A stretch of DNA of 45,216 bases from Anaerolineae bacterium (GTDB lineage: Bacteria; Chloroflexota; Anaerolineae; Anaerolineales; RBG-16-64-43), in contig PLND01000042.1 in the NCBI GenBank assembly GCA_003141675.1, forward strand, positions 529-45,744, written 5' to 3'. This document shows, one piece after another, positions 1-45,216 of the stretch. Numbering within the stretch: position 1 is the first letter of the stretch; each line of letters opens with the position of its first letter. Below the pieces are notes generated by a model. It did no database searches, was not told the origin of the DNA, and saw only the letters and a list, made by a program, of their open reading frames with translations. A program made the translations under genes and the position numbers.

Positions 1-983
1 GTGCTCGAGATCACGCCGGCGATGCTGCCGTATTCGTCGGTGACCAGCGCGAAGCGGTCGCCCATTCTTTTAAATTGCTCCAGCGCCTGCAGGGCTTCCG
101 CGCTTTCCGGAATGAACAGGGGCGGCCGGAGCAGTTTCCGCAAATCCGGCGGATCGCAGGAGAATCCGTGCGCCAGGAGGTCCTTGGTATGCAGGATCCC
201 CAGCACGCGGTCCATCTCGCCTTGCGACACGGGAAAGCGGGTGCGGTGGCTGTTGAGGATCTGGTCGTGGATGGCGGCCGCGGGTTCGTCCAAATCGATC
301 CAATCGATATCCGGGCGGGGGGTCATCAGCGCGCCCACCCGCTGTCCGCCGAGCCGGAACACGCCCTCCACCATCGCCTGTTCGGCCTCCTCGAATACGC
401 CCGCCTGCGTGCCCTGCTCGAGGAGCACCTTGATCTCGTCTTCGGTCACCGGCGGTTCGACGGAGGGGCGCACGCCGAGCATGCGGAGGATCAGATTGGA
501 GGAACCCGAGAGGAGCACTACCAGCGGGTGCATCAGGCGGGAAAGCGTGCGGATCGGAACGGCGATCGCCACCGCCAAGCGTTCGGCCGAATGCAGGGCC
601 AGTTGCTTGGGGACCAGTTCCCCCAACACCAGGGTGAAAAAAGCGAGCGTTAAAACGACGAGGACAAACGAAGCGCCCTCGGCGTACGGGGCGAGGGGCG
701 CGATTTGGGCAATGACGGCGGCCAACTGATGGGCGATGGTCGCTCCGCCGATCGCTCCGACGAGCGTGCCGACGAGCGTGATCCCGATCTGGATCGCGGC
801 CAGGAACATATCCGGCCGGCCGGAGAGTTCCAAGGCGGCCCGGGCGCGTTCATTCCCGCTCTCGGCCAGCGGCTCGAGGCGGGATTTTCGCGCGGAGATC
901 AGGGCCATCTCCGACATTGCGAAGAATCCGTTTAGGAGGATCAGGAAAAAGAGGATGATGATTTCCAGCACGAAGCTTTGCAT
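1..983 (-). CDS. HlyC/CorC-type CNNM/CBS-domain membrane protein (3' end cut by window edge)
   Basis: Translation of the minus strand from the ATG at 983 stays open to base 1, giving about 327 residues with the C-terminus missing. Residues 1-24 are a hydrophobic helix followed by MSEMALIS, the hallmark start of the CNNM (DUF21) domain. More membrane segments follow, with the conserved LGELVPKQLAL motif near residue 120. A CBS pair begins near residue 210 with LMTPRPDIDWI and later LGILHTKDLL; the frame ends in LVTDEYGSIAGVIS, typical of the second CBS. The family is linked to divalent cation (Mg/Co) transport or efflux; the older name hemolysin C is misleading. GAGGAG lies about 10 bases before the ATG. 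It follows the sensor kinase on the same strand after 132 bases and may share its transcript. Confidence 0.9.
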   Translation of the reverse strand, partial: MQSFVLEIIILFFLILLNGFFAMSEMALISARKSRLEPLAESGNERARAALELSGRPDMFLAAIQIGITLVGTLVGAIGGATIAHQLAAVIAQIAPLAPYAEGASFVLVVLTLAFFTLVLGELVPKQLALHSAERLAVAIAVPIRTLSRLMHPLVVLLSGSSNLILRMLGVRPSVEPPVTEDEIKVLLEQGTQAGVFEEAEQAMVEGVFRLGGQRVGALMTPRPDIDWIDLDEPAAAIHDQILNSHRTRFPVSQGEMDRVLGILHTKDLLAHGFSCDPPDLRKLLRPPLFIPESAEALQALEQFKRMGDRFALVTDEYGSIAGVISS

Positions 984-1107
984 CTACCCGCCACTCCTCT
1001 TTACCGCACTTTTCACCGGGCGTAAGCCCGGGACTATCGCCGGACGGTCACGGAAGAATTCTAGCATAGGAAAGGATCGCTCCCATCCCGCCCGGCGGCG
1101 GAAAAGC

Positions 1108-1127
1108 GCGTCGGCTTATGCCGACGA
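1108..1127 (-). terminator. Short hairpin at the kinase stop codon, possible weak terminator
   Basis: On the minus strand CGTCGGC-ATAA-GCCGACG forms a perfect 7-bp stem with a four-base loop. The kinase stop TAA lies inside that loop. The sequence after it is cgcttttcc, so the U tract is short and termination is doubtful. It may instead mark the operon boundary or slow the ribosome at the stop. Confidence 0.35.
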
Positions 1128-4025
1128 AACCGGGATGGTGAAATGAAAAGTTGTACCTTTGTGCAGTTCGCTTTCAAACCAGATCTTCCCACCGTGCATT
1201 TCCACGAGGTTGCGCGTGATGTTCAATCCCAGCCCGGTTCCCGGCAGATCGCGGACCGTCCGGTCTTCGGAGCGGAAAAATTTCTGGAAGATGCTTTTCT
1301 GCTCCTGGGGCGAGATTCCCAGGCCGGTATCCTGGATTAGCACGTGAACCACCTCCGGCGGACCGCTGGGATCCCAGCGGTTGGAGGAACGTTCGGCGGC
1401 AATGCGAAAGGCGCCGCCGGACAGGGTGTATTTCTGCGCGTTGCTGAAAAGGTTGGTGAGGATCTGGATCAGGCGCCCGCGATCGACCCACACCGGCGGC
1501 AGATCGGAAGGAATGTCGAGGGTCAGTTTCTGCTCCTTGGATTCGATCTGCGACCGCAGGGCGTCGATCACCTCCTCCAGCGCCGGAACCAGAGCCACGG
1601 CGGCGAATTCCAGCTTCAACCGGCCGGTTTCAATCCGGGAGATGTCGTTCAGGTCGGAGACCAGCGCGGCCATGCGGTCGGCGTTAAGCCGGATGGTGGC
1701 CAGGAAGTTGGCTTGCGGCTGGGTTACCGGACCGACCGCGCCCTGGGCCAGCAGATCGGTGTAGCCGCGGATCGAGGTCATGGGGGTCTTCAGTTCATGA
1801 GCCACAAAGGAGATGAACTCGCTCTTGGCCTGGTCGGCGTTCCGGACCTCGCTGTAGAGCTGCGCGCTTCCAATCGCGATCGCCGCGTGGGATGCCAGCC
1901 GCTCCAGGAATTCCATCTGCGAGGGGGAAAATGCATCGGCCAATTCGGATTCGAGAAGCAGCACACCCATCGTTTGAACGTTGCGCCGGATGGGGACGAG
2001 CAAAATGGTTTTGCCGCCGGGGAGCAGACCCGGGGAGGAAGAACCTTCCGCCGACCGCAGCACTGCCCTTCCGGAATGCACGGCGTCCGCCAGAGCGCCG
2101 AATTCGGAGGGGAGGGGACTGCCGATCCCGGGCGCGAGCGATTCCGGATAGCCGCGGACGGCAGCCACGTTAAATTGATCCCCGTCCAGGCCGGCCGCGA
2201 GTCCGGCGGCGGATTCCGTATATCGGACCGCCCAATCCAGGGTGATCGCCATGGCCTGGAGGGGATCCGATGCGCTGTTTAAATCCTGGTCGAGGTGTTG
2301 CAGGGAGGCCAGTTCGTCGGCCATGGCGGCCGGTGCCCCGGGTTGCCCGTCGGGGCCAGCGGCGGAGAGCGCCATCGCGGCCGTCGTCGCGTATTCCTGC
2401 ATCAGATTTTCCTCTTGGGCCGGAAGAGAGGCGCCCTGTGATGGATTCCACAGCACGATCCAGCCCATCAGTTTTTCCTTCCGGCGGAGCGGGAAGGATG
2501 CGGCGCGGAGAAAATCGGAGCCGTTCTCCCAAACCGCCTGGCGAAATGGATCGTCGTCCGGAAGGAGCGGGATGTAATTCGGGCGTTCTCCCGCAGGCGG
2601 CCGGGTAAATGGATGATCCGGTCCCAGGGACGGCAGTCCGTCCGTTTCTTCCGCGAGGCCGTCTTGTCGCGCAACCACCCAGGCGCCGGCCGGATCCGGA
2701 AGCAGCAGGAAAGCGGCCTCGCAGGGGAAAAGATCCCTTGCTCCGGAGAGGATCACGTCGGCGAGGGCCTTTTGGTCCGCGGCTCCGGCGATCCGGCGCG
2801 TCGCCCGCAGGAGCGCCCCGAGCAACTCCGAGCGGCGCGCGGACAGGCGCTCGAGGATCAATCGCGAGACGGCCGGCCCGGCGTGCGCGGCGATGGATTC
2901 CAGTAAAAAGCGGTCGGCCTCCCCGAACGGTTCGTCCCGCAGGAGAACGAGAGCTCCGATAACGGATGCTCCCGCCGCCAGGGGGACTCCGACCCAGGTG
3001 CCGGCCCGCTCGCGCCGGGGAAGATTCCGGATCCGGCAGGCTTCGGAGTAATCCTCGGTCAGGAGCGTTTCGCCCGTGCGCACCACTTCTCCCGCCAGAT
3101 CCTCTCCGATCGGAAAAGGAACACCCTCGCGCGCTTTGCGGCGCGTGCCGTCTTCGGAGTAGAAGGCATACGAAAGAAGGGAGGATGCTTCCCCGGCCAG
3201 CGCGATCCGGAACGAGCGCGCCGGGACCAGGCGGAGCGTTTGCGATTGGAGCAATTCCAGCAGCACGTCGAGATCGGCGGCGGAATGAATTACCCGCGAA
3301 AGCAGCAGAAGCGCGTCGCGCGAATCGGCATAGATATTTTTTTCCTGCGCCTCCGCGGCCATCGCCTGGCCGGCCCACGACCGCAACTGGGAGAGGTCTT
3401 CTTCGGAATATTTCCGGTCGCCGCCGCGGGGACCCAAAACGGCAAACCCCTCCAACTGTCCGTCCTTGCGCAGCGCGACGACGGCCCGCGCGCCCAGCGT
3501 GAACAGGCGCGCGCGGTCGCCGAACAGATCAGCGGGCGGTTCGGGTGCGATCACGCGCGTTTCGGTGCCCGAGGCCAGATTTTGGGCCAGATCGCCGTCC
3601 GTGGAAAAGGCGATATCCGTGGTGGATGACGAAAACGTTTTTGCGTCGGCCTGGAGCAGAAACAAGTGGACATGCGCCGGGGAAAATCTCTCCCCGATCC
3701 GGTGGAGGAAATCCGCGACCGGATTCGCGGGCGCGGCGGAGGTTCCCGCCCGGGCGGTCTTCGCATGGCGGAGGGAATTCCCGAAGGAGCGGGCGGGCGT
3801 TTTTTCAATCTGCCCCAGCATCCCTCTTCGGATCGGCCAGAGGATCAGGGCCGATAGGGTGGTCATTCCCACCCGCACAGCCGTCGGGAGGTTGGGAAGA
3901 ACGGCGGTGATGAAAACGGCGCATCCGAAGATCAGCAGCAGGAAGCCGAGATCCAGGAAAAAGACATACCAATCGGAGACCGGACTTCGGCGAGGATTGG
4001 AGGAATGTTCTCCCGCGGGATTCAT
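1116..4025 (-). CDS. Membrane-anchored multi-GAF sensor histidine kinase
   Basis: A 969-residue protein. Two hydrophobic segments (about residues 18-43 and 47-66) anchor it to the membrane with almost no extracytoplasmic loop, so it probably senses cytoplasmic or membrane signals. A long middle section (about 100-730) has the alternating pattern of several GAF domains, for example LVPARSFRIAL and GVPLAAGASVIGALVLL. The kinase core is complete: HisKA with FVAHELKTP (phospho-accepting His about 743), N box near 855-864 (ILTNLFSNAQ), G1 DTGLGIS and G2 GTGLGLNI, ending in FHFTIPVSS. No response regulator is adjacent, so its partner is unknown. It starts 12 bases after the LysM/C39 gene, suggesting co-transcription and perhaps cell-wall sensing (inference). 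Confidence 0.93.
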   Translation of the reverse strand: MNPAGEHSSNPRRSPVSDWYVFFLDLGFLLLIFGCAVFITAVLPNLPTAVRVGMTTLSALILWPIRRGMLGQIEKTPARSFGNSLRHAKTARAGTSAAPANPVADFLHRIGERFSPAHVHLFLLQADAKTFSSSTTDIAFSTDGDLAQNLASGTETRVIAPEPPADLFGDRARLFTLGARAVVALRKDGQLEGFAVLGPRGGDRKYSEEDLSQLRSWAGQAMAAEAQEKNIYADSRDALLLLSRVIHSAADLDVLLELLQSQTLRLVPARSFRIALAGEASSLLSYAFYSEDGTRRKAREGVPFPIGEDLAGEVVRTGETLLTEDYSEACRIRNLPRRERAGTWVGVPLAAGASVIGALVLLRDEPFGEADRFLLESIAAHAGPAVSRLILERLSARRSELLGALLRATRRIAGAADQKALADVILSGARDLFPCEAAFLLLPDPAGAWVVARQDGLAEETDGLPSLGPDHPFTRPPAGERPNYIPLLPDDDPFRQAVWENGSDFLRAASFPLRRKEKLMGWIVLWNPSQGASLPAQEENLMQEYATTAAMALSAAGPDGQPGAPAAMADELASLQHLDQDLNSASDPLQAMAITLDWAVRYTESAAGLAAGLDGDQFNVAAVRGYPESLAPGIGSPLPSEFGALADAVHSGRAVLRSAEGSSSPGLLPGGKTILLVPIRRNVQTMGVLLLESELADAFSPSQMEFLERLASHAAIAIGSAQLYSEVRNADQAKSEFISFVAHELKTPMTSIRGYTDLLAQGAVGPVTQPQANFLATIRLNADRMAALVSDLNDISRIETGRLKLEFAAVALVPALEEVIDALRSQIESKEQKLTLDIPSDLPPVWVDRGRLIQILTNLFSNAQKYTLSGGAFRIAAERSSNRWDPSGPPEVVHVLIQDTGLGISPQEQKSIFQKFFRSEDRTVRDLPGTGLGLNITRNLVEMHGGKIWFESELHKGTTFHFTIPVSSA

Positions 4026-4037
4026 ATTCGCTTGGAA

Positions 4038-5090
4038 TTATCGCGCGGGCAGGGTTAGCGCCCGGCCGGGATAAATGGTGTAAGGCCAGGCTATTTGGTT
4101 GGCGCCGGCGATATCGGGCCAGTATAACCCGAACTGCGCGGCGATACCCGCCAGCGTATCGCCCGGTTGGACGATGTAGGTTGAAGGCACGTCGGCCGAT
4201 GTATTCACCGGGGGCGGGGTAATGGGCAGAGCCGGGGCGGATGATCCGCTTCCGGAGACGAGCAGCTGCTGGCCCGGGAAGATTGCGTAGGGAGCGTAGA
4301 GATTGTTCCACGCGGCGAGATCGGTCCAGCCGATGCCGAACCGCGCGGCGATGTTCCGTAAGGTATCGCCCGAGTGCACCGTGTAATACGCCGCTTGGGA
4401 GGAAACGGCCGACGACATCGCGGAGTTCATCAGCGGCCGGAGATTGATTCCGCTCCCGATGACGGCCATGTCCCCAAGGACGGCCCACGAATTAAGGAAC
4501 TGCGCCCGGTCGATCCGTTGCGCCAGCCCCGTAAACGCATCCAGCACCAGATAGGAGGATGAATCGTATCCAATGACGATTCCGGTGTGTTCGAAAGGAG
4601 CGGCCTGGAAGACGGCGCCGTCGGATGCGGTCAGAGGAATTGCCGCAACCGTCCGGAAGCCGTAGATGTACCAAACGATCACGGGGCGTCCGGATGCGAT
4701 TTCCGACTGCAGTTCAATTTCGGATAGGTTGCTGTGCGCGGCCGCCGGGATTCCGTACGCGCCCTGGAGCAATGCGGCCACCGGGCCGGCGTACACGCCG
4801 TACCCGCGCGGGGGCAGGTTGCCGGGCGTGTCGTCGACGTTTCCCACGAACCCGGTTTCCGGATTGTCGGTCCCGGGGAGTTGTTGGAGGAAGGTGATCT
4901 CGTCCACCTCCACGCCCCAGAAGGCCGCCCAATCCGCGGCCGAACGCGCTTCGCAATCAAGCGACAGCGATTGCGGATGGCCGCTGACGCTGCTTATGGC
5001 CGCCGCCGGCGGGAGGTCGTATGCCCGCACGGATGAGGGGATCATTATCGCAACGACCAGGGCCGGCAGCAGAAAAGTTCGGATCGACAT
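4038..5090 (-). CDS. Secreted C39-like peptidase-fold protein with two LysM domains
   Basis: 350 residues. Residues 1-23 form a signal peptide (hydrophobic core ending in VRA). Residues about 35-215 resemble the Peptidase_C39-like (C39_2) fold: candidate catalytic Cys in SLDCEARS near residue 45, candidate His in FEHTGIVIGY, and LVLDAF supplying a possible Asp. Two LysM repeats follow: YTVHSGDTLRNIAARFG (about 240-280) and YIVQPGDTLAGIAAQFG (about 305-347), which bind glycan, usually peptidoglycan. The likely role is a cell-wall-bound cysteine hydrolase or binding protein; activity is not shown by sequence alone. It is the first gene of a minus-strand run with the kinase. TAGAAT lies six bases before the ATG and no Shine-Dalgarno is evident, so the mRNA may be leaderless. 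Confidence 0.85.
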   Translation of the reverse strand: MSIRTFLLPALVVAIMIPSSVRAYDLPPAAAISSVSGHPQSLSLDCEARSAADWAAFWGVEVDEITFLQQLPGTDNPETGFVGNVDDTPGNLPPRGYGVYAGPVAALLQGAYGIPAAAHSNLSEIELQSEIASGRPVIVWYIYGFRTVAAIPLTASDGAVFQAAPFEHTGIVIGYDSSSYLVLDAFTGLAQRIDRAQFLNSWAVLGDMAVIGSGINLRPLMNSAMSSAVSSQAAYYTVHSGDTLRNIAARFGIGWTDLAAWNNLYAPYAIFPGQQLLVSGSGSSAPALPITPPPVNTSADVPSTYIVQPGDTLAGIAAQFGLYWPDIAGANQIAWPYTIYPGRALTLPAR

Positions 5091-5180
5091 ATTTATATTC
5101 TAAGCTTTTCCTTAATTTCTGATCTGCAAATACTCCACCTTCGCCCTATGTTGCTTTTCCATCCCATCCTTCCTCACCAG

Positions 5181-5258
5181 ACCTCTCCCTCCTTCTCCCC
5201 TCGCTTCGCTCGAGGACAGGCCGTTTCATGGGAAGGAGGGAGAGGATGAGGAGAGGGG
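5181..5258. repeat. Palindromic purine/pyrimidine intergenic repeat
   Basis: CCTCTCCCTCCTTC (5183-5196) is exactly complementary to GAAGGAGGGAGAGG (5232-5245), giving a 14-bp stem around a loop that itself contains CTCGcttcgCTCGAG. The composition and the GACC edge resemble the elements at 17333-17535 and 23403-23511. The rest of the 398-base divergent gap between the LysM gene and maf is AT-rich with several small inverted repeats (for example ccggcc/ggccgg at 5455-5478); no gene was seen there. Confidence 0.7.
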
Positions 5259-5488
5259 GGATGGGCCAGGGTGTCAGTAAAAGAAAAAAACTAACACCTA
5301 CTTGAAAATATACACTTTTCATCTATGGTGGTGATTGCCAATCACATAGGCCATTCATCCAAACTACTTTCCCAAATTAACAACAGGAATAGAAAATAAA
5401 CATAATTGCGCCCAAAAAATAGGGCAATATGCGTTTGATACAATAGCGCCTTGGCCGGCCGGACCTTCCGGCGGCCGGATGAAAAAGC

Positions 5489-6139
5489 ATGCGATTGATT
5501 TTAGCGTCTGTTTCACCGCGCCGGCGGGAATTGTTGCGGCAATGCGGCATCGACTGCGAAGTCCGGTCGGCGGATATCGAGGAAGCCTTGCGCGAAGGGG
5601 AAAAACCGGAAGCGGCGGCCCTGCGACTGGCGCTGGAGAAAGCGCGCGACGTATCGCGTCCATTAAAAGGAAGCGGAGCGTGGATCCTGGCGGCGGATAC
5701 CGTGGTCGCCGACGGTCCCGCGGTTCTGGGCAAACCGCGCGACGCGGCGCAGGCACGGGAATATCTGCTGCGGCTGCGCGGCCGCGAGCACCGGGTGATC
5801 ACCGGAGTATGCCTTTTGCGCCCGCCGACGGAAGAAGCATTCACCGCCGTGGAACTAACCACGGTGCGCATGCGGGATTATTCCCCCTCCGAGCTGGAAG
5901 AGTATCTGGAGAGCAGCGACGCGATGGACAAAGCCGGAGCGTACGCCATCCAGCATCCGGCCTTCCATCCGGTGGAATCCCTGGACGGGTGTTACACTAA
6001 CGTCGTGGGGTTTCCGATGTGCCGCGTATACGATCTTCTGGAACGGGCGGGATCGAAGCCCATCCGGCCGCTGCCGGAAGGCTGCCGTGCGGGCGGGGCG
6101 TGCGGGTTTGACGATAGGAAATTTCCGCGTAGGATTTAG
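5489..6139 (+). CDS. maf: Maf-like nucleotide pyrophosphatase
   Basis: 216 residues. The N-terminus LILASVSPRRRELLRQCG carries the Maf signature S-x-S-P-R-R. WILAADTVV near residue 70 supplies the conserved Asp/Thr/Val, LGKPRDAAQAREYL is the next family block, and the family C-terminal part DKAGAYAIQ with SLDGCYTNVVGFP is present. Maf/YceF/YhdE proteins hydrolyse non-canonical or canonical nucleoside triphosphates to monophosphates, a house-cleaning role. Typical family length is about 190-200 residues; the extra 20 residues after LLERAGSKP look like low-complexity read-out rather than a domain. The 3' end of this gene was duplicated further downstream (8808-8896). Confidence 0.93.
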   Translation: MRLILASVSPRRRELLRQCGIDCEVRSADIEEALREGEKPEAAALRLALEKARDVSRPLKGSGAWILAADTVVADGPAVLGKPRDAAQAREYLLRLRGREHRVITGVCLLRPPTEEAFTAVELTTVRMRDYSPSELEEYLESSDAMDKAGAYAIQHPAFHPVESLDGCYTNVVGFPMCRVYDLLERAGSKPIRPLPEGCRAGGACGFDDRKFPRRI

Positions 6140-6162
6140 AAAGCCGCGGAAAATCGTTAATC

Positions 6163-6279
6163 TGTCATTGCGAGCCTGCCCTCGCGAAGCGGGGGCGACC
6201 GAAGGGAGCGAAGCCCCGGCCGCGCCACGGAAAATGTACTCTTGCAGTGTAGGGGCCGGGGCGGGGCTCGCGATGACAT
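6163..6279. repeat. REP-like inverted repeat with TGTCATTGCGAG termini
   Basis: TGTCATTGCGAGCC at the left end is mirrored by GGCTCGCGATGACA at the right end (13 of 14 paired), with a GC-rich interior including CCCCGGCC/GGCCGGGG. It sits between maf and the first PBP gene. The equivalent stretch of the downstream duplicate lacks it, so it was probably inserted here after the duplication. A related element with TGTCATTCCGAG ends lies at 13650-13781. Confidence 0.75.
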
Positions 6280-6326
6280 AGATTGTTTTTTTCCTGCAGC
6301 CTGTTGGCCGCGGAGGAGAGGAAGTT

Positions 6327-8591
6327 TTGAAGAAGATCATCGGGGGTATTGGAATTCTCGTGATCCTCATCGTTGGTATATTCGTCGTCCGCCCGTTGCT
6401 CCTGCACAAGAGCGTCGGGCTGCTGGGCTCGTCGACGAGTACGCAATCCCCCCTCGGTCTTGACGTCACCCATACGCCCACCGCCGAATCCGCCGCGCGG
6501 GCGTTCCTCGACGGCTGGCAGTCGGAAAATTACACCAAGATGTATTCCCTTCTCACCCAGCTCACCAAAGACGGGATTACGCAGGATCAATTCCGCAAGA
6601 CCTACCAGGACGTTTCCGATACGGTCACGATCCAGACGCTCTCTTACCGGATTATCTCGGTGGAGATGACCCCGTCGGATTCGACGGTGATGTTCGAAGT
6701 CACATTCCATACCATCCTCGTGGGCGACATCACAAAACAAACCCGGATGCTGCTGAAGAATCAAGACGGCGCGTGGAAGGTGGCGTGGGACCAGCAAACG
6801 ATCCTGCCGGAACTGCAGAGCGGAAACCAGTTGGTCATGCATCATGATCCGCCGGCGCGCGGGAACATCTACGACCGCAACGGGCTGGCGCTGGCCGCCG
6901 AGGGCGATGCGGTGGAGATCGGCGTGATCCCGGGGCAGATCACCGATGAAGAAACGATGCTCTCCTGCCTGTCGATGGTGGTGAACAAACCCAGGGAATT
7001 GATCCGCACGATGTACGATTTCAACCACCCGGACTGGTATTACCCCATTGGGGATGTCAACAAGGCGGATATCGGAGAAGGCTGCCCCTTCGGTACGCTC
7101 AGCCGCCTCGACGGAGTCTCCGTGAGAGTGGCAACCCGGCGCTACTACTTCGGCGGCGGCATCGCTTCGCACGTGGTGGGCTACATCCAGCAGCCGTCGC
7201 CGGAAAATAAAGCGCATTACCTTTCGCTCGGGTACGCCGGCGACGAGCTGGTTGGGGTGAGCGGCTTGGAGCAGTGGGGCGAACAATATCTGGCGGGGAA
7301 ACAGGGCGGAAACCTGTACGTGGTCACGTCCGCTGGGAGCTTCGTCAGCACGATCGCGGAATCCAAGCCGGAAGCGGCGATGGCCATCTACACCACCCTG
7401 GACCGCGATCTGCAGAGCCAGATCGAACAGACGGTCATGGGACAGTTCACCGGCGCGGTGGTGGTGCTCAACCGCAACACCGGCGAAGTGCTGGCGATGA
7501 TGTCGAGCCCGGGCTACGACAGCAACTATTTCAATCCGGGAAGCTTTATCGGATCGAGCACCGGCGAGGTGCAAAACATCCTGGCCGACGAGCGGCACCC
7601 TTTGATTAACCGGGCGGCGCAGGGTTTGTACCCGCTCGGATCGGTGTTCAAGATCATCACCATGGCCGCCGCGCTGCAATCCGGCGAGTTCGATGCAACC
7701 TCCATTATCTATAACGACCGCACCGGATATTTCACGGAACTCCCCGGTTTCACCGGCACGGACTGGATCATTGAACACAAAGTGCCGCCCCACGGAAAAG
7801 AAAACCTGGAACAATGCCTGATCCATTCCTGCAACACCTGCTTCTGGCATGTGGCTTTGGATTTATATTACAAGGACGCTTGGCTGGTCCCGAACATGGC
7901 CGCGGCTTTCGGCCTTGGGCAAAAGACGGGAATCATCGGCGTGACCGATGAGGCCGGTTCGCTGCCCAATCCGGGCTCGAAACAAGATTCCGGCGGCGGA
8001 GATTGGACCGGCGGGGATGCGCTCAACCAGGCCATCGGGCAGGGATCGTTGGAAGTGACGCCGCTGCAGGTGGCGGATTTCGTCGCCGCGGTCGGCAACG
8101 GCGGCACGCTGTACACCCCGCAAATCCTCTACTCCATCCGGCCGCCCATCGGCGATCCGGTTCTCACCTTCACGCCCCAAACCCGGGGCACGTTGCCGGT
8201 GAGTCAGGAGAATTTACAGGCCATCCAGACAGCCATGGCGGGGGTCGTAAACAACCCGGATGGCACAGCTCGGTATCGCTTCTACGGAATTTCCGATCTC
8301 TACAAGATCGCCGGGAAAACGGGAACGGCGCAGACGACCGCGTATGATCTCCCGAATGCCTGGTTCGTCGCGTATACCAACAACAACTTCCCCAACAAGC
8401 CGGATATCGCCGTGGTCGCGATTGCTGAACGCATCGGGGAAGGATCGACCTACGCCGCGCCGATGGTGCGGCGCGTGCTGGAAATTTACTTCGGAGGACG
8501 GCCCCAGACATTGTATCCGTGGGAATCCACCTATGGCATGATCGCCACCGATACGCCGACGGAGACTCCGGAGGAGACACCTGCGCCCTGA
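6327..8591 (+). CDS. Class B penicillin-binding protein with NTF2-like (MecA_N) domain, copy 1
   Basis: 754 residues; a DD-transpeptidase acting outside the membrane on peptidoglycan. One N-terminal membrane anchor (about residues 4-26) is followed by an NTF2-like/MecA_N domain (about 50-160), a PBP-dimer region opening with ARGNIYDRNG (177-186), and a transpeptidase domain from about 350. All three catalytic motifs are present: SVFK (nucleophile Ser439, Lys442), SCN (501-503) and KTG (664-666). The tail is TPTETPEETP-like, probably disordered. The start is TTG, chosen because the strong purine run GGAGGAGAGGAAG sits just upstream and the paralogue at 9005 starts at the same codon. Architecture matches the PBP2a/PBP3 branch; low beta-lactam affinity cannot be inferred. 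No RodA/FtsW partner is in the window. Confidence 0.93.
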   Translation: MKKIIGGIGILVILIVGIFVVRPLLLHKSVGLLGSSTSTQSPLGLDVTHTPTAESAARAFLDGWQSENYTKMYSLLTQLTKDGITQDQFRKTYQDVSDTVTIQTLSYRIISVEMTPSDSTVMFEVTFHTILVGDITKQTRMLLKNQDGAWKVAWDQQTILPELQSGNQLVMHHDPPARGNIYDRNGLALAAEGDAVEIGVIPGQITDEETMLSCLSMVVNKPRELIRTMYDFNHPDWYYPIGDVNKADIGEGCPFGTLSRLDGVSVRVATRRYYFGGGIASHVVGYIQQPSPENKAHYLSLGYAGDELVGVSGLEQWGEQYLAGKQGGNLYVVTSAGSFVSTIAESKPEAAMAIYTTLDRDLQSQIEQTVMGQFTGAVVVLNRNTGEVLAMMSSPGYDSNYFNPGSFIGSSTGEVQNILADERHPLINRAAQGLYPLGSVFKIITMAAALQSGEFDATSIIYNDRTGYFTELPGFTGTDWIIEHKVPPHGKENLEQCLIHSCNTCFWHVALDLYYKDAWLVPNMAAAFGLGQKTGIIGVTDEAGSLPNPGSKQDSGGGDWTGGDALNQAIGQGSLEVTPLQVADFVAAVGNGGTLYTPQILYSIRPPIGDPVLTFTPQTRGTLPVSQENLQAIQTAMAGVVNNPDGTARYRFYGISDLYKIAGKTGTAQTTAYDLPNAWFVAYTNNNFPNKPDIAVVAIAERIGEGSTYAAPMVRRVLEIYFGGRPQTLYPWESTYGMIATDTPTETPEETPAP

Positions 8592-8628
8592 CCGGGCCGG
8601 CGTTTCGGACTGGGTTCGCAAAATTTTA

Positions 8629-8673
8629 ACAGGAGTTACAGGATTTTCTTCCCTACGATCCTGTAAATCCTGT
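8629..8673. repeat. Inverted repeat of the CAGGA..ACAGGAT type
   Basis: ACAGGAGTTACAGGAT (8629-8644) pairs with ATCCTGTAAATCCTGT (8658-8673), 15 of 16 positions. It lies 38 bases after the first PBP gene and could form a strong hairpin in the 3' UTR. Part of the motif (AGGATTGTCAGGATT) also follows the second PBP. The rest of the 413-base gap to the second PBP holds AT-rich DNA and the maf remnant. Confidence 0.65.
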
Positions 8674-8807
8674 CATAAGAATACACTGTCCATTAACATT
8701 TAAAAAATAACCGAGTCTTTGTGGATAACTTTATCAACCCCAAAATTCCAAAATTTTTCATACAATTTACCAATATCATCCGGGAATAATTATCAAAGCG
8801 AATTCCG

Positions 8808-8896
8808 CCCTCCCATCCGTTGGAATCCCTGGATGGGTGTTACACTACCGTTGATCGGTTTCCTTCTGCCGTGAAGCCGATCTTCTGGAATAGACG
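8808..8896 (+). pseudogene. Remnant of the maf 3' end, left by tandem duplication
   Basis: This stretch aligns with the maf coding region at about 5959-6049. It still encodes HPLESLDGCYTTVDRF against HPVESLDGCYTNVVGF in maf. It then loses one base relative to maf before the shared GATCTTCTGGAA and runs out of frame. Similarity continues more weakly to the shared GATTTCCGCG/GAAATTTCCGCG just before each PBP gene. The N-terminal three quarters of maf are absent, so it cannot encode a working protein. It records the left end of the duplicated unit. Confidence 0.8.
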
Positions 8897-9004
8897 GAAG
8901 AAAGTCGGCCCGGCCGTATCCGGGAGGGTGCGGTGAGTGCGGTGCATGCGCATGGATAAGATGAGATTTCCGCGCCCGAATCCTGCGCGGAGGAGAGTGA
9001 TGGT

Positions 9005-11272
9005 TTGAAGAAGATCATCCTTATCGTTGGAATCGTTGCAATCGCAGTTCTCGGTGTCTTCGGTGTGCGGTCGCTACTCCTGCACAAGGGCAGCGCGTTA
9101 CCGGGAATACCGGCAGGAATGGCATCCCCCACAGGCTTGGAGGTAACCCACACGCCCACCGCCGAATCCGCTGCGCGGGCATTCCTCGACGCCTGGCAGG
9201 CGGCGGATTACGCCAAGATGTATTCGCTGCTCTCCACCAACACGCAAAAGGGGATGACCAACGATCAGTTCCAAAAGGCATACCAGAACGTCACCCAGAC
9301 CGCCACGATCCGCTCGATCGATTACCAGATCGTCTCGGTGGAAATGACCCCGACGGACGCGACCGTACAGTTTTCGGCGACGCTGCACACCGCTCTGATG
9401 GGTGACATCCCCAGCCAAACGCGCATATTGCTGAAGAATGAATCGGGCCAGTGGAAGGTGGCCTGGGACGAACAGACCATCCTGCCGGACCTGAAGGACG
9501 GCAACAAGCTGATCATGAATCTCGACATCCCGTCGCGCGGCAACATCTACGACCGCAATGGTCTGCCGCTAGCGGCTGACGCCAAGGCGGCGGAGATCGA
9601 CGTGATCCCGGGATTGATCACCAACGAAGGCATAATGCTCAACTGCCTTTCGGTGGTGCTCCGCAAGCCGCGCGCGCTGATCCAAACCATGTATGATACT
9701 GACCATCCGGATTGGATTTACCCGATCGGTGACGTCAATACATCCGACATCCCCAACACTTGCCCGTTGAGCAGCCTCACCAACACGGATGGCATCCAGG
9801 TGCAGCTGACTGAGATGCGCTACTACTACGGTGGCGGCGTCGCGTCGAACGTGGTGGGATACACCCGTAAGCCCTCGGCGGCTGACCTCGCCGCCGGTTA
9901 CGGGGGAGATCAACAGGTGGGAGCGAACGGGCTGGAGCTATCGGGCGAGAATTACCTCGCCGGCCGGAGTGGCGGCTCGCTGCTGGTGACTTCGTCGAAC
10001 GGAACGGTGGTTAGCACGCTGGCCAAATCCACACCGCTGCCGGCGATGGACATCTACACCACCCTCGACCGCGACCTGCAGGCGCAGATGGAACGGACTC
10101 TGATGGAGCCGTTCACCGGCGCGGCGGTGGTGCTCGATCGCAACACCGGCGAGGTGCTGGCAATGCTTTCGAGTCCGCGCTACGACAGCAATTATTTCAA
10201 CCCGCAAAGTTTCAACGGAACCCAAACCAGCGCATTGACGAATATCCTCAACGACCCCCGCAGCCCGTTGCTCAATCGCGCGGCGCAGGGGTTGTATCCG
10301 CTCGGATCGGTGTTCAAGATCATCACCATGTCCGCCGCTCTGCAATCCAACCAGTTCGATGCCAACTCCATCGCGTATGACGACGAGACCGGTTACTTTA
10401 CGGAGCTCGAGGGATTCAATGGAACGGATTGGACGGTCGAAAGGGAAATGAAACCACAGGGCAAGGTGAGCTTGACGCAATGCCTGGAGCGATCCACCAA
10501 TACCTGTTTCTGGCACGTTGCATTGAATCTATATTACAAGGACGCCTGGCTGGTCCCGAACATGGCTGCGGCATTCGGCCTGGGGCAGAAAACGGGCATC
10601 GTCGGCGTGGACGATGAAGCCGGGCTACTGCCCAATCCGGGATGGAAGCACGATACCGGCGGCGGGGACTGGACCGGCTTGGACGCGCTCAACCAGGCCA
10701 TCGGCCAGGGATCGTTGCAGGTGACGCCGCTGCAGGTGGCGGATTTCGTCGCCGCCGTCGGCAACGGCGGAACGCTCTACCGGCCGCAGATTCTTTCATC
10801 GATCCGGCCGCAGAACGGCGACCCGGTTTTCTCCTTTGCACCCGACACCCGCGGTTCCCTACCGGTGAGCGCCGCCAACCTGCAAACCGTTCAGAGAGCA
10901 ATGGAGGGCGTCGTCTTGGATCTGAAAGGAACCGCATATTCGAAGTTCCATTATGTTCCCCATCAGTACAAACTCGCCGGGAAAACCGGCACCGCGCAGA
11001 CCGAGCAGGCGAATCCCGACGCGTGGTTTGTCGCCTATTCCTACGACGAATCCCTCGACAAGCCGGATATCGCCGTGGCGGTGATCGTCGAGAACGTGGG
11101 TGAAGGGGCCACCTACGCCGCACCGATGGTCCGGCGGATTATGGAAATTTATTTCGACGGGCGGCCCGAGTCGCTGTATCCGTGGGAATCCACCTATGGG
11201 ATGCGCGGCACCGACACGCCGGTGGTAACCGAGACGCCGACGGAAACTCCCACGGAGACGCCTGCGTCTTAA
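9005..11272 (+). CDS. Class B penicillin-binding protein with NTF2-like (MecA_N) domain, copy 2
   Basis: 755 residues; a close paralogue of the protein at 6327-8591 with the same domain order: N-terminal anchor, NTF2-like/MecA_N domain, dimer region beginning SRGNIYDRNG, and transpeptidase domain. Catalytic motifs are intact: SVFK in LYPLGSVFKII, S-T-N in RSTNTCFWH, and KTGTAQ. The largest differences lie in the NTF2-like part and near the KTG loop, so substrate or partner choice may have diverged. The TTG start follows GGAGGAGAG; the nearby ATG at 9000 reads into a stop after two codons and is rejected. The tail is a longer threonine/glutamate/proline repeat (TETPTETPTETP). It sits on the duplicated unit and may be dispensable or specialised. 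Confidence 0.93.
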   Translation: MKKIILIVGIVAIAVLGVFGVRSLLLHKGSALPGIPAGMASPTGLEVTHTPTAESAARAFLDAWQAADYAKMYSLLSTNTQKGMTNDQFQKAYQNVTQTATIRSIDYQIVSVEMTPTDATVQFSATLHTALMGDIPSQTRILLKNESGQWKVAWDEQTILPDLKDGNKLIMNLDIPSRGNIYDRNGLPLAADAKAAEIDVIPGLITNEGIMLNCLSVVLRKPRALIQTMYDTDHPDWIYPIGDVNTSDIPNTCPLSSLTNTDGIQVQLTEMRYYYGGGVASNVVGYTRKPSAADLAAGYGGDQQVGANGLELSGENYLAGRSGGSLLVTSSNGTVVSTLAKSTPLPAMDIYTTLDRDLQAQMERTLMEPFTGAAVVLDRNTGEVLAMLSSPRYDSNYFNPQSFNGTQTSALTNILNDPRSPLLNRAAQGLYPLGSVFKIITMSAALQSNQFDANSIAYDDETGYFTELEGFNGTDWTVEREMKPQGKVSLTQCLERSTNTCFWHVALNLYYKDAWLVPNMAAAFGLGQKTGIVGVDDEAGLLPNPGWKHDTGGGDWTGLDALNQAIGQGSLQVTPLQVADFVAAVGNGGTLYRPQILSSIRPQNGDPVFSFAPDTRGSLPVSAANLQTVQRAMEGVVLDLKGTAYSKFHYVPHQYKLAGKTGTAQTEQANPDAWFVAYSYDESLDKPDIAVAVIVENVGEGATYAAPMVRRIMEIYFDGRPESLYPWESTYGMRGTDTPVVTETPTETPTETPAS

Positions 11273-11451
11273 CCGGGCCGGCGTTTCGGAATGGTTCGGC
11301 AAAGGAAATATTGAAAGGATTGTCAGGATTTGGTTTTTTACTCAGACTATGAACCCCGTAAAATGATTCCGTTTTTCCGTTCGCAATCGAAAACACGTGG
11401 ACATTGAATTGAAACCCTTACTTGCCCGAAGAATGATCAAGATTCCGCCCG

Positions 11452-12381
11452 ATGGATGAACATCTTTCCGGATTAGTCGTCAAAGCGCAATCCGGTTTCT
11501 TCACCGTCCGCACCGAACGGGGGAATTTCACCTGCCGGTTGCGCGGCCGACTGAAGAAAACGCACCACGCGACGGATCTCGCGGCGGTCGGGGATCGCGT
11601 GCTAATCCTGGTGCTGCCGGACGGCGGGGGCGCGATCGAAGAGGTCTTCCCACGCATACGGGTGCTCTCGCGTTCGGCGCCCTCCGGGGGCGGACGCGGC
11701 AGCGCCGCGCGCGGAGCCAGCGAGCAGGTGATCGTCGCGAATCCCGACCAGGCCGTTTTTATCTTCGCCTGCGCTGAGCCGGATCCACACCTGCGCATGC
11801 TCGACCGCTTCCTGGTGGCCGCCGAACGCGCGGAGATTCCGGCCCTCGTGTGCGCCAATAAAACCGATCTGGTCGAGCCGGACCAGCCGGAGAAGGTGTT
11901 CGGCGTCTACCGGAAGGTGGGATACCCGGTGTTGTATGTGTCTGCCAAAACCGGCGACGGGGTGGACCAGTTGCGGGCGATCCTGCGCGGCAAGCTGAGC
12001 GTTCTTTCGGGGCCGTCGGGCGTGGGTAAATCCAGCTTGCTCAACGCGATCCAACCCGGGCTGGGACTGTCGGTGAGCCACGTCAGCCGCTCGCATCAGA
12101 AGGGACGGCACACCACCGTGGCACCGGAGCTGATCGAACTGAAGGAGGGCGGCTTCGTGGCGGATACGCCGGGCCTGCGGGCGATCGCATTTTGGGATAT
12201 TGCGCCCGAAGAACTGGACGCCTACTTCCCGGAAATCCGCCCGCTGGTCGAACACTGCGCCTTCGGCAATTGCGCGCACGAGAACACCCCGGGCTGCGCG
12301 GTAATCCGTGCGGTCGAAGAGGGCGGCGTAAGCCCGGAACGGTACGACTCCTACCTGCGGCTCCGGCGCGGGGAAACGTAA
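11452..12381 (+). CDS. rsgA: Small ribosomal subunit biogenesis GTPase RsgA
   Basis: 309 residues. It has the circularly permuted GTPase order typical of RsgA/YjeQ: an N-terminal OB-fold (about 1-90), then G4 NKTD (136-139), the SAK motif near 165, G1 GPSGVGKSS (187-195) and G3 DTPG (238-241). A C-terminal zinc site is formed by Cys269, Cys274, His276 and Cys282 (CAFGNCAHENTPGC). The family helps late 30S maturation and is released by GTP hydrolysis. Length is typical. It follows the PBP pair after 179 bases without an obvious terminator, so it may have its own promoter. Confidence 0.95.
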   Translation: MDEHLSGLVVKAQSGFFTVRTERGNFTCRLRGRLKKTHHATDLAAVGDRVLILVLPDGGGAIEEVFPRIRVLSRSAPSGGGRGSAARGASEQVIVANPDQAVFIFACAEPDPHLRMLDRFLVAAERAEIPALVCANKTDLVEPDQPEKVFGVYRKVGYPVLYVSAKTGDGVDQLRAILRGKLSVLSGPSGVGKSSLLNAIQPGLGLSVSHVSRSHQKGRHTTVAPELIELKEGGFVADTPGLRAIAFWDIAPEELDAYFPEIRPLVEHCAFGNCAHENTPGCAVIRAVEEGGVSPERYDSYLRLRRGET

Positions 12382-12410
12382 TGGTCCTTAAATGGATGGA
12401 GACTTGTGCA

Positions 12411-12510
12411 CGGATTTACCGGATAAATCGGATTACACGGAGAATAGAATTCTCCGCCACTTTTTAACAAGAAAATTGGTAAATCCGAATAATCCGCGCA
12501 ATCCGCATAC
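12411..12510. repeat. Inverted repeat built from CGGATTNACNGG-like units
   Basis: GGATTTACC (12412-12420) pairs with GGTAAATCC (12478-12486). Inside is a second hairpin, CGGAGAAT-AGA-ATTCTCCG. Surrounding text repeats cggattacacgg and aatccgcgcaatccgca. Similar units occur near 19424-19560 after the GH13 gene, suggesting a dispersed repeat family in this genome. It occupies half of the 214-base gap between rsgA and the lipoprotein gene. Confidence 0.6.
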
Positions 12511-12539
12511 CGCGTAATTCGTGCTTTGGCGTAAGGATA

Positions 12540-12545
12540 TATAAT
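12540..12545 (+). promoter_or_regulatory. Perfect -10 hexamer for the lipoprotein gene
   Basis: TATAAT lies 50 bases before the lipoprotein ATG, immediately after the repeat element. No convincing -35 box is seen at 16-18 bases. The leader would be about 45 bases. Confidence 0.45.
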
Positions 12546-12595
12546 GAAATCCCCCGGCCGGAAAGTCGTTCCTTCCGCCGCGGTTAGATCCGTAA

Positions 12596-13579
12596 ATGAT
12601 ACCGGACGGCAACTCCCGTTATCGTTTTTTACCCCTCCTCGCTTTCCTCCTGTTAGCGGCCGTGACGGCCGCATGCACACCCCCGCCCTCTTCGCCCGGA
12701 GCCCAATCCGCGCTACAGATTGCGGCAGTCCCCGTCACTTACAGCGGGGAAATCGCCAGCTTCGACAACGGAAATATGGTGGAATTTCCATTTCTCGCCA
12801 CGTACCGCGGGATGCAGGGTGAACGCTGGCTCGGGCGGCCGTTCACGCGCGCGTTCGCCGATCCGGATTTGGGCTGGACGATGCAGATCTTCGAATACGG
12901 GGTGCTGGCGCAGGATCCCGGGGACGGGCACATCTTCCTGCTCAAGATCAGCGACCTCCTGGCGCGCCGGCAGAGCGGGGTTCCGGTGCGGAAGGAATCC
13001 GCCTGTTCCTACGCCCAGGAGACGGGACACAACGTGTGCTACGAATTCCGCGAGTATGTGCGCGTAGCAGGAGCGGAGCATTTCGGCCAGCCGGTCTCCG
13101 AGATGACCATGGATTCCGACGGGATCCTTTACCAGGATTTCGAGTACACGCGGCTGCAGTGGGTGGGTGGCGGAATCGTGCGCGAGCGGTGCGGGGAGAC
13201 GTTTTTCATTCAGCGCGGATACGACCGTACGCTGCGCGAGCCGGCCGTTTCCGCCGCGGGGCCGGCGGCCGGGATCACCCAGCTGTTTGCGTCGCTGGCG
13301 CGGCCCACGCTGCGCCCCGGGGAAATGCAGACGCTCCAGGTGGCGCTGACTGACCCGACCGGCGCGGGCATCCCCGGCGTGGAATTGCAGGTTACTCTCG
13401 AAGAGAACGGCCAGGCGCTGCTCGAGATTTCATTACCGCTAACCGATTCCAATGGCTTGGCGTCGCTTTCCTTCAAAGTGCCGGAGGCGGATCCCGGGAC
13501 GCGGATCCGCGTCATTGTCCAAGGTACATGGGAATCCACTCCGCTGGAATCGGTCGCAGAGTTTGAGGTGTGGTGGTAA
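12596..13579 (+). CDS. Lipoprotein with C-terminal Ig-like (Big-type) domain
   Basis: 327 residues. Positively charged start, a hydrophobic stretch (about 10-24) and a lipobox-like VTAAC with candidate lipid-carrying Cys27, then a Pro/Ser linker, point to a lipoprotein anchored to the outer face of the membrane. The middle part (about 55-205) contains WLGRPFTRAFADPDLG and FGQPVSEMTMDSDGILYQDFEYTRL, a pattern seen in uncharacterised Chloroflexota surface proteins. The C-terminal 100 residues (LRPGEMQTLQVALTDPTGAGIPG onward) resemble a bacterial Ig-like fold. Function is unknown; a structural or binding role is possible. Flanked by repeat elements on both sides and apparently a single-gene unit. 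Confidence 0.8.
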   Translation: MIPDGNSRYRFLPLLAFLLLAAVTAACTPPPSSPGAQSALQIAAVPVTYSGEIASFDNGNMVEFPFLATYRGMQGERWLGRPFTRAFADPDLGWTMQIFEYGVLAQDPGDGHIFLLKISDLLARRQSGVPVRKESACSYAQETGHNVCYEFREYVRVAGAEHFGQPVSEMTMDSDGILYQDFEYTRLQWVGGGIVRERCGETFFIQRGYDRTLREPAVSAAGPAAGITQLFASLARPTLRPGEMQTLQVALTDPTGAGIPGVELQVTLEENGQALLEISLPLTDSNGLASLSFKVPEADPGTRIRVIVQGTWESTPLESVAEFEVWW

Positions 13580-13649
13580 GGATCTTTGGATTATCGGTTG
13601 ACGACTCCTCATCCCGGAGTGCATAGGAATTCGATCAAGCAGACTGAAT

Positions 13650-13781
13650 ATGTCATTCCGAGGGGCGAAGCCCCGAGGAATCGGTGACGCGTGGACGGAC
13701 AGTAGCGGAATTTTATAGCCCGGATTGCAGGATCAAGCGTTACCGATTCCTCGCCCCGGCTTGCGGGGCTCGGAATGACAT
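13650..13781. repeat. REP-like element with TGTCATTCCGAG termini
   Basis: ATGTCATTCCGAG at the left and CTCGGAATGACAT at the right are exact inverted copies. Inner sub-repeats GAGGAATCGGT and ACCGATTCCTC are also inverted, and each arm has its own GGGGC...GCCCC mini-hairpin. The core between the arms is AT-rich and has no coding sign. It is a sequence relative of the element at 6163-6279. Confidence 0.8.
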
Positions 13782-13827
13782 CCCGCGGGCGATTCTCAAA
13801 CCGTTTTTACCTTCAGAGGAGGTTTCC

Positions 13828-14280
13828 ATGAAATTCACTTCCGCAACCCCCGGCCGGATCTTCGTTCTCCGCCTGGAAGACGGCGAAATCCTGCACGAGA
13901 CCGTCGAAGCGTTCACGCGCGAGCAGGGTATCCGCGCGGCGGCGCTGATCGTGCTGGGCGGAGCGGACGAGGGAAGCAAGCTGGTCGTCGGCCCGGCGGA
14001 AGCGCGCTCGTCGCCGGTCGTGCCGATGGAGCACATCCTTGCCGGTACGTGCGAGTCCACCGGCGTGGGCACGGTCTTCCCCGACGCGGAGGGGAAGCCC
14101 GTGTTGCATATGCACATCGCCTGCGGCAGGAAAGGATCGACCGTGACCGGATGCGTCCGCCGCGGTGTGAAGGTTTGGCAGGTGATGGAAATCATCCTAT
14201 GGGAATTGAACGGAACGGACGCAAAACGGGTGCTCGATCCGGCTACCGGATTTGAGCTGTTGCAGCCGTCCCCCCTGTAG
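13828..14280 (+). CDS. PPC/DUF296 domain protein
   Basis: 150 residues, the usual single-domain length. Start ATG 13828 is set by AGAGGAGG seven bases upstream; an upstream in-frame extension would run through the repeat and is rejected. The sequence GRIFVLRLEDGEILHETVEAFTREQGI and the His-rich VLHMHIACGRKG match the plants-and-prokaryotes-conserved (PPC) domain. Bacterial members form trimers with a possible metal site and have no established biochemical role; a DNA-binding role is known only for plant proteins with AT-hooks, absent here. The next gene is DUF362 on the same strand, separated by a strong hairpin. Confidence 0.88.
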   Translation: MKFTSATPGRIFVLRLEDGEILHETVEAFTREQGIRAAALIVLGGADEGSKLVVGPAEARSSPVVPMEHILAGTCESTGVGTVFPDAEGKPVLHMHIACGRKGSTVTGCVRRGVKVWQVMEIILWELNGTDAKRVLDPATGFELLQPSPL

Positions 14281-14312
14281 TCCCCCCATTTTATAAACCG
14301 AAAATGGGGGGA
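14281..14312. terminator. 12-bp perfect hairpin between the PPC and DUF362 genes
   Basis: TCCCCCCATTTT and AAAATGGGGGGA are exact complements with an 8-base loop. It begins directly after the PPC stop codon. The 3' side has no U run, so classic intrinsic termination is uncertain; it may protect the transcript 3' end. Confidence 0.45.
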
Positions 14313-14334
14313 ACAGGTTCTGGAGGCGCTGCGC

Positions 14335-14340
14335 TATAAT
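14335..14340 (+). promoter_or_regulatory. -10 box of the DUF362 gene
   Basis: A perfect TATAAT sits 22 bases before the ATG at 14363, followed by the Shine-Dalgarno AAGGAA. The -35 region is weak (AACAGG with a 17-base spacer). Confidence 0.5.
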
Positions 14341-14362
14341 CCTGGGCCTGGAAAGGAATCCT

Positions 14363-15472
14363 ATGCCTGCGAAATCAAAAGTCGCCGTTCTGCGTACCAC
14401 GCCGGAAACAGTACTGGCGGATTATCAACGTCTGTTCCAAATGGCCGGCGGAGCGCATTCCCTCGCGCCCGGCGTCACCACCATGCTCAAGGACAACATC
14501 TCCTGGCATTATCCGCTGCCCAGCGCGAATACCACACCCTGGGAGTTGGAAGGCTCCATCCTTGCGCTGCGGAACGCGGGATTCCGCGACCTGGTCTGCG
14601 TGCAGAATAAAACGGTGGTGATCAACGCTTTCAAAGGCGAGGATCTGAACGGTTTCGTCCCGATCTTCCGGCATTACGGTATCCCGGTCAAATACAATTT
14701 CCGCAAGGAAGATATGTCCTGGGTGGAATACAAACCCAAGGCGCGGATGCTCGTGCTGGATAAAATCTTCGACAAGGGGATCCGGATCCCCGATTATTTC
14801 ATCGGCAAGAACATCGTTCATTTGCCGACGGTCAAGACCCATATCTACACCACCACGACCGGAGCGGTGAAGAACGCCTTCGGCGGATTGCTTTCCACCT
14901 ACCGGCACTATACCCATTCCTGGATCCACGAAACGCTCACGGACCTCCTGGCGATCCAGAAAGAAATCCATCCCGGGATGTTCGCCTTCATGGACGGCAC
15001 AACCGCGGGCGACGGCACGGGTCCGCGTACTCCGACGCCGGTGGTGAAGAACGTGATCCTGGCTTCGGCCGATCAGGTGGCGATCGACGCGGTGGCGGCG
15101 AAACTCATGGGCTTCGATCCGATGAAGATCGGATATATCCGGCTGGCGCATGAACGGGGTTTGGGCGTCGGCGACGTGAGCCAAATCGAACTCGTGGGGG
15201 ACGATCTCTCGGGAGAGAATTGGCACTTCCACGTGGGCAGCAACTTTCACACCTTCCTGGCGTGGATGGCCTGGTACGGACCGACCAAATCGCTGCAAAA
15301 GCTGGTGCTGCATACTCCGCTCGTGGCGATCCCGATCTTCCTTTCGGAATTCAACCACGATTTCGTGCACTGGCCGCTGAAGTCGAAGCATATTTATGAA
15401 AAGTGGCGGACGGAAACCAAATGGGGGAAATTGTTCCAGCGCTATCAACAAGAAGGCGTGTTGTCGAAGTAG
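14363..15472 (+). CDS. DUF362 domain protein
   Basis: 369 residues with AAGGAA a few bases before the ATG. Segments such as PGVTTMLKDNISW, the HLPTVKTHIYTTTTGAVKNAFGG block and ASADQVAIDAVAAKLMGFDPMKIGYIRLAHERGLG match the DUF362 family. Many DUF362 proteins carry a C-terminal 4Fe-4S ferredoxin part; no CxxCxxC cluster motif is present here, so this is the short, non-ferredoxin form. The reaction is unknown. The C-terminal 80 residues are aromatic-rich and may contact the membrane, but there is no clear transmembrane helix. Confidence 0.85.
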   Translation: MPAKSKVAVLRTTPETVLADYQRLFQMAGGAHSLAPGVTTMLKDNISWHYPLPSANTTPWELEGSILALRNAGFRDLVCVQNKTVVINAFKGEDLNGFVPIFRHYGIPVKYNFRKEDMSWVEYKPKARMLVLDKIFDKGIRIPDYFIGKNIVHLPTVKTHIYTTTTGAVKNAFGGLLSTYRHYTHSWIHETLTDLLAIQKEIHPGMFAFMDGTTAGDGTGPRTPTPVVKNVILASADQVAIDAVAAKLMGFDPMKIGYIRLAHERGLGVGDVSQIELVGDDLSGENWHFHVGSNFHTFLAWMAWYGPTKSLQKLVLHTPLVAIPIFLSEFNHDFVHWPLKSKHIYEKWRTETKWGKLFQRYQQEGVLSK

Positions 15473-15580
15473 AAAATGGCGCGACCCTTCTCCGAACCCC
15501 CCCCCCGTGTTTTTTTATAAACATTAACGGGAGAATTCCATAAACGGCGATGGCTCGATGGACCATAAAAGGAATGCGGA

Positions 15581-16219
15581 ATGAATGCGTTTAAACCTCC
15601 GGCGGGGGCGGGGCGCGGTTGTCTGTTTCTGTTTGCCATCCCCTGGACCCTGTTTGCCTGTTTCTGGACTGCCGCCGCACTATTGAGCGCGGTCACCATG
15701 GTCCGAGAGAAGGGGTTCACTGTATGGACCCTAGCTTTTCCGTTGTTCGGACTTCCTTTTATCGTCATCGGGGTGGGCATGCTGTGGTACGGGATTCTTC
15801 CATGGATCGCCGGGTTGCGGGTTTCCAAACCGGAAGTGAGCATCAACAACACTTCGGTAAAGGTGGGAGACAGTTTTACGATCAGCTATTCCCAGACGTT
15901 CAAGCGCCGGACCGAAGTAAAGGGAGTGAAATTCTCCCTGCTTGTGCGCGAGACGGCCCGTTACCAGAGTGGCAGCACCACCACGACCGTACACCACGAC
16001 GAAACGGCGGCCGAATTTGAATATCCTGGACAAAGCTACGAGACCGGAGACGTGCTCGCGTTCTCGCGCAATATGGAGATCCCGCGCACCGGGATGCATT
16101 CTTTTCAGGGCGCTCACAATTCGATCGCCTGGCTGCTGCAGGTGAAGGTGAACGTCGCCGGGTGGCCCGACTACCGGGAAGGGTTCGAAATCCAGGTTGA
16201 GCCTTCCCTCGCGAGGTGA
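15581..16219 (+). CDS. Two-helix membrane protein with C-terminal beta-sandwich (possibly arrestin-like)
   Basis: 212 residues, ATG 15581 with AAGGAA upstream. Two strongly hydrophobic helices (about 14-40 and 47-74) are followed by a cytoplasmic or external beta-rich domain of about 135 residues: KPEVSINNTSVKVGDSFTISY, then GVKFSLLVRETARY and NSIAWLLQVKVNVAGWPDY. The last block resembles the Spo0M/arrestin-like pattern in which an Ile-x-Trp strand is followed by a basic strand; this fold assignment is inference. The next gene follows within 8 bases and encodes only the same kind of beta module, so the two likely act together. Confidence 0.7.
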   Translation: MNAFKPPAGAGRGCLFLFAIPWTLFACFWTAAALLSAVTMVREKGFTVWTLAFPLFGLPFIVIGVGMLWYGILPWIAGLRVSKPEVSINNTSVKVGDSFTISYSQTFKRRTEVKGVKFSLLVRETARYQSGSTTTTVHHDETAAEFEYPGQSYETGDVLAFSRNMEIPRTGMHSFQGAHNSIAWLLQVKVNVAGWPDYREGFEIQVEPSLAR

Positions 16220-16226
16220 ATCCGCC

Positions 16227-16625
16227 GTGACCAACGTCGACTTTCAATGGAACGTGCAGGGCGGGGAGGCGAGTGCGAGCGGCGCGGTCCGCTTCGACCT
16301 GGGCTCGACCGTCGAGGGCACCGTCACCGTTACGCCGCAGGCCGATCTGAATTGCAACGGGATCAAGATCCGGCTCGAATGGCACACCGAAGGACGCGGC
16401 GACCGGGACCGGAAGACGGTCGACGAGATGGTGGCCTTTCAGGGTGTGCTCGCGGGCGGAGCGCCCGCAGTCTTCCCCTTCCGATTAACCCTGCCGGACC
16501 AACCCTGGTCCTATACCGGCTTTTATATCAACATCCTCTGGGAAATTGTCGCCGATATCGATCTTCCGCTTGCCATCAACCCCAAATCCCGGTTCCCTAT
16601 TCTTCTTCGACCACAGGCGGCTTAA
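16227..16625 (+). CDS. Soluble beta-rich (possibly arrestin-like) partner protein
   Basis: 132 residues. The GTG start at 16227 is chosen because GAGGTG lies 8 bases upstream, overlapping the previous gene's stop; an in-frame TTG at 16197 is possible. It has no membrane helix. Strand patterns GAVRFDLGSTVEGTVTVTP, GIKIRLEWHTEGRGDRD and WSYTGFYINILWEIVADIDL resemble one lobe of an arrestin/Spo0M-type fold and also resemble the C-terminal part of its neighbour. Function unknown. Its 3' end overlaps the convergent AAA ATPase gene by 29 bases. Confidence 0.7.
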   Translation: MTNVDFQWNVQGGEASASGAVRFDLGSTVEGTVTVTPQADLNCNGIKIRLEWHTEGRGDRDRKTVDEMVAFQGVLAGGAPAVFPFRLTLPDQPWSYTGFYINILWEIVADIDLPLAINPKSRFPILLRPQAA

Positions 16626-17301
16626 AAGAAAAGATGCTTTTTTGCAGCGGGCCGACGTCGATTAATCCCTCGGGTCTTTCCGCCTGGAAGTAATCATACA
16701 AAAAATATTCCATCGTCCGCAGGTTTGCGCCGAACTCCGACCGAAGCCAATCCGCCGCCTCGGGCGAGAATTTTGTATGGATCGGTTTCAGAGAAAATTG
16801 ATTCAGGCGGCGCTGGAGGAGAAGGGCCAACTCCTCCGCGGCAGGCGCGGCAAGCGTTACGGTTACAGGGGAAATTCCGCGCGAACGAAACGCCCCTGAG
16901 AGATCCTCGTGCGTGCCGAGGATGAGGCGCACGCCGTTTTTGGCCGCATCGAGAAGCCGCGCCATCTCATTGCTCGATAAGAATCCGCCTCGGGAAAGCC
17001 GTTGCGCTTCATCGAGCAGAAATATTTCCACCCCGTCCGTTTTTGTCCGATAGGATTTTTCCTTTCGCGGGATGTATTCATACCTGCTTCGCATCCCCGC
17101 GATGCGGAATTGATCGCCGAGCGCGAGCAGACTGCTGGTTTTTCCCGATCCCGCGTCACCGAGGAGTTGGATGTGGCCGCCGGCGGCGATCGCGCGCCTT
17201 ACCGTTTCCGGGATGATTGCTGCGCGAATCCATTCCTCGCGCGTCATGGCGCGGAACGGATTGCATTGGAATCCGATATCGGGAAAGGAGCGCTCGGGCA
17301 T
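16597..17301 (-). CDS. Small AAA ATPase (ExeA/TniB-like)
   Basis: 234 residues when started at ATG 17301; an in-frame upstream extension would start within the 17333 repeat and looks non-native. FQCNPFRAMTREEW is typical of the N-terminus of ExeA-like ATPases. Walker A is GDAGSGKTS and Walker B IFLLDEAQRL, followed by a sensor-like LILGTHEDLS. Relatives serve in secretion (ExeA) or transposition (TniB/MuB); here neither a secretin gene nor a transposase is nearby, so the role is open. TTTATACT lies six bases before the ATG and no Shine-Dalgarno is seen, which suggests a leaderless transcript. It converges on the arrestin-like pair with overlapping 3' ends. Confidence 0.8.
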   Translation of the reverse strand: MPERSFPDIGFQCNPFRAMTREEWIRAAIIPETVRRAIAAGGHIQLLGDAGSGKTSSLLALGDQFRIAGMRSRYEYIPRKEKSYRTKTDGVEIFLLDEAQRLSRGGFLSSNEMARLLDAAKNGVRLILGTHEDLSGAFRSRGISPVTVTLAAPAAEELALLLQRRLNQFSLKPIHTKFSPEAADWLRSEFGANLRTMEYFLYDYFQAERPEGLIDVGPLQKSIFSFKPPVVEEE

Positions 17302-17332
17302 GCAGGGAGTATAAACTACGATCGCGCAGGGC

Positions 17333-17535
17333 CGACCCAACCTCACCCCTCAATTCCCTCCCCTTTCCTGTGCGGTGACCGACCCAACCTCACCCCTCAA
17401 TTCCCTCCCCTTCCCAGTGCGCAGGGCCGACCCAACCTCACCCCTTTGTCCCCTCCCCTTCCCATACTGGGAAGGGGAGGGGACTAGGAAGACATCCATA
17501 AAGGAAAAATTTCCTGGAGAGGGGCTAGGTTGGTC
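17333..17535. repeat. Three direct 47-48 bp units capped by a perfect hairpin and an inverted terminal copy
   Basis: CGACCCAACCTCACCCCT starts at 17333, 17380 and 17428, each followed by ccctccccttt or ccctccccttccca. The third copy runs into CCCCTCCCCTTCCCA-TAC-TGGGAAGGGGAGGGG (17450-17482), a 15-bp perfect stem with a three-base loop. The right end AGGGGCTAGGTTGGTC (17520-17535) mirrors the left unit. This is the same family as the complete 109-bp element at 23403-23511, here with its left half triplicated. Confidence 0.8.
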
Positions 17536-17629
17536 TCAGCCCCGCAATCACGACAATACCAGCGGCGGGATTTCTCGCGGCGTGGCAATCGGATTCACAA
17601 ACTCGTGATCGAATCCACGGCGCTCGTCC

Positions 17630-17745
17630 GCGCGGGGATTCATCCCCGCGCTAAAATACGAAGCCCCTTTAGGGCTATGGATGGGGAGGAGGTCAGCCCG
17701 CCGGAGGTGGGCTTTGTATCCCGGCGCGGTGATTCATGCCCGCGC
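17630..17745. repeat. Cluster of GC-rich mini-hairpins
   Basis: GCGCGGGGAT-TC-ATCCCCGCGC (17630-17651) is a perfect 10-bp stem. It is followed by AAGCCCCTTTAGGGCT, then AGCCCGCC...GGTGGGCT, and a diverged inverted copy of the first unit, GGCGCGGTGATTCATGCCCGCGC. The cluster fills most of the stretch upstream of the GH13 promoter and has no coding sign. Confidence 0.6.
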
Positions 17746-17777
17746 ATTCCGCATGGAAGGATCCATTCCCCGAAAGG

Positions 17778-17783
17778 TATAAT
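17778..17783 (+). promoter_or_regulatory. -10 box upstream of the GH13 gene
   Basis: TATAAT with an AT-rich downstream run lies 31 bases before the ATG at 17814. The best -35 match is weak (TGGAAG, 18-base spacer). Confidence 0.45.
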
Positions 17784-17813
17784 ATTTTTATACGGATTCA
17801 ACCGGGAATTATT

Positions 17814-19463
17814 ATGTCGGACAGACCGTGGTGGCAAACGGGCGTGATCTACCAGATCTATCCCCGGTCGTTTGCCGACAGCGACGGCGACGGCACGGGC
17901 GACCTGCGCGGTGTGATCTCCCGGCTGGATTACCTCAACGACGGCACGCCCCGCTCGCTTGGGGTGGACGCGATCTGGCTATCCCCCTTCTTTCCCTCCC
18001 CCGGTTTTGATTTCGGCTACGACATTTCCGATTATTGCGCCGTTGATCCGCTCTTCGGAACGCTGGCGGATTTCGACCTTCTGGTGACGGAAGCTCACCG
18101 GCGCGGCATCCGGATCATCCTCGACCTGGTGCTCAACCACACGTCGCACCTGCACCCGTGGTTTGTGCAAAGCCGTTCCTCGATGGCAAACCCGAAACGC
18201 GATTGGTATCTCTGGCAGGATCCGAAGGGCAAGAGCGGCGCGCCCAACAATTGGCAATCGGTTTTCGGGGGAAGGGCGTGGCAATGGGATCCGTCCACCC
18301 GGCAGTATTACTATCATAAGTTCCTGACCCAGCAGCCGGATCTCAACTGGCGTAACGGGCGGGTGCGCCGGGCCATGATGAACGTTTTCCGTTTTTGGCT
18401 CGACCGCGGCGCGGACGGCTTCCGGCTCGACGTGGTCGACGGGTATTTCAAAGACGCGCTGCTGCGCGATAATCCGCCTGCGCCGGGAATTCGCGGGTAC
18501 GAGCGGCAGAAACACATCTTCGACGCGGATCAACCCGAACTGATCGACGCGTACCGCGAGATCCGCGCATTGCTCGACACGTACGGCGCGCGCATGGCGG
18601 TGGGCGAGGTGATGGGCAATGCAAAACAGGCGGCCCGCTTCTGCGGTCCCGGCCTTTTGCCGCTGGCGTTCAATTTTGAATTCACCCGCCAATCCTGGAG
18701 CCCCGCCGCGTTTCAGAACGCAGTTCTGCGCTACGAACGGTTGCTGCCCGAGGGGGGTTTGCCATGCTACGTGCTGAGCAATCACGATAACTCGCGCCAC
18801 GCCTCGCGCTACGGCGGGCAGGCGCCGGAAGCGCGCGCGAAGGTGGCGGCCGCGATGCTGCTCACCCTGCGCGGAACGCCCTTCCTGTATCAGGGCGAAG
18901 AGATCGGCATGCGCGACGGGCGCATCCGCCGTTTGGAAATCCAGGATCCCCTTGGGAAAAAATACTGGCCGCCCAACGCGGGGCGCGATCCATGCCGCAC
19001 TCCGATCCCCTGGACCGCCGGACCGGGAGCGGGATTTACTTCAGGGAATCCCTGGCTCCCGCTGAACCCGGATTACCGGGAGATCAATGTCCAAACCGAA
19101 CGGGAGGATCCGGATTCGGTCCTGGAGTTCTATCGGAAATTAATCTGGCTGAGGAAGAAGAGTCCGGCTCTGCAAAGCGGCGGGTATCGACCGCTGCTCT
19201 CGCACCCGGACCGGGCGCTGGTTTACCTTCGCGAAGCCGGAAAGCAAACGATGCTGGTGGGATTGAATTTTTTTGAGCAACCTATTCAGCTAACGCTCGA
19301 GGAATCGCTCTCGCCGGGGAGGTGGAAAAAGATTCTCTCCAGCTGCAATTCGCAATCCGATTTGCACGGCGGCGCCGGGAAGACCGTGCTGAATTTGCAG
19401 CCCAACGAAGCGGCGATCTGGACCACGGATTACACCGAGAAAAGCGGATTACACGGAAAATAA
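17814..19463 (+). CDS. GH13 alpha-glucosidase / oligo-1,6-glucosidase family enzyme
   Basis: 549 residues starting at ATG 17814 (SDRPWWQTGVIYQIYPRSFADSDGDG). GH13 conserved regions are all present: DLVLNHTS, GFRLDVVDGY with nucleophile Asp206, VGEVMG with acid/base Glu265, and LSNHDNSR with transition-state stabiliser Asp325. YQGEEIGM follows. The absence of a signal peptide implies cytoplasmic action on small alpha-glucosides, maltooligosaccharides or glycogen breakdown products; exact linkage preference (alpha-1,4 versus alpha-1,6 or trehalose) cannot be read reliably. It leads a plus-strand group with GlgB and a GH57 enzyme, consistent with polyglucan turnover. Its 3' end reads into cggattacac repeat units, which may have added the final few residues. 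Confidence 0.93.
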   Translation: MSDRPWWQTGVIYQIYPRSFADSDGDGTGDLRGVISRLDYLNDGTPRSLGVDAIWLSPFFPSPGFDFGYDISDYCAVDPLFGTLADFDLLVTEAHRRGIRIILDLVLNHTSHLHPWFVQSRSSMANPKRDWYLWQDPKGKSGAPNNWQSVFGGRAWQWDPSTRQYYYHKFLTQQPDLNWRNGRVRRAMMNVFRFWLDRGADGFRLDVVDGYFKDALLRDNPPAPGIRGYERQKHIFDADQPELIDAYREIRALLDTYGARMAVGEVMGNAKQAARFCGPGLLPLAFNFEFTRQSWSPAAFQNAVLRYERLLPEGGLPCYVLSNHDNSRHASRYGGQAPEARAKVAAAMLLTLRGTPFLYQGEEIGMRDGRIRRLEIQDPLGKKYWPPNAGRDPCRTPIPWTAGPGAGFTSGNPWLPLNPDYREINVQTEREDPDSVLEFYRKLIWLRKKSPALQSGGYRPLLSHPDRALVYLREAGKQTMLVGLNFFEQPIQLTLEESLSPGRWKKILSSCNSQSDLHGGAGKTVLNLQPNEAAIWTTDYTEKSGLHGK

Positions 19464-19621
19464 CTTCCCCCACGAATTGCGCCGGGTCATTAATCTCGCG
19501 CGATAAAAAACCAGTTTAAAAATTTTCGGTGAAATCCGGGGTGTTTCCGTGAAATCCGTGTTTCGTTCTGTCGCATAGTCTGAAATACCAAAATATTTTC
19601 CCGCATTATTAAACCGGGGTT

Positions 19622-19627
19622 TATACT
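19622..19627 (+). promoter_or_regulatory. -10 box directly before the ABC exporter start (leaderless)
   Basis: TATACT in the context TTTATACT ends six bases before the ATG at 19634, placing the transcription start at or next to the ATG. No Shine-Dalgarno lies between. The same TTTATACT-N6-ATG layout precedes the AAA ATPase gene at 17301 on the other strand. Confidence 0.5.
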
Positions 19628-19633
19628 TCTCCC

Positions 19634-21394
19634 ATGCTCAACAAACCGTTTCGGATCATCCTCTCTTACGCCAGGGGGTATTGGGTCTCGCTGAGTGTCG
19701 CAGCCGCCAGCATGCTCCTGCTGGTGGGCGTGCAACTGCTGGTTCCATGGATCGTTAAGCTGCTGGTGGCGGCCATAACCACCCCGGGTTCGTCTCAGGC
19801 GAACATGGCGTTCGTCACCCGGTTGTCTATTATTGTTCTGCTGGTGTTTCTGGCGAGGGCGGTGCTGCAATTTTTACGGTCGTACCTCGCGCACATCGCC
19901 GGATGGGGGGTGGTGGCCGATGTGCGCCTGCATATTTACGAGCATGTGCAGCGGCTTTCGCTGCGCTTCTACGAGGAAAAACAAATCGGACAGCTGATGT
20001 CGAACGTGGTCAACGACACAGACCTGTTCGAGCAGTTCATCGCCCACGCCATTCCGGACGTCGCCGTAAACATCCTTACCCTTGTGGGTGTGACCGCGGT
20101 CCTGCTGAGCCTGAACTGGCAATTGACGCTTCTCAGTTCGCTGCCCATTCCCCTGGTGATCCTTTCGCTCGGCCTTTACGCGCGGTACGTGCGGCCGGCC
20201 TTTGTTCACCGCCAGGAGGAATTGGGGGATCTCAACGCGGTGCTCAACGATAATCTATCAGGGATCCGTGAGATTAAGGCCTTCGTCCGCGAGAGTGACC
20301 AGGCCGCGCGGGTCGGACGGCGGATTGAAAGTTACCGCCAGTCCCTCTTGCGCGCGCTGCGCCTGATGGCCACCTTCGAGCCGTTCGTGGATTTCACCTC
20401 TTCGCTGGGAACCCTGGTGGTGATCTATTTCGGCGGCCAGCTTGCGCTCCAGGGCAAGCTCCCGGTGGCGGACCTAGTGGCTTTCTTTTTGTATCTGGAT
20501 TTGTTTTATCAGCCCGTGCACAACCTGAGCGCGGCGTGGGAAGCGGTGCAAAACTCGCTGGCCGGAGCCGACCGGGTGGCCGGCTTGCTCGAGGAGACTC
20601 CGGAGCCTCACGAGGCCCCGGGAGCAATTCCGCTTCCCGGCCGGGCCCGCGGTGAACTGGTATTCCGAAATGTTTGTTTCGAGTACCTGCCCGGGATATC
20701 TGTCTTGGAAGGGATTAATCTGGAAATTCCGGCCGGGTCGGTGGTAGCGCTTGTCGGTCCGACCGGTGTGGGCAAATCCACGCTCGCCAGCCTGATCCCG
20801 CGTTTTTACGATATCACCGCCGGCGAAATCCTGCTCGACGGGATCGACCTGCGGCGCTATCGGCTCGACGGCCTGCGGCGGCAGATCAGCATGGTCCTGC
20901 AGGACGTCTTTTTATTCTACGGCACGGTGCGCGAGAACATACTCTTCGGGCGTCCGGATGCGGCCGACGAGGAGATCGTAGCGGCGGCGAAAGTGGCCAA
21001 CGCCCATGAATTCATCACCGCGCTCCCCACCGGGTACGACACCTTCATCGGCGAGCGCGGTGTGAAGCTTTCCGGCGGTCAGAAGCAGCGGCTATCGATC
21101 GCCCGCGCGGTGTTGAAGGACGCTCCCATCTTGATCCTCGATGAAGCCACCTCCGCTGTGGATACGGAAACCGAGTTGATGATCCAGGAGGCGATCGACC
21201 GGCTCATCCGCGGCCGGACGACGGTGATCATCGCCCACCGCCTGTCCACCGTCCGCGCCGCCGATGCAATTGTCGTCCTGGAAGACAAATCGATCCGCGA
21301 AATGGGGACGCATGAGCAGCTGATGGCGCTCGATGGGTTGTACCGCAGGCTGTATACCATCCAAGGGAGGATGGACGAACAATCCGCGTTGTAG
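19634..21394 (+). CDS. ABC exporter half-transporter (fused membrane and ATPase domains)
   Basis: 586 residues. The N-terminal exporter domain (about 1-310) has helices at about 16-45, 60-85, 140-160, 165-185 and 250-290. The ATPase domain has Walker A GPTGVGKST (375-383), Q-loop MVLQDVF, signature LSGGQ (479-483), Walker B ILILDEATS (Asp503, Glu504) and the switch His in IIAHRLS (His535). This is the MsbA/lipid-A-exporter-like or multidrug architecture that works as a homodimer or with a partner half-transporter; no partner gene is adjacent. Substrate is unknown, and its position between polyglucan genes is not enough to assign a sugar. Probably leaderless. Confidence 0.92.
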   Translation: MLNKPFRIILSYARGYWVSLSVAAASMLLLVGVQLLVPWIVKLLVAAITTPGSSQANMAFVTRLSIIVLLVFLARAVLQFLRSYLAHIAGWGVVADVRLHIYEHVQRLSLRFYEEKQIGQLMSNVVNDTDLFEQFIAHAIPDVAVNILTLVGVTAVLLSLNWQLTLLSSLPIPLVILSLGLYARYVRPAFVHRQEELGDLNAVLNDNLSGIREIKAFVRESDQAARVGRRIESYRQSLLRALRLMATFEPFVDFTSSLGTLVVIYFGGQLALQGKLPVADLVAFFLYLDLFYQPVHNLSAAWEAVQNSLAGADRVAGLLEETPEPHEAPGAIPLPGRARGELVFRNVCFEYLPGISVLEGINLEIPAGSVVALVGPTGVGKSTLASLIPRFYDITAGEILLDGIDLRRYRLDGLRRQISMVLQDVFLFYGTVRENILFGRPDAADEEIVAAAKVANAHEFITALPTGYDTFIGERGVKLSGGQKQRLSIARAVLKDAPILILDEATSAVDTETELMIQEAIDRLIRGRTTVIIAHRLSTVRAADAIVVLEDKSIREMGTHEQLMALDGLYRRLYTIQGRMDEQSAL

Positions 21395-21489
21395 AGCGCG
21401 TGGGTGGCGCGCCGGCCGGTTCCGCCTATGCAAGACCTTAAGCTTCAGTGTATAGTCTGAACGGGAGGAAAAGGTTTTCACCCCGGCAT

Positions 21490-23409
21490 ATGCCTTCTTC
21501 GCATTTTTCCCTGCTGACCGACGACGACCTGTACCTTTTTAATGAAGGCTCTCACGCCCGTCTGTACCGCAAACTCGGATCCCATCCGGCGGAGGTTGAC
21601 GGGAAGAAAGGGACGTACTTTGCCGTCTGGGCGCCGGATGCGGAGGGGGTGTCGGTTATCGGCGAGTTCAATGGATGGGACGGCGGAAAACACCGCCTGA
21701 CCCCGAAGGGAAACTCCGGGATCTGGGAGGGATTCCTTCCCGGGATCGTCCCCGGAACGATGTACAAATATTTCGTCCGCTCACGGTACGGCGGATACCG
21801 GATGGATAAAATCGACCCCCTGGCATTTTATTTCGAGGTTCCGCCGCGAACGGCTTCCATCGTTTGGGATCTGACGTACGCCTGGAACGACCGGGAGTGG
21901 ATGCGGGCCCGGGCCGAAACCGAAATGCATAAACAACCGATGGCGATCTACGAACTTCATCTCGGCTCCTGGCACCGCGTCCCCGAAGAAGGGAACCGGA
22001 TGCTGTCCTACCGCGAGCTGGCGGATCTTCTGCCTGCTTACGCCGAGGAAATGGGTTTTACCCACGTCGAGTTTCTGCCGGTCACCGAACACCCATTTTA
22101 CGGATCCTGGGGTTACCAGACGACCGGTTACTTCGCGCCCACCAGCCGCTACGGGCCGCCGCAGGATTTTAAATACCTGGTTGACGCCCTCCACCGCCAG
22201 GGGATCGGGGTCATTCTGGATTGGGTGCCCTCGCACTTCCCCTGCGACGACCATGCGCTTGGTTTCTACGACGGGACCCATCTCTACGAACATTCCGATC
22301 CGAGCCAGGGGTTCCATCCGGATTGGAAGTCCTACATCTTCAACTACGGACGCCGGGAAGTCCGTTCGTTTCTGCTCAGCAGCGCCACGTTCTGGCTCGA
22401 CGAATATCACGTCGACGGATTGCGGGTGGATGCGGTGGCCTCGATGCTGTACCTAGATTATTCCCGCAAGAAGGGCGAGTGGCGGCCCAACATTTACGGC
22501 GGGAACGAAAACCTGGACGCGACATCGCTCTTGCGCACGTTTAATGAGGACGTCTACCGCGAGTTTCCGGGAGTGCAGACCATCGCCGAGGAATCCACGG
22601 CCTGGCCGATGGTCTCCAAACCCACATTCCTGGGCGGATTGGGGTTCGGTTTCAAGTGGGATATGGGCTGGATGCACGACATGCTCACTTACATCACCCT
22701 GGATCCCGTCCACCGGCGGTTCCATCAAAACGATCTGACCTTCCGGATGCTGTATGCGTTCACGGAGAATTTCGTGCTTCCGCTCTCGCATGACGAGGTG
22801 GTCCATGGCAAAGCCTCGCTGCTGAGCAAGATGCCCGGCGACGACTGGCAGAAGTTCGCCAACCTGCGGTTGCTGCTGGGTTATATGTACGCCATGAGCG
22901 GCAAGAAATTGTTGTTCATGGGGGCGGAGTTCGGCCAGCGCGGCGAATGGAACCACGAGGAGAGCCTGGAGTGGCATTTGCTGGCGTACGAGCCGCATCA
23001 AGGGGTGCAGCACTGGGTGCGCGATCTGAACCGGTTGTACACAGGCGAGAAGGCGCTGTACCAATTGGATTGCGAGCCGGCGGGATTCGAATGGGTGGAT
23101 GCCGGCGACGCGGAATCCAGCGTGATCAGTTGGATCCGCAAAACGCCGGACGACGGCTCTATGATCCTGGTCGTGTGCAACTTCACTCCCGTGCCGCGCA
23201 CCGGGTATCGGGTGGGAGCGCCGCGCGGAGGGTTGTGGCGTGAAATGCTCAACAGCGACGCCGCCGTTTACGGCGGGAGCGGAGTGGGGAATGCCGGCGG
23301 GTTCGATGCCGAACCGGTTCCATACAACGGTCGGCCGTTCTCGCTCAATTTATCTTTACCGCCGCTCGGGATCTGCTTTTTTAAGAATGAAAATGGAGAG
23401 CAGACCTAA
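21490..23409 (+). CDS. glgB: 1,4-alpha-glucan branching enzyme
   Basis: 639 residues from ATG 21490. The N-terminal CBM48 (about 40-128, [22 protein letters not shown]) precedes the GH13_9 catalytic domain starting [13 protein letters not shown]. Catalytic residues fit: nucleophile Asp314 in [11 protein letters not shown], acid/base Glu367 in IAEEST, stabiliser Asp435 in LSHDEVVHG. The family creates alpha-1,6 branches in glycogen. It lacks the extra N-terminal module of the E. coli enzyme, so it is the short form. The stop TAA is supplied by the GACCTAACC terminus of the adjacent repeat element. An upstream GTG at 21448 is in frame but lacks a ribosome site; TATAGT at 21451 may be the -10 box instead. 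Confidence 0.95.
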
Positions 23410-23511
23410 CCCCTATCCCCAGACTATTTTTTAGAAGAAGAATGATAGAGGTAACCCCTTCCCCCTTCCCTTAAGGGAAGGGGGAAGGGGTATGGGGTTG
23501 GGGGTTAGGTC
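23403..23511. repeat. 109-bp MITE-like palindromic element with 11-bp perfect terminal inverted repeats
   Basis: GACCTAACCCC (23403-23413) and GGGGTTAGGTC (23501-23511) are exact inverted copies. The centre contains a perfect 36-base palindrome made of an 18-base arm at 23455-23472 (CCCCTTCCCCCTTCCCTT) and its complement at 23473-23490. It encodes nothing recognisable. It overlaps the last seven bases of glgB and provides the stop codon. The same ends, less perfect, occur at 17333-17535. Confidence 0.85.
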
Positions 23512-23583
23512 AGGGAACGAAATTCTAGCTTTCCCCCTTTGTACTAATGGCAAGGCGGAAAGCGTTGGGTCAAAAAAGGATTG

Positions 23584-26025
23584 ATGAACCGTTACCTTTG
23601 TATTCACGGTCACTTCTACCAGCCGCCGCGGGAAAACCCGTGGCTGGAGGCGGTCGAGTTGCAAGATTCGGCCGTGCCGTATCACGATTGGAACGAACGG
23701 GTTCTGGCGGAGTGTTACGCGCCCAACGCCGTCTCGCGCATCCTTGACGACAAAGGCCGCATTCGCAAGATCGTCAACAACTATTCGAATATTTCCTTCG
23801 ATTTCGGGCCGACCCTGCTTTCCTGGCTCGAGGTAAATGCCGAATCCGTTTACCAGGCGCTGCTCATGGCGGATTGGGAGAGCATCCAACGCTTTTCCGG
23901 GCACGGATCGGCGATGGCCCAGGCTTACAACCACATCATCCTGCCGCTGGCCGAGAGGCGGGACAAAATCACACAGATCGTCTGGGGGTTGCGGGATTTC
24001 GAGTCGCGTTTCGGGCGGGCGGCCGAGGGGATGTGGCTTCCGGAAACCGCCGTCGATTTGGAAACGCTTGATCTGCTGGCGGAGCATGGGATTCGTTTCA
24101 CCATCCTGGCTCCCCATCAGGCATTGCGCATCCGGCGAAAGGACCGCGCCGATTGGCAGGACGTGAACGGCATGACGCTGGATATTACGTATCCCTACGA
24201 AGTGGACCTTCCCTCCGGGCGGACGATCGCGGTGTTTTTCTACCATGGGGCGCTCGCGAGCGCCGTTTCCTTTGAAGGGCTGCTTTCCAACGGGGATGCG
24301 TTCGCCAAACGGCTGATGGACGCATTTCCGGCGGATACCTCCAAGCCGCGGCTGGTTCATCTGGCCACCGATGGCGAAGCCTACGGGCATCACCACCGTT
24401 TTGGAGACATGGCGCTCGCCTATGCGCTCAACAAAGTGGAGGAAGGGCAAAGCGCGATCCTCACCAATTACGGCGAGTATCTGGAAAAGAATCCTCCCCA
24501 ATGGAAGGCGGAAATCATCCAGAACACTTCTTGGAGCTGCCCGCATGGCGTGGAGCGCTGGCGGTCGGATTGCGGATGCCGGACCGGACAGCACCCGGGA
24601 TGGAACCAGGCCTGGCGCGCCCCGCTGCGCGACGCGCTGAATCTGGCGCGGGACGAGCTGGCGCCGTTGTACGAAAAGGAAAGTGCCAAGTACCTGCAGG
24701 ATCCGTGGCAAGCTCGGGATCAATATATCCGGGTCGTGCTCGACCGGTCGAAGGAATCCCTCGCGAACTTCTTCCAGCACCAGGCGTCGCGCGAACTCAG
24801 CGGGGAGGAAATTCCCCGCGTGCTGAAACTGCTCGAAATGCAGCGCCACGTCCTGCTGATGTTCACCTCCTGCGCATGGTTCTTCGACGACCTAGCCGGG
24901 ATCGAGGCGCAGCAGAATCTGCAATACGCCTCGCGCGCCATCCAACTGGCGCAGGAACTGTTCGGGGACGGCATCGAAGAGCGATTCCTGCAGTGTCTGG
25001 AAACAGCCCGCAGCAACGAGAAGGGCGCGCCGGATGGACGCGCGGTGTACGCTAGCACCGCCCGCGCCGCCAGGGTCGATCTTTCCCAGGTGGCGGCGCA
25101 TTATGCGGCCGCCTCCCTTTTCGAAACCTACGGCCAACGCACCCGGCTTTTCTGCTTCGGGGTGGAGCGCCATGCGCACCGGAACTACGAGGCGGGAAGA
25201 GCCAAGCTGGCCGTCGGGCAGGCGACGGTCACTTCAGAAATCTCGCGGGAGACCGCCCGGCTATGCTACGGGATGCTGCATTTCGGGGACCAGAATTTCA
25301 GCGGCGGGGTAAGTGCCTACCGGAGCGAGGGGGAATATGAAACTCTGGAGCGCGATCTTTCCTCGGCGTTCCTGCGCGGCGATTTTCCCGAGGTGATCCG
25401 GTCGTTCGACCAAAACTTCGGCGGAACGTCCTACTCCCTCAAGAGCCTGTTTCGCGACGAGCAACGCAAAATTCTCAATCTCGTCATCGAAGAGAATCTG
25501 GCCGAGGCGGAAACCGTGTACGCCCAGTTGTACGAAAACCACGCTCCCCTGATACGGTTTCTCATGAGTCTGAACATGCCGCTTCCGCGGGCGTTCCAGG
25601 CCGCGGCGACCGTTGCGCTCAACGGGCAATTGCGCCGGGCTATTGCTGCGGATCCCCTGGATCTCGACCATCTTCGGAACCTTTTCGAAGAGGCCCAGGT
25701 ATCCAAGATTGACCTGGACGCCGAGACTTTGGGTTTCACTCTTAAAAACGCCATCAACCGGCTGGCCGGAAAACTTTTCACCGAACCGGAGGACCTTTCG
25801 CGGCTGCGGGCATTGCAGCAGGCGGCCGAACTGGCGCGATCCCTTCCATTCTGGGTGGACTTATGGAAGGCGCAGAACGTCTACTACGAAATTCTACAGA
25901 GCGCCTTTCCCAAACTGCAAAAGCAGGCTCGGGAAGGCGGCAAGACCGATTCGGATTGGGTGAAGGAATTCCTCGCCCTGGGAGATTTATTGATGGTGCG
26001 AACCGAGGAAGAGAAAACCGGGTAA
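23584..26025 (+). CDS. GH57 family alpha-glucan enzyme (DUF3536-containing, long form)
   Basis: 813 residues from ATG 23584; a TTG one codon earlier is also possible, and AAAAGGA lies only a few bases upstream. CIHGHFYQPPRENPW is the GH57 opening. GMWLPETAVD carries the nucleophile Glu154, and HLATDGEAYGHHH (about 260-272) carries the candidate acid/base Asp. Family GH57 includes amylases, 4-alpha-glucanotransferases, branching enzymes and alpha-galactosidases. The long C-terminal half (about 330-813) is helical and has the DUF3536 pattern; its role is unknown. No signal peptide, hence cytoplasmic. Follows glgB after a MITE-like repeat, fitting a polyglucan role. Confidence 0.9.
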   Translation: MNRYLCIHGHFYQPPRENPWLEAVELQDSAVPYHDWNERVLAECYAPNAVSRILDDKGRIRKIVNNYSNISFDFGPTLLSWLEVNAESVYQALLMADWESIQRFSGHGSAMAQAYNHIILPLAERRDKITQIVWGLRDFESRFGRAAEGMWLPETAVDLETLDLLAEHGIRFTILAPHQALRIRRKDRADWQDVNGMTLDITYPYEVDLPSGRTIAVFFYHGALASAVSFEGLLSNGDAFAKRLMDAFPADTSKPRLVHLATDGEAYGHHHRFGDMALAYALNKVEEGQSAILTNYGEYLEKNPPQWKAEIIQNTSWSCPHGVERWRSDCGCRTGQHPGWNQAWRAPLRDALNLARDELAPLYEKESAKYLQDPWQARDQYIRVVLDRSKESLANFFQHQASRELSGEEIPRVLKLLEMQRHVLLMFTSCAWFFDDLAGIEAQQNLQYASRAIQLAQELFGDGIEERFLQCLETARSNEKGAPDGRAVYASTARAARVDLSQVAAHYAAASLFETYGQRTRLFCFGVERHAHRNYEAGRAKLAVGQATVTSEISRETARLCYGMLHFGDQNFSGGVSAYRSEGEYETLERDLSSAFLRGDFPEVIRSFDQNFGGTSYSLKSLFRDEQRKILNLVIEENLAEAETVYAQLYENHAPLIRFLMSLNMPLPRAFQAAATVALNGQLRRAIAADPLDLDHLRNLFEEAQVSKIDLDAETLGFTLKNAINRLAGKLFTEPEDLSRLRALQQAAELARSLPFWVDLWKAQNVYYEILQSAFPKLQKQAREGGKTDSDWVKEFLALGDLLMVRTEEEKTG

Positions 26026-26061
26026 TCCTTAGGATCAGCGTCAAGTAATCAGTTTTTTTAG

Positions 26062-26178
26062 GGGTGCGCCCTGATCGATATACCAAGCATCGATGAAGCG
26101 GTTGGAGAGGTCTGGCGGTAAATGAAAGATCACGGCCGGTCGAGCCTGACAACCTTGGAAAAAGGCGTCGGCGCACCC
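26062..26178 (+). ncRNA. Candidate structured RNA of unknown class
   Basis: A 9-bp perfect closing stem (GGGTGCGCC 26062-26070 with GGCGCACCC 26170-26178) encloses a branched interior: ATCGAT 26074-26079 with ATCGAT 26089-26094, GGTTG 26100-26104 with CAACC 26150-26154, and inside that CTGGC with GCCGG around a purine-rich loop (GGTAAATGAAAGATCACG). A further hairpin follows (CGCTTC...GAAGCG, about 26188-26230). I tested by eye for SRP RNA, 6S, tmRNA, RNase P, TPP, SAM, cobalamin and c-di-GMP motifs and found none. No coding sign in any frame. Strand is a guess, since the helices work on either strand. The rest of 26026-26449 is AT-rich with no gene seen. Confidence 0.4.
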
Positions 26179-26320
26179 GGCAAATCGGCGCTTCCTGGCA
26201 TGGGAACCAGAGCTTTCGCGGGAGAAGCGTTCCGCTTTCCTCAGGTTGAGTGAAAAAATTTTATCCCTTGGATTAACAAATAAATATAAAAAGACGCTTT
26301 GTATGATCTACCAATAAAAG

Positions 26321-26357
26321 AACCCTCCCGCATTGCGGGAACCGCGAGAAGGGGGTT
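26321..26357 (-). terminator. Intrinsic terminator of the small membrane protein gene
   Basis: Read on the minus strand, an AACCC/GGGTT outer stem and a CCCGC-AAT-GCGGG inner stem are followed by CTTTTATT. It lies about 90 bases past the stop of the minus-strand gene at 26450-26623. On the plus strand the hairpin is followed by TTTT only, so some bidirectional activity is possible. Confidence 0.6.
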
Positions 26358-26449
26358 TTAGGAACCAAACGGTCTTGCGGGATCCCCTCGGATTCATACT
26401 CTCCCCGCGAATCTTTCCTGTGCTTTTCACGAGGAGTTTTCCGAATCGA

Positions 26450-26623
26450 TTACAGGCTCTTGATGAGATTCCCAAGCGCAAGAAGGACCAATCCCGCAAT
26501 CGCCAAGATAAATGTAAACTGGTGAAAACCAAAATCCGGGATGATTTGCAGAAGGAGAGCGAGCACTCCCAGACCGATGGCGACCCAGAAGGTGGGATGT
26601 TTTGGCGGGGTGAGTTTTATCAT
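26450..26623 (-). CDS. Small two-helix membrane protein
   Basis: 57 residues starting MIKLTPPKHPTFW, with AAAGGAC a few bases upstream. Two hydrophobic helices (about 12-27 and 34-53) connected by a short loop, ending LALGNLIKSL. It resembles small proteins I associate with Anaerolineae genomes (MIKLTPPK...FW start); the function is not known. A longer in-frame version starting near 26743 would add 40 polar, low-complexity residues and is less likely. It stands alone on the minus strand with its own terminator. Confidence 0.75.
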   Translation of the reverse strand: MIKLTPPKHPTFWVAIGLGVLALLLQIIPDFGFHQFTFILAIAGLVLLALGNLIKSL

Positions 26624-26836
26624 GGTTGTCCTTTTCGCTGCGAGTAGGTAATTGCCGATCATGGAAATCCACTGCGGTCGTTTCCGGCATCTCCCCCCCC
26701 GGATAATTGGATCCTGCATTCCAAGTATAAATTCAAGCGCCATAAAAGCAACCGCGGCTATTCCCGCCCGGGTTCATGGATAAATCAGCGGATTTCAGGG
26801 GAATCGCATAAAAAGAAACGATATATCTCCGGCTCG

Positions 26837-26866
26837 TTGACATCGAACGTCACCCCGTGGTTTAAT
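26837..26866 (+). promoter_or_regulatory. Strong sigma70-like promoter of the glycan locus
   Basis: A perfect -35 TTGACA (26837-26842) and a near-perfect -10 TTTAAT (26861-26866) are separated by 18 bases. The expected start site near 26873 gives a leader of about 28 bases before the ATG at 26901. This is the best promoter in the window and heads the long plus-strand polysaccharide gene run. Confidence 0.7.
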
Positions 26867-26900
26867 CCTTCCGCTCCCTATCTTTCTCATCCCGGTTCCC

Positions 26901-28814
26901 ATGCGCATGAAGGATACAAACCCCATCCAGGGATGGATCTATCGGAACGGAATTCGACCAGCGCTTGCCGCGGGATTGATCGCGGCGGGTATCGTCGCCA
27001 CGGTTGTTCTCTCCCAACCCGCGCAGTACCGGGACGAGATCCGGATATTAAGCGCGGGGAATCTTTCAGCGGACGAGGCCCAGGCGCTGGCAACCACGCC
27101 GGGAGTCGCCGCCCGTGCCGTGACGCTTCCGGCGCTGTCCGGGTACAATTTATCCGCGGCGGTTTTTTTCCGCGGCGCGAGTGTCGAACAATTGCTAGAG
27201 GACGGCTTGCTCCGGCTCAGCGTTCGGGATACGGACCCGGGGCGAGCGGCCGGACGGGCGCTTACCTGGGCCCAGGCCCTGTGCGCCGCAGCTACCGCAG
27301 GATCGGCGACGGCCGGAGCAGGTTGCTACGACCCGAATCCGGTCGCCCCCGGGAAACTGGATAATTTTCTCGGTTGGAAATTGTTGACGGCTTTTTTGCT
27401 GGGAGCGGTCCTCGGATACGGAGGAGCCTGGGGAAAGGCCCGTTGGAATAAAAAGGAGAACGCAAGCATGGCAAAAAAGAAGCCCGTGAAATCCAATGGC
27501 GGGGAAACGGCGCAAGCGCTGATCCGGAAATTAAAGACCGGCAAAGCGCGCATCGGCGTGATCGGCCTGGGGTATGTCGGCCTGCCGCTGGTGGACGTGT
27601 TCGGCCGCGCCGGATTTTCCGTCGTGGGGATCGACGTGGACGCGAACAAAATCGAGGCGTTGCGCAAGGGAAAATCCTACATCGAGGACGTTCCCTCCGC
27701 GCGCATCGCCGCGCTCGTCCGCAAGGGCGCCCTGCACGCCACGACGGATTTTTCGATCGTCGAGACCCTCGATGCGCTGTCGATCTGTGTCCCCACGCCG
27801 CTCCGGAAAACCGGCGATCCGGATCTTTCCTTTATCGTCAACGTCACCGAGGAGATCGCCAAATACCTTCATCCCGGTATGGTGATCGTTCTCGAATCCA
27901 CATCCTATCCCGGAACAACCCGGGAGATCATGCTGCCGAAATGCGAAGCGCATGGGTTGAAAGTCGGCCGGGACCTTTTCCTCGCATTCTCCCCGGAACG
28001 CGTCGATCCCGGTCGGACGGATTGGACGACGGTCAATACACCCAAAGTGATCGGCGGGATCACCCCGGCCTGCCTGGAAGTGGCCTTGGCCTATTACGGC
28101 CGCGCGATCGACGAACTGGTTCCGGTTTCCTCGGCCGAAGCGGCGGAAATGACGAAGCTCCTGGAGAACACTTTCCGCGCGGTGAACATCGGGCTGGTCA
28201 ACGAAATCGCTATCATCTGCGACCGTCTGGGACTCGACGTGTGGGAGGTGATCGAAGCCGCCGCCACCAAGCCGTTCGGCTACATGAAGTTTACCCCGGG
28301 TCCCGGGCTGGGCGGGCATTGCATCCCGATCGATCCGCTCTATCTCTCCTGGAAACTCAAAGCAGTGAATTACAACGCCCGCTTCATTGAGCTGGCCAGC
28401 GAAATCAACACCAACATGCCGCGCTACGTGGTCGGCAAGGTCCAGGACGCGCTCAACAAGCAGCGCAAGTCGATCAACGGCAGCCGGATCCTGGTGCTGG
28501 GCGTGGCGTATAAACCCAACGTCTCGGACCTGCGCGAGTCGCCCGCGCTGGATGTGATCGGATTGCTCCGCCAGAAAGGGGCCGTGGTGGAATATCACGA
28601 TCCATACGTCCCCGAAATTCGGCACGAGTCGATCCAACTCAAGAGCGTCCCCGATCTCGAGAGCGCGATTGGAAAGGCGGATTGCGTGGTGATCACCACC
28701 AATCACGATTCCTACTCCTGGAAAAAAATCCTCGCGCAATCCCGGTTGATCGTGGATACCCGCAATGCGCTGGGAGACGACGGACGCGACAGCGAAAAGG
28801 TGGTGCGGTTGTAA
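26901..28814 (+). CDS. Fusion: Wzz-like membrane module + nucleotide-sugar 6-dehydrogenase (UDP-GlcNAc/UDP-Glc type)
   Basis: 637 residues in one frame. Residues 1-189: membrane helix (about 18-38), a short extracytoplasmic segment with LSVRDTDPGRAAGRALTWAQAL, and a second helix (about 158-178); the layout matches a reduced Wzz/Wzc chain-length regulator. Residues 190-637 are a complete dehydrogenase: Rossmann motif GVIGLGYVGLPLV, catalytic Cys in GPGLGGHCIPIDP, and GVAYKPNVSDLRESPALD. The family oxidises UDP-sugars twice to UDP-uronates; the Cys context is closest to UDP-GlcNAc/ManNAc dehydrogenases (WbpA/WecC). An internal ATG at residue 190 has its own Shine-Dalgarno, so a free 448-residue enzyme may also be made. 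TAATG overlap with the next gene. Confidence 0.9.
   Translation: MRMKDTNPIQGWIYRNGIRPALAAGLIAAGIVATVVLSQPAQYRDEIRILSAGNLSADEAQALATTPGVAARAVTLPALSGYNLSAAVFFRGASVEQLLEDGLLRLSVRDTDPGRAAGRALTWAQALCAAATAGSATAGAGCYDPNPVAPGKLDNFLGWKLLTAFLLGAVLGYGGAWGKARWNKKENASMAKKKPVKSNGGETAQALIRKLKTGKARIGVIGLGYVGLPLVDVFGRAGFSVVGIDVDANKIEALRKGKSYIEDVPSARIAALVRKGALHATTDFSIVETLDALSICVPTPLRKTGDPDLSFIVNVTEEIAKYLHPGMVIVLESTSYPGTTREIMLPKCEAHGLKVGRDLFLAFSPERVDPGRTDWTTVNTPKVIGGITPACLEVALAYYGRAIDELVPVSSAEAAEMTKLLENTFRAVNIGLVNEIAIICDRLGLDVWEVIEAAATKPFGYMKFTPGPGLGGHCIPIDPLYLSWKLKAVNYNARFIELASEINTNMPRYVVGKVQDALNKQRKSINGSRILVLGVAYKPNVSDLRESPALDVIGLLRQKGAVVEYHDPYVPEIRHESIQLKSVPDLESAIGKADCVVITTNHDSYSWKKILAQSRLIVDTRNALGDDGRDSEKVVRL
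27453..27470 (+). promoter_or_regulatory. Internal ribosome binding site and in-frame ATG inside the fusion
   Basis: AAGGAG (27453-27458) is followed after nine bases by ATG (27468-27470), exactly where the dehydrogenase part begins (MAKKKPVK). Spacing and strength are as good as for a stand-alone gene, while the upstream 26901 ATG has no clear Shine-Dalgarno. This suggests two products from one frame. Confidence 0.6.
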
Positions 28815-29797
28815 TGTCCCGCTATTTAGTCACCGGAGCGGCCGGGTTCATCGGCGCGCGGCTGGCCGCGCTGCTCGTAGAGCAGGGCCATCAGGTTGTG
28901 GGCATCGACAACCTGAACACCGCCTACGACCTGCGGCTCAAACAATGGCGGCTGCAGCGGTTGCAGGCCCTGCCAAAGTTTGCGTTTTCACGCGGCGACA
29001 TTTCCGACCGGGTGTCGATTGAAACCCTTTGGAACAAGCACGACGGCTCCGGATTCGACGCGGTGATCAACCTGGCGGCGCGCGCCGGCGTGCGCCAGAG
29101 CGTGGAAAACCCATATGTGTATGTTGAAACCAACGTTGGGGGAACCCTGAACCTTCTGGAGCTGTGTCGCGCGGGAGGGGTGAAGAAATTCGTCCTGGCT
29201 TCCACCTCCAGCCTGTATGGGGCCGATACCCCGCGCCCGTTCCGCGAGGATGCTCCGACCGACAGGCCGCTTTCCCCCTACGCCGCTTCCAAAAAGGGCG
29301 CCGAAGCGATGTGCTATACCTATCATTATCTTTTCGGGATGGACGTCAGCATCCTGCGCTACTTCACGGTATACGGCCCGGCGGGAAGGCCCGACATGAG
29401 TTTGTTCCGTTTTGTCCAGGGGATATCCGAGGGGAAGCCCATACTCCTTTTCGGGGACGGCGCCCAGGAACGCGATTTCACCTACGTCGACGACATCGCC
29501 CGGGGGACGGCCGCCGCGGTAAAACCGCTCGGGTATGAGATCATCAACCTGGGCAGCGACCGTCCGGTGAAAATCCGCGATGTGATTGCGCAGATCGAGG
29601 CGTGTACGGGCAAAAAAGCCGAGATTAATCGCCAGCCCATTCACAAGGCCGACGTGCCCGCCACCTGGGCGGATATTTCCAAAGCGGCTGCCCTGCTCGG
29701 ATGGGAACCGCAGACGCAATTCGAGGACGGCGTCCGCAAGCTGGTCGAATGGTACCGGGCGGAACAATCCTGGGCCAGCCAGATATCGACGGAGTGA
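28814..29797 (+). CDS. UDP-uronate 4-epimerase-type SDR (NAD-dependent epimerase)
   Basis: 327 residues. ATG 28814 overlaps the previous stop by one base (TAATG). N-terminal VTGAAGFIGARLA is the NAD-binding Rossmann motif; LASTSSLYG and SPYAASK supply the Ser/Tyr/Lys catalytic set. GPAGRPDMSLFRFVQGI is typical of the UDP-glucuronate 4-epimerase branch. Directly downstream of a UDP-sugar 6-dehydrogenase it likely converts the uronate product to its C4 epimer (UDP-GlcA/GalA or the N-acetyl equivalents). Probably co-translated with its neighbours. Confidence 0.9.
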   Translation: MSRYLVTGAAGFIGARLAALLVEQGHQVVGIDNLNTAYDLRLKQWRLQRLQALPKFAFSRGDISDRVSIETLWNKHDGSGFDAVINLAARAGVRQSVENPYVYVETNVGGTLNLLELCRAGGVKKFVLASTSSLYGADTPRPFREDAPTDRPLSPYAASKKGAEAMCYTYHYLFGMDVSILRYFTVYGPAGRPDMSLFRFVQGISEGKPILLFGDGAQERDFTYVDDIARGTAAAVKPLGYEIINLGSDRPVKIRDVIAQIEACTGKKAEINRQPIHKADVPATWADISKAAALLGWEPQTQFEDGVRKLVEWYRAEQSWASQISTE

Positions 29798-29802
29798 ATC
29801 CC

Positions 29803-30738
29803 TTGAGCCCACACATTGCCATCAGCACATCTACCTTCGGCAAAGAAAGCAGCGAACCGGTCGACCTGCTGCGCGCGGCTGGGTTTACCCTGGCACTCAA
29901 CCCGAACGGCCGGAAGTTGAACAAAGCCGAGACCGTGGCATTTGTACGGGAGGCCGACGGTCTGATTGCCGGAACCGAAACGCTCGACCGCGAGGTGCTC
30001 ACTCAGCTTCCCAAGCTTAAAGTGATTTCGCGCGTGGGGACGGCCGTGGATAACGTCGACCAAGTTTGCGCGGCGGAGCGATGCATCCCGGTTTTCAACA
30101 CGCCCGACGGGCCGACCGACGGCGTGGCCGAACTCACTCTGGCCGGTTTGCTTGCGCTTCTCCGGCGCGTCCCGCAGGCGGACGCTTCCATCCGCCGCGG
30201 GGAATTCGTAAAGCCAATGGGAAGGTTGCTGCGCGGCAAAACCGTCGCGATCGTGGGCTTGGGCCGCATCGGCAAGGCGCTCGCCAAGTTGCTGCAACCG
30301 TTCGCGGTCGCCATCCTGGCGGTCGATCCGGTGCGCGATGAAGAGTTTGCGCGCAAATACAACGTGCGCTACGTTTCTCTCGAGGAAGCGCTTCCGGAGG
30401 CGGATGTCATCTCATTGAACCTGGCGGGTTCGCCCAAGGCCCCGCTCTTTACAGCGGCGCAACTTGCGCGGATGAAAGCGGGTGCGGTGCTGATCAACGT
30501 GGCGCGCGGCGGATGGATCGACGAAGACGCGCTGCTCTCCGCGCTCCAATCCGGACGCCTGGGGGGCGCGTACCTCGACGTGTTCGCCGCCGAACCCTAT
30601 AAGGGGCCGTTGGTGAATTCCGAAAACGTCGTGCTGACCTCGCACATCGGTTCGTACGCGCTGGAGTGCCGCGTCGGGATGGAAGTGGAAGCGGCGCGGA
30701 AAGTGATCGAATTTTTTCAAAAGGAAACGGCGAAATGA
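29803..30738 (+). CDS. D-isomer-specific 2-hydroxyacid dehydrogenase (SerA-like)
   Basis: 311 residues from TTG 29803, preferred because GGAG lies 8 bases upstream; GTG 29794, overlapping the previous stop, is the alternative. NAD motif GLGRIGKALAKL and the catalytic Arg (NVARGGWID), Glu (FAAEPYKGP) and His (LTSHIGSYALE) are all present. It lacks the ACT regulatory domain of true SerA, so a biosynthetic serine role is unlikely. Placed between two sugar epimerases and a cytidylyltransferase, it more likely reduces or oxidises a 2-keto/2-hydroxy acid that ends up in the glycan. The gene overlaps the next one by four bases. Confidence 0.87.
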   Translation: MSPHIAISTSTFGKESSEPVDLLRAAGFTLALNPNGRKLNKAETVAFVREADGLIAGTETLDREVLTQLPKLKVISRVGTAVDNVDQVCAAERCIPVFNTPDGPTDGVAELTLAGLLALLRRVPQADASIRRGEFVKPMGRLLRGKTVAIVGLGRIGKALAKLLQPFAVAILAVDPVRDEEFARKYNVRYVSLEEALPEADVISLNLAGSPKAPLFTAAQLARMKAGAVLINVARGGWIDEDALLSALQSGRLGGAYLDVFAAEPYKGPLVNSENVVLTSHIGSYALECRVGMEVEAARKVIEFFQKETAK

Positions 30739-31616
30739 CCGTCTCCGTCGTCACCGGCGGATCGGGTTTTTTAGGCAGCCACCTGGCCGACGAATTGGCC
30801 GGCCGCGGCCATGAAGTGATTGTGTATGACCGGCAACCATCCGCCACTTTGCCGCCGGATCAAAAACAAGTGACCGGCGCTTTGGACGATTTTGACCTAC
30901 TCTGCCGTACGATCGAGGGCGCGGATTATGTGTATCACTACGCGGCGTTGTCGGATTTAAACAAAGCCCGCGATCTTCCCCGCGAGACGGTTAAGGCCAA
31001 CGTGGAGGGAACGGTAAACGTACTCGAAGCCGCCCGCCGGGCCAAGGTCAAGCGGTTCGTTTTTTCCAGCACCATTTATGTTTACAGCAGCGAGGGATCC
31101 TTCTACCGGGCCAGCAAACAAGCCTGCGAGGCATACATCGAGGAATACCAACGGCGCTACGGCCTGGAATATACCGTCCTGCGCTTCGGCAGTCTCTACG
31201 GGCCGCGCGCCGACGAAAGCAACGGGCTGTACCGCCTGCTGCGCGAGGCGGCGCGCACCGGCAAGATCCACTACTACGGCGAGCCTGAAGATTCGCGGGA
31301 GTACATCCATGTGGCCGACGCCGCGCGCCTGAGCGCCGACATCCTCGCGCCCGAGTATGCCAACGAGCACCTCATCATCACCGGTCACTACCCGATGCAC
31401 GCGCGGGATCTGTTCACGATGTTTTCGGAAATCATCGGCCGCGAAGTCCAGGTGGAATATGCCCGGTCGGATCATCCCGACCTGCACTATCGGATTACCC
31501 CCTATCAATTCCATCCGCGGGTCGGGAAAAAACTAACGTCCAATTTGTACGTGGATTTCGGACAGGGCATCCTGCAGGTCCTTGAGCAAATTTCGCAGGA
31601 AGATCAGAAGCCGTAA
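30735..31616 (+). CDS. NAD-dependent epimerase/dehydratase (SDR)
   Basis: 293 residues; ATGA overlap with the preceding gene and an AAGGAA site upstream. VVTGGSGFLGSHLAD is the nucleotide-binding motif; FSSTIYVY supplies Ser and FYRASK the Tyr-x3-Lys pair. It belongs to the extended SDR group acting on nucleotide sugars. The C-terminal substrate region (HYRITPYQFHPRVGKKL) is unlike GalE or RmlB, so the substrate is not assigned. It is the second SDR of the locus and sits right before the cytidylyltransferase, hinting at a role in making or modifying the sugar that gets CMP-activated. Confidence 0.87.
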   Translation: MTVSVVTGGSGFLGSHLADELAGRGHEVIVYDRQPSATLPPDQKQVTGALDDFDLLCRTIEGADYVYHYAALSDLNKARDLPRETVKANVEGTVNVLEAARRAKVKRFVFSSTIYVYSSEGSFYRASKQACEAYIEEYQRRYGLEYTVLRFGSLYGPRADESNGLYRLLREAARTGKIHYYGEPEDSREYIHVADAARLSADILAPEYANEHLIITGHYPMHARDLFTMFSEIIGREVQVEYARSDHPDLHYRITPYQFHPRVGKKLTSNLYVDFGQGILQVLEQISQEDQKP

Positions 31617-31652
31617 GCGAACCGATTCCGTTCTTCCCCCAAAGGAGAGACC

Positions 31653-32372
31653 TTGAACGTCGCCATCATCACCGCCCGCGGCGGAAGCAAATCCATACGC
31701 AACAAGAATGTGATGCTGCTGGACGGAAAACCGCTGGTGTACTATCCCATCCGCGCCGCCCGCGAAGCATCGCGGATTACCAAGACCTACATCTCCACCG
31801 ATTCACCCGAGGTGATGCAAGTGGGACGCGAGAACGGCTGCGAAATCATCGTGCGGCCGGAGGAATTGTGCGGCGACCACGTCAACCACGGCGAGGTGAT
31901 CAAGCATGCGGTCGAATATGCCGACGCGCGCGAGAAGGACCTGCGCAACGTGGTGCTGCTCCTGGGCAACACTGTGATGATCGACGGCGAGTTGCTGGAC
32001 TCGGCGCTCGGGATGCTGGACAACCGGCCCGAGCTGGATTCGGTGATGAGCGTTTGGGAGGCGGCTGATGATCACCCGCTGCGATCGCTCGAGATCGTCG
32101 ACGGGCTGCTGCGGCCGTACGGCGATCCCAACCGGCAGGCGTCCACCGAGAGGCAGTCGTATCCGAAAGCCTACTATTACGACCAGGGCGTTTGGGCCTT
32201 CCGCAAGGAATGCGTCCAGCGCCGCGATGGGCCCAGCCCGTGGTGGTGGATGGGCAAACGCTCCGCTCCGATCGTCCGCAACTGGGTGACCGGGCGTGAC
32301 ATTCACACGCGGCTCGATGCCGGTTTTTCCGAATGGTGGCTGGCAAACTATCCGGATGTGAAGGATCTGTAA
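31653..32372 (+). CDS. NeuA/KdsB-like cytidylyltransferase
   Basis: 239 residues, TTG start with AAAGGAGAG five bases upstream. The N-terminus IITARGGSKSIRNKNVMLLDGKPL matches the CMP-NeuAc/CMP-Kdo synthetase signature (A-R-x-G-S-K-x4-K-N). YISTDSPEV and LLLGNT are further family blocks, and the C-terminal IHTRLD resembles the Asp site of NeuA/PseF. The family transfers CMP to an ulosonic acid. No NeuB, KdsA or PseI synthase is in this window, so the activated acid must come from elsewhere or be of another kind. The following HAD gene is the typical partner of such loci. Confidence 0.88.
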   Translation: MNVAIITARGGSKSIRNKNVMLLDGKPLVYYPIRAAREASRITKTYISTDSPEVMQVGRENGCEIIVRPEELCGDHVNHGEVIKHAVEYADAREKDLRNVVLLLGNTVMIDGELLDSALGMLDNRPELDSVMSVWEAADDHPLRSLEIVDGLLRPYGDPNRQASTERQSYPKAYYYDQGVWAFRKECVQRRDGPSPWWWMGKRSAPIVRNWVTGRDIHTRLDAGFSEWWLANYPDVKDL

Positions 32373-32466
32373 TCATCCCAACCTTCGGGAATTGAACCCG
32401 GACCATCCGGGAAATGGGATCTTTGGGGAGCACGGGACGGCGCGGCGCATTCTCCATGAGGAATCG

Positions 32467-33129
32467 GTGAATAAAAGAATTGACACCCTGCGCGCGATTG
32501 CATTCGATTTCGACGGCGTGATCCTGGAATCGGCCGATATAAAAACCCAGGCGTTCATGGCCCTGTATGCGGCCTTTCCGGAATGCCTGCCGGCGATCCG
32601 CGAGTACCATGTGAGCAACGCGGGCATTTCGCGCTACGTGAAGTTTGAATATATCCAGACAAAGATCCTCGGCCTGCCCTATACGGACCGGGATCGCGCG
32701 CTCCGGAGCGCGGAATTCGAACGGCTGACCCACGAGCAGATCCTCCGCTGCCCGGAAGTGAAGGGCGCGGCGGCATTGTTGCGGGGTTTGAAAAACCGGG
32801 TGATACGGATTGTCGCTTCCGGGACGCCTCAGGACGAACTGCGGATAATCGTCGCCGGCCGCGGCATGGCGGGCTGGTTCGAAGAAGTCTGGGGCACGCC
32901 GCTCACCAAACCGGAAATCCTGCGCGATGTGCTGGCGCGCCACCAGCTCTCTGCCGGCGGCGTGTTGATGGTCGGGGATGCGATGAACGATTACCAGTCT
33001 GCACAGGAAACCGGAGTGCGCTTTCTGGCCCGCGAAACGGGATCGACCTTTGCGGGAATGACGGTTGACAAAGTGCGTGACTTGGGAGAGATGGGGGAAT
33101 GGCTGGAAGAAACAGACGATAGACCATAG
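32467..33129 (+). CDS. HAD-superfamily phosphatase (beta-phosphoglucomutase/Gph type)
   Basis: 220 residues from GTG 32467 with GAGGA four bases upstream; an upstream in-frame extension is non-conserved. FDFDGVILES is motif I (nucleophile Asp14, Asp16), IVASGTPQ is motif II, LTKPEIL gives the Lys and VGDAMNDYQSAQ is motif IV. A cap domain lies between motifs I and II. Beside a cytidylyltransferase it probably dephosphorylates the sugar or acid phosphate before CMP transfer, as KdsC or the N-acylneuraminate 9-phosphatase do (inference). The last residues DDRP and the stop codon TAG are provided by the heptad repeat arm that starts at 33115, so the native C-terminus may have been replaced. Confidence 0.88.
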   Translation: MNKRIDTLRAIAFDFDGVILESADIKTQAFMALYAAFPECLPAIREYHVSNAGISRYVKFEYIQTKILGLPYTDRDRALRSAEFERLTHEQILRCPEVKGAAALLRGLKNRVIRIVASGTPQDELRIIVAGRGMAGWFEEVWGTPLTKPEILRDVLARHQLSAGGVLMVGDAMNDYQSAQETGVRFLARETGSTFAGMTVDKVRDLGEMGEWLEETDDRP

Positions 33130-33159
33130 ACCATGGACAATGGACCATCGACCATGGTC
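33115..33159. repeat. Left arm of heptanucleotide repeat pair flanking the S23 gene
   Basis: Six successive 7-mers of the form NGACCAT: gacgat, agaccat, agaccat, ggacaat, ggaccat, cgaccat. The fourth unit deviates as GACAAT. The right arm at 33652-33690, read in reverse complement, has the same order and the same deviation at the fourth unit. The arm begins inside the HAD gene and supplies its stop. Confidence 0.8.
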
Positions 33160-33253
33160 ATCCAGGACGTCTCACTAAAACAGGTAAAAACGCTTTTCAT
33201 GCGCGTGGTATCATCTATCCGTACCCATGGAATCAGCAGTAAAAGGGGGCTAT

Positions 33254-33634
33254 ATGGCTTTCAAGTTCGAGAATCTCGAGGTGTGGAATATATCACTTGA
33301 TTATCTCGATTATGTGTACCAATTGGCCGACCGTCTGCCAAAGGAGGAAGTGTACAATCTTCTAAGTCAATGGATCCGAGCGGCAACTTCAATCTCGCTC
33401 AATATCGCCGAAGGATCTACGGGACAATCCAATCCCGAGCAAAATCGATTTCTCGGGTATGCCATTCGTTCGGTAGCTGAATCTGCGGCATGCTTCCAAT
33501 TGACTCAGCGCAGAGGATTTATAAAGGATTATGTTGCGTCGAAAAAACTGGAAGAGCAGACGGATAAATTGGTCCGGAAACTGCAATCTTTTCGAAAAGT
33601 GCTTCTCATGAATTCGAAAGCCACGAAGCCATAG
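33254..33634 (+). CDS. Four-helix-bundle protein of the S23/bAvd family
   Basis: 126 residues from ATG 33254 (MAFKFENLEVWNISLDY), with AAAGGGGG upstream; an in-frame ATG at 33227 is less likely. The pattern E-N-L-E-V-W...Y-x-L-x-x-x-L-P-x-E-E...Q-x-x-R-A-x-x-S-I-x-x-N-I-A-E-G (RAATSISLNIAEGSTG) is the hallmark of the four-helix-bundle family found in 23S rRNA intervening sequences and as accessory (Avd-like) proteins of diversity-generating retroelements. No reverse transcriptase or template repeat is nearby. Its bases look AT-richer than the neighbours, and the gene sits between inverted heptad-repeat arms, so it was probably inserted into the glycan operon. Function unknown. Confidence 0.87.
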   Translation: MAFKFENLEVWNISLDYLDYVYQLADRLPKEEVYNLLSQWIRAATSISLNIAEGSTGQSNPEQNRFLGYAIRSVAESAACFQLTQRRGFIKDYVASKKLEEQTDKLVRKLQSFRKVLLMNSKATKP

Positions 33635-33651
33635 AATGATCAAGGTTTTTC

Positions 33652-33690
33652 GTCGATGGTCGATTGTCAATGGTCGATCGTCCATCGTCC
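33652..33690. repeat. Right arm of heptanucleotide repeat pair
   Basis: Reads GTCGATGGTCGATTGTCAATGG then TCGATCGTCCATCGTCC, i.e. heptads complementary to those at 33115-33159. The GACAAT unit (here as ATTGTC) is at the same place in the series. It ends about 30 bases before the wzm start and seems to separate that gene from any native ribosome site. Confidence 0.8.
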
Positions 33691-33720
33691 GTATCTTGGA
33701 ACCCAGGGTTGTGTAAATAA

Positions 33721-34572
33721 ATGGAATCTTCGCAAAGCGACTTCACCAGCCCGCCAACCGATATCGCCCCGTCGAAGGGATGGGTCAGTCTGCGGCTGCG
33801 CGAACTTTGGGAATTCCGCGAACTTTTGTATTTTCTCACTTGGCGGGATATCAAGGTGCGCTACAAGCAAACCGTCCTCGGGGCGGCATGGGCGATCTTG
33901 CAGCCTTTCATGACCATGGTCGTCTTCAGCCTGTTCTTCGGCCGATTGGCACACATTTCCAGCGGCAGCAGTAACATCCCCTATCCCATCTTCAGTTACG
34001 CCGGATTGGTCCCTTGGACCTTTTTCGCCTACGGGCTGGCGCAATCATCGAACAGCCTGGTGGGCAACGCCCAACTGATCAAAAAGGTATTTTTTCCCCG
34101 GCTGGTTGTGCCGATTGCCAGCATTCTTTCCGGATTGGTGGATTTTGCCCTGGCGTTTATCGTGCTGTTGGGGATGATGCTGGTTTTCGGAATTGCGCCG
34201 ACGATCAACGTGATATTTTTGCCGTTTTTCTTGCTGCTTGCCTTTATCACTGCGCTGGGTGTGGGGCTGTGGCTCTCGGCGCTCAATGTGGAATATCGCG
34301 ACGTTCAGTATATGGTTCCTTTTCTGGTCCAATTCTGGATGTTCATCAGCCCGGTGGCTTATCCCAGCAGCTTGCTGAGCGGGCCGTGGAGAACCTTGTA
34401 CGGGCTCAACCCGATGGTGGGAGTGCTCGACGGATTTCGTTGGGCGCTCCTGGGCAGCACCGGAGCACCAGGGCCGATGATCGGACTCTCCATCATCGTG
34501 GCGATCTTGATCCTGATATCGGGCGCTTTTTATTTCCGGCGCATGGAACGCAATTTCGCGGATGTGGTGTGA
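33721..34572 (+). CDS. ABC-2 type polysaccharide export permease (Wzm/TagG-like)
   Basis: 283 residues with about six membrane helices. The N-terminal cytoplasmic stretch LRELWEFRELLYFLTWRDIKVRYKQTVLGAAWAILQPF is the well-known entry motif of Wzm/TagG/KpsM permeases. The last helices end with YFRRMERNFADVV, also typical. It exports undecaprenyl-linked glycans across the cytoplasmic membrane together with the ATPase encoded immediately downstream (2-base gap). No clear Shine-Dalgarno precedes the ATG, which may reflect the cassette insertion directly upstream. Confidence 0.93.
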   Translation: MESSQSDFTSPPTDIAPSKGWVSLRLRELWEFRELLYFLTWRDIKVRYKQTVLGAAWAILQPFMTMVVFSLFFGRLAHISSGSSNIPYPIFSYAGLVPWTFFAYGLAQSSNSLVGNAQLIKKVFFPRLVVPIASILSGLVDFALAFIVLLGMMLVFGIAPTINVIFLPFFLLLAFITALGVGLWLSALNVEYRDVQYMVPFLVQFWMFISPVAYPSSLLSGPWRTLYGLNPMVGVLDGFRWALLGSTGAPGPMIGLSIIVAILILISGAFYFRRMERNFADVV

Positions 34573-34574
34573 CG

Positions 34575-35960
34575 ATGGGCGATCTGGTCATCCGTTCGGA
34601 ACAACTGAGTAAACGGTACCGCATCGGCGCGTTGCAGCAGGGTTATCGCACCTTGCGCGAAACGCTTGTGGATCTGGCCAAAGCCCCCTACCGTGCGGCT
34701 CGGAGGGCCGTCCGGCGCGAATCGAAACCCGGTGAGCAATTGATCTGGGCCCTCCGGGATATCGACTTCGAAGTCCATCAGGGGGAAGTTTTGGGAATCA
34801 TCGGACGGAATGGCGCGGGGAAAAGCACACTCCTGAAGGTGCTCTCCCGGATCACCGAACCCACCACCGGCCGGGTGCGGGTGGCGGGCCGCGTCGGATC
34901 GCTGCTCGAGGTGGGCACCGGTTTTCATCCGGAGCTGACCGGCCGGGAGAACATTTACCTCAACGGCGCCATCCTCGGCATGCGCAACGCCGAGATCGAC
35001 CAACGCTTCGACGAGATCGTGGCGTTCTCGGAAATCGAAAAATTCATCGATACCCCCGTCAAACATTATTCGAGCGGGATGTTCCTGCGGCTGGCTTTCG
35101 CCGTGGCGGCCCACCTCACTCCCGAAATTCTCCTGGTGGATGAGGTCCTGGCGGTGGGAGATGAACGCTTCCAGAAGAAATGCATGGGCAAGATGGAAAG
35201 CGTGGGCAAAGAGGGACGCACAGTGCTGTTTGTCTCGCATAACATGAACGCCATTCAACGCCTCTGTCAGCGCGTGATCCTGCTCGAGGACGGCAAGGTC
35301 CGTGCCGATGGCGAGACCTCCGAAGTCATCTCCGAGTACCTGAATGCCGACCGCTCGGAAGCGGAATGCAAAGAATGGAGCGAACCGGCGCTGGCTCCCG
35401 GCGACGAAACAGCGCGGCTCAAACGGGTGCGTTTGCTGGACCGTAGCAACGCCCTTTGTTCTTCGTTTGAAATTCGCGAACCGGTGCAAATTGAAGTGGA
35501 ATATTGGGCCTTTAACCCCGAATATCCATTCATGCCCATCCTCCTGATTCATAATGAGAATAGCGTCTGTGTGCTGGAGTCGGCCGCCAACCACGATCCG
35601 GCGTACAACGGAAAATCCCGCCGCAGGGGGATTTACCGGAGCGTGTGCACGATTCCGGGGAATTTCCTCAACGAAGGCATGTACAATGTGGATGTTCTCG
35701 TGCGGGTGCTCGTCCCGCGCCAGTATTTCATCCGCGAATCGAATCTGCTCTCCTTCCGGGTTCAGGATAGCGGGTCGGGCCTTTCGGTAAAGGGCGACTT
35801 CCCGAAGGCGTGGTCCGGTGTGGTGGCGCCGATGCTCCCGTGGGAGACCGAGGTTCGCCCGCTGGGCTCCGGTGTGGGGACGCCAGGTTCACCGCATAAG
35901 ACGATCGTCCCCGCTTCAGTTTCCGCGGAGGGAAAATCTCCGCCCAAGAAAAAAAAGTAA
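34575..35960 (+). CDS. ABC polysaccharide export ATPase with C-terminal glycan-recognition domain (Wzt-like)
   Basis: 461 residues from ATG 34575. ATPase part (1-250): Walker A GRNGAGKST (77-85), LLEVGTGFHPELTGREN, signature HYSSGM near 169, Walker B ILLVDEVLAVGD near 192 and FVSHNM. The C-terminal domain (about 265-430, beta-rich, EIREPVQIEVEYWAF to VDVLVRVLV) resembles Wzt-C, which in O9a systems binds the terminal modification of the finished chain. The adjoining methyltransferase gene fits such a capping mark. The last 30 residues are Pro/Ser/Lys-rich (SPPKKKK). An open frame upstream of 34575 is the shadow of wzm. Confidence 0.93.
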   Translation: MGDLVIRSEQLSKRYRIGALQQGYRTLRETLVDLAKAPYRAARRAVRRESKPGEQLIWALRDIDFEVHQGEVLGIIGRNGAGKSTLLKVLSRITEPTTGRVRVAGRVGSLLEVGTGFHPELTGRENIYLNGAILGMRNAEIDQRFDEIVAFSEIEKFIDTPVKHYSSGMFLRLAFAVAAHLTPEILLVDEVLAVGDERFQKKCMGKMESVGKEGRTVLFVSHNMNAIQRLCQRVILLEDGKVRADGETSEVISEYLNADRSEAECKEWSEPALAPGDETARLKRVRLLDRSNALCSSFEIREPVQIEVEYWAFNPEYPFMPILLIHNENSVCVLESAANHDPAYNGKSRRRGIYRSVCTIPGNFLNEGMYNVDVLVRVLVPRQYFIRESNLLSFRVQDSGSGLSVKGDFPKAWSGVVAPMLPWETEVRPLGSGVGTPGSPHKTIVPASVSAEGKSPPKKKK

Positions 35961-35978
35961 CGGGAAGGCGCAGCGAGC

Positions 35979-36587
35979 ATGGCGGATGACCGGACGGTTC
36001 TGGATTTTTACGCCCAGCGCTGGGAGCAGTATGGATATGATACCCGCGCGCTCGGAATCGGCAGCCGCGAGTCCCAGGAGATACGCTTTGCCATCTTGAC
36101 GCAGATTGCCGATCTGCGGGGCGCTTCGATCTTGGATGTGGGGTGCGGGTTCGGCGATTTGCAGTCGTACCTGGAAGGAAAGGGGATCGCGGTGCGCTAT
36201 TCGGGGTTGGATCTGCAGCCGGCTTTCATCGAAGAAGCGCGTCGGCGACATCCCGCGGGCGAATTTCACTGCACCGATATCGAGCGCTTCGAACCCGCCG
36301 CGCACTTCGATTTCGTCTTCGTCAGCGGAACCTTCAACGTGAAGTTCCGCGACGATCAGGAAGCCTGGGTGTTCCGCATGTTGCGGAAAATGTTCTCGAT
36401 GGCGGAGCGCGGGGTGGGAGTCAACCTGCTCAGCACGTATTACGATCCGGACCACTATCGCGCGGACATGTTCTATTGTTCGCCGGAGCGCGCGTTCACC
36501 GAAGCGCAGGCCATCACGCGCCGGGTCACCCTTCGCCATGATTATCTGCCCCACGATTTCACCCTCTATTTTTACCGGAAAGGATGA
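35979..36587 (+). CDS. SAM-dependent methyltransferase
   Basis: 202 residues. SAM-binding motif I is ILDVGCGFGDLQSYL (about 49-63), motif II region SGLDLQPAFIEEARRRHP, and FDFVFVSGTFNV is the post-motif strand. Opening VLDFYAQRWEQYG resembles glycan-locus methyltransferases that modify a terminal sugar. Located right after the Wzt-like ATPase, so it may place the chain-terminating methyl group that Wzt-C recognises; acceptor atom and sugar are unknown. Confidence 0.87.
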   Translation: MADDRTVLDFYAQRWEQYGYDTRALGIGSRESQEIRFAILTQIADLRGASILDVGCGFGDLQSYLEGKGIAVRYSGLDLQPAFIEEARRRHPAGEFHCTDIERFEPAAHFDFVFVSGTFNVKFRDDQEAWVFRMLRKMFSMAERGVGVNLLSTYYDPDHYRADMFYCSPERAFTEAQAITRRVTLRHDYLPHDFTLYFYRKG

Positions 36588-36590
36588 GCG

Positions 36591-37244
36591 ATGAAACTCC
36601 TTGCGATCGGCGCGCATCTGGACGACATCGAAATCGGCTGCGGGGGGACGCTGGCGCAGGCCGTCCACAGCGGATGGGAAACGCACATGCTCGTCCTCTC
36701 CCACTCGGATTATTCGGACCTGGACGGAACGGTCTTCCGCACCGACGACCAGGGGATGCGCGAGGGGAAGGAAGCCGCCCGACGCTTGGGCGGTGTGGAA
36801 CTCACGGTGCTGGAGTTTCCCACCAAGCAGATCCCGTACGATTTCCACGTCGTCGAAGCCATCGAGGTTTCCCTGCGGCAGATCAAGCCGGACGTCATCC
36901 TCACCCACTGGCCCCACGACACGCACCAGGATCACCGCGCCACATCGCTGGCCTCGATTTCCGCGGCGCGCTATTTCAACTCGATTCTTTTCTACGAACC
37001 GATGACGCCCTCGGGACGGTCCTACTCGCCGTTTCGCCCGCAGGTGTACGTCGCCGTGCCGCCGGAGGCCGTCCAGGCCAAACGGGAATCGCTCCTCGCG
37101 CACGATTCCCAATACAAAAAGTATGGCGACATCTGGCTGGACGCGGTCATCGCCCGCGGCGTGCACCGCGGTTACGAAATCGGCGTGGGCCATGCGGAGT
37201 GTTATGAGACACTGCGCTGGCAGTGGAACCTCGACCTGCGATAA
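36591..37244 (+). CDS. PIG-L/LmbE family N-deacetylase
   Basis: 217 residues, starts three bases after the previous stop. AIGAHLDDIEIGCGGTL is the metal site, with His and the double Asp in place (usual AHPDDxE; here Leu replaces Pro). HWPHDTHQDHRAT carries the further metal His residues. The family removes N-acetyl groups from GlcNAc-containing lipids, mycothiol or antibiotic precursors. In this locus it probably de-acetylates a GlcNAc-type residue of the exported glycan or its lipid-linked form. Confidence 0.92.
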   Translation: MKLLAIGAHLDDIEIGCGGTLAQAVHSGWETHMLVLSHSDYSDLDGTVFRTDDQGMREGKEAARRLGGVELTVLEFPTKQIPYDFHVVEAIEVSLRQIKPDVILTHWPHDTHQDHRATSLASISAARYFNSILFYEPMTPSGRSYSPFRPQVYVAVPPEAVQAKRESLLAHDSQYKKYGDIWLDAVIARGVHRGYEIGVGHAECYETLRWQWNLDLR

Positions 37245-37247
37245 CCC

Positions 37248-37928
37248 ATGAAACGGGTTGCCATCCACCAACCCGAGCACCTGCCTTGGCTCGGGTACCT
37301 CGACAAAGCCCGCCACGCGGATTGTTTCGTTTTCCTCGATACGGTCGCCTTCAAAAAGAACTACTTCGAGAATCGAAACCGGATCCGCACACCCCAGGGC
37401 TGGGCCTGGGTGACCGTACCGATCCTCACCAAGGGCAAATTCGGCCAGGCGTTTACCGAAGTGGAAATCAATAACGCGGCGCGCTGGCCGGAAGTGTATT
37501 ACCGGACGCTGCTTCAAAATTATTCGAAAACCCCGCATTGGAAGAAATATGCCGCGCCATTGGAAGAAATTTTCCTCCGGCCCTGGACACATCTGGCGGA
37601 CCTGAACCTGGCGCTGATCGAATTTCTTTGGTCCGCATTTGACATCCCAACCCCAACCTTGCGTGCTTCGGCGCTCCATTCGACCGGGAAGAAGAGCAAT
37701 CTTCTGCTGGACATCTGCCGGAAAACGGGAGCAACGGAGTATCTTTCCGGGCCGAGCGGGAAGGACTATCTCGACGAATCGATTTTCTCAGCCGAAGGGA
37801 TCGCGGTGAAGTATCATGAGTTCCATCATCCGGAATATTCGCAGGCATTCTCTCCCTTCGTCCCCGGGATGGCAAGCATCGATCTGTTGTTTAATGAAGG
37901 TCCGGACGGAATCCGCCGTTTGGATTAA
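37248..37928 (+). CDS. WbqC-like family protein
   Basis: 226 residues. VAIHQPEHLPWLGYLDKARHADCFVFLDTVAFKKN is the classic WbqC start, followed by NRNRIRTPQGWAWVTVPI and near the end GMASIDLLFNEGPDG. The family is widespread in O-antigen and capsule loci. It is commonly considered to act on an amino sugar, but its reaction is not firmly established. Its pairing here with a PIG-L deacetylase, which would free an amino group, is consistent with the WbqC protein modifying that amine (inference). Confidence 0.9.
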   Translation: MKRVAIHQPEHLPWLGYLDKARHADCFVFLDTVAFKKNYFENRNRIRTPQGWAWVTVPILTKGKFGQAFTEVEINNAARWPEVYYRTLLQNYSKTPHWKKYAAPLEEIFLRPWTHLADLNLALIEFLWSAFDIPTPTLRASALHSTGKKSNLLLDICRKTGATEYLSGPSGKDYLDESIFSAEGIAVKYHEFHHPEYSQAFSPFVPGMASIDLLFNEGPDGIRRLD

Positions 37929-37949
37929 CGCTCTGGCAAGAGGCGCTCG

Positions 37950-39125
37950 ATGACATCCGCCCTGCTGAAAATTTTGCAGATCCATCCGTTTCTGAAAGGG
38001 GATGGATTAAACCCCCGGGCCGGGGGAAAATCGCGCCTCTCCCTTCAGCTTTCCAGGGAACTGGCGTTACACGGACAGACGGTGGCCATTTTTCCTTTTC
38101 CGGAACCCATCCTGGAAAAGGCATACACGATCGAGAACGGAGCCATGCCGCTCAGCCTGCTTCCCACCGCGCGGATCCCGCCGCTGAAAAAAATCGGATG
38201 GTATTTCTGGACGGCGTCTCGTTTGCCCCTGGACGACCGATCCGGCCACGCAGCGCGGATGGGAGCGATGTTTCTCGCCGGGCTGGACGACGCGGTGAAG
38301 GAATTCCGACCGGATATCATCCACAACCACGCTTCGTTTTCGGATTTCCCGTTGTACTATCACGCGCTGGGTTTGCGGACCCCTCTCTTTTTAACCCACC
38401 ATACCCATGAAGCCGGGCAGCACCTGGATAGTTACCGCAGACTGATCTTTACGTCCGAGGCATTGCGGGCCCTGGTTTGCGGCTCAGACGGTTCGCTCCT
38501 AGAGCGCACGCGCTTAATCCGACCGGCGGTGGACAAACTATATTCCGACCCGTCGGTTTCCGTTGCGACGCGACGGAAAGGAATCCTCTTTGTCGGCGGA
38601 CTGCGGCTGGATAAGGGGTTGCAGAATCTCCTCGCCGCGTACGCGCATTCCTCCGCGCTGCGCAAAGTGCCGCTGCGGATCTGCGGCATCGGTCCGGAGC
38701 GGGAGCGGTTCGAGAAGTTCGCCCAATCGCACCGGATCCCGGCGGTGTTTCTGGGCAGGGTTTCCCCCGAAGGCGTTCGGCGGGAAATGCTCGCCGCGCA
38801 ACTGTTGGTCAATCCGAGCCCGGCGGAAGGGTTCAGCCTGGCCCTGGCCGAGGCGATGTGCTGCGGGACGGCGGTGATCGGCTGGAAACCGCAGCTCGAG
38901 GAAACCGAGAAACTCCTGCATTTGGAATGCGGGGTTGGATTCGATCCGGCTTCGTCTTCGCCGGAAGCGCTGGTCGTTGTAATAATGAAATGGCTTAATC
39001 GAAAGGACATCCGTTCCCTCCGATATCGGGAGCAGCTTTCTTTGGGCGCACGTAAATTCTTTTCCATGGAACGCTATACCGCTGAAAATCTCGTCGCGTA
39101 CGAGGAAGTATTGGAGGAAGGTTGA
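37950..39125 (+). CDS. GT4 family glycosyltransferase, paralogue 1
   Basis: 391 residues. AGAGG precedes the ATG. N-terminal KILQIHPFLKGDGLNPRAGGKSRLSLQLSREL is shared in pattern with the two following genes. The GT-B C-terminal half has GILFVGGLRLDKGLQNLL and the EGFSLALAEAMCCG E-x7-E motif that binds the nucleotide sugar. A retaining transferase acting in the cytoplasm on the lipid-linked glycan is expected; donor and acceptor are unknown. Confidence 0.9.
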   Translation: MTSALLKILQIHPFLKGDGLNPRAGGKSRLSLQLSRELALHGQTVAIFPFPEPILEKAYTIENGAMPLSLLPTARIPPLKKIGWYFWTASRLPLDDRSGHAARMGAMFLAGLDDAVKEFRPDIIHNHASFSDFPLYYHALGLRTPLFLTHHTHEAGQHLDSYRRLIFTSEALRALVCGSDGSLLERTRLIRPAVDKLYSDPSVSVATRRKGILFVGGLRLDKGLQNLLAAYAHSSALRKVPLRICGIGPERERFEKFAQSHRIPAVFLGRVSPEGVRREMLAAQLLVNPSPAEGFSLALAEAMCCGTAVIGWKPQLEETEKLLHLECGVGFDPASSSPEALVVVIMKWLNRKDIRSLRYREQLSLGARKFFSMERYTAENLVAYEEVLEEG

Positions 39126-39186
39126 TCTTCCGCGGTCGGCCAAGCGAATCCTTTGGTGGAGTTTTCCGCTCCAGGCCTTGAAGCCC

Positions 39187-40347
39187 ATGCGCATTCTGCA
39201 AATTCAGACCTATCTTCGTTCCGAACGGGTGAACCCGAGAGCCGGGGGGAAATCAAGAATCTCCCTGATGCTCGCGCGCTATCTCGTGGAAGCGGGACAC
39301 GAGGTGGCGGTCTATCCGTGGCCGGAACGGATTTGGGGAAAGACCGCGGAGTTTGCCGTTTCTCCGAACGCCCCGGCCCGGATTTATCCAACCCTGGCGC
39401 TGCCCACGTACTCAAAAATCCTTCCCGATGCCTTCCGGTTGAGCAGGACCCGTTTTTTCGGAACCGATCGACATTCCTTGTTTCAAGATATGTGTTTCCT
39501 CGAAGGGTTGCGGCTGGCCATCGATCAATTCCGACCGGATATTTTCCATTGCCAGCAAACCGAATCCGATATTCCCCCCTTGCTCCGAATCCTGAAAAAA
39601 TCCGTGCCGACCGTTCTGACGCATCACTCCGGCCGTTCCGGCCATTATCTGGAAACGTACGACCGGATTATCTTCCTCAGTCGATCGATGCAGCAGGAAG
39701 TCTGCCGCCGGTCCGGCTATCCGCTCGAAAAATCCCAAGTGATCTACATTCCAATATCGGACGAATTCCTGCACGGGAGCGTAGTTCCGGCGGATGAGCG
39801 GAGAGGAATCGTCAGCGTCGGGGGGCTGAAGGACGCCAAAGGGATCGACCTGTTGCTCGCGGCGTACCATCAGAGCCGGTCGTTGCGGAACCATCCGCTG
39901 CATCTGTGCGGAACCGGGCCGGATGAAGAGCGGTACAAGGAATATGCAATCCAACACCGCCTACCGGTCGTTTTTCACGGCCGGGTATCCACTCCGGAGA
40001 TCCGGCGGATCGTTTCGCGGGCAAAGCTCCTGGTCAACCCGAGCCGGATGGAAGGTTTTTCGGTGGCTCTCCTGGAAGCCCTGGCCTGCGGGACGCCGGT
40101 CGTCGGATGGGCTGACCAGGTGAACGAACTGACGGAGGAGTGGCGCCGGCCGGTGGGCTTTGCCTTTGACGGACGCCGTCAACCGGCGGAGGATCTGGCG
40201 GCTTTGGTGGTACGTGCGTTGGCAGACCCGGTCGGGCGGACGGCGTCTCGAAAGGAACTTTCCAGGTTGGCAAGAGAAGCGTTTTCCATGAAACGGTACG
40301 GATCGGAAATGGTCCGGGTATACGCGGAAATGCGTCTGGTGAAATAA
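39187..40347 (+). CDS. GT4 family glycosyltransferase, paralogue 2
   Basis: 386 residues from ATG 39187, chosen because MRILQIQTYL aligns with the starts of both neighbours; a TTG at 39178 is in frame. N-terminus RAGGKSRISLMLARYLVEAGHEVAVYPWPERI parallels paralogue 1. Sugar-nucleotide motif is EGFSVALLEALACG, and GIVSVGGLKDAKGIDLLLAAY is the hinge strand. There is a 61-base gap from the previous gene, the longest within this triplet. Confidence 0.9.
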   Translation: MRILQIQTYLRSERVNPRAGGKSRISLMLARYLVEAGHEVAVYPWPERIWGKTAEFAVSPNAPARIYPTLALPTYSKILPDAFRLSRTRFFGTDRHSLFQDMCFLEGLRLAIDQFRPDIFHCQQTESDIPPLLRILKKSVPTVLTHHSGRSGHYLETYDRIIFLSRSMQQEVCRRSGYPLEKSQVIYIPISDEFLHGSVVPADERRGIVSVGGLKDAKGIDLLLAAYHQSRSLRNHPLHLCGTGPDEERYKEYAIQHRLPVVFHGRVSTPEIRRIVSRAKLLVNPSRMEGFSVALLEALACGTPVVGWADQVNELTEEWRRPVGFAFDGRRQPAEDLAALVVRALADPVGRTASRKELSRLAREAFSMKRYGSEMVRVYAEMRLVK

Positions 40348-40353
40348 GGGAAG

Positions 40354-41505
40354 ATGCGCATTCTTCAAGTTCACCCGTTGATGAAATCCGAAGCCCTCTC
40401 GCCCTCAGCCGGCGGCATGGCCCGGGCGTCGCTGCAGCTCACCCGTTTGCTCGTCGAGCGGGGCCACGACGTGCAGGTCCTGCCCATCCCGGAAGGGGTC
40501 GGAAGCCGCGAGTTGTGGGAGGTGACGCCCGGCCGGTCGGTGGAGGTTGCGGCGGCAATGCACATCCCGGGGTGGAAGGATAGCGCGTGGTTGCCGCAGG
40601 CGCTCGTGCGGTTGAAACCGTTGCCCGCGGGGATCAAAAATTATTTCTACGATGCGCTCGCACTGACCGCGTTGCGCCGCGAGATCCTATTTTTTCGTCC
40701 CGATATCATCCATAACCATCTCGCCCGTCGGCCGTTTCCGCGGCTCGCCCGGGCTCTCGGCCGGGGCGGCAAAGTGCTGCTCACCCATCATCACGGAGAG
40801 ATGGGCGAAGATTTGGGTGCATATGACCGGATCGTATTTCCTTCGCGCGCTTCCCGAGCGATGATCGCCGCGGAGAGCCGGTATCCCTTGGAGCGCACAC
40901 GGGTTATCTACAATCCGGTGGCGCCGGTATTCGGCCAGCACCGTCCGGAGCGGAGGAATCCCCGCGAAGGAATAGTATTCGTCGGCGCCGTGCGGAAAAG
41001 AAAAGGTATTGATTTATTATTGGACGCGTATCGATCGGATCGCCGGCTTCGGAGGGAACCGCTGTATATCCTCGGCGCCGGAGAGGACATGGCCTTGGTG
41101 GATCAGGCGGTAAAGGAAGGCCTCCCTGTGCATTATCTGGGGAAACTTAACCCGCAGGAAGTGGCGGCAAGATTGAGAAGTGCCAAACTGGTGGCGATTC
41201 CAAGCCGCCTCGAGGGGTTCAGCATCGCTATTCTGGAGGCAATTTGCTGCGGGGCGCCGGTGGTGGCCTGGGCGCCCCAGGTGCGAGAAGTGGAATCGCT
41301 TCTGGGTTTCCCCATCGGCGCACCGTTCGACGGCCGAACGCAAACGGCACAGGAGTTGGCGGCGGGCATCCGCGGCGTTTTAGACGGCGATCTTGCATCA
41401 TCCACAAACCGGCGCAGGATGGCGGAAGCGGCGCGCGAGGCGTTCAACGAAGAACACTGCGTCGACGACTATCTGGATTTGTACCGCGAGGTGATCGGGG
41501 CGTGA
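40354..41505 (+). CDS. GT4 family glycosyltransferase, paralogue 3
   Basis: 383 residues, ATG 40354 after AAGGGAAG. MRILQVHPLMKSEALSPSAGGMARASLQLTRLL again follows the shared N-terminal pattern. GIVFVGAVRKRKGIDLLLDAY and EGFSIAILEAICCG complete the GT-B signature. It is six bases after paralogue 2 and is the last gene of the glycan run. Three related but clearly diverged enzymes in a row suggest three different linkages in one repeating unit or cap. Confidence 0.9.
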   Translation: MRILQVHPLMKSEALSPSAGGMARASLQLTRLLVERGHDVQVLPIPEGVGSRELWEVTPGRSVEVAAAMHIPGWKDSAWLPQALVRLKPLPAGIKNYFYDALALTALRREILFFRPDIIHNHLARRPFPRLARALGRGGKVLLTHHHGEMGEDLGAYDRIVFPSRASRAMIAAESRYPLERTRVIYNPVAPVFGQHRPERRNPREGIVFVGAVRKRKGIDLLLDAYRSDRRLRREPLYILGAGEDMALVDQAVKEGLPVHYLGKLNPQEVAARLRSAKLVAIPSRLEGFSIAILEAICCGAPVVAWAPQVREVESLLGFPIGAPFDGRTQTAQELAAGIRGVLDGDLASSTNRRRMAEAAREAFNEEHCVDDYLDLYREVIGA

Positions 41506-41670
41506 CGGTTCCCGCCGGGATGTGAGTTGCGCTCCGTCCCCTCTCTGCGGCGGTGGAGACCCGGGGAGAGGTAAAAGATTTATTAATTAATTCCTCCCCA
41601 AGAAGAATTGACCCATTTTTGGTTGCGTGGTTGATGGGAATCGGGTATTCTAAAAGTGGAGATATGAGAT

Positions 41671-43656
41671 ATGGCCATTCGCATCGATTCCAACGGGCTG
41701 TATCTTGACGGCCGGCGCATCCCGCTGTATTCCGGTTCCGTGCATTATTGGCGGTATTCACCGAATACCTGGCCAACCCTGTTGGAACGGATCAAAGAAC
41801 TTGGTTTTGAAATCATTCAATCTCCCGTACCCTGGGGCTTGCACGAAAGCGGGCCGGGGATTTTCGATTTCGGCGAGAAGAATCCCCAAAAAGGGCTTCC
41901 GCAGTTTCTCGATCTGTGCACTAAAGCCGGAATCTTGGCGATCCTGCGCCCCGGACCCTTTGTCGGAGAAGACATGCCGTTCGGAGGATTCCCCCTTCGG
42001 GTGATCCGGAATTCCGCCGTATGGGCGCTCACTTCCACGGGCGCACCGGCCCTGTCGACCCGCTATGCGACCCCGTTTCCCATCCCATCGTATGCCAGCG
42101 AGAAGTTTCTCCAGGAGGTGGGAAAGTTCCTCGACGCCCTGGCACCGGTGCTTGCATCGCGCCAATACCCTGACGGGCCGGTCATCCTGTGCCAGATGAA
42201 TAAAGAGTCGGCCTTTATGGGACGCACGCAGGCCTACGACCTCGACTATTGTACGGAGTCCATCACTCTTTTCCGCAATTTTCTTTCCGAGAAATATGGT
42301 GCCATCGAGAATCTCAATACCGTCTACGCAACAAAGTATTCCGCCTATTCCGAAATAGCCGCGCCGAAGCGGTGTGAAGCCACAGTCCAACGGGATATCC
42401 CCGCATACCTCGATTGGGTGGAATACAAGGAGTACCTCATCCGCCGCTTCTACCAGCGGCTCGGCGGGATGTTCCGCGACCGGGGAATTTCGATTCCGCT
42501 TTCCATCGACGGTCCGTCGATCTTTTCCACTCCGATGGATTCCATCGGATTGCAGAAATCCCTGGAAATAACCTTGACGGGGATGGAAGTGGATCCGAAT
42601 TCCTCGGATTACCCGGCTTTGGCGAGGCAAATCCGCTATTTGACGGGGACCAGCAAACTGCCGTTCGTCTCCAAGTTTGGTTCGGGCAATTCCTGGTTTG
42701 CACCGCGCGTCAGCTCACCCCACGAGGAAGAATTCGCAATTCTGAGCGCCGTGATGCACGGAATGACAGCGGTAAATTTTCACATGCTGGCGGAGGGGGA
42801 TCGTTGGGTGGGCGCGCCGATATCCCGGGATGGCGCGTTCCGCGAGGAATTTGCGGACCTCTTCCGCCATCTGCATTCCTTCTTCGTAAAATATGGGGTT
42901 TGGGAAAGCAAAAAAAACTGCCGGACCTTGGTGGTGCTGTCGTACGAATTGGAGCGGTATCATCTGGCGGCGTCGACGATGAATTACGCCTATCTCGGTT
43001 TAATCCGCATCCCGGCGGTTTTTTCGGAAGTATCCCTCCCGCTGGGATTCCAAATCGATCCGGCTCGGCAATCCATCTATGAGGAAGGAAGCTGGATCCA
43101 GGAGGCGTGCGGGTTCCTGGAAAACGCGCAAGTGGAATACAACCTGTCGGACAGTCACCTGGAACTCGATGAGATGACCAAGTACGATTTAGTGTTCCTT
43201 CCAACCGCCGATTTTATGGACCTCAGGGAACAGGAAAAGTTCCTGGAATTTGCCGACCGCGGAGGGCATCTGGTTTTCGGACCGGGATTGCCCTCACTCG
43301 ACGGCAGAATGAATCCGGGGTCGATATTGAAAAATGCGATCCAAATTCCGGGAACCCAAACCCGCGGGTCTGGGAAGATCACTTATCTGCCCGCCTTCGA
43401 TGCGGCCAAGGAACTGATCACAGCGGACATACCGAACGTCGTTCTCCTGGACAACCCGGACCTGCGCCTGACCATCCGGGGAGGATCCTACAACCTGGTA
43501 TTTCTTGCCAATCCGACGACGGCGAACCAGCGGTCGATGATAATCTCCTCCTGGCCTTTACGCGGGGTGTGGAACGCACCGGAAGAAACCCAGACGGGAT
43601 CGGTGACTACCGAGATCGGCCCGCATACCGTCCAGGTATGGGAGGTCCTGAAATGA
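41671..43656 (+). CDS. GH35-like (beta-galactosidase fold) protein with altered catalytic motifs
   Basis: 661 residues; GGAG nine bases before the ATG. The N-terminal barrel is GH35-like: DGRRIPLYSGSVHYWRYSPNTWPTLLERIKELGF and LRPGPFVGEDMPFGGFP. The acid/base site, usually N-E in QVENEYG, reads CQMNKESA (Lys178, Glu179). The nucleophile site, usually T-E-F-W-G-W-F, reads VSKFGSGNSWF, with Lys335 where the Glu is expected; the next family block is still recognisable (AVNFHMLAEGDRWVGAP). So it may be a sugar-binding pseudoenzyme or use other residues. No signal peptide. The next gene overlaps by four bases, so the two are co-translated. They lie 165 bases after the glycan run, possibly under their own promoter. 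Confidence 0.82.
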   Translation: MAIRIDSNGLYLDGRRIPLYSGSVHYWRYSPNTWPTLLERIKELGFEIIQSPVPWGLHESGPGIFDFGEKNPQKGLPQFLDLCTKAGILAILRPGPFVGEDMPFGGFPLRVIRNSAVWALTSTGAPALSTRYATPFPIPSYASEKFLQEVGKFLDALAPVLASRQYPDGPVILCQMNKESAFMGRTQAYDLDYCTESITLFRNFLSEKYGAIENLNTVYATKYSAYSEIAAPKRCEATVQRDIPAYLDWVEYKEYLIRRFYQRLGGMFRDRGISIPLSIDGPSIFSTPMDSIGLQKSLEITLTGMEVDPNSSDYPALARQIRYLTGTSKLPFVSKFGSGNSWFAPRVSSPHEEEFAILSAVMHGMTAVNFHMLAEGDRWVGAPISRDGAFREEFADLFRHLHSFFVKYGVWESKKNCRTLVVLSYELERYHLAASTMNYAYLGLIRIPAVFSEVSLPLGFQIDPARQSIYEEGSWIQEACGFLENAQVEYNLSDSHLELDEMTKYDLVFLPTADFMDLREQEKFLEFADRGGHLVFGPGLPSLDGRMNPGSILKNAIQIPGTQTRGSGKITYLPAFDAAKELITADIPNVVLLDNPDLRLTIRGGSYNLVFLANPTTANQRSMIISSWPLRGVWNAPEETQTGSVTTEIGPHTVQVWEVLK

Positions 43657-44441
43657 TCGCCCGTGATGTGGAAATCGTCGACCTGCGGCCCGGGATTTGG
43701 CGGAACCTGATATCTCTCATGGACGTTTCCAGATTGTCCGACATCCGGCCCGTGCAGCCCAACATCCTTTCCATCCTGCATCACAGCGGGAAAGTCCTCC
43801 GCGTGTATGCACCGGCGGGTTTCCGGGTTCCGACGATCGAGCAGGTGGATGATCCCCAGGAACTCGCCAAGAAACTGTATTACCAGTTGCCGGGTTTGGA
43901 AAGCGTTCAGATTCTGGAACGGGACAGCCTGATGCTGTTTTCCGACCAAGTTCAAAGAATGGATTGGATGCCGAGCGATATGGAGGATTTTGCACTGCAT
44001 GCCTTTCACCTCGCGGGACAGGACCCGGCCGGCCTATCTTTTTTTCCGCCATTTTCCTGGAAGTGGAACGGCTTTCCGCTCGAAGAGGTTCGCACCTGGC
44101 TGGCTTCCGGACCGGATCCCTGCGCTTATTTCCTAGGGGTTGTGCGGGATGGGGCGCCCTGGCTGACGCTGATTTTGCGCGCGGCCGAGAAAAAAGTGCG
44201 GCTCATCACCACCATCGATTATTTGAAGAGGTTTGACGTCCCCGTCGAAAGGTTGCCTGCCAGCCCGAAGGATCTGGCCGTCGTTTGCGACTCGATCCAC
44301 GCCCACGTTGCGCCGATCCGCGCCGCGTTGATTTGCGATTACATGGTGTTTGCCAAGCTCCTGACCTCCGAGGAGAAACGTCGGGACCTGATGCTGGCCG
44401 CGGCGGACGGGTTGGCTTCCTCTTTCGGCATTTTGGAATAA
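43653..44441 (+). CDS. Protein of unknown function coupled to the GH35-like gene
   Basis: 262 residues. ATG 43653 overlaps the preceding stop as ATGA, which argues for translational coupling and against the longer in-frame start at 43569. It is soluble, without signal peptide or membrane helix. Recognisable features are few: an opening IVDLRPGIWRNLISLMDVSRLSD, an Asp/Glu-rich middle and LWSDY-like blocks, with PWLTLILRAAEKKVRLITTIDYLKRF suggesting an alpha/beta domain. I do not recognise the family. Coupling implies it works with the GH35-like protein. Confidence 0.75.
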   Translation: MIARDVEIVDLRPGIWRNLISLMDVSRLSDIRPVQPNILSILHHSGKVLRVYAPAGFRVPTIEQVDDPQELAKKLYYQLPGLESVQILERDSLMLFSDQVQRMDWMPSDMEDFALHAFHLAGQDPAGLSFFPPFSWKWNGFPLEEVRTWLASGPDPCAYFLGVVRDGAPWLTLILRAAEKKVRLITTIDYLKRFDVPVERLPASPKDLAVVCDSIHAHVAPIRAALICDYMVFAKLLTSEEKRRDLMLAAADGLASSFGILE

Positions 44442-44840
44442 ACATTCGCGCGGCTTATTGCACGGCAGATAATTTTCTACCGGCCTATAGTCCGGAATTT
44501 ATTCAGGTAAAAGATGCCTCATATTGAGCGCCGATATTATTATGGGAAGTCAGTTCGCGATGCAGCGCCCCACTATTGATAGACAACTATTTCGTACCGA
44601 TTGTTGGGCCTCTGGATGAGTTATGGATTGAGGGAATCCTGCGCCTCCAGACTCCGGCGCAGGGCGATCTGCATGCGATACAGTATATCTGTCCGACGAT
44701 GGGCGGCGTGAAAACTCCCGGGCGCCCGGATGATCGCGTTAACCTTGATCGAATCGATAAGCAAGGGGTTTTAACCTTACAATTTCGACGCCCGGATGCC
44801 GCGCAGGAGCGGGAGCAGGAAAACGAAATCTCCGGTTTTG
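44442..44840. other. Intergenic stretch with no recognised gene
   Basis: About 400 bases between the unknown protein and the terminator of the sugar permease. An open frame (from 44576 on the plus strand) runs through the terminator hairpin and into the permease gene, has no Shine-Dalgarno and no family resemblance, and was not accepted. No tRNA or repeat was seen; a regulatory region is possible. Confidence 0.5.
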
Positions 44841-44888
44841 TAAAAAAAAACTCCCCGACGGAGGGAGCGATGGATCCGCCGGGGAGTT
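44841..44888 (-). terminator. Intrinsic terminator of the sugar permease gene
   Basis: On the minus strand a 13-base GC-rich arm AACTCCCCGGCGG pairs with CCGTCGGGGAGTT (one G-T pair) and is followed by a run of nine T. It lies 40 bases after the permease stop at 44929. This is the clearest terminator in the window. Confidence 0.88.
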
Positions 44889-44928
44889 ACAGCATCTCGA
44901 ATAAGCGACACCGATTGCGAATCGGGTG

Positions 44929-45216
44929 TTATTTTGCCCTGGTGCGGGTGGCCACATCAAAAATAACCGCGGCCGCGAGCACGCCGGCTCGGACGATGTA
45001 CTGGTAGGATATATCTATGCCCATGAGGTTCATGCCGTTGGTCAGGGACGCCATCACCAAGGCGCCGATGATCGACCCGACCACCCTGCCGACCCCGCCG
45101 GACACCGCGACGCCGCCTACAAAAGCCGCCGCGATGGCATCCAATTCAAATAGGGTTCCCGCCGTTGTCGAGGCGGACCGCAACCAGGACGCAAACACGA
45201 TACCCGACAGCGCGGA
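44929..45216 (-). CDS. Sugar ABC transporter permease, C-terminus (XylH/RbsC-like; 5' part beyond window)
   Basis: 95 residues reach from the right edge to the stop at 44929. FELDAIAAAFVGGVAVSGGVGRVVGSIIGALVMASLTNGMNLMG is the conserved C-terminal permease motif of the carbohydrate uptake CUT2 group (xylose, ribose and multiple-monosaccharide permeases), followed by the last helix YIVRAGVLAAAVIFDVATR. The preceding residues SALSGIVFASWLRSAS continue the family pattern. The substrate cannot be read from this piece; the SxGG-VGRVVG form is nearest to XylH/GguB. Expected partners (ATPase, binding protein) would lie to the right of the window. Confidence 0.9.
   Translation of the reverse strand, partial: SALSGIVFASWLRSASTTAGTLFELDAIAAAFVGGVAVSGGVGRVVGSIIGALVMASLTNGMNLMGIDISYQYIVRAGVLAAAVIFDVATRTRAK

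Follow-up and report, generated by a model that had tools for sequence, protein, structure and literature searches.

The window, by which is meant the whole stretch of 45,216 nucleotides analysed here, holds between a HAD-family hydrolase gene and a wzm-like ABC permease gene a short S23 gene framed by inverted arms of repeated heptanucleotides. This raises the question of whether such an arrangement is a mobile cassette, as the original prediction made from the letters had it, and of which part the S23 protein would then play in its movement. S23 genes, which encode four-helix bundles, are annotated very often but have no assigned function, and bacterial intergenic heptamer repeats have long been without an origin. 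S23 ORFs lying between inverted repeats are known within the 23S rRNA of Coxiella and Leptospira, where a selfish or mobile nature has been proposed for them (PMC4990558), and heptamer repeats are also known already (PMC4679880, PMC4692102).

The S23 cassette of the window

The S23 gene (33254..33634, + strand) encodes a protein of 126 aa, its start being best placed at 33254 (MAFKFENL...) in agreement with the start of its homologues, another in-frame start lying at 33227. Its predicted membership of the S23 family was confirmed by profile matches to TIGR02436 (91.1 bits for a cut-off of 24) and PF05635 (23S_rRNA_IVP, 88.6 bits for a cut-off of 33.8), and its predicted AT-richness by a GC content of 45% compared with 59% in both the window and the HAD gene. 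The 5' arm (33107..33156, + strand) is made of an outer end, AAGAAACA, followed by six heptamers of formula GACNATN (33115-33156), and the 3' arm (33648..33697, + strand) of the inverted NATNGTC heptamers, again six, with the outer end CGTATCTT. Over 46 nt (33107-33152 and 33652-33697) the arms are inverted repeats with 85% complementarity, and period-7 arrays were found by TRF at 33114-33155 and 33650-33689. From outer to inner the units read GACGATA, GACCATA, GACCATG, GACAATG, GACCATC and GACCATG in the left arm and, as reverse complement, GACGATG, GACGATC, GACCATT, GACAATC, GACCATC and GACGAAA in the right arm; the odd GACAAT that had been noticed at the same position on both sides is indeed the fourth of six units in each.

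The upstream HAD gene (32470..33123, + strand) receives its final codons and its stop from the 5' arm, as had been proposed, and the downstream wzm-like gene (33721..34572, + strand) starts about 24 nt past the 3' arm. In G004, a genome of the same family, the HAD gene ends differently and overlaps wzm with no sequence in between, representing an empty site, and in G001 and G003, which belong to another genus of the family, the cassette is found at the same HAD/wzm place. The original prediction had named, as speaking against a mobile cassette, that relatives always carry gene and arms at this position; they do not. Since G001 and G003 hold the cassette at the same place, the window copy is not a recent one. 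The tetranucleotide TGGA present next to both outer ends was considered as a 4-bp duplication and rejected, and no target duplication is claimed at the window because TGGA is not conserved in G001 and G003.

Other features of the window were noted. The motif GTGGTATCATCT (33205-33216), 5' of the S23 gene, is largely kept in the G001 and G003 orthologues (L125 and L121) and its surroundings are not; judging from this conservation it may be a promoter element. At 23403-23511, CCCCTTC-type units make up a different hairpin without S23, of perfect and imperfect inverted repeats in which 19-nt perfect arms (23454-23491) are nested in 22-nt arms. At 17324-17484, a GC-rich unit of 47 bp is repeated three times in tandem with a perfect 17-bp hairpin at its end, and its wording resembles that of the 23403 repeat (GACCYAACC...CCCTTCCC).

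Arms and their units change with the S23 protein

S23 genes are present in 31 of the 41 genomes of the window's order, some of them with 10 to 22 copies. The arms were surveyed in one sample of 75 S23 loci, taken from other genomes and in the main from Bacteroidota (plus Chloroflexota, Methylomirabilota and Thermodesulfovibrionales), and in a second one composed of representative loci and 60 fetched S23 copies from the window's order, an arm being called when an inverted pair scored above the 99th percentile of shuffles. Such pairs were found at 122 of 142 S23 loci spanning several phyla, compared with 17 of 710 control windows, which had the same geometry and were taken from other parts of the same loci. 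Self-similarity at lags of 7, 14 and 21, and to a small extent of 8, was raised solely within about 100 bp flanking S23, and the dominant period of the 122 armed loci was 7 in 102 and 8 in 19, one locus having none and no other period occurring. The arrays generally comprise about four to six heptamers, or octamers in some clades. An unusually long one, of about 20 GACNATN units, precedes the S23 gene of a Flavobacterium MAG (L049, 2789-2960), showing that the arrays can expand. The motif GGCCGATGG is frequent at the loop-side end of the arms (L121, L125 and the hairpins of G001 and G003) and, as far as its position tells, may be an inner boundary motif of the array.

The units themselves differ from one S23 copy to another even within a genome, the copies of G039 being flanked for instance by ATGGATN, ATCGCNN, TTCGNTA-like and GTGTCAN units. 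Units were therefore compared between loci with unrelated neighbours solely, the 5' arm of one being set against the 3' arm of the other. The proportion of pairs with alike units rose with S23 protein identity, from 7% below 40% identity to 64% at 50-60% and 82% above 70%, these pairs being non-independent and the gene neighbourhoods having been matched by simple protein comparison. Within the window's order, 78% of the 32 pairs with at least 60% protein identity had alike units compared with 10% after permutation, a value reached in 0 of 5000 permutations. Below about 50% protein identity the similarity of units is gone; a plain rank correlation between protein and unit distances within the window's order is near zero because the signal is restricted to close protein relatives, above about 55% identity, and the binned and permuted test was used in its place. 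The period also follows the protein, period 8 being clustered in S23 protein clades (0.84 vs 0.33 permuted, 0 of 1000 permutations). Arms and protein change together. Unit and period covary with protein kinship and, consequently, the letters of an array as well as its spacing can be predicted from its S23 protein.

These results bear on the idea that the arms are slippage repeats independent of S23 into which genes fell by chance. Tandem heptamers are indeed common in bacteria (PMC4692102, PMC4679880), but the arms are inverted, matched in unit at each locus and co-occur with S23, with which both unit and period covary, so that this explanation has next to no credibility and the arms cannot be regarded as simple repeats unrelated to S23, the other outcome named in advance as contrary to the prediction.

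Movement of S23 elements and their dispersed hairpins

S23 elements are mobile, being discrete insertions that move between sites. In addition to the HAD/wzm place, empty and filled versions of the same site were found on cyanobacterial plasmids with flank identities of 85-97%. At the TraM site, Nostoc C052 and N. edaphicum carry an S23 element, two C057 plasmids have an empty site and ATCC 53789 has a hairpin without S23. Picosynechococcus 7003 has an element at the cmr2/cmr3 junction and 7002 has none there; the same holds at the nrdA/nrdB junction for N. edaphicum, which is filled, and Calothrix NIES-4105, which is empty. In a three-gene cluster, pNsp_a and pNsp_c carry different S23 elements, the former at the first junction and the latter at the second, other plasmids being empty there. 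The pNsp_a element (~418 bp) is matched at 78-81% over 411-419 bp in Aulosira and Trichormus/Scytonema plasmids, the match corresponding exactly to the element and the flanks being unrelated. In another family, an S23 cassette is present in two congeners (G006 and G019) at a place where a third (G032), past the same stop codon, has just a short hairpin built of a different unit. A decayed S23 remnant (L293, 1195-1340, Nostoc C052 plasmid pC052_E) was also seen at the same plasmid site as an intact Trichormus copy.

Target duplications of 5 bp, located between stop and start codon, were read at the three cyanobacterial sites where the flanks permit it (GTAAT and TTCTA exact, TAATG/TTATG 4 of 5). 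The empty/filled pairs of the TraM, cmr and nrd sites have altered junctions and no clean duplication, and across 121 mostly old loci there was no excess of duplications (20.7% vs 19.4% permuted), so that the 5-bp claim rests on the three sites. The search for target duplications that the original prediction called for was thus successful on cyanobacterial plasmids, the old site of the window being unreadable in this respect, and the prediction of a mobile cassette is supported for the family of elements as well as at the window's own place. No chromosome was seen to carry near-identical S23 copies at more than one site, and activity is for this reason considered to be low.

A further suggestion had been to look for other copies of the whole arm-S23-arm unit. 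No second S23 copy was found by genome search in the window's own genome (G000), but the GACNATN unit occurs there at 14 array sites beyond the S23 locus, mostly as short hairpins without S23, often located a few nucleotides past a stop codon, their loops being unrelated and about 10 to 260 nt long. Four of these 14 sites are common to G003, and at one other, G001 keeps the identical stop codon but no array. The three family genomes that have this S23 at HAD/wzm contain 33 (G000), 31 and 65 exact three-unit GACNATN arrays, compared with 0 and 0 in the two family genomes lacking this S23 (72% and 89% complete), and a reversed-pattern control gave zero. Likewise, the ATCGCNN unit has 41 matches in G005, whose S23 sits between such arms, and 0 in the window's family. 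In this family the hairpins occur just where the cognate S23 is. Their origin as deletion remnants was considered and rejected: the loops share nothing with the S23 element, and the hairpins are therefore not simple deletion derivatives. We infer that S23 acts on them in trans, and they would then behave as non-autonomous derivatives of the S23 element.

In its cyanobacterial relatives the S23 element displays the traits of insertion sequences and MITEs, namely terminal inverted repeats, target duplication and empty sites, S23 being the sole protein gene inside it. The chief rival of an active role for S23 is that the element is a MITE-like passenger of an ordinary transposase recognising the arms, with S23 as mere cargo or as its own regulator. 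The terminal inverted arrays, the 5-bp duplications and the S23-less hairpins all resemble a MITE family, and S23 lacks a catalytic fold. The units, on the other hand, differ among the S23 copies of one genome and track the S23 protein, and one transposase is inadequate because dozens of unit sequences covary with S23, which makes this reading an unlikely one.

The position of the elements relative to genes points to another alternative, in which S23 would be a TRAP-like RNA-binding regulator forming a ring on heptamer arrays in intercistronic mRNA hairpins, with the dispersed hairpins as its targets. The 5' arm starts at a median of 1 nt from the upstream stop codon (10 nt or less in 72 of 115 loci) and the 3' arm ends at a median of 8 nt before the next start codon; crude gene calls put S23 on the strand of both its neighbours at 111 loci and on the strand opposite to both at 4. 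The window transcript is predicted to fold with both arms in one stem (z -4.9), S23 is under purifying selection (dN/dS 0.04-0.13 in pairs with measurable dS, the G001 orthologue being interrupted by a stop), and the hairpins often lie close after stop codons, all of which would suit such a regulator. Against it, mismatches in the arms show no excess of G-U over A-C (132 vs 167), and no locus-specific compensation was found among same-site orthologues, indicating conservation of a unit pattern that a protein reads, rather than of the stem as such. Antisense copies exist, clear-cut ones being found on plasmids, and the insertion into a CRISPR array together with the short target duplications points to DNA. 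As a full account this alternative is doubtful indeed; a role at the RNA level is possible and would be compatible with movement.

Two CRISPR-associated copies are described here for their location. In a Thermodesulfovibrionales MAG, a GTCCATA-armed S23 element is inserted in a spacer towards the end of a CRISPR array with 22 repeats (L032, 504-2530). On a Picosynechococcus 7003 plasmid, an S23 element (L269, 1951-2378) separates cas10/cmr2 from cmr3 in a type III-B CRISPR operon, PCC 7002 being without this element.

A model for the S23 protein and its relation to known systems

The AF2 model of the window S23 (pLDDT 93.4) is a four-helix bundle that superposes on XCC0516 (2gsc, five chains in the entry) with an rmsd of 1.1 A and a TM of 0.89, as well as on BT_0352 (2rld). 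Superposition on the Avd protein of diversity-generating retroelements (DGR; 8ube, 4dwl) is weaker, with a TM of 0.7 and a sequence identity of about 10-13%. Neither the model nor these comparisons revealed a catalytic domain or fold in S23, and a separate DNA-cutting partner is needed for that reason. The Avd-like fold and the sense bias could be taken to suggest a retro-element in which a reverse transcriptase makes copies of the S23 hairpin RNA, in the manner of bAvd and the DGR enzyme; no match to RVT_1 (PF00078) was found in G000, G001, G003, G005, G027 or G039, the last of which has about 22 S23 copies. A retro-element is consequently highly improbable for these genomes, barring a very divergent reverse transcriptase, and a requirement for reverse transcription in trans appears unlikely.

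Taken together, the RAYT/REPIN-like pattern, the lack of a catalytic fold and the preservation of the unit over the stem lead us to propose that the S23 element is a miniature transposon-like element in which S23 serves as specificity factor for its own array and cutting is carried out by a separate enzyme, a reading to which a probability of about 0.6 is given. S23 would recognise its array by sequence and by the 7- or 8-nt spacing, and its ring, presumably a pentamer matching the array, would hold the two ends or a hairpin together. It would then recruit a separate cutting enzyme, of host or foreign origin, which would insert the element through a 5-bp staggered cut at stop/start junctions. 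The tie between S23 and the arms is one of co-variation; S23 would be the factor that reads the arms and probably binds them, and is a putative part of the mobilising machinery, for which the original prediction had allowed S23 or a factor elsewhere. Both the catalytic partner and the pentamer-array match are likewise putative.

More tentatively, and at somewhat less than even odds, S23 elements may constitute a new class of DNA mobile elements, present in several phyla, in which a small, non-catalytic helical bundle would read a clade-specific heptamer or octamer array by its sequence and spacing, each subunit taking one unit, and guide insertion into stop/start junctions, where 5 bp are duplicated; the intervening sequences (IVS) of rRNA would be its rRNA-resident branch, and many bacterial heptamer repeats its relics. 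The tie between S23 and the repeats offers a joint and testable explanation, which would give the protein a binding target and the repeats a maker, and the many natural pairs of S23 protein and repeat are material for reading a recognition code. The open-access full texts searched hold nothing joining S23 to heptamer arms, subscription papers lying outside this search, so priority is not certain.

Among known systems, DGR Avd (PDB 4DWL, 8UBE) shares the four-helix-bundle fold with S23 and differs by its low identity and by the reverse transcriptase that is unmatched in the window's genome. The short tandem heptamers of cyanobacteria, such as the TAACTGA repeats (PMC4679880), are also intergenic arrays often adjoining start or stop codons, but the paper describing them has neither S23 nor inverted arms enclosing it ('S23' and 'four helix' have 0 occurrences). 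REPIN/RAYT systems (PMC3116915) have in common with S23 elements dispersed extragenic inverted-repeat hairpins, each flavour being tied to a linked, usually single-copy gene flanked by the same repeat, and hairpins sharing the S23-flanking motif are dispersed in this manner (14 G000 sites, 31 and 65 matches in two relatives). Here, in contrast, the protein is a four-helix bundle and not a Y1 transposase, the repeats are tandem heptamers and not single REP palindromes, and the S23 elements themselves change sites. A parallel in gene content is the 23S rRNA IVS, an S23 ORF between terminal inverted repeats able to pair, with a GC content below that of the host, a sporadic distribution and a proposed mobile or selfish nature (PMC4990558). 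The window copy sits between HAD and wzm and not inside a 23S rRNA gene, 20 S23 loci of its order gave no Rfam match and none an rRNA location, and S23 elements separate protein-coding genes, reside on plasmids and, in one case, interrupt a CRISPR array, with 7/8-mer arms specific to S23 clades, S23-less copies and 5-bp duplications. Excision from the RNA by RNase III is a further mark of an IVS, towards which the window copy has a predicted stem (z -4.9). The S23-bearing intervening sequences of rRNA would in this way be widened to a general class of selfish elements residing in operons, plasmids and CRISPR arrays.
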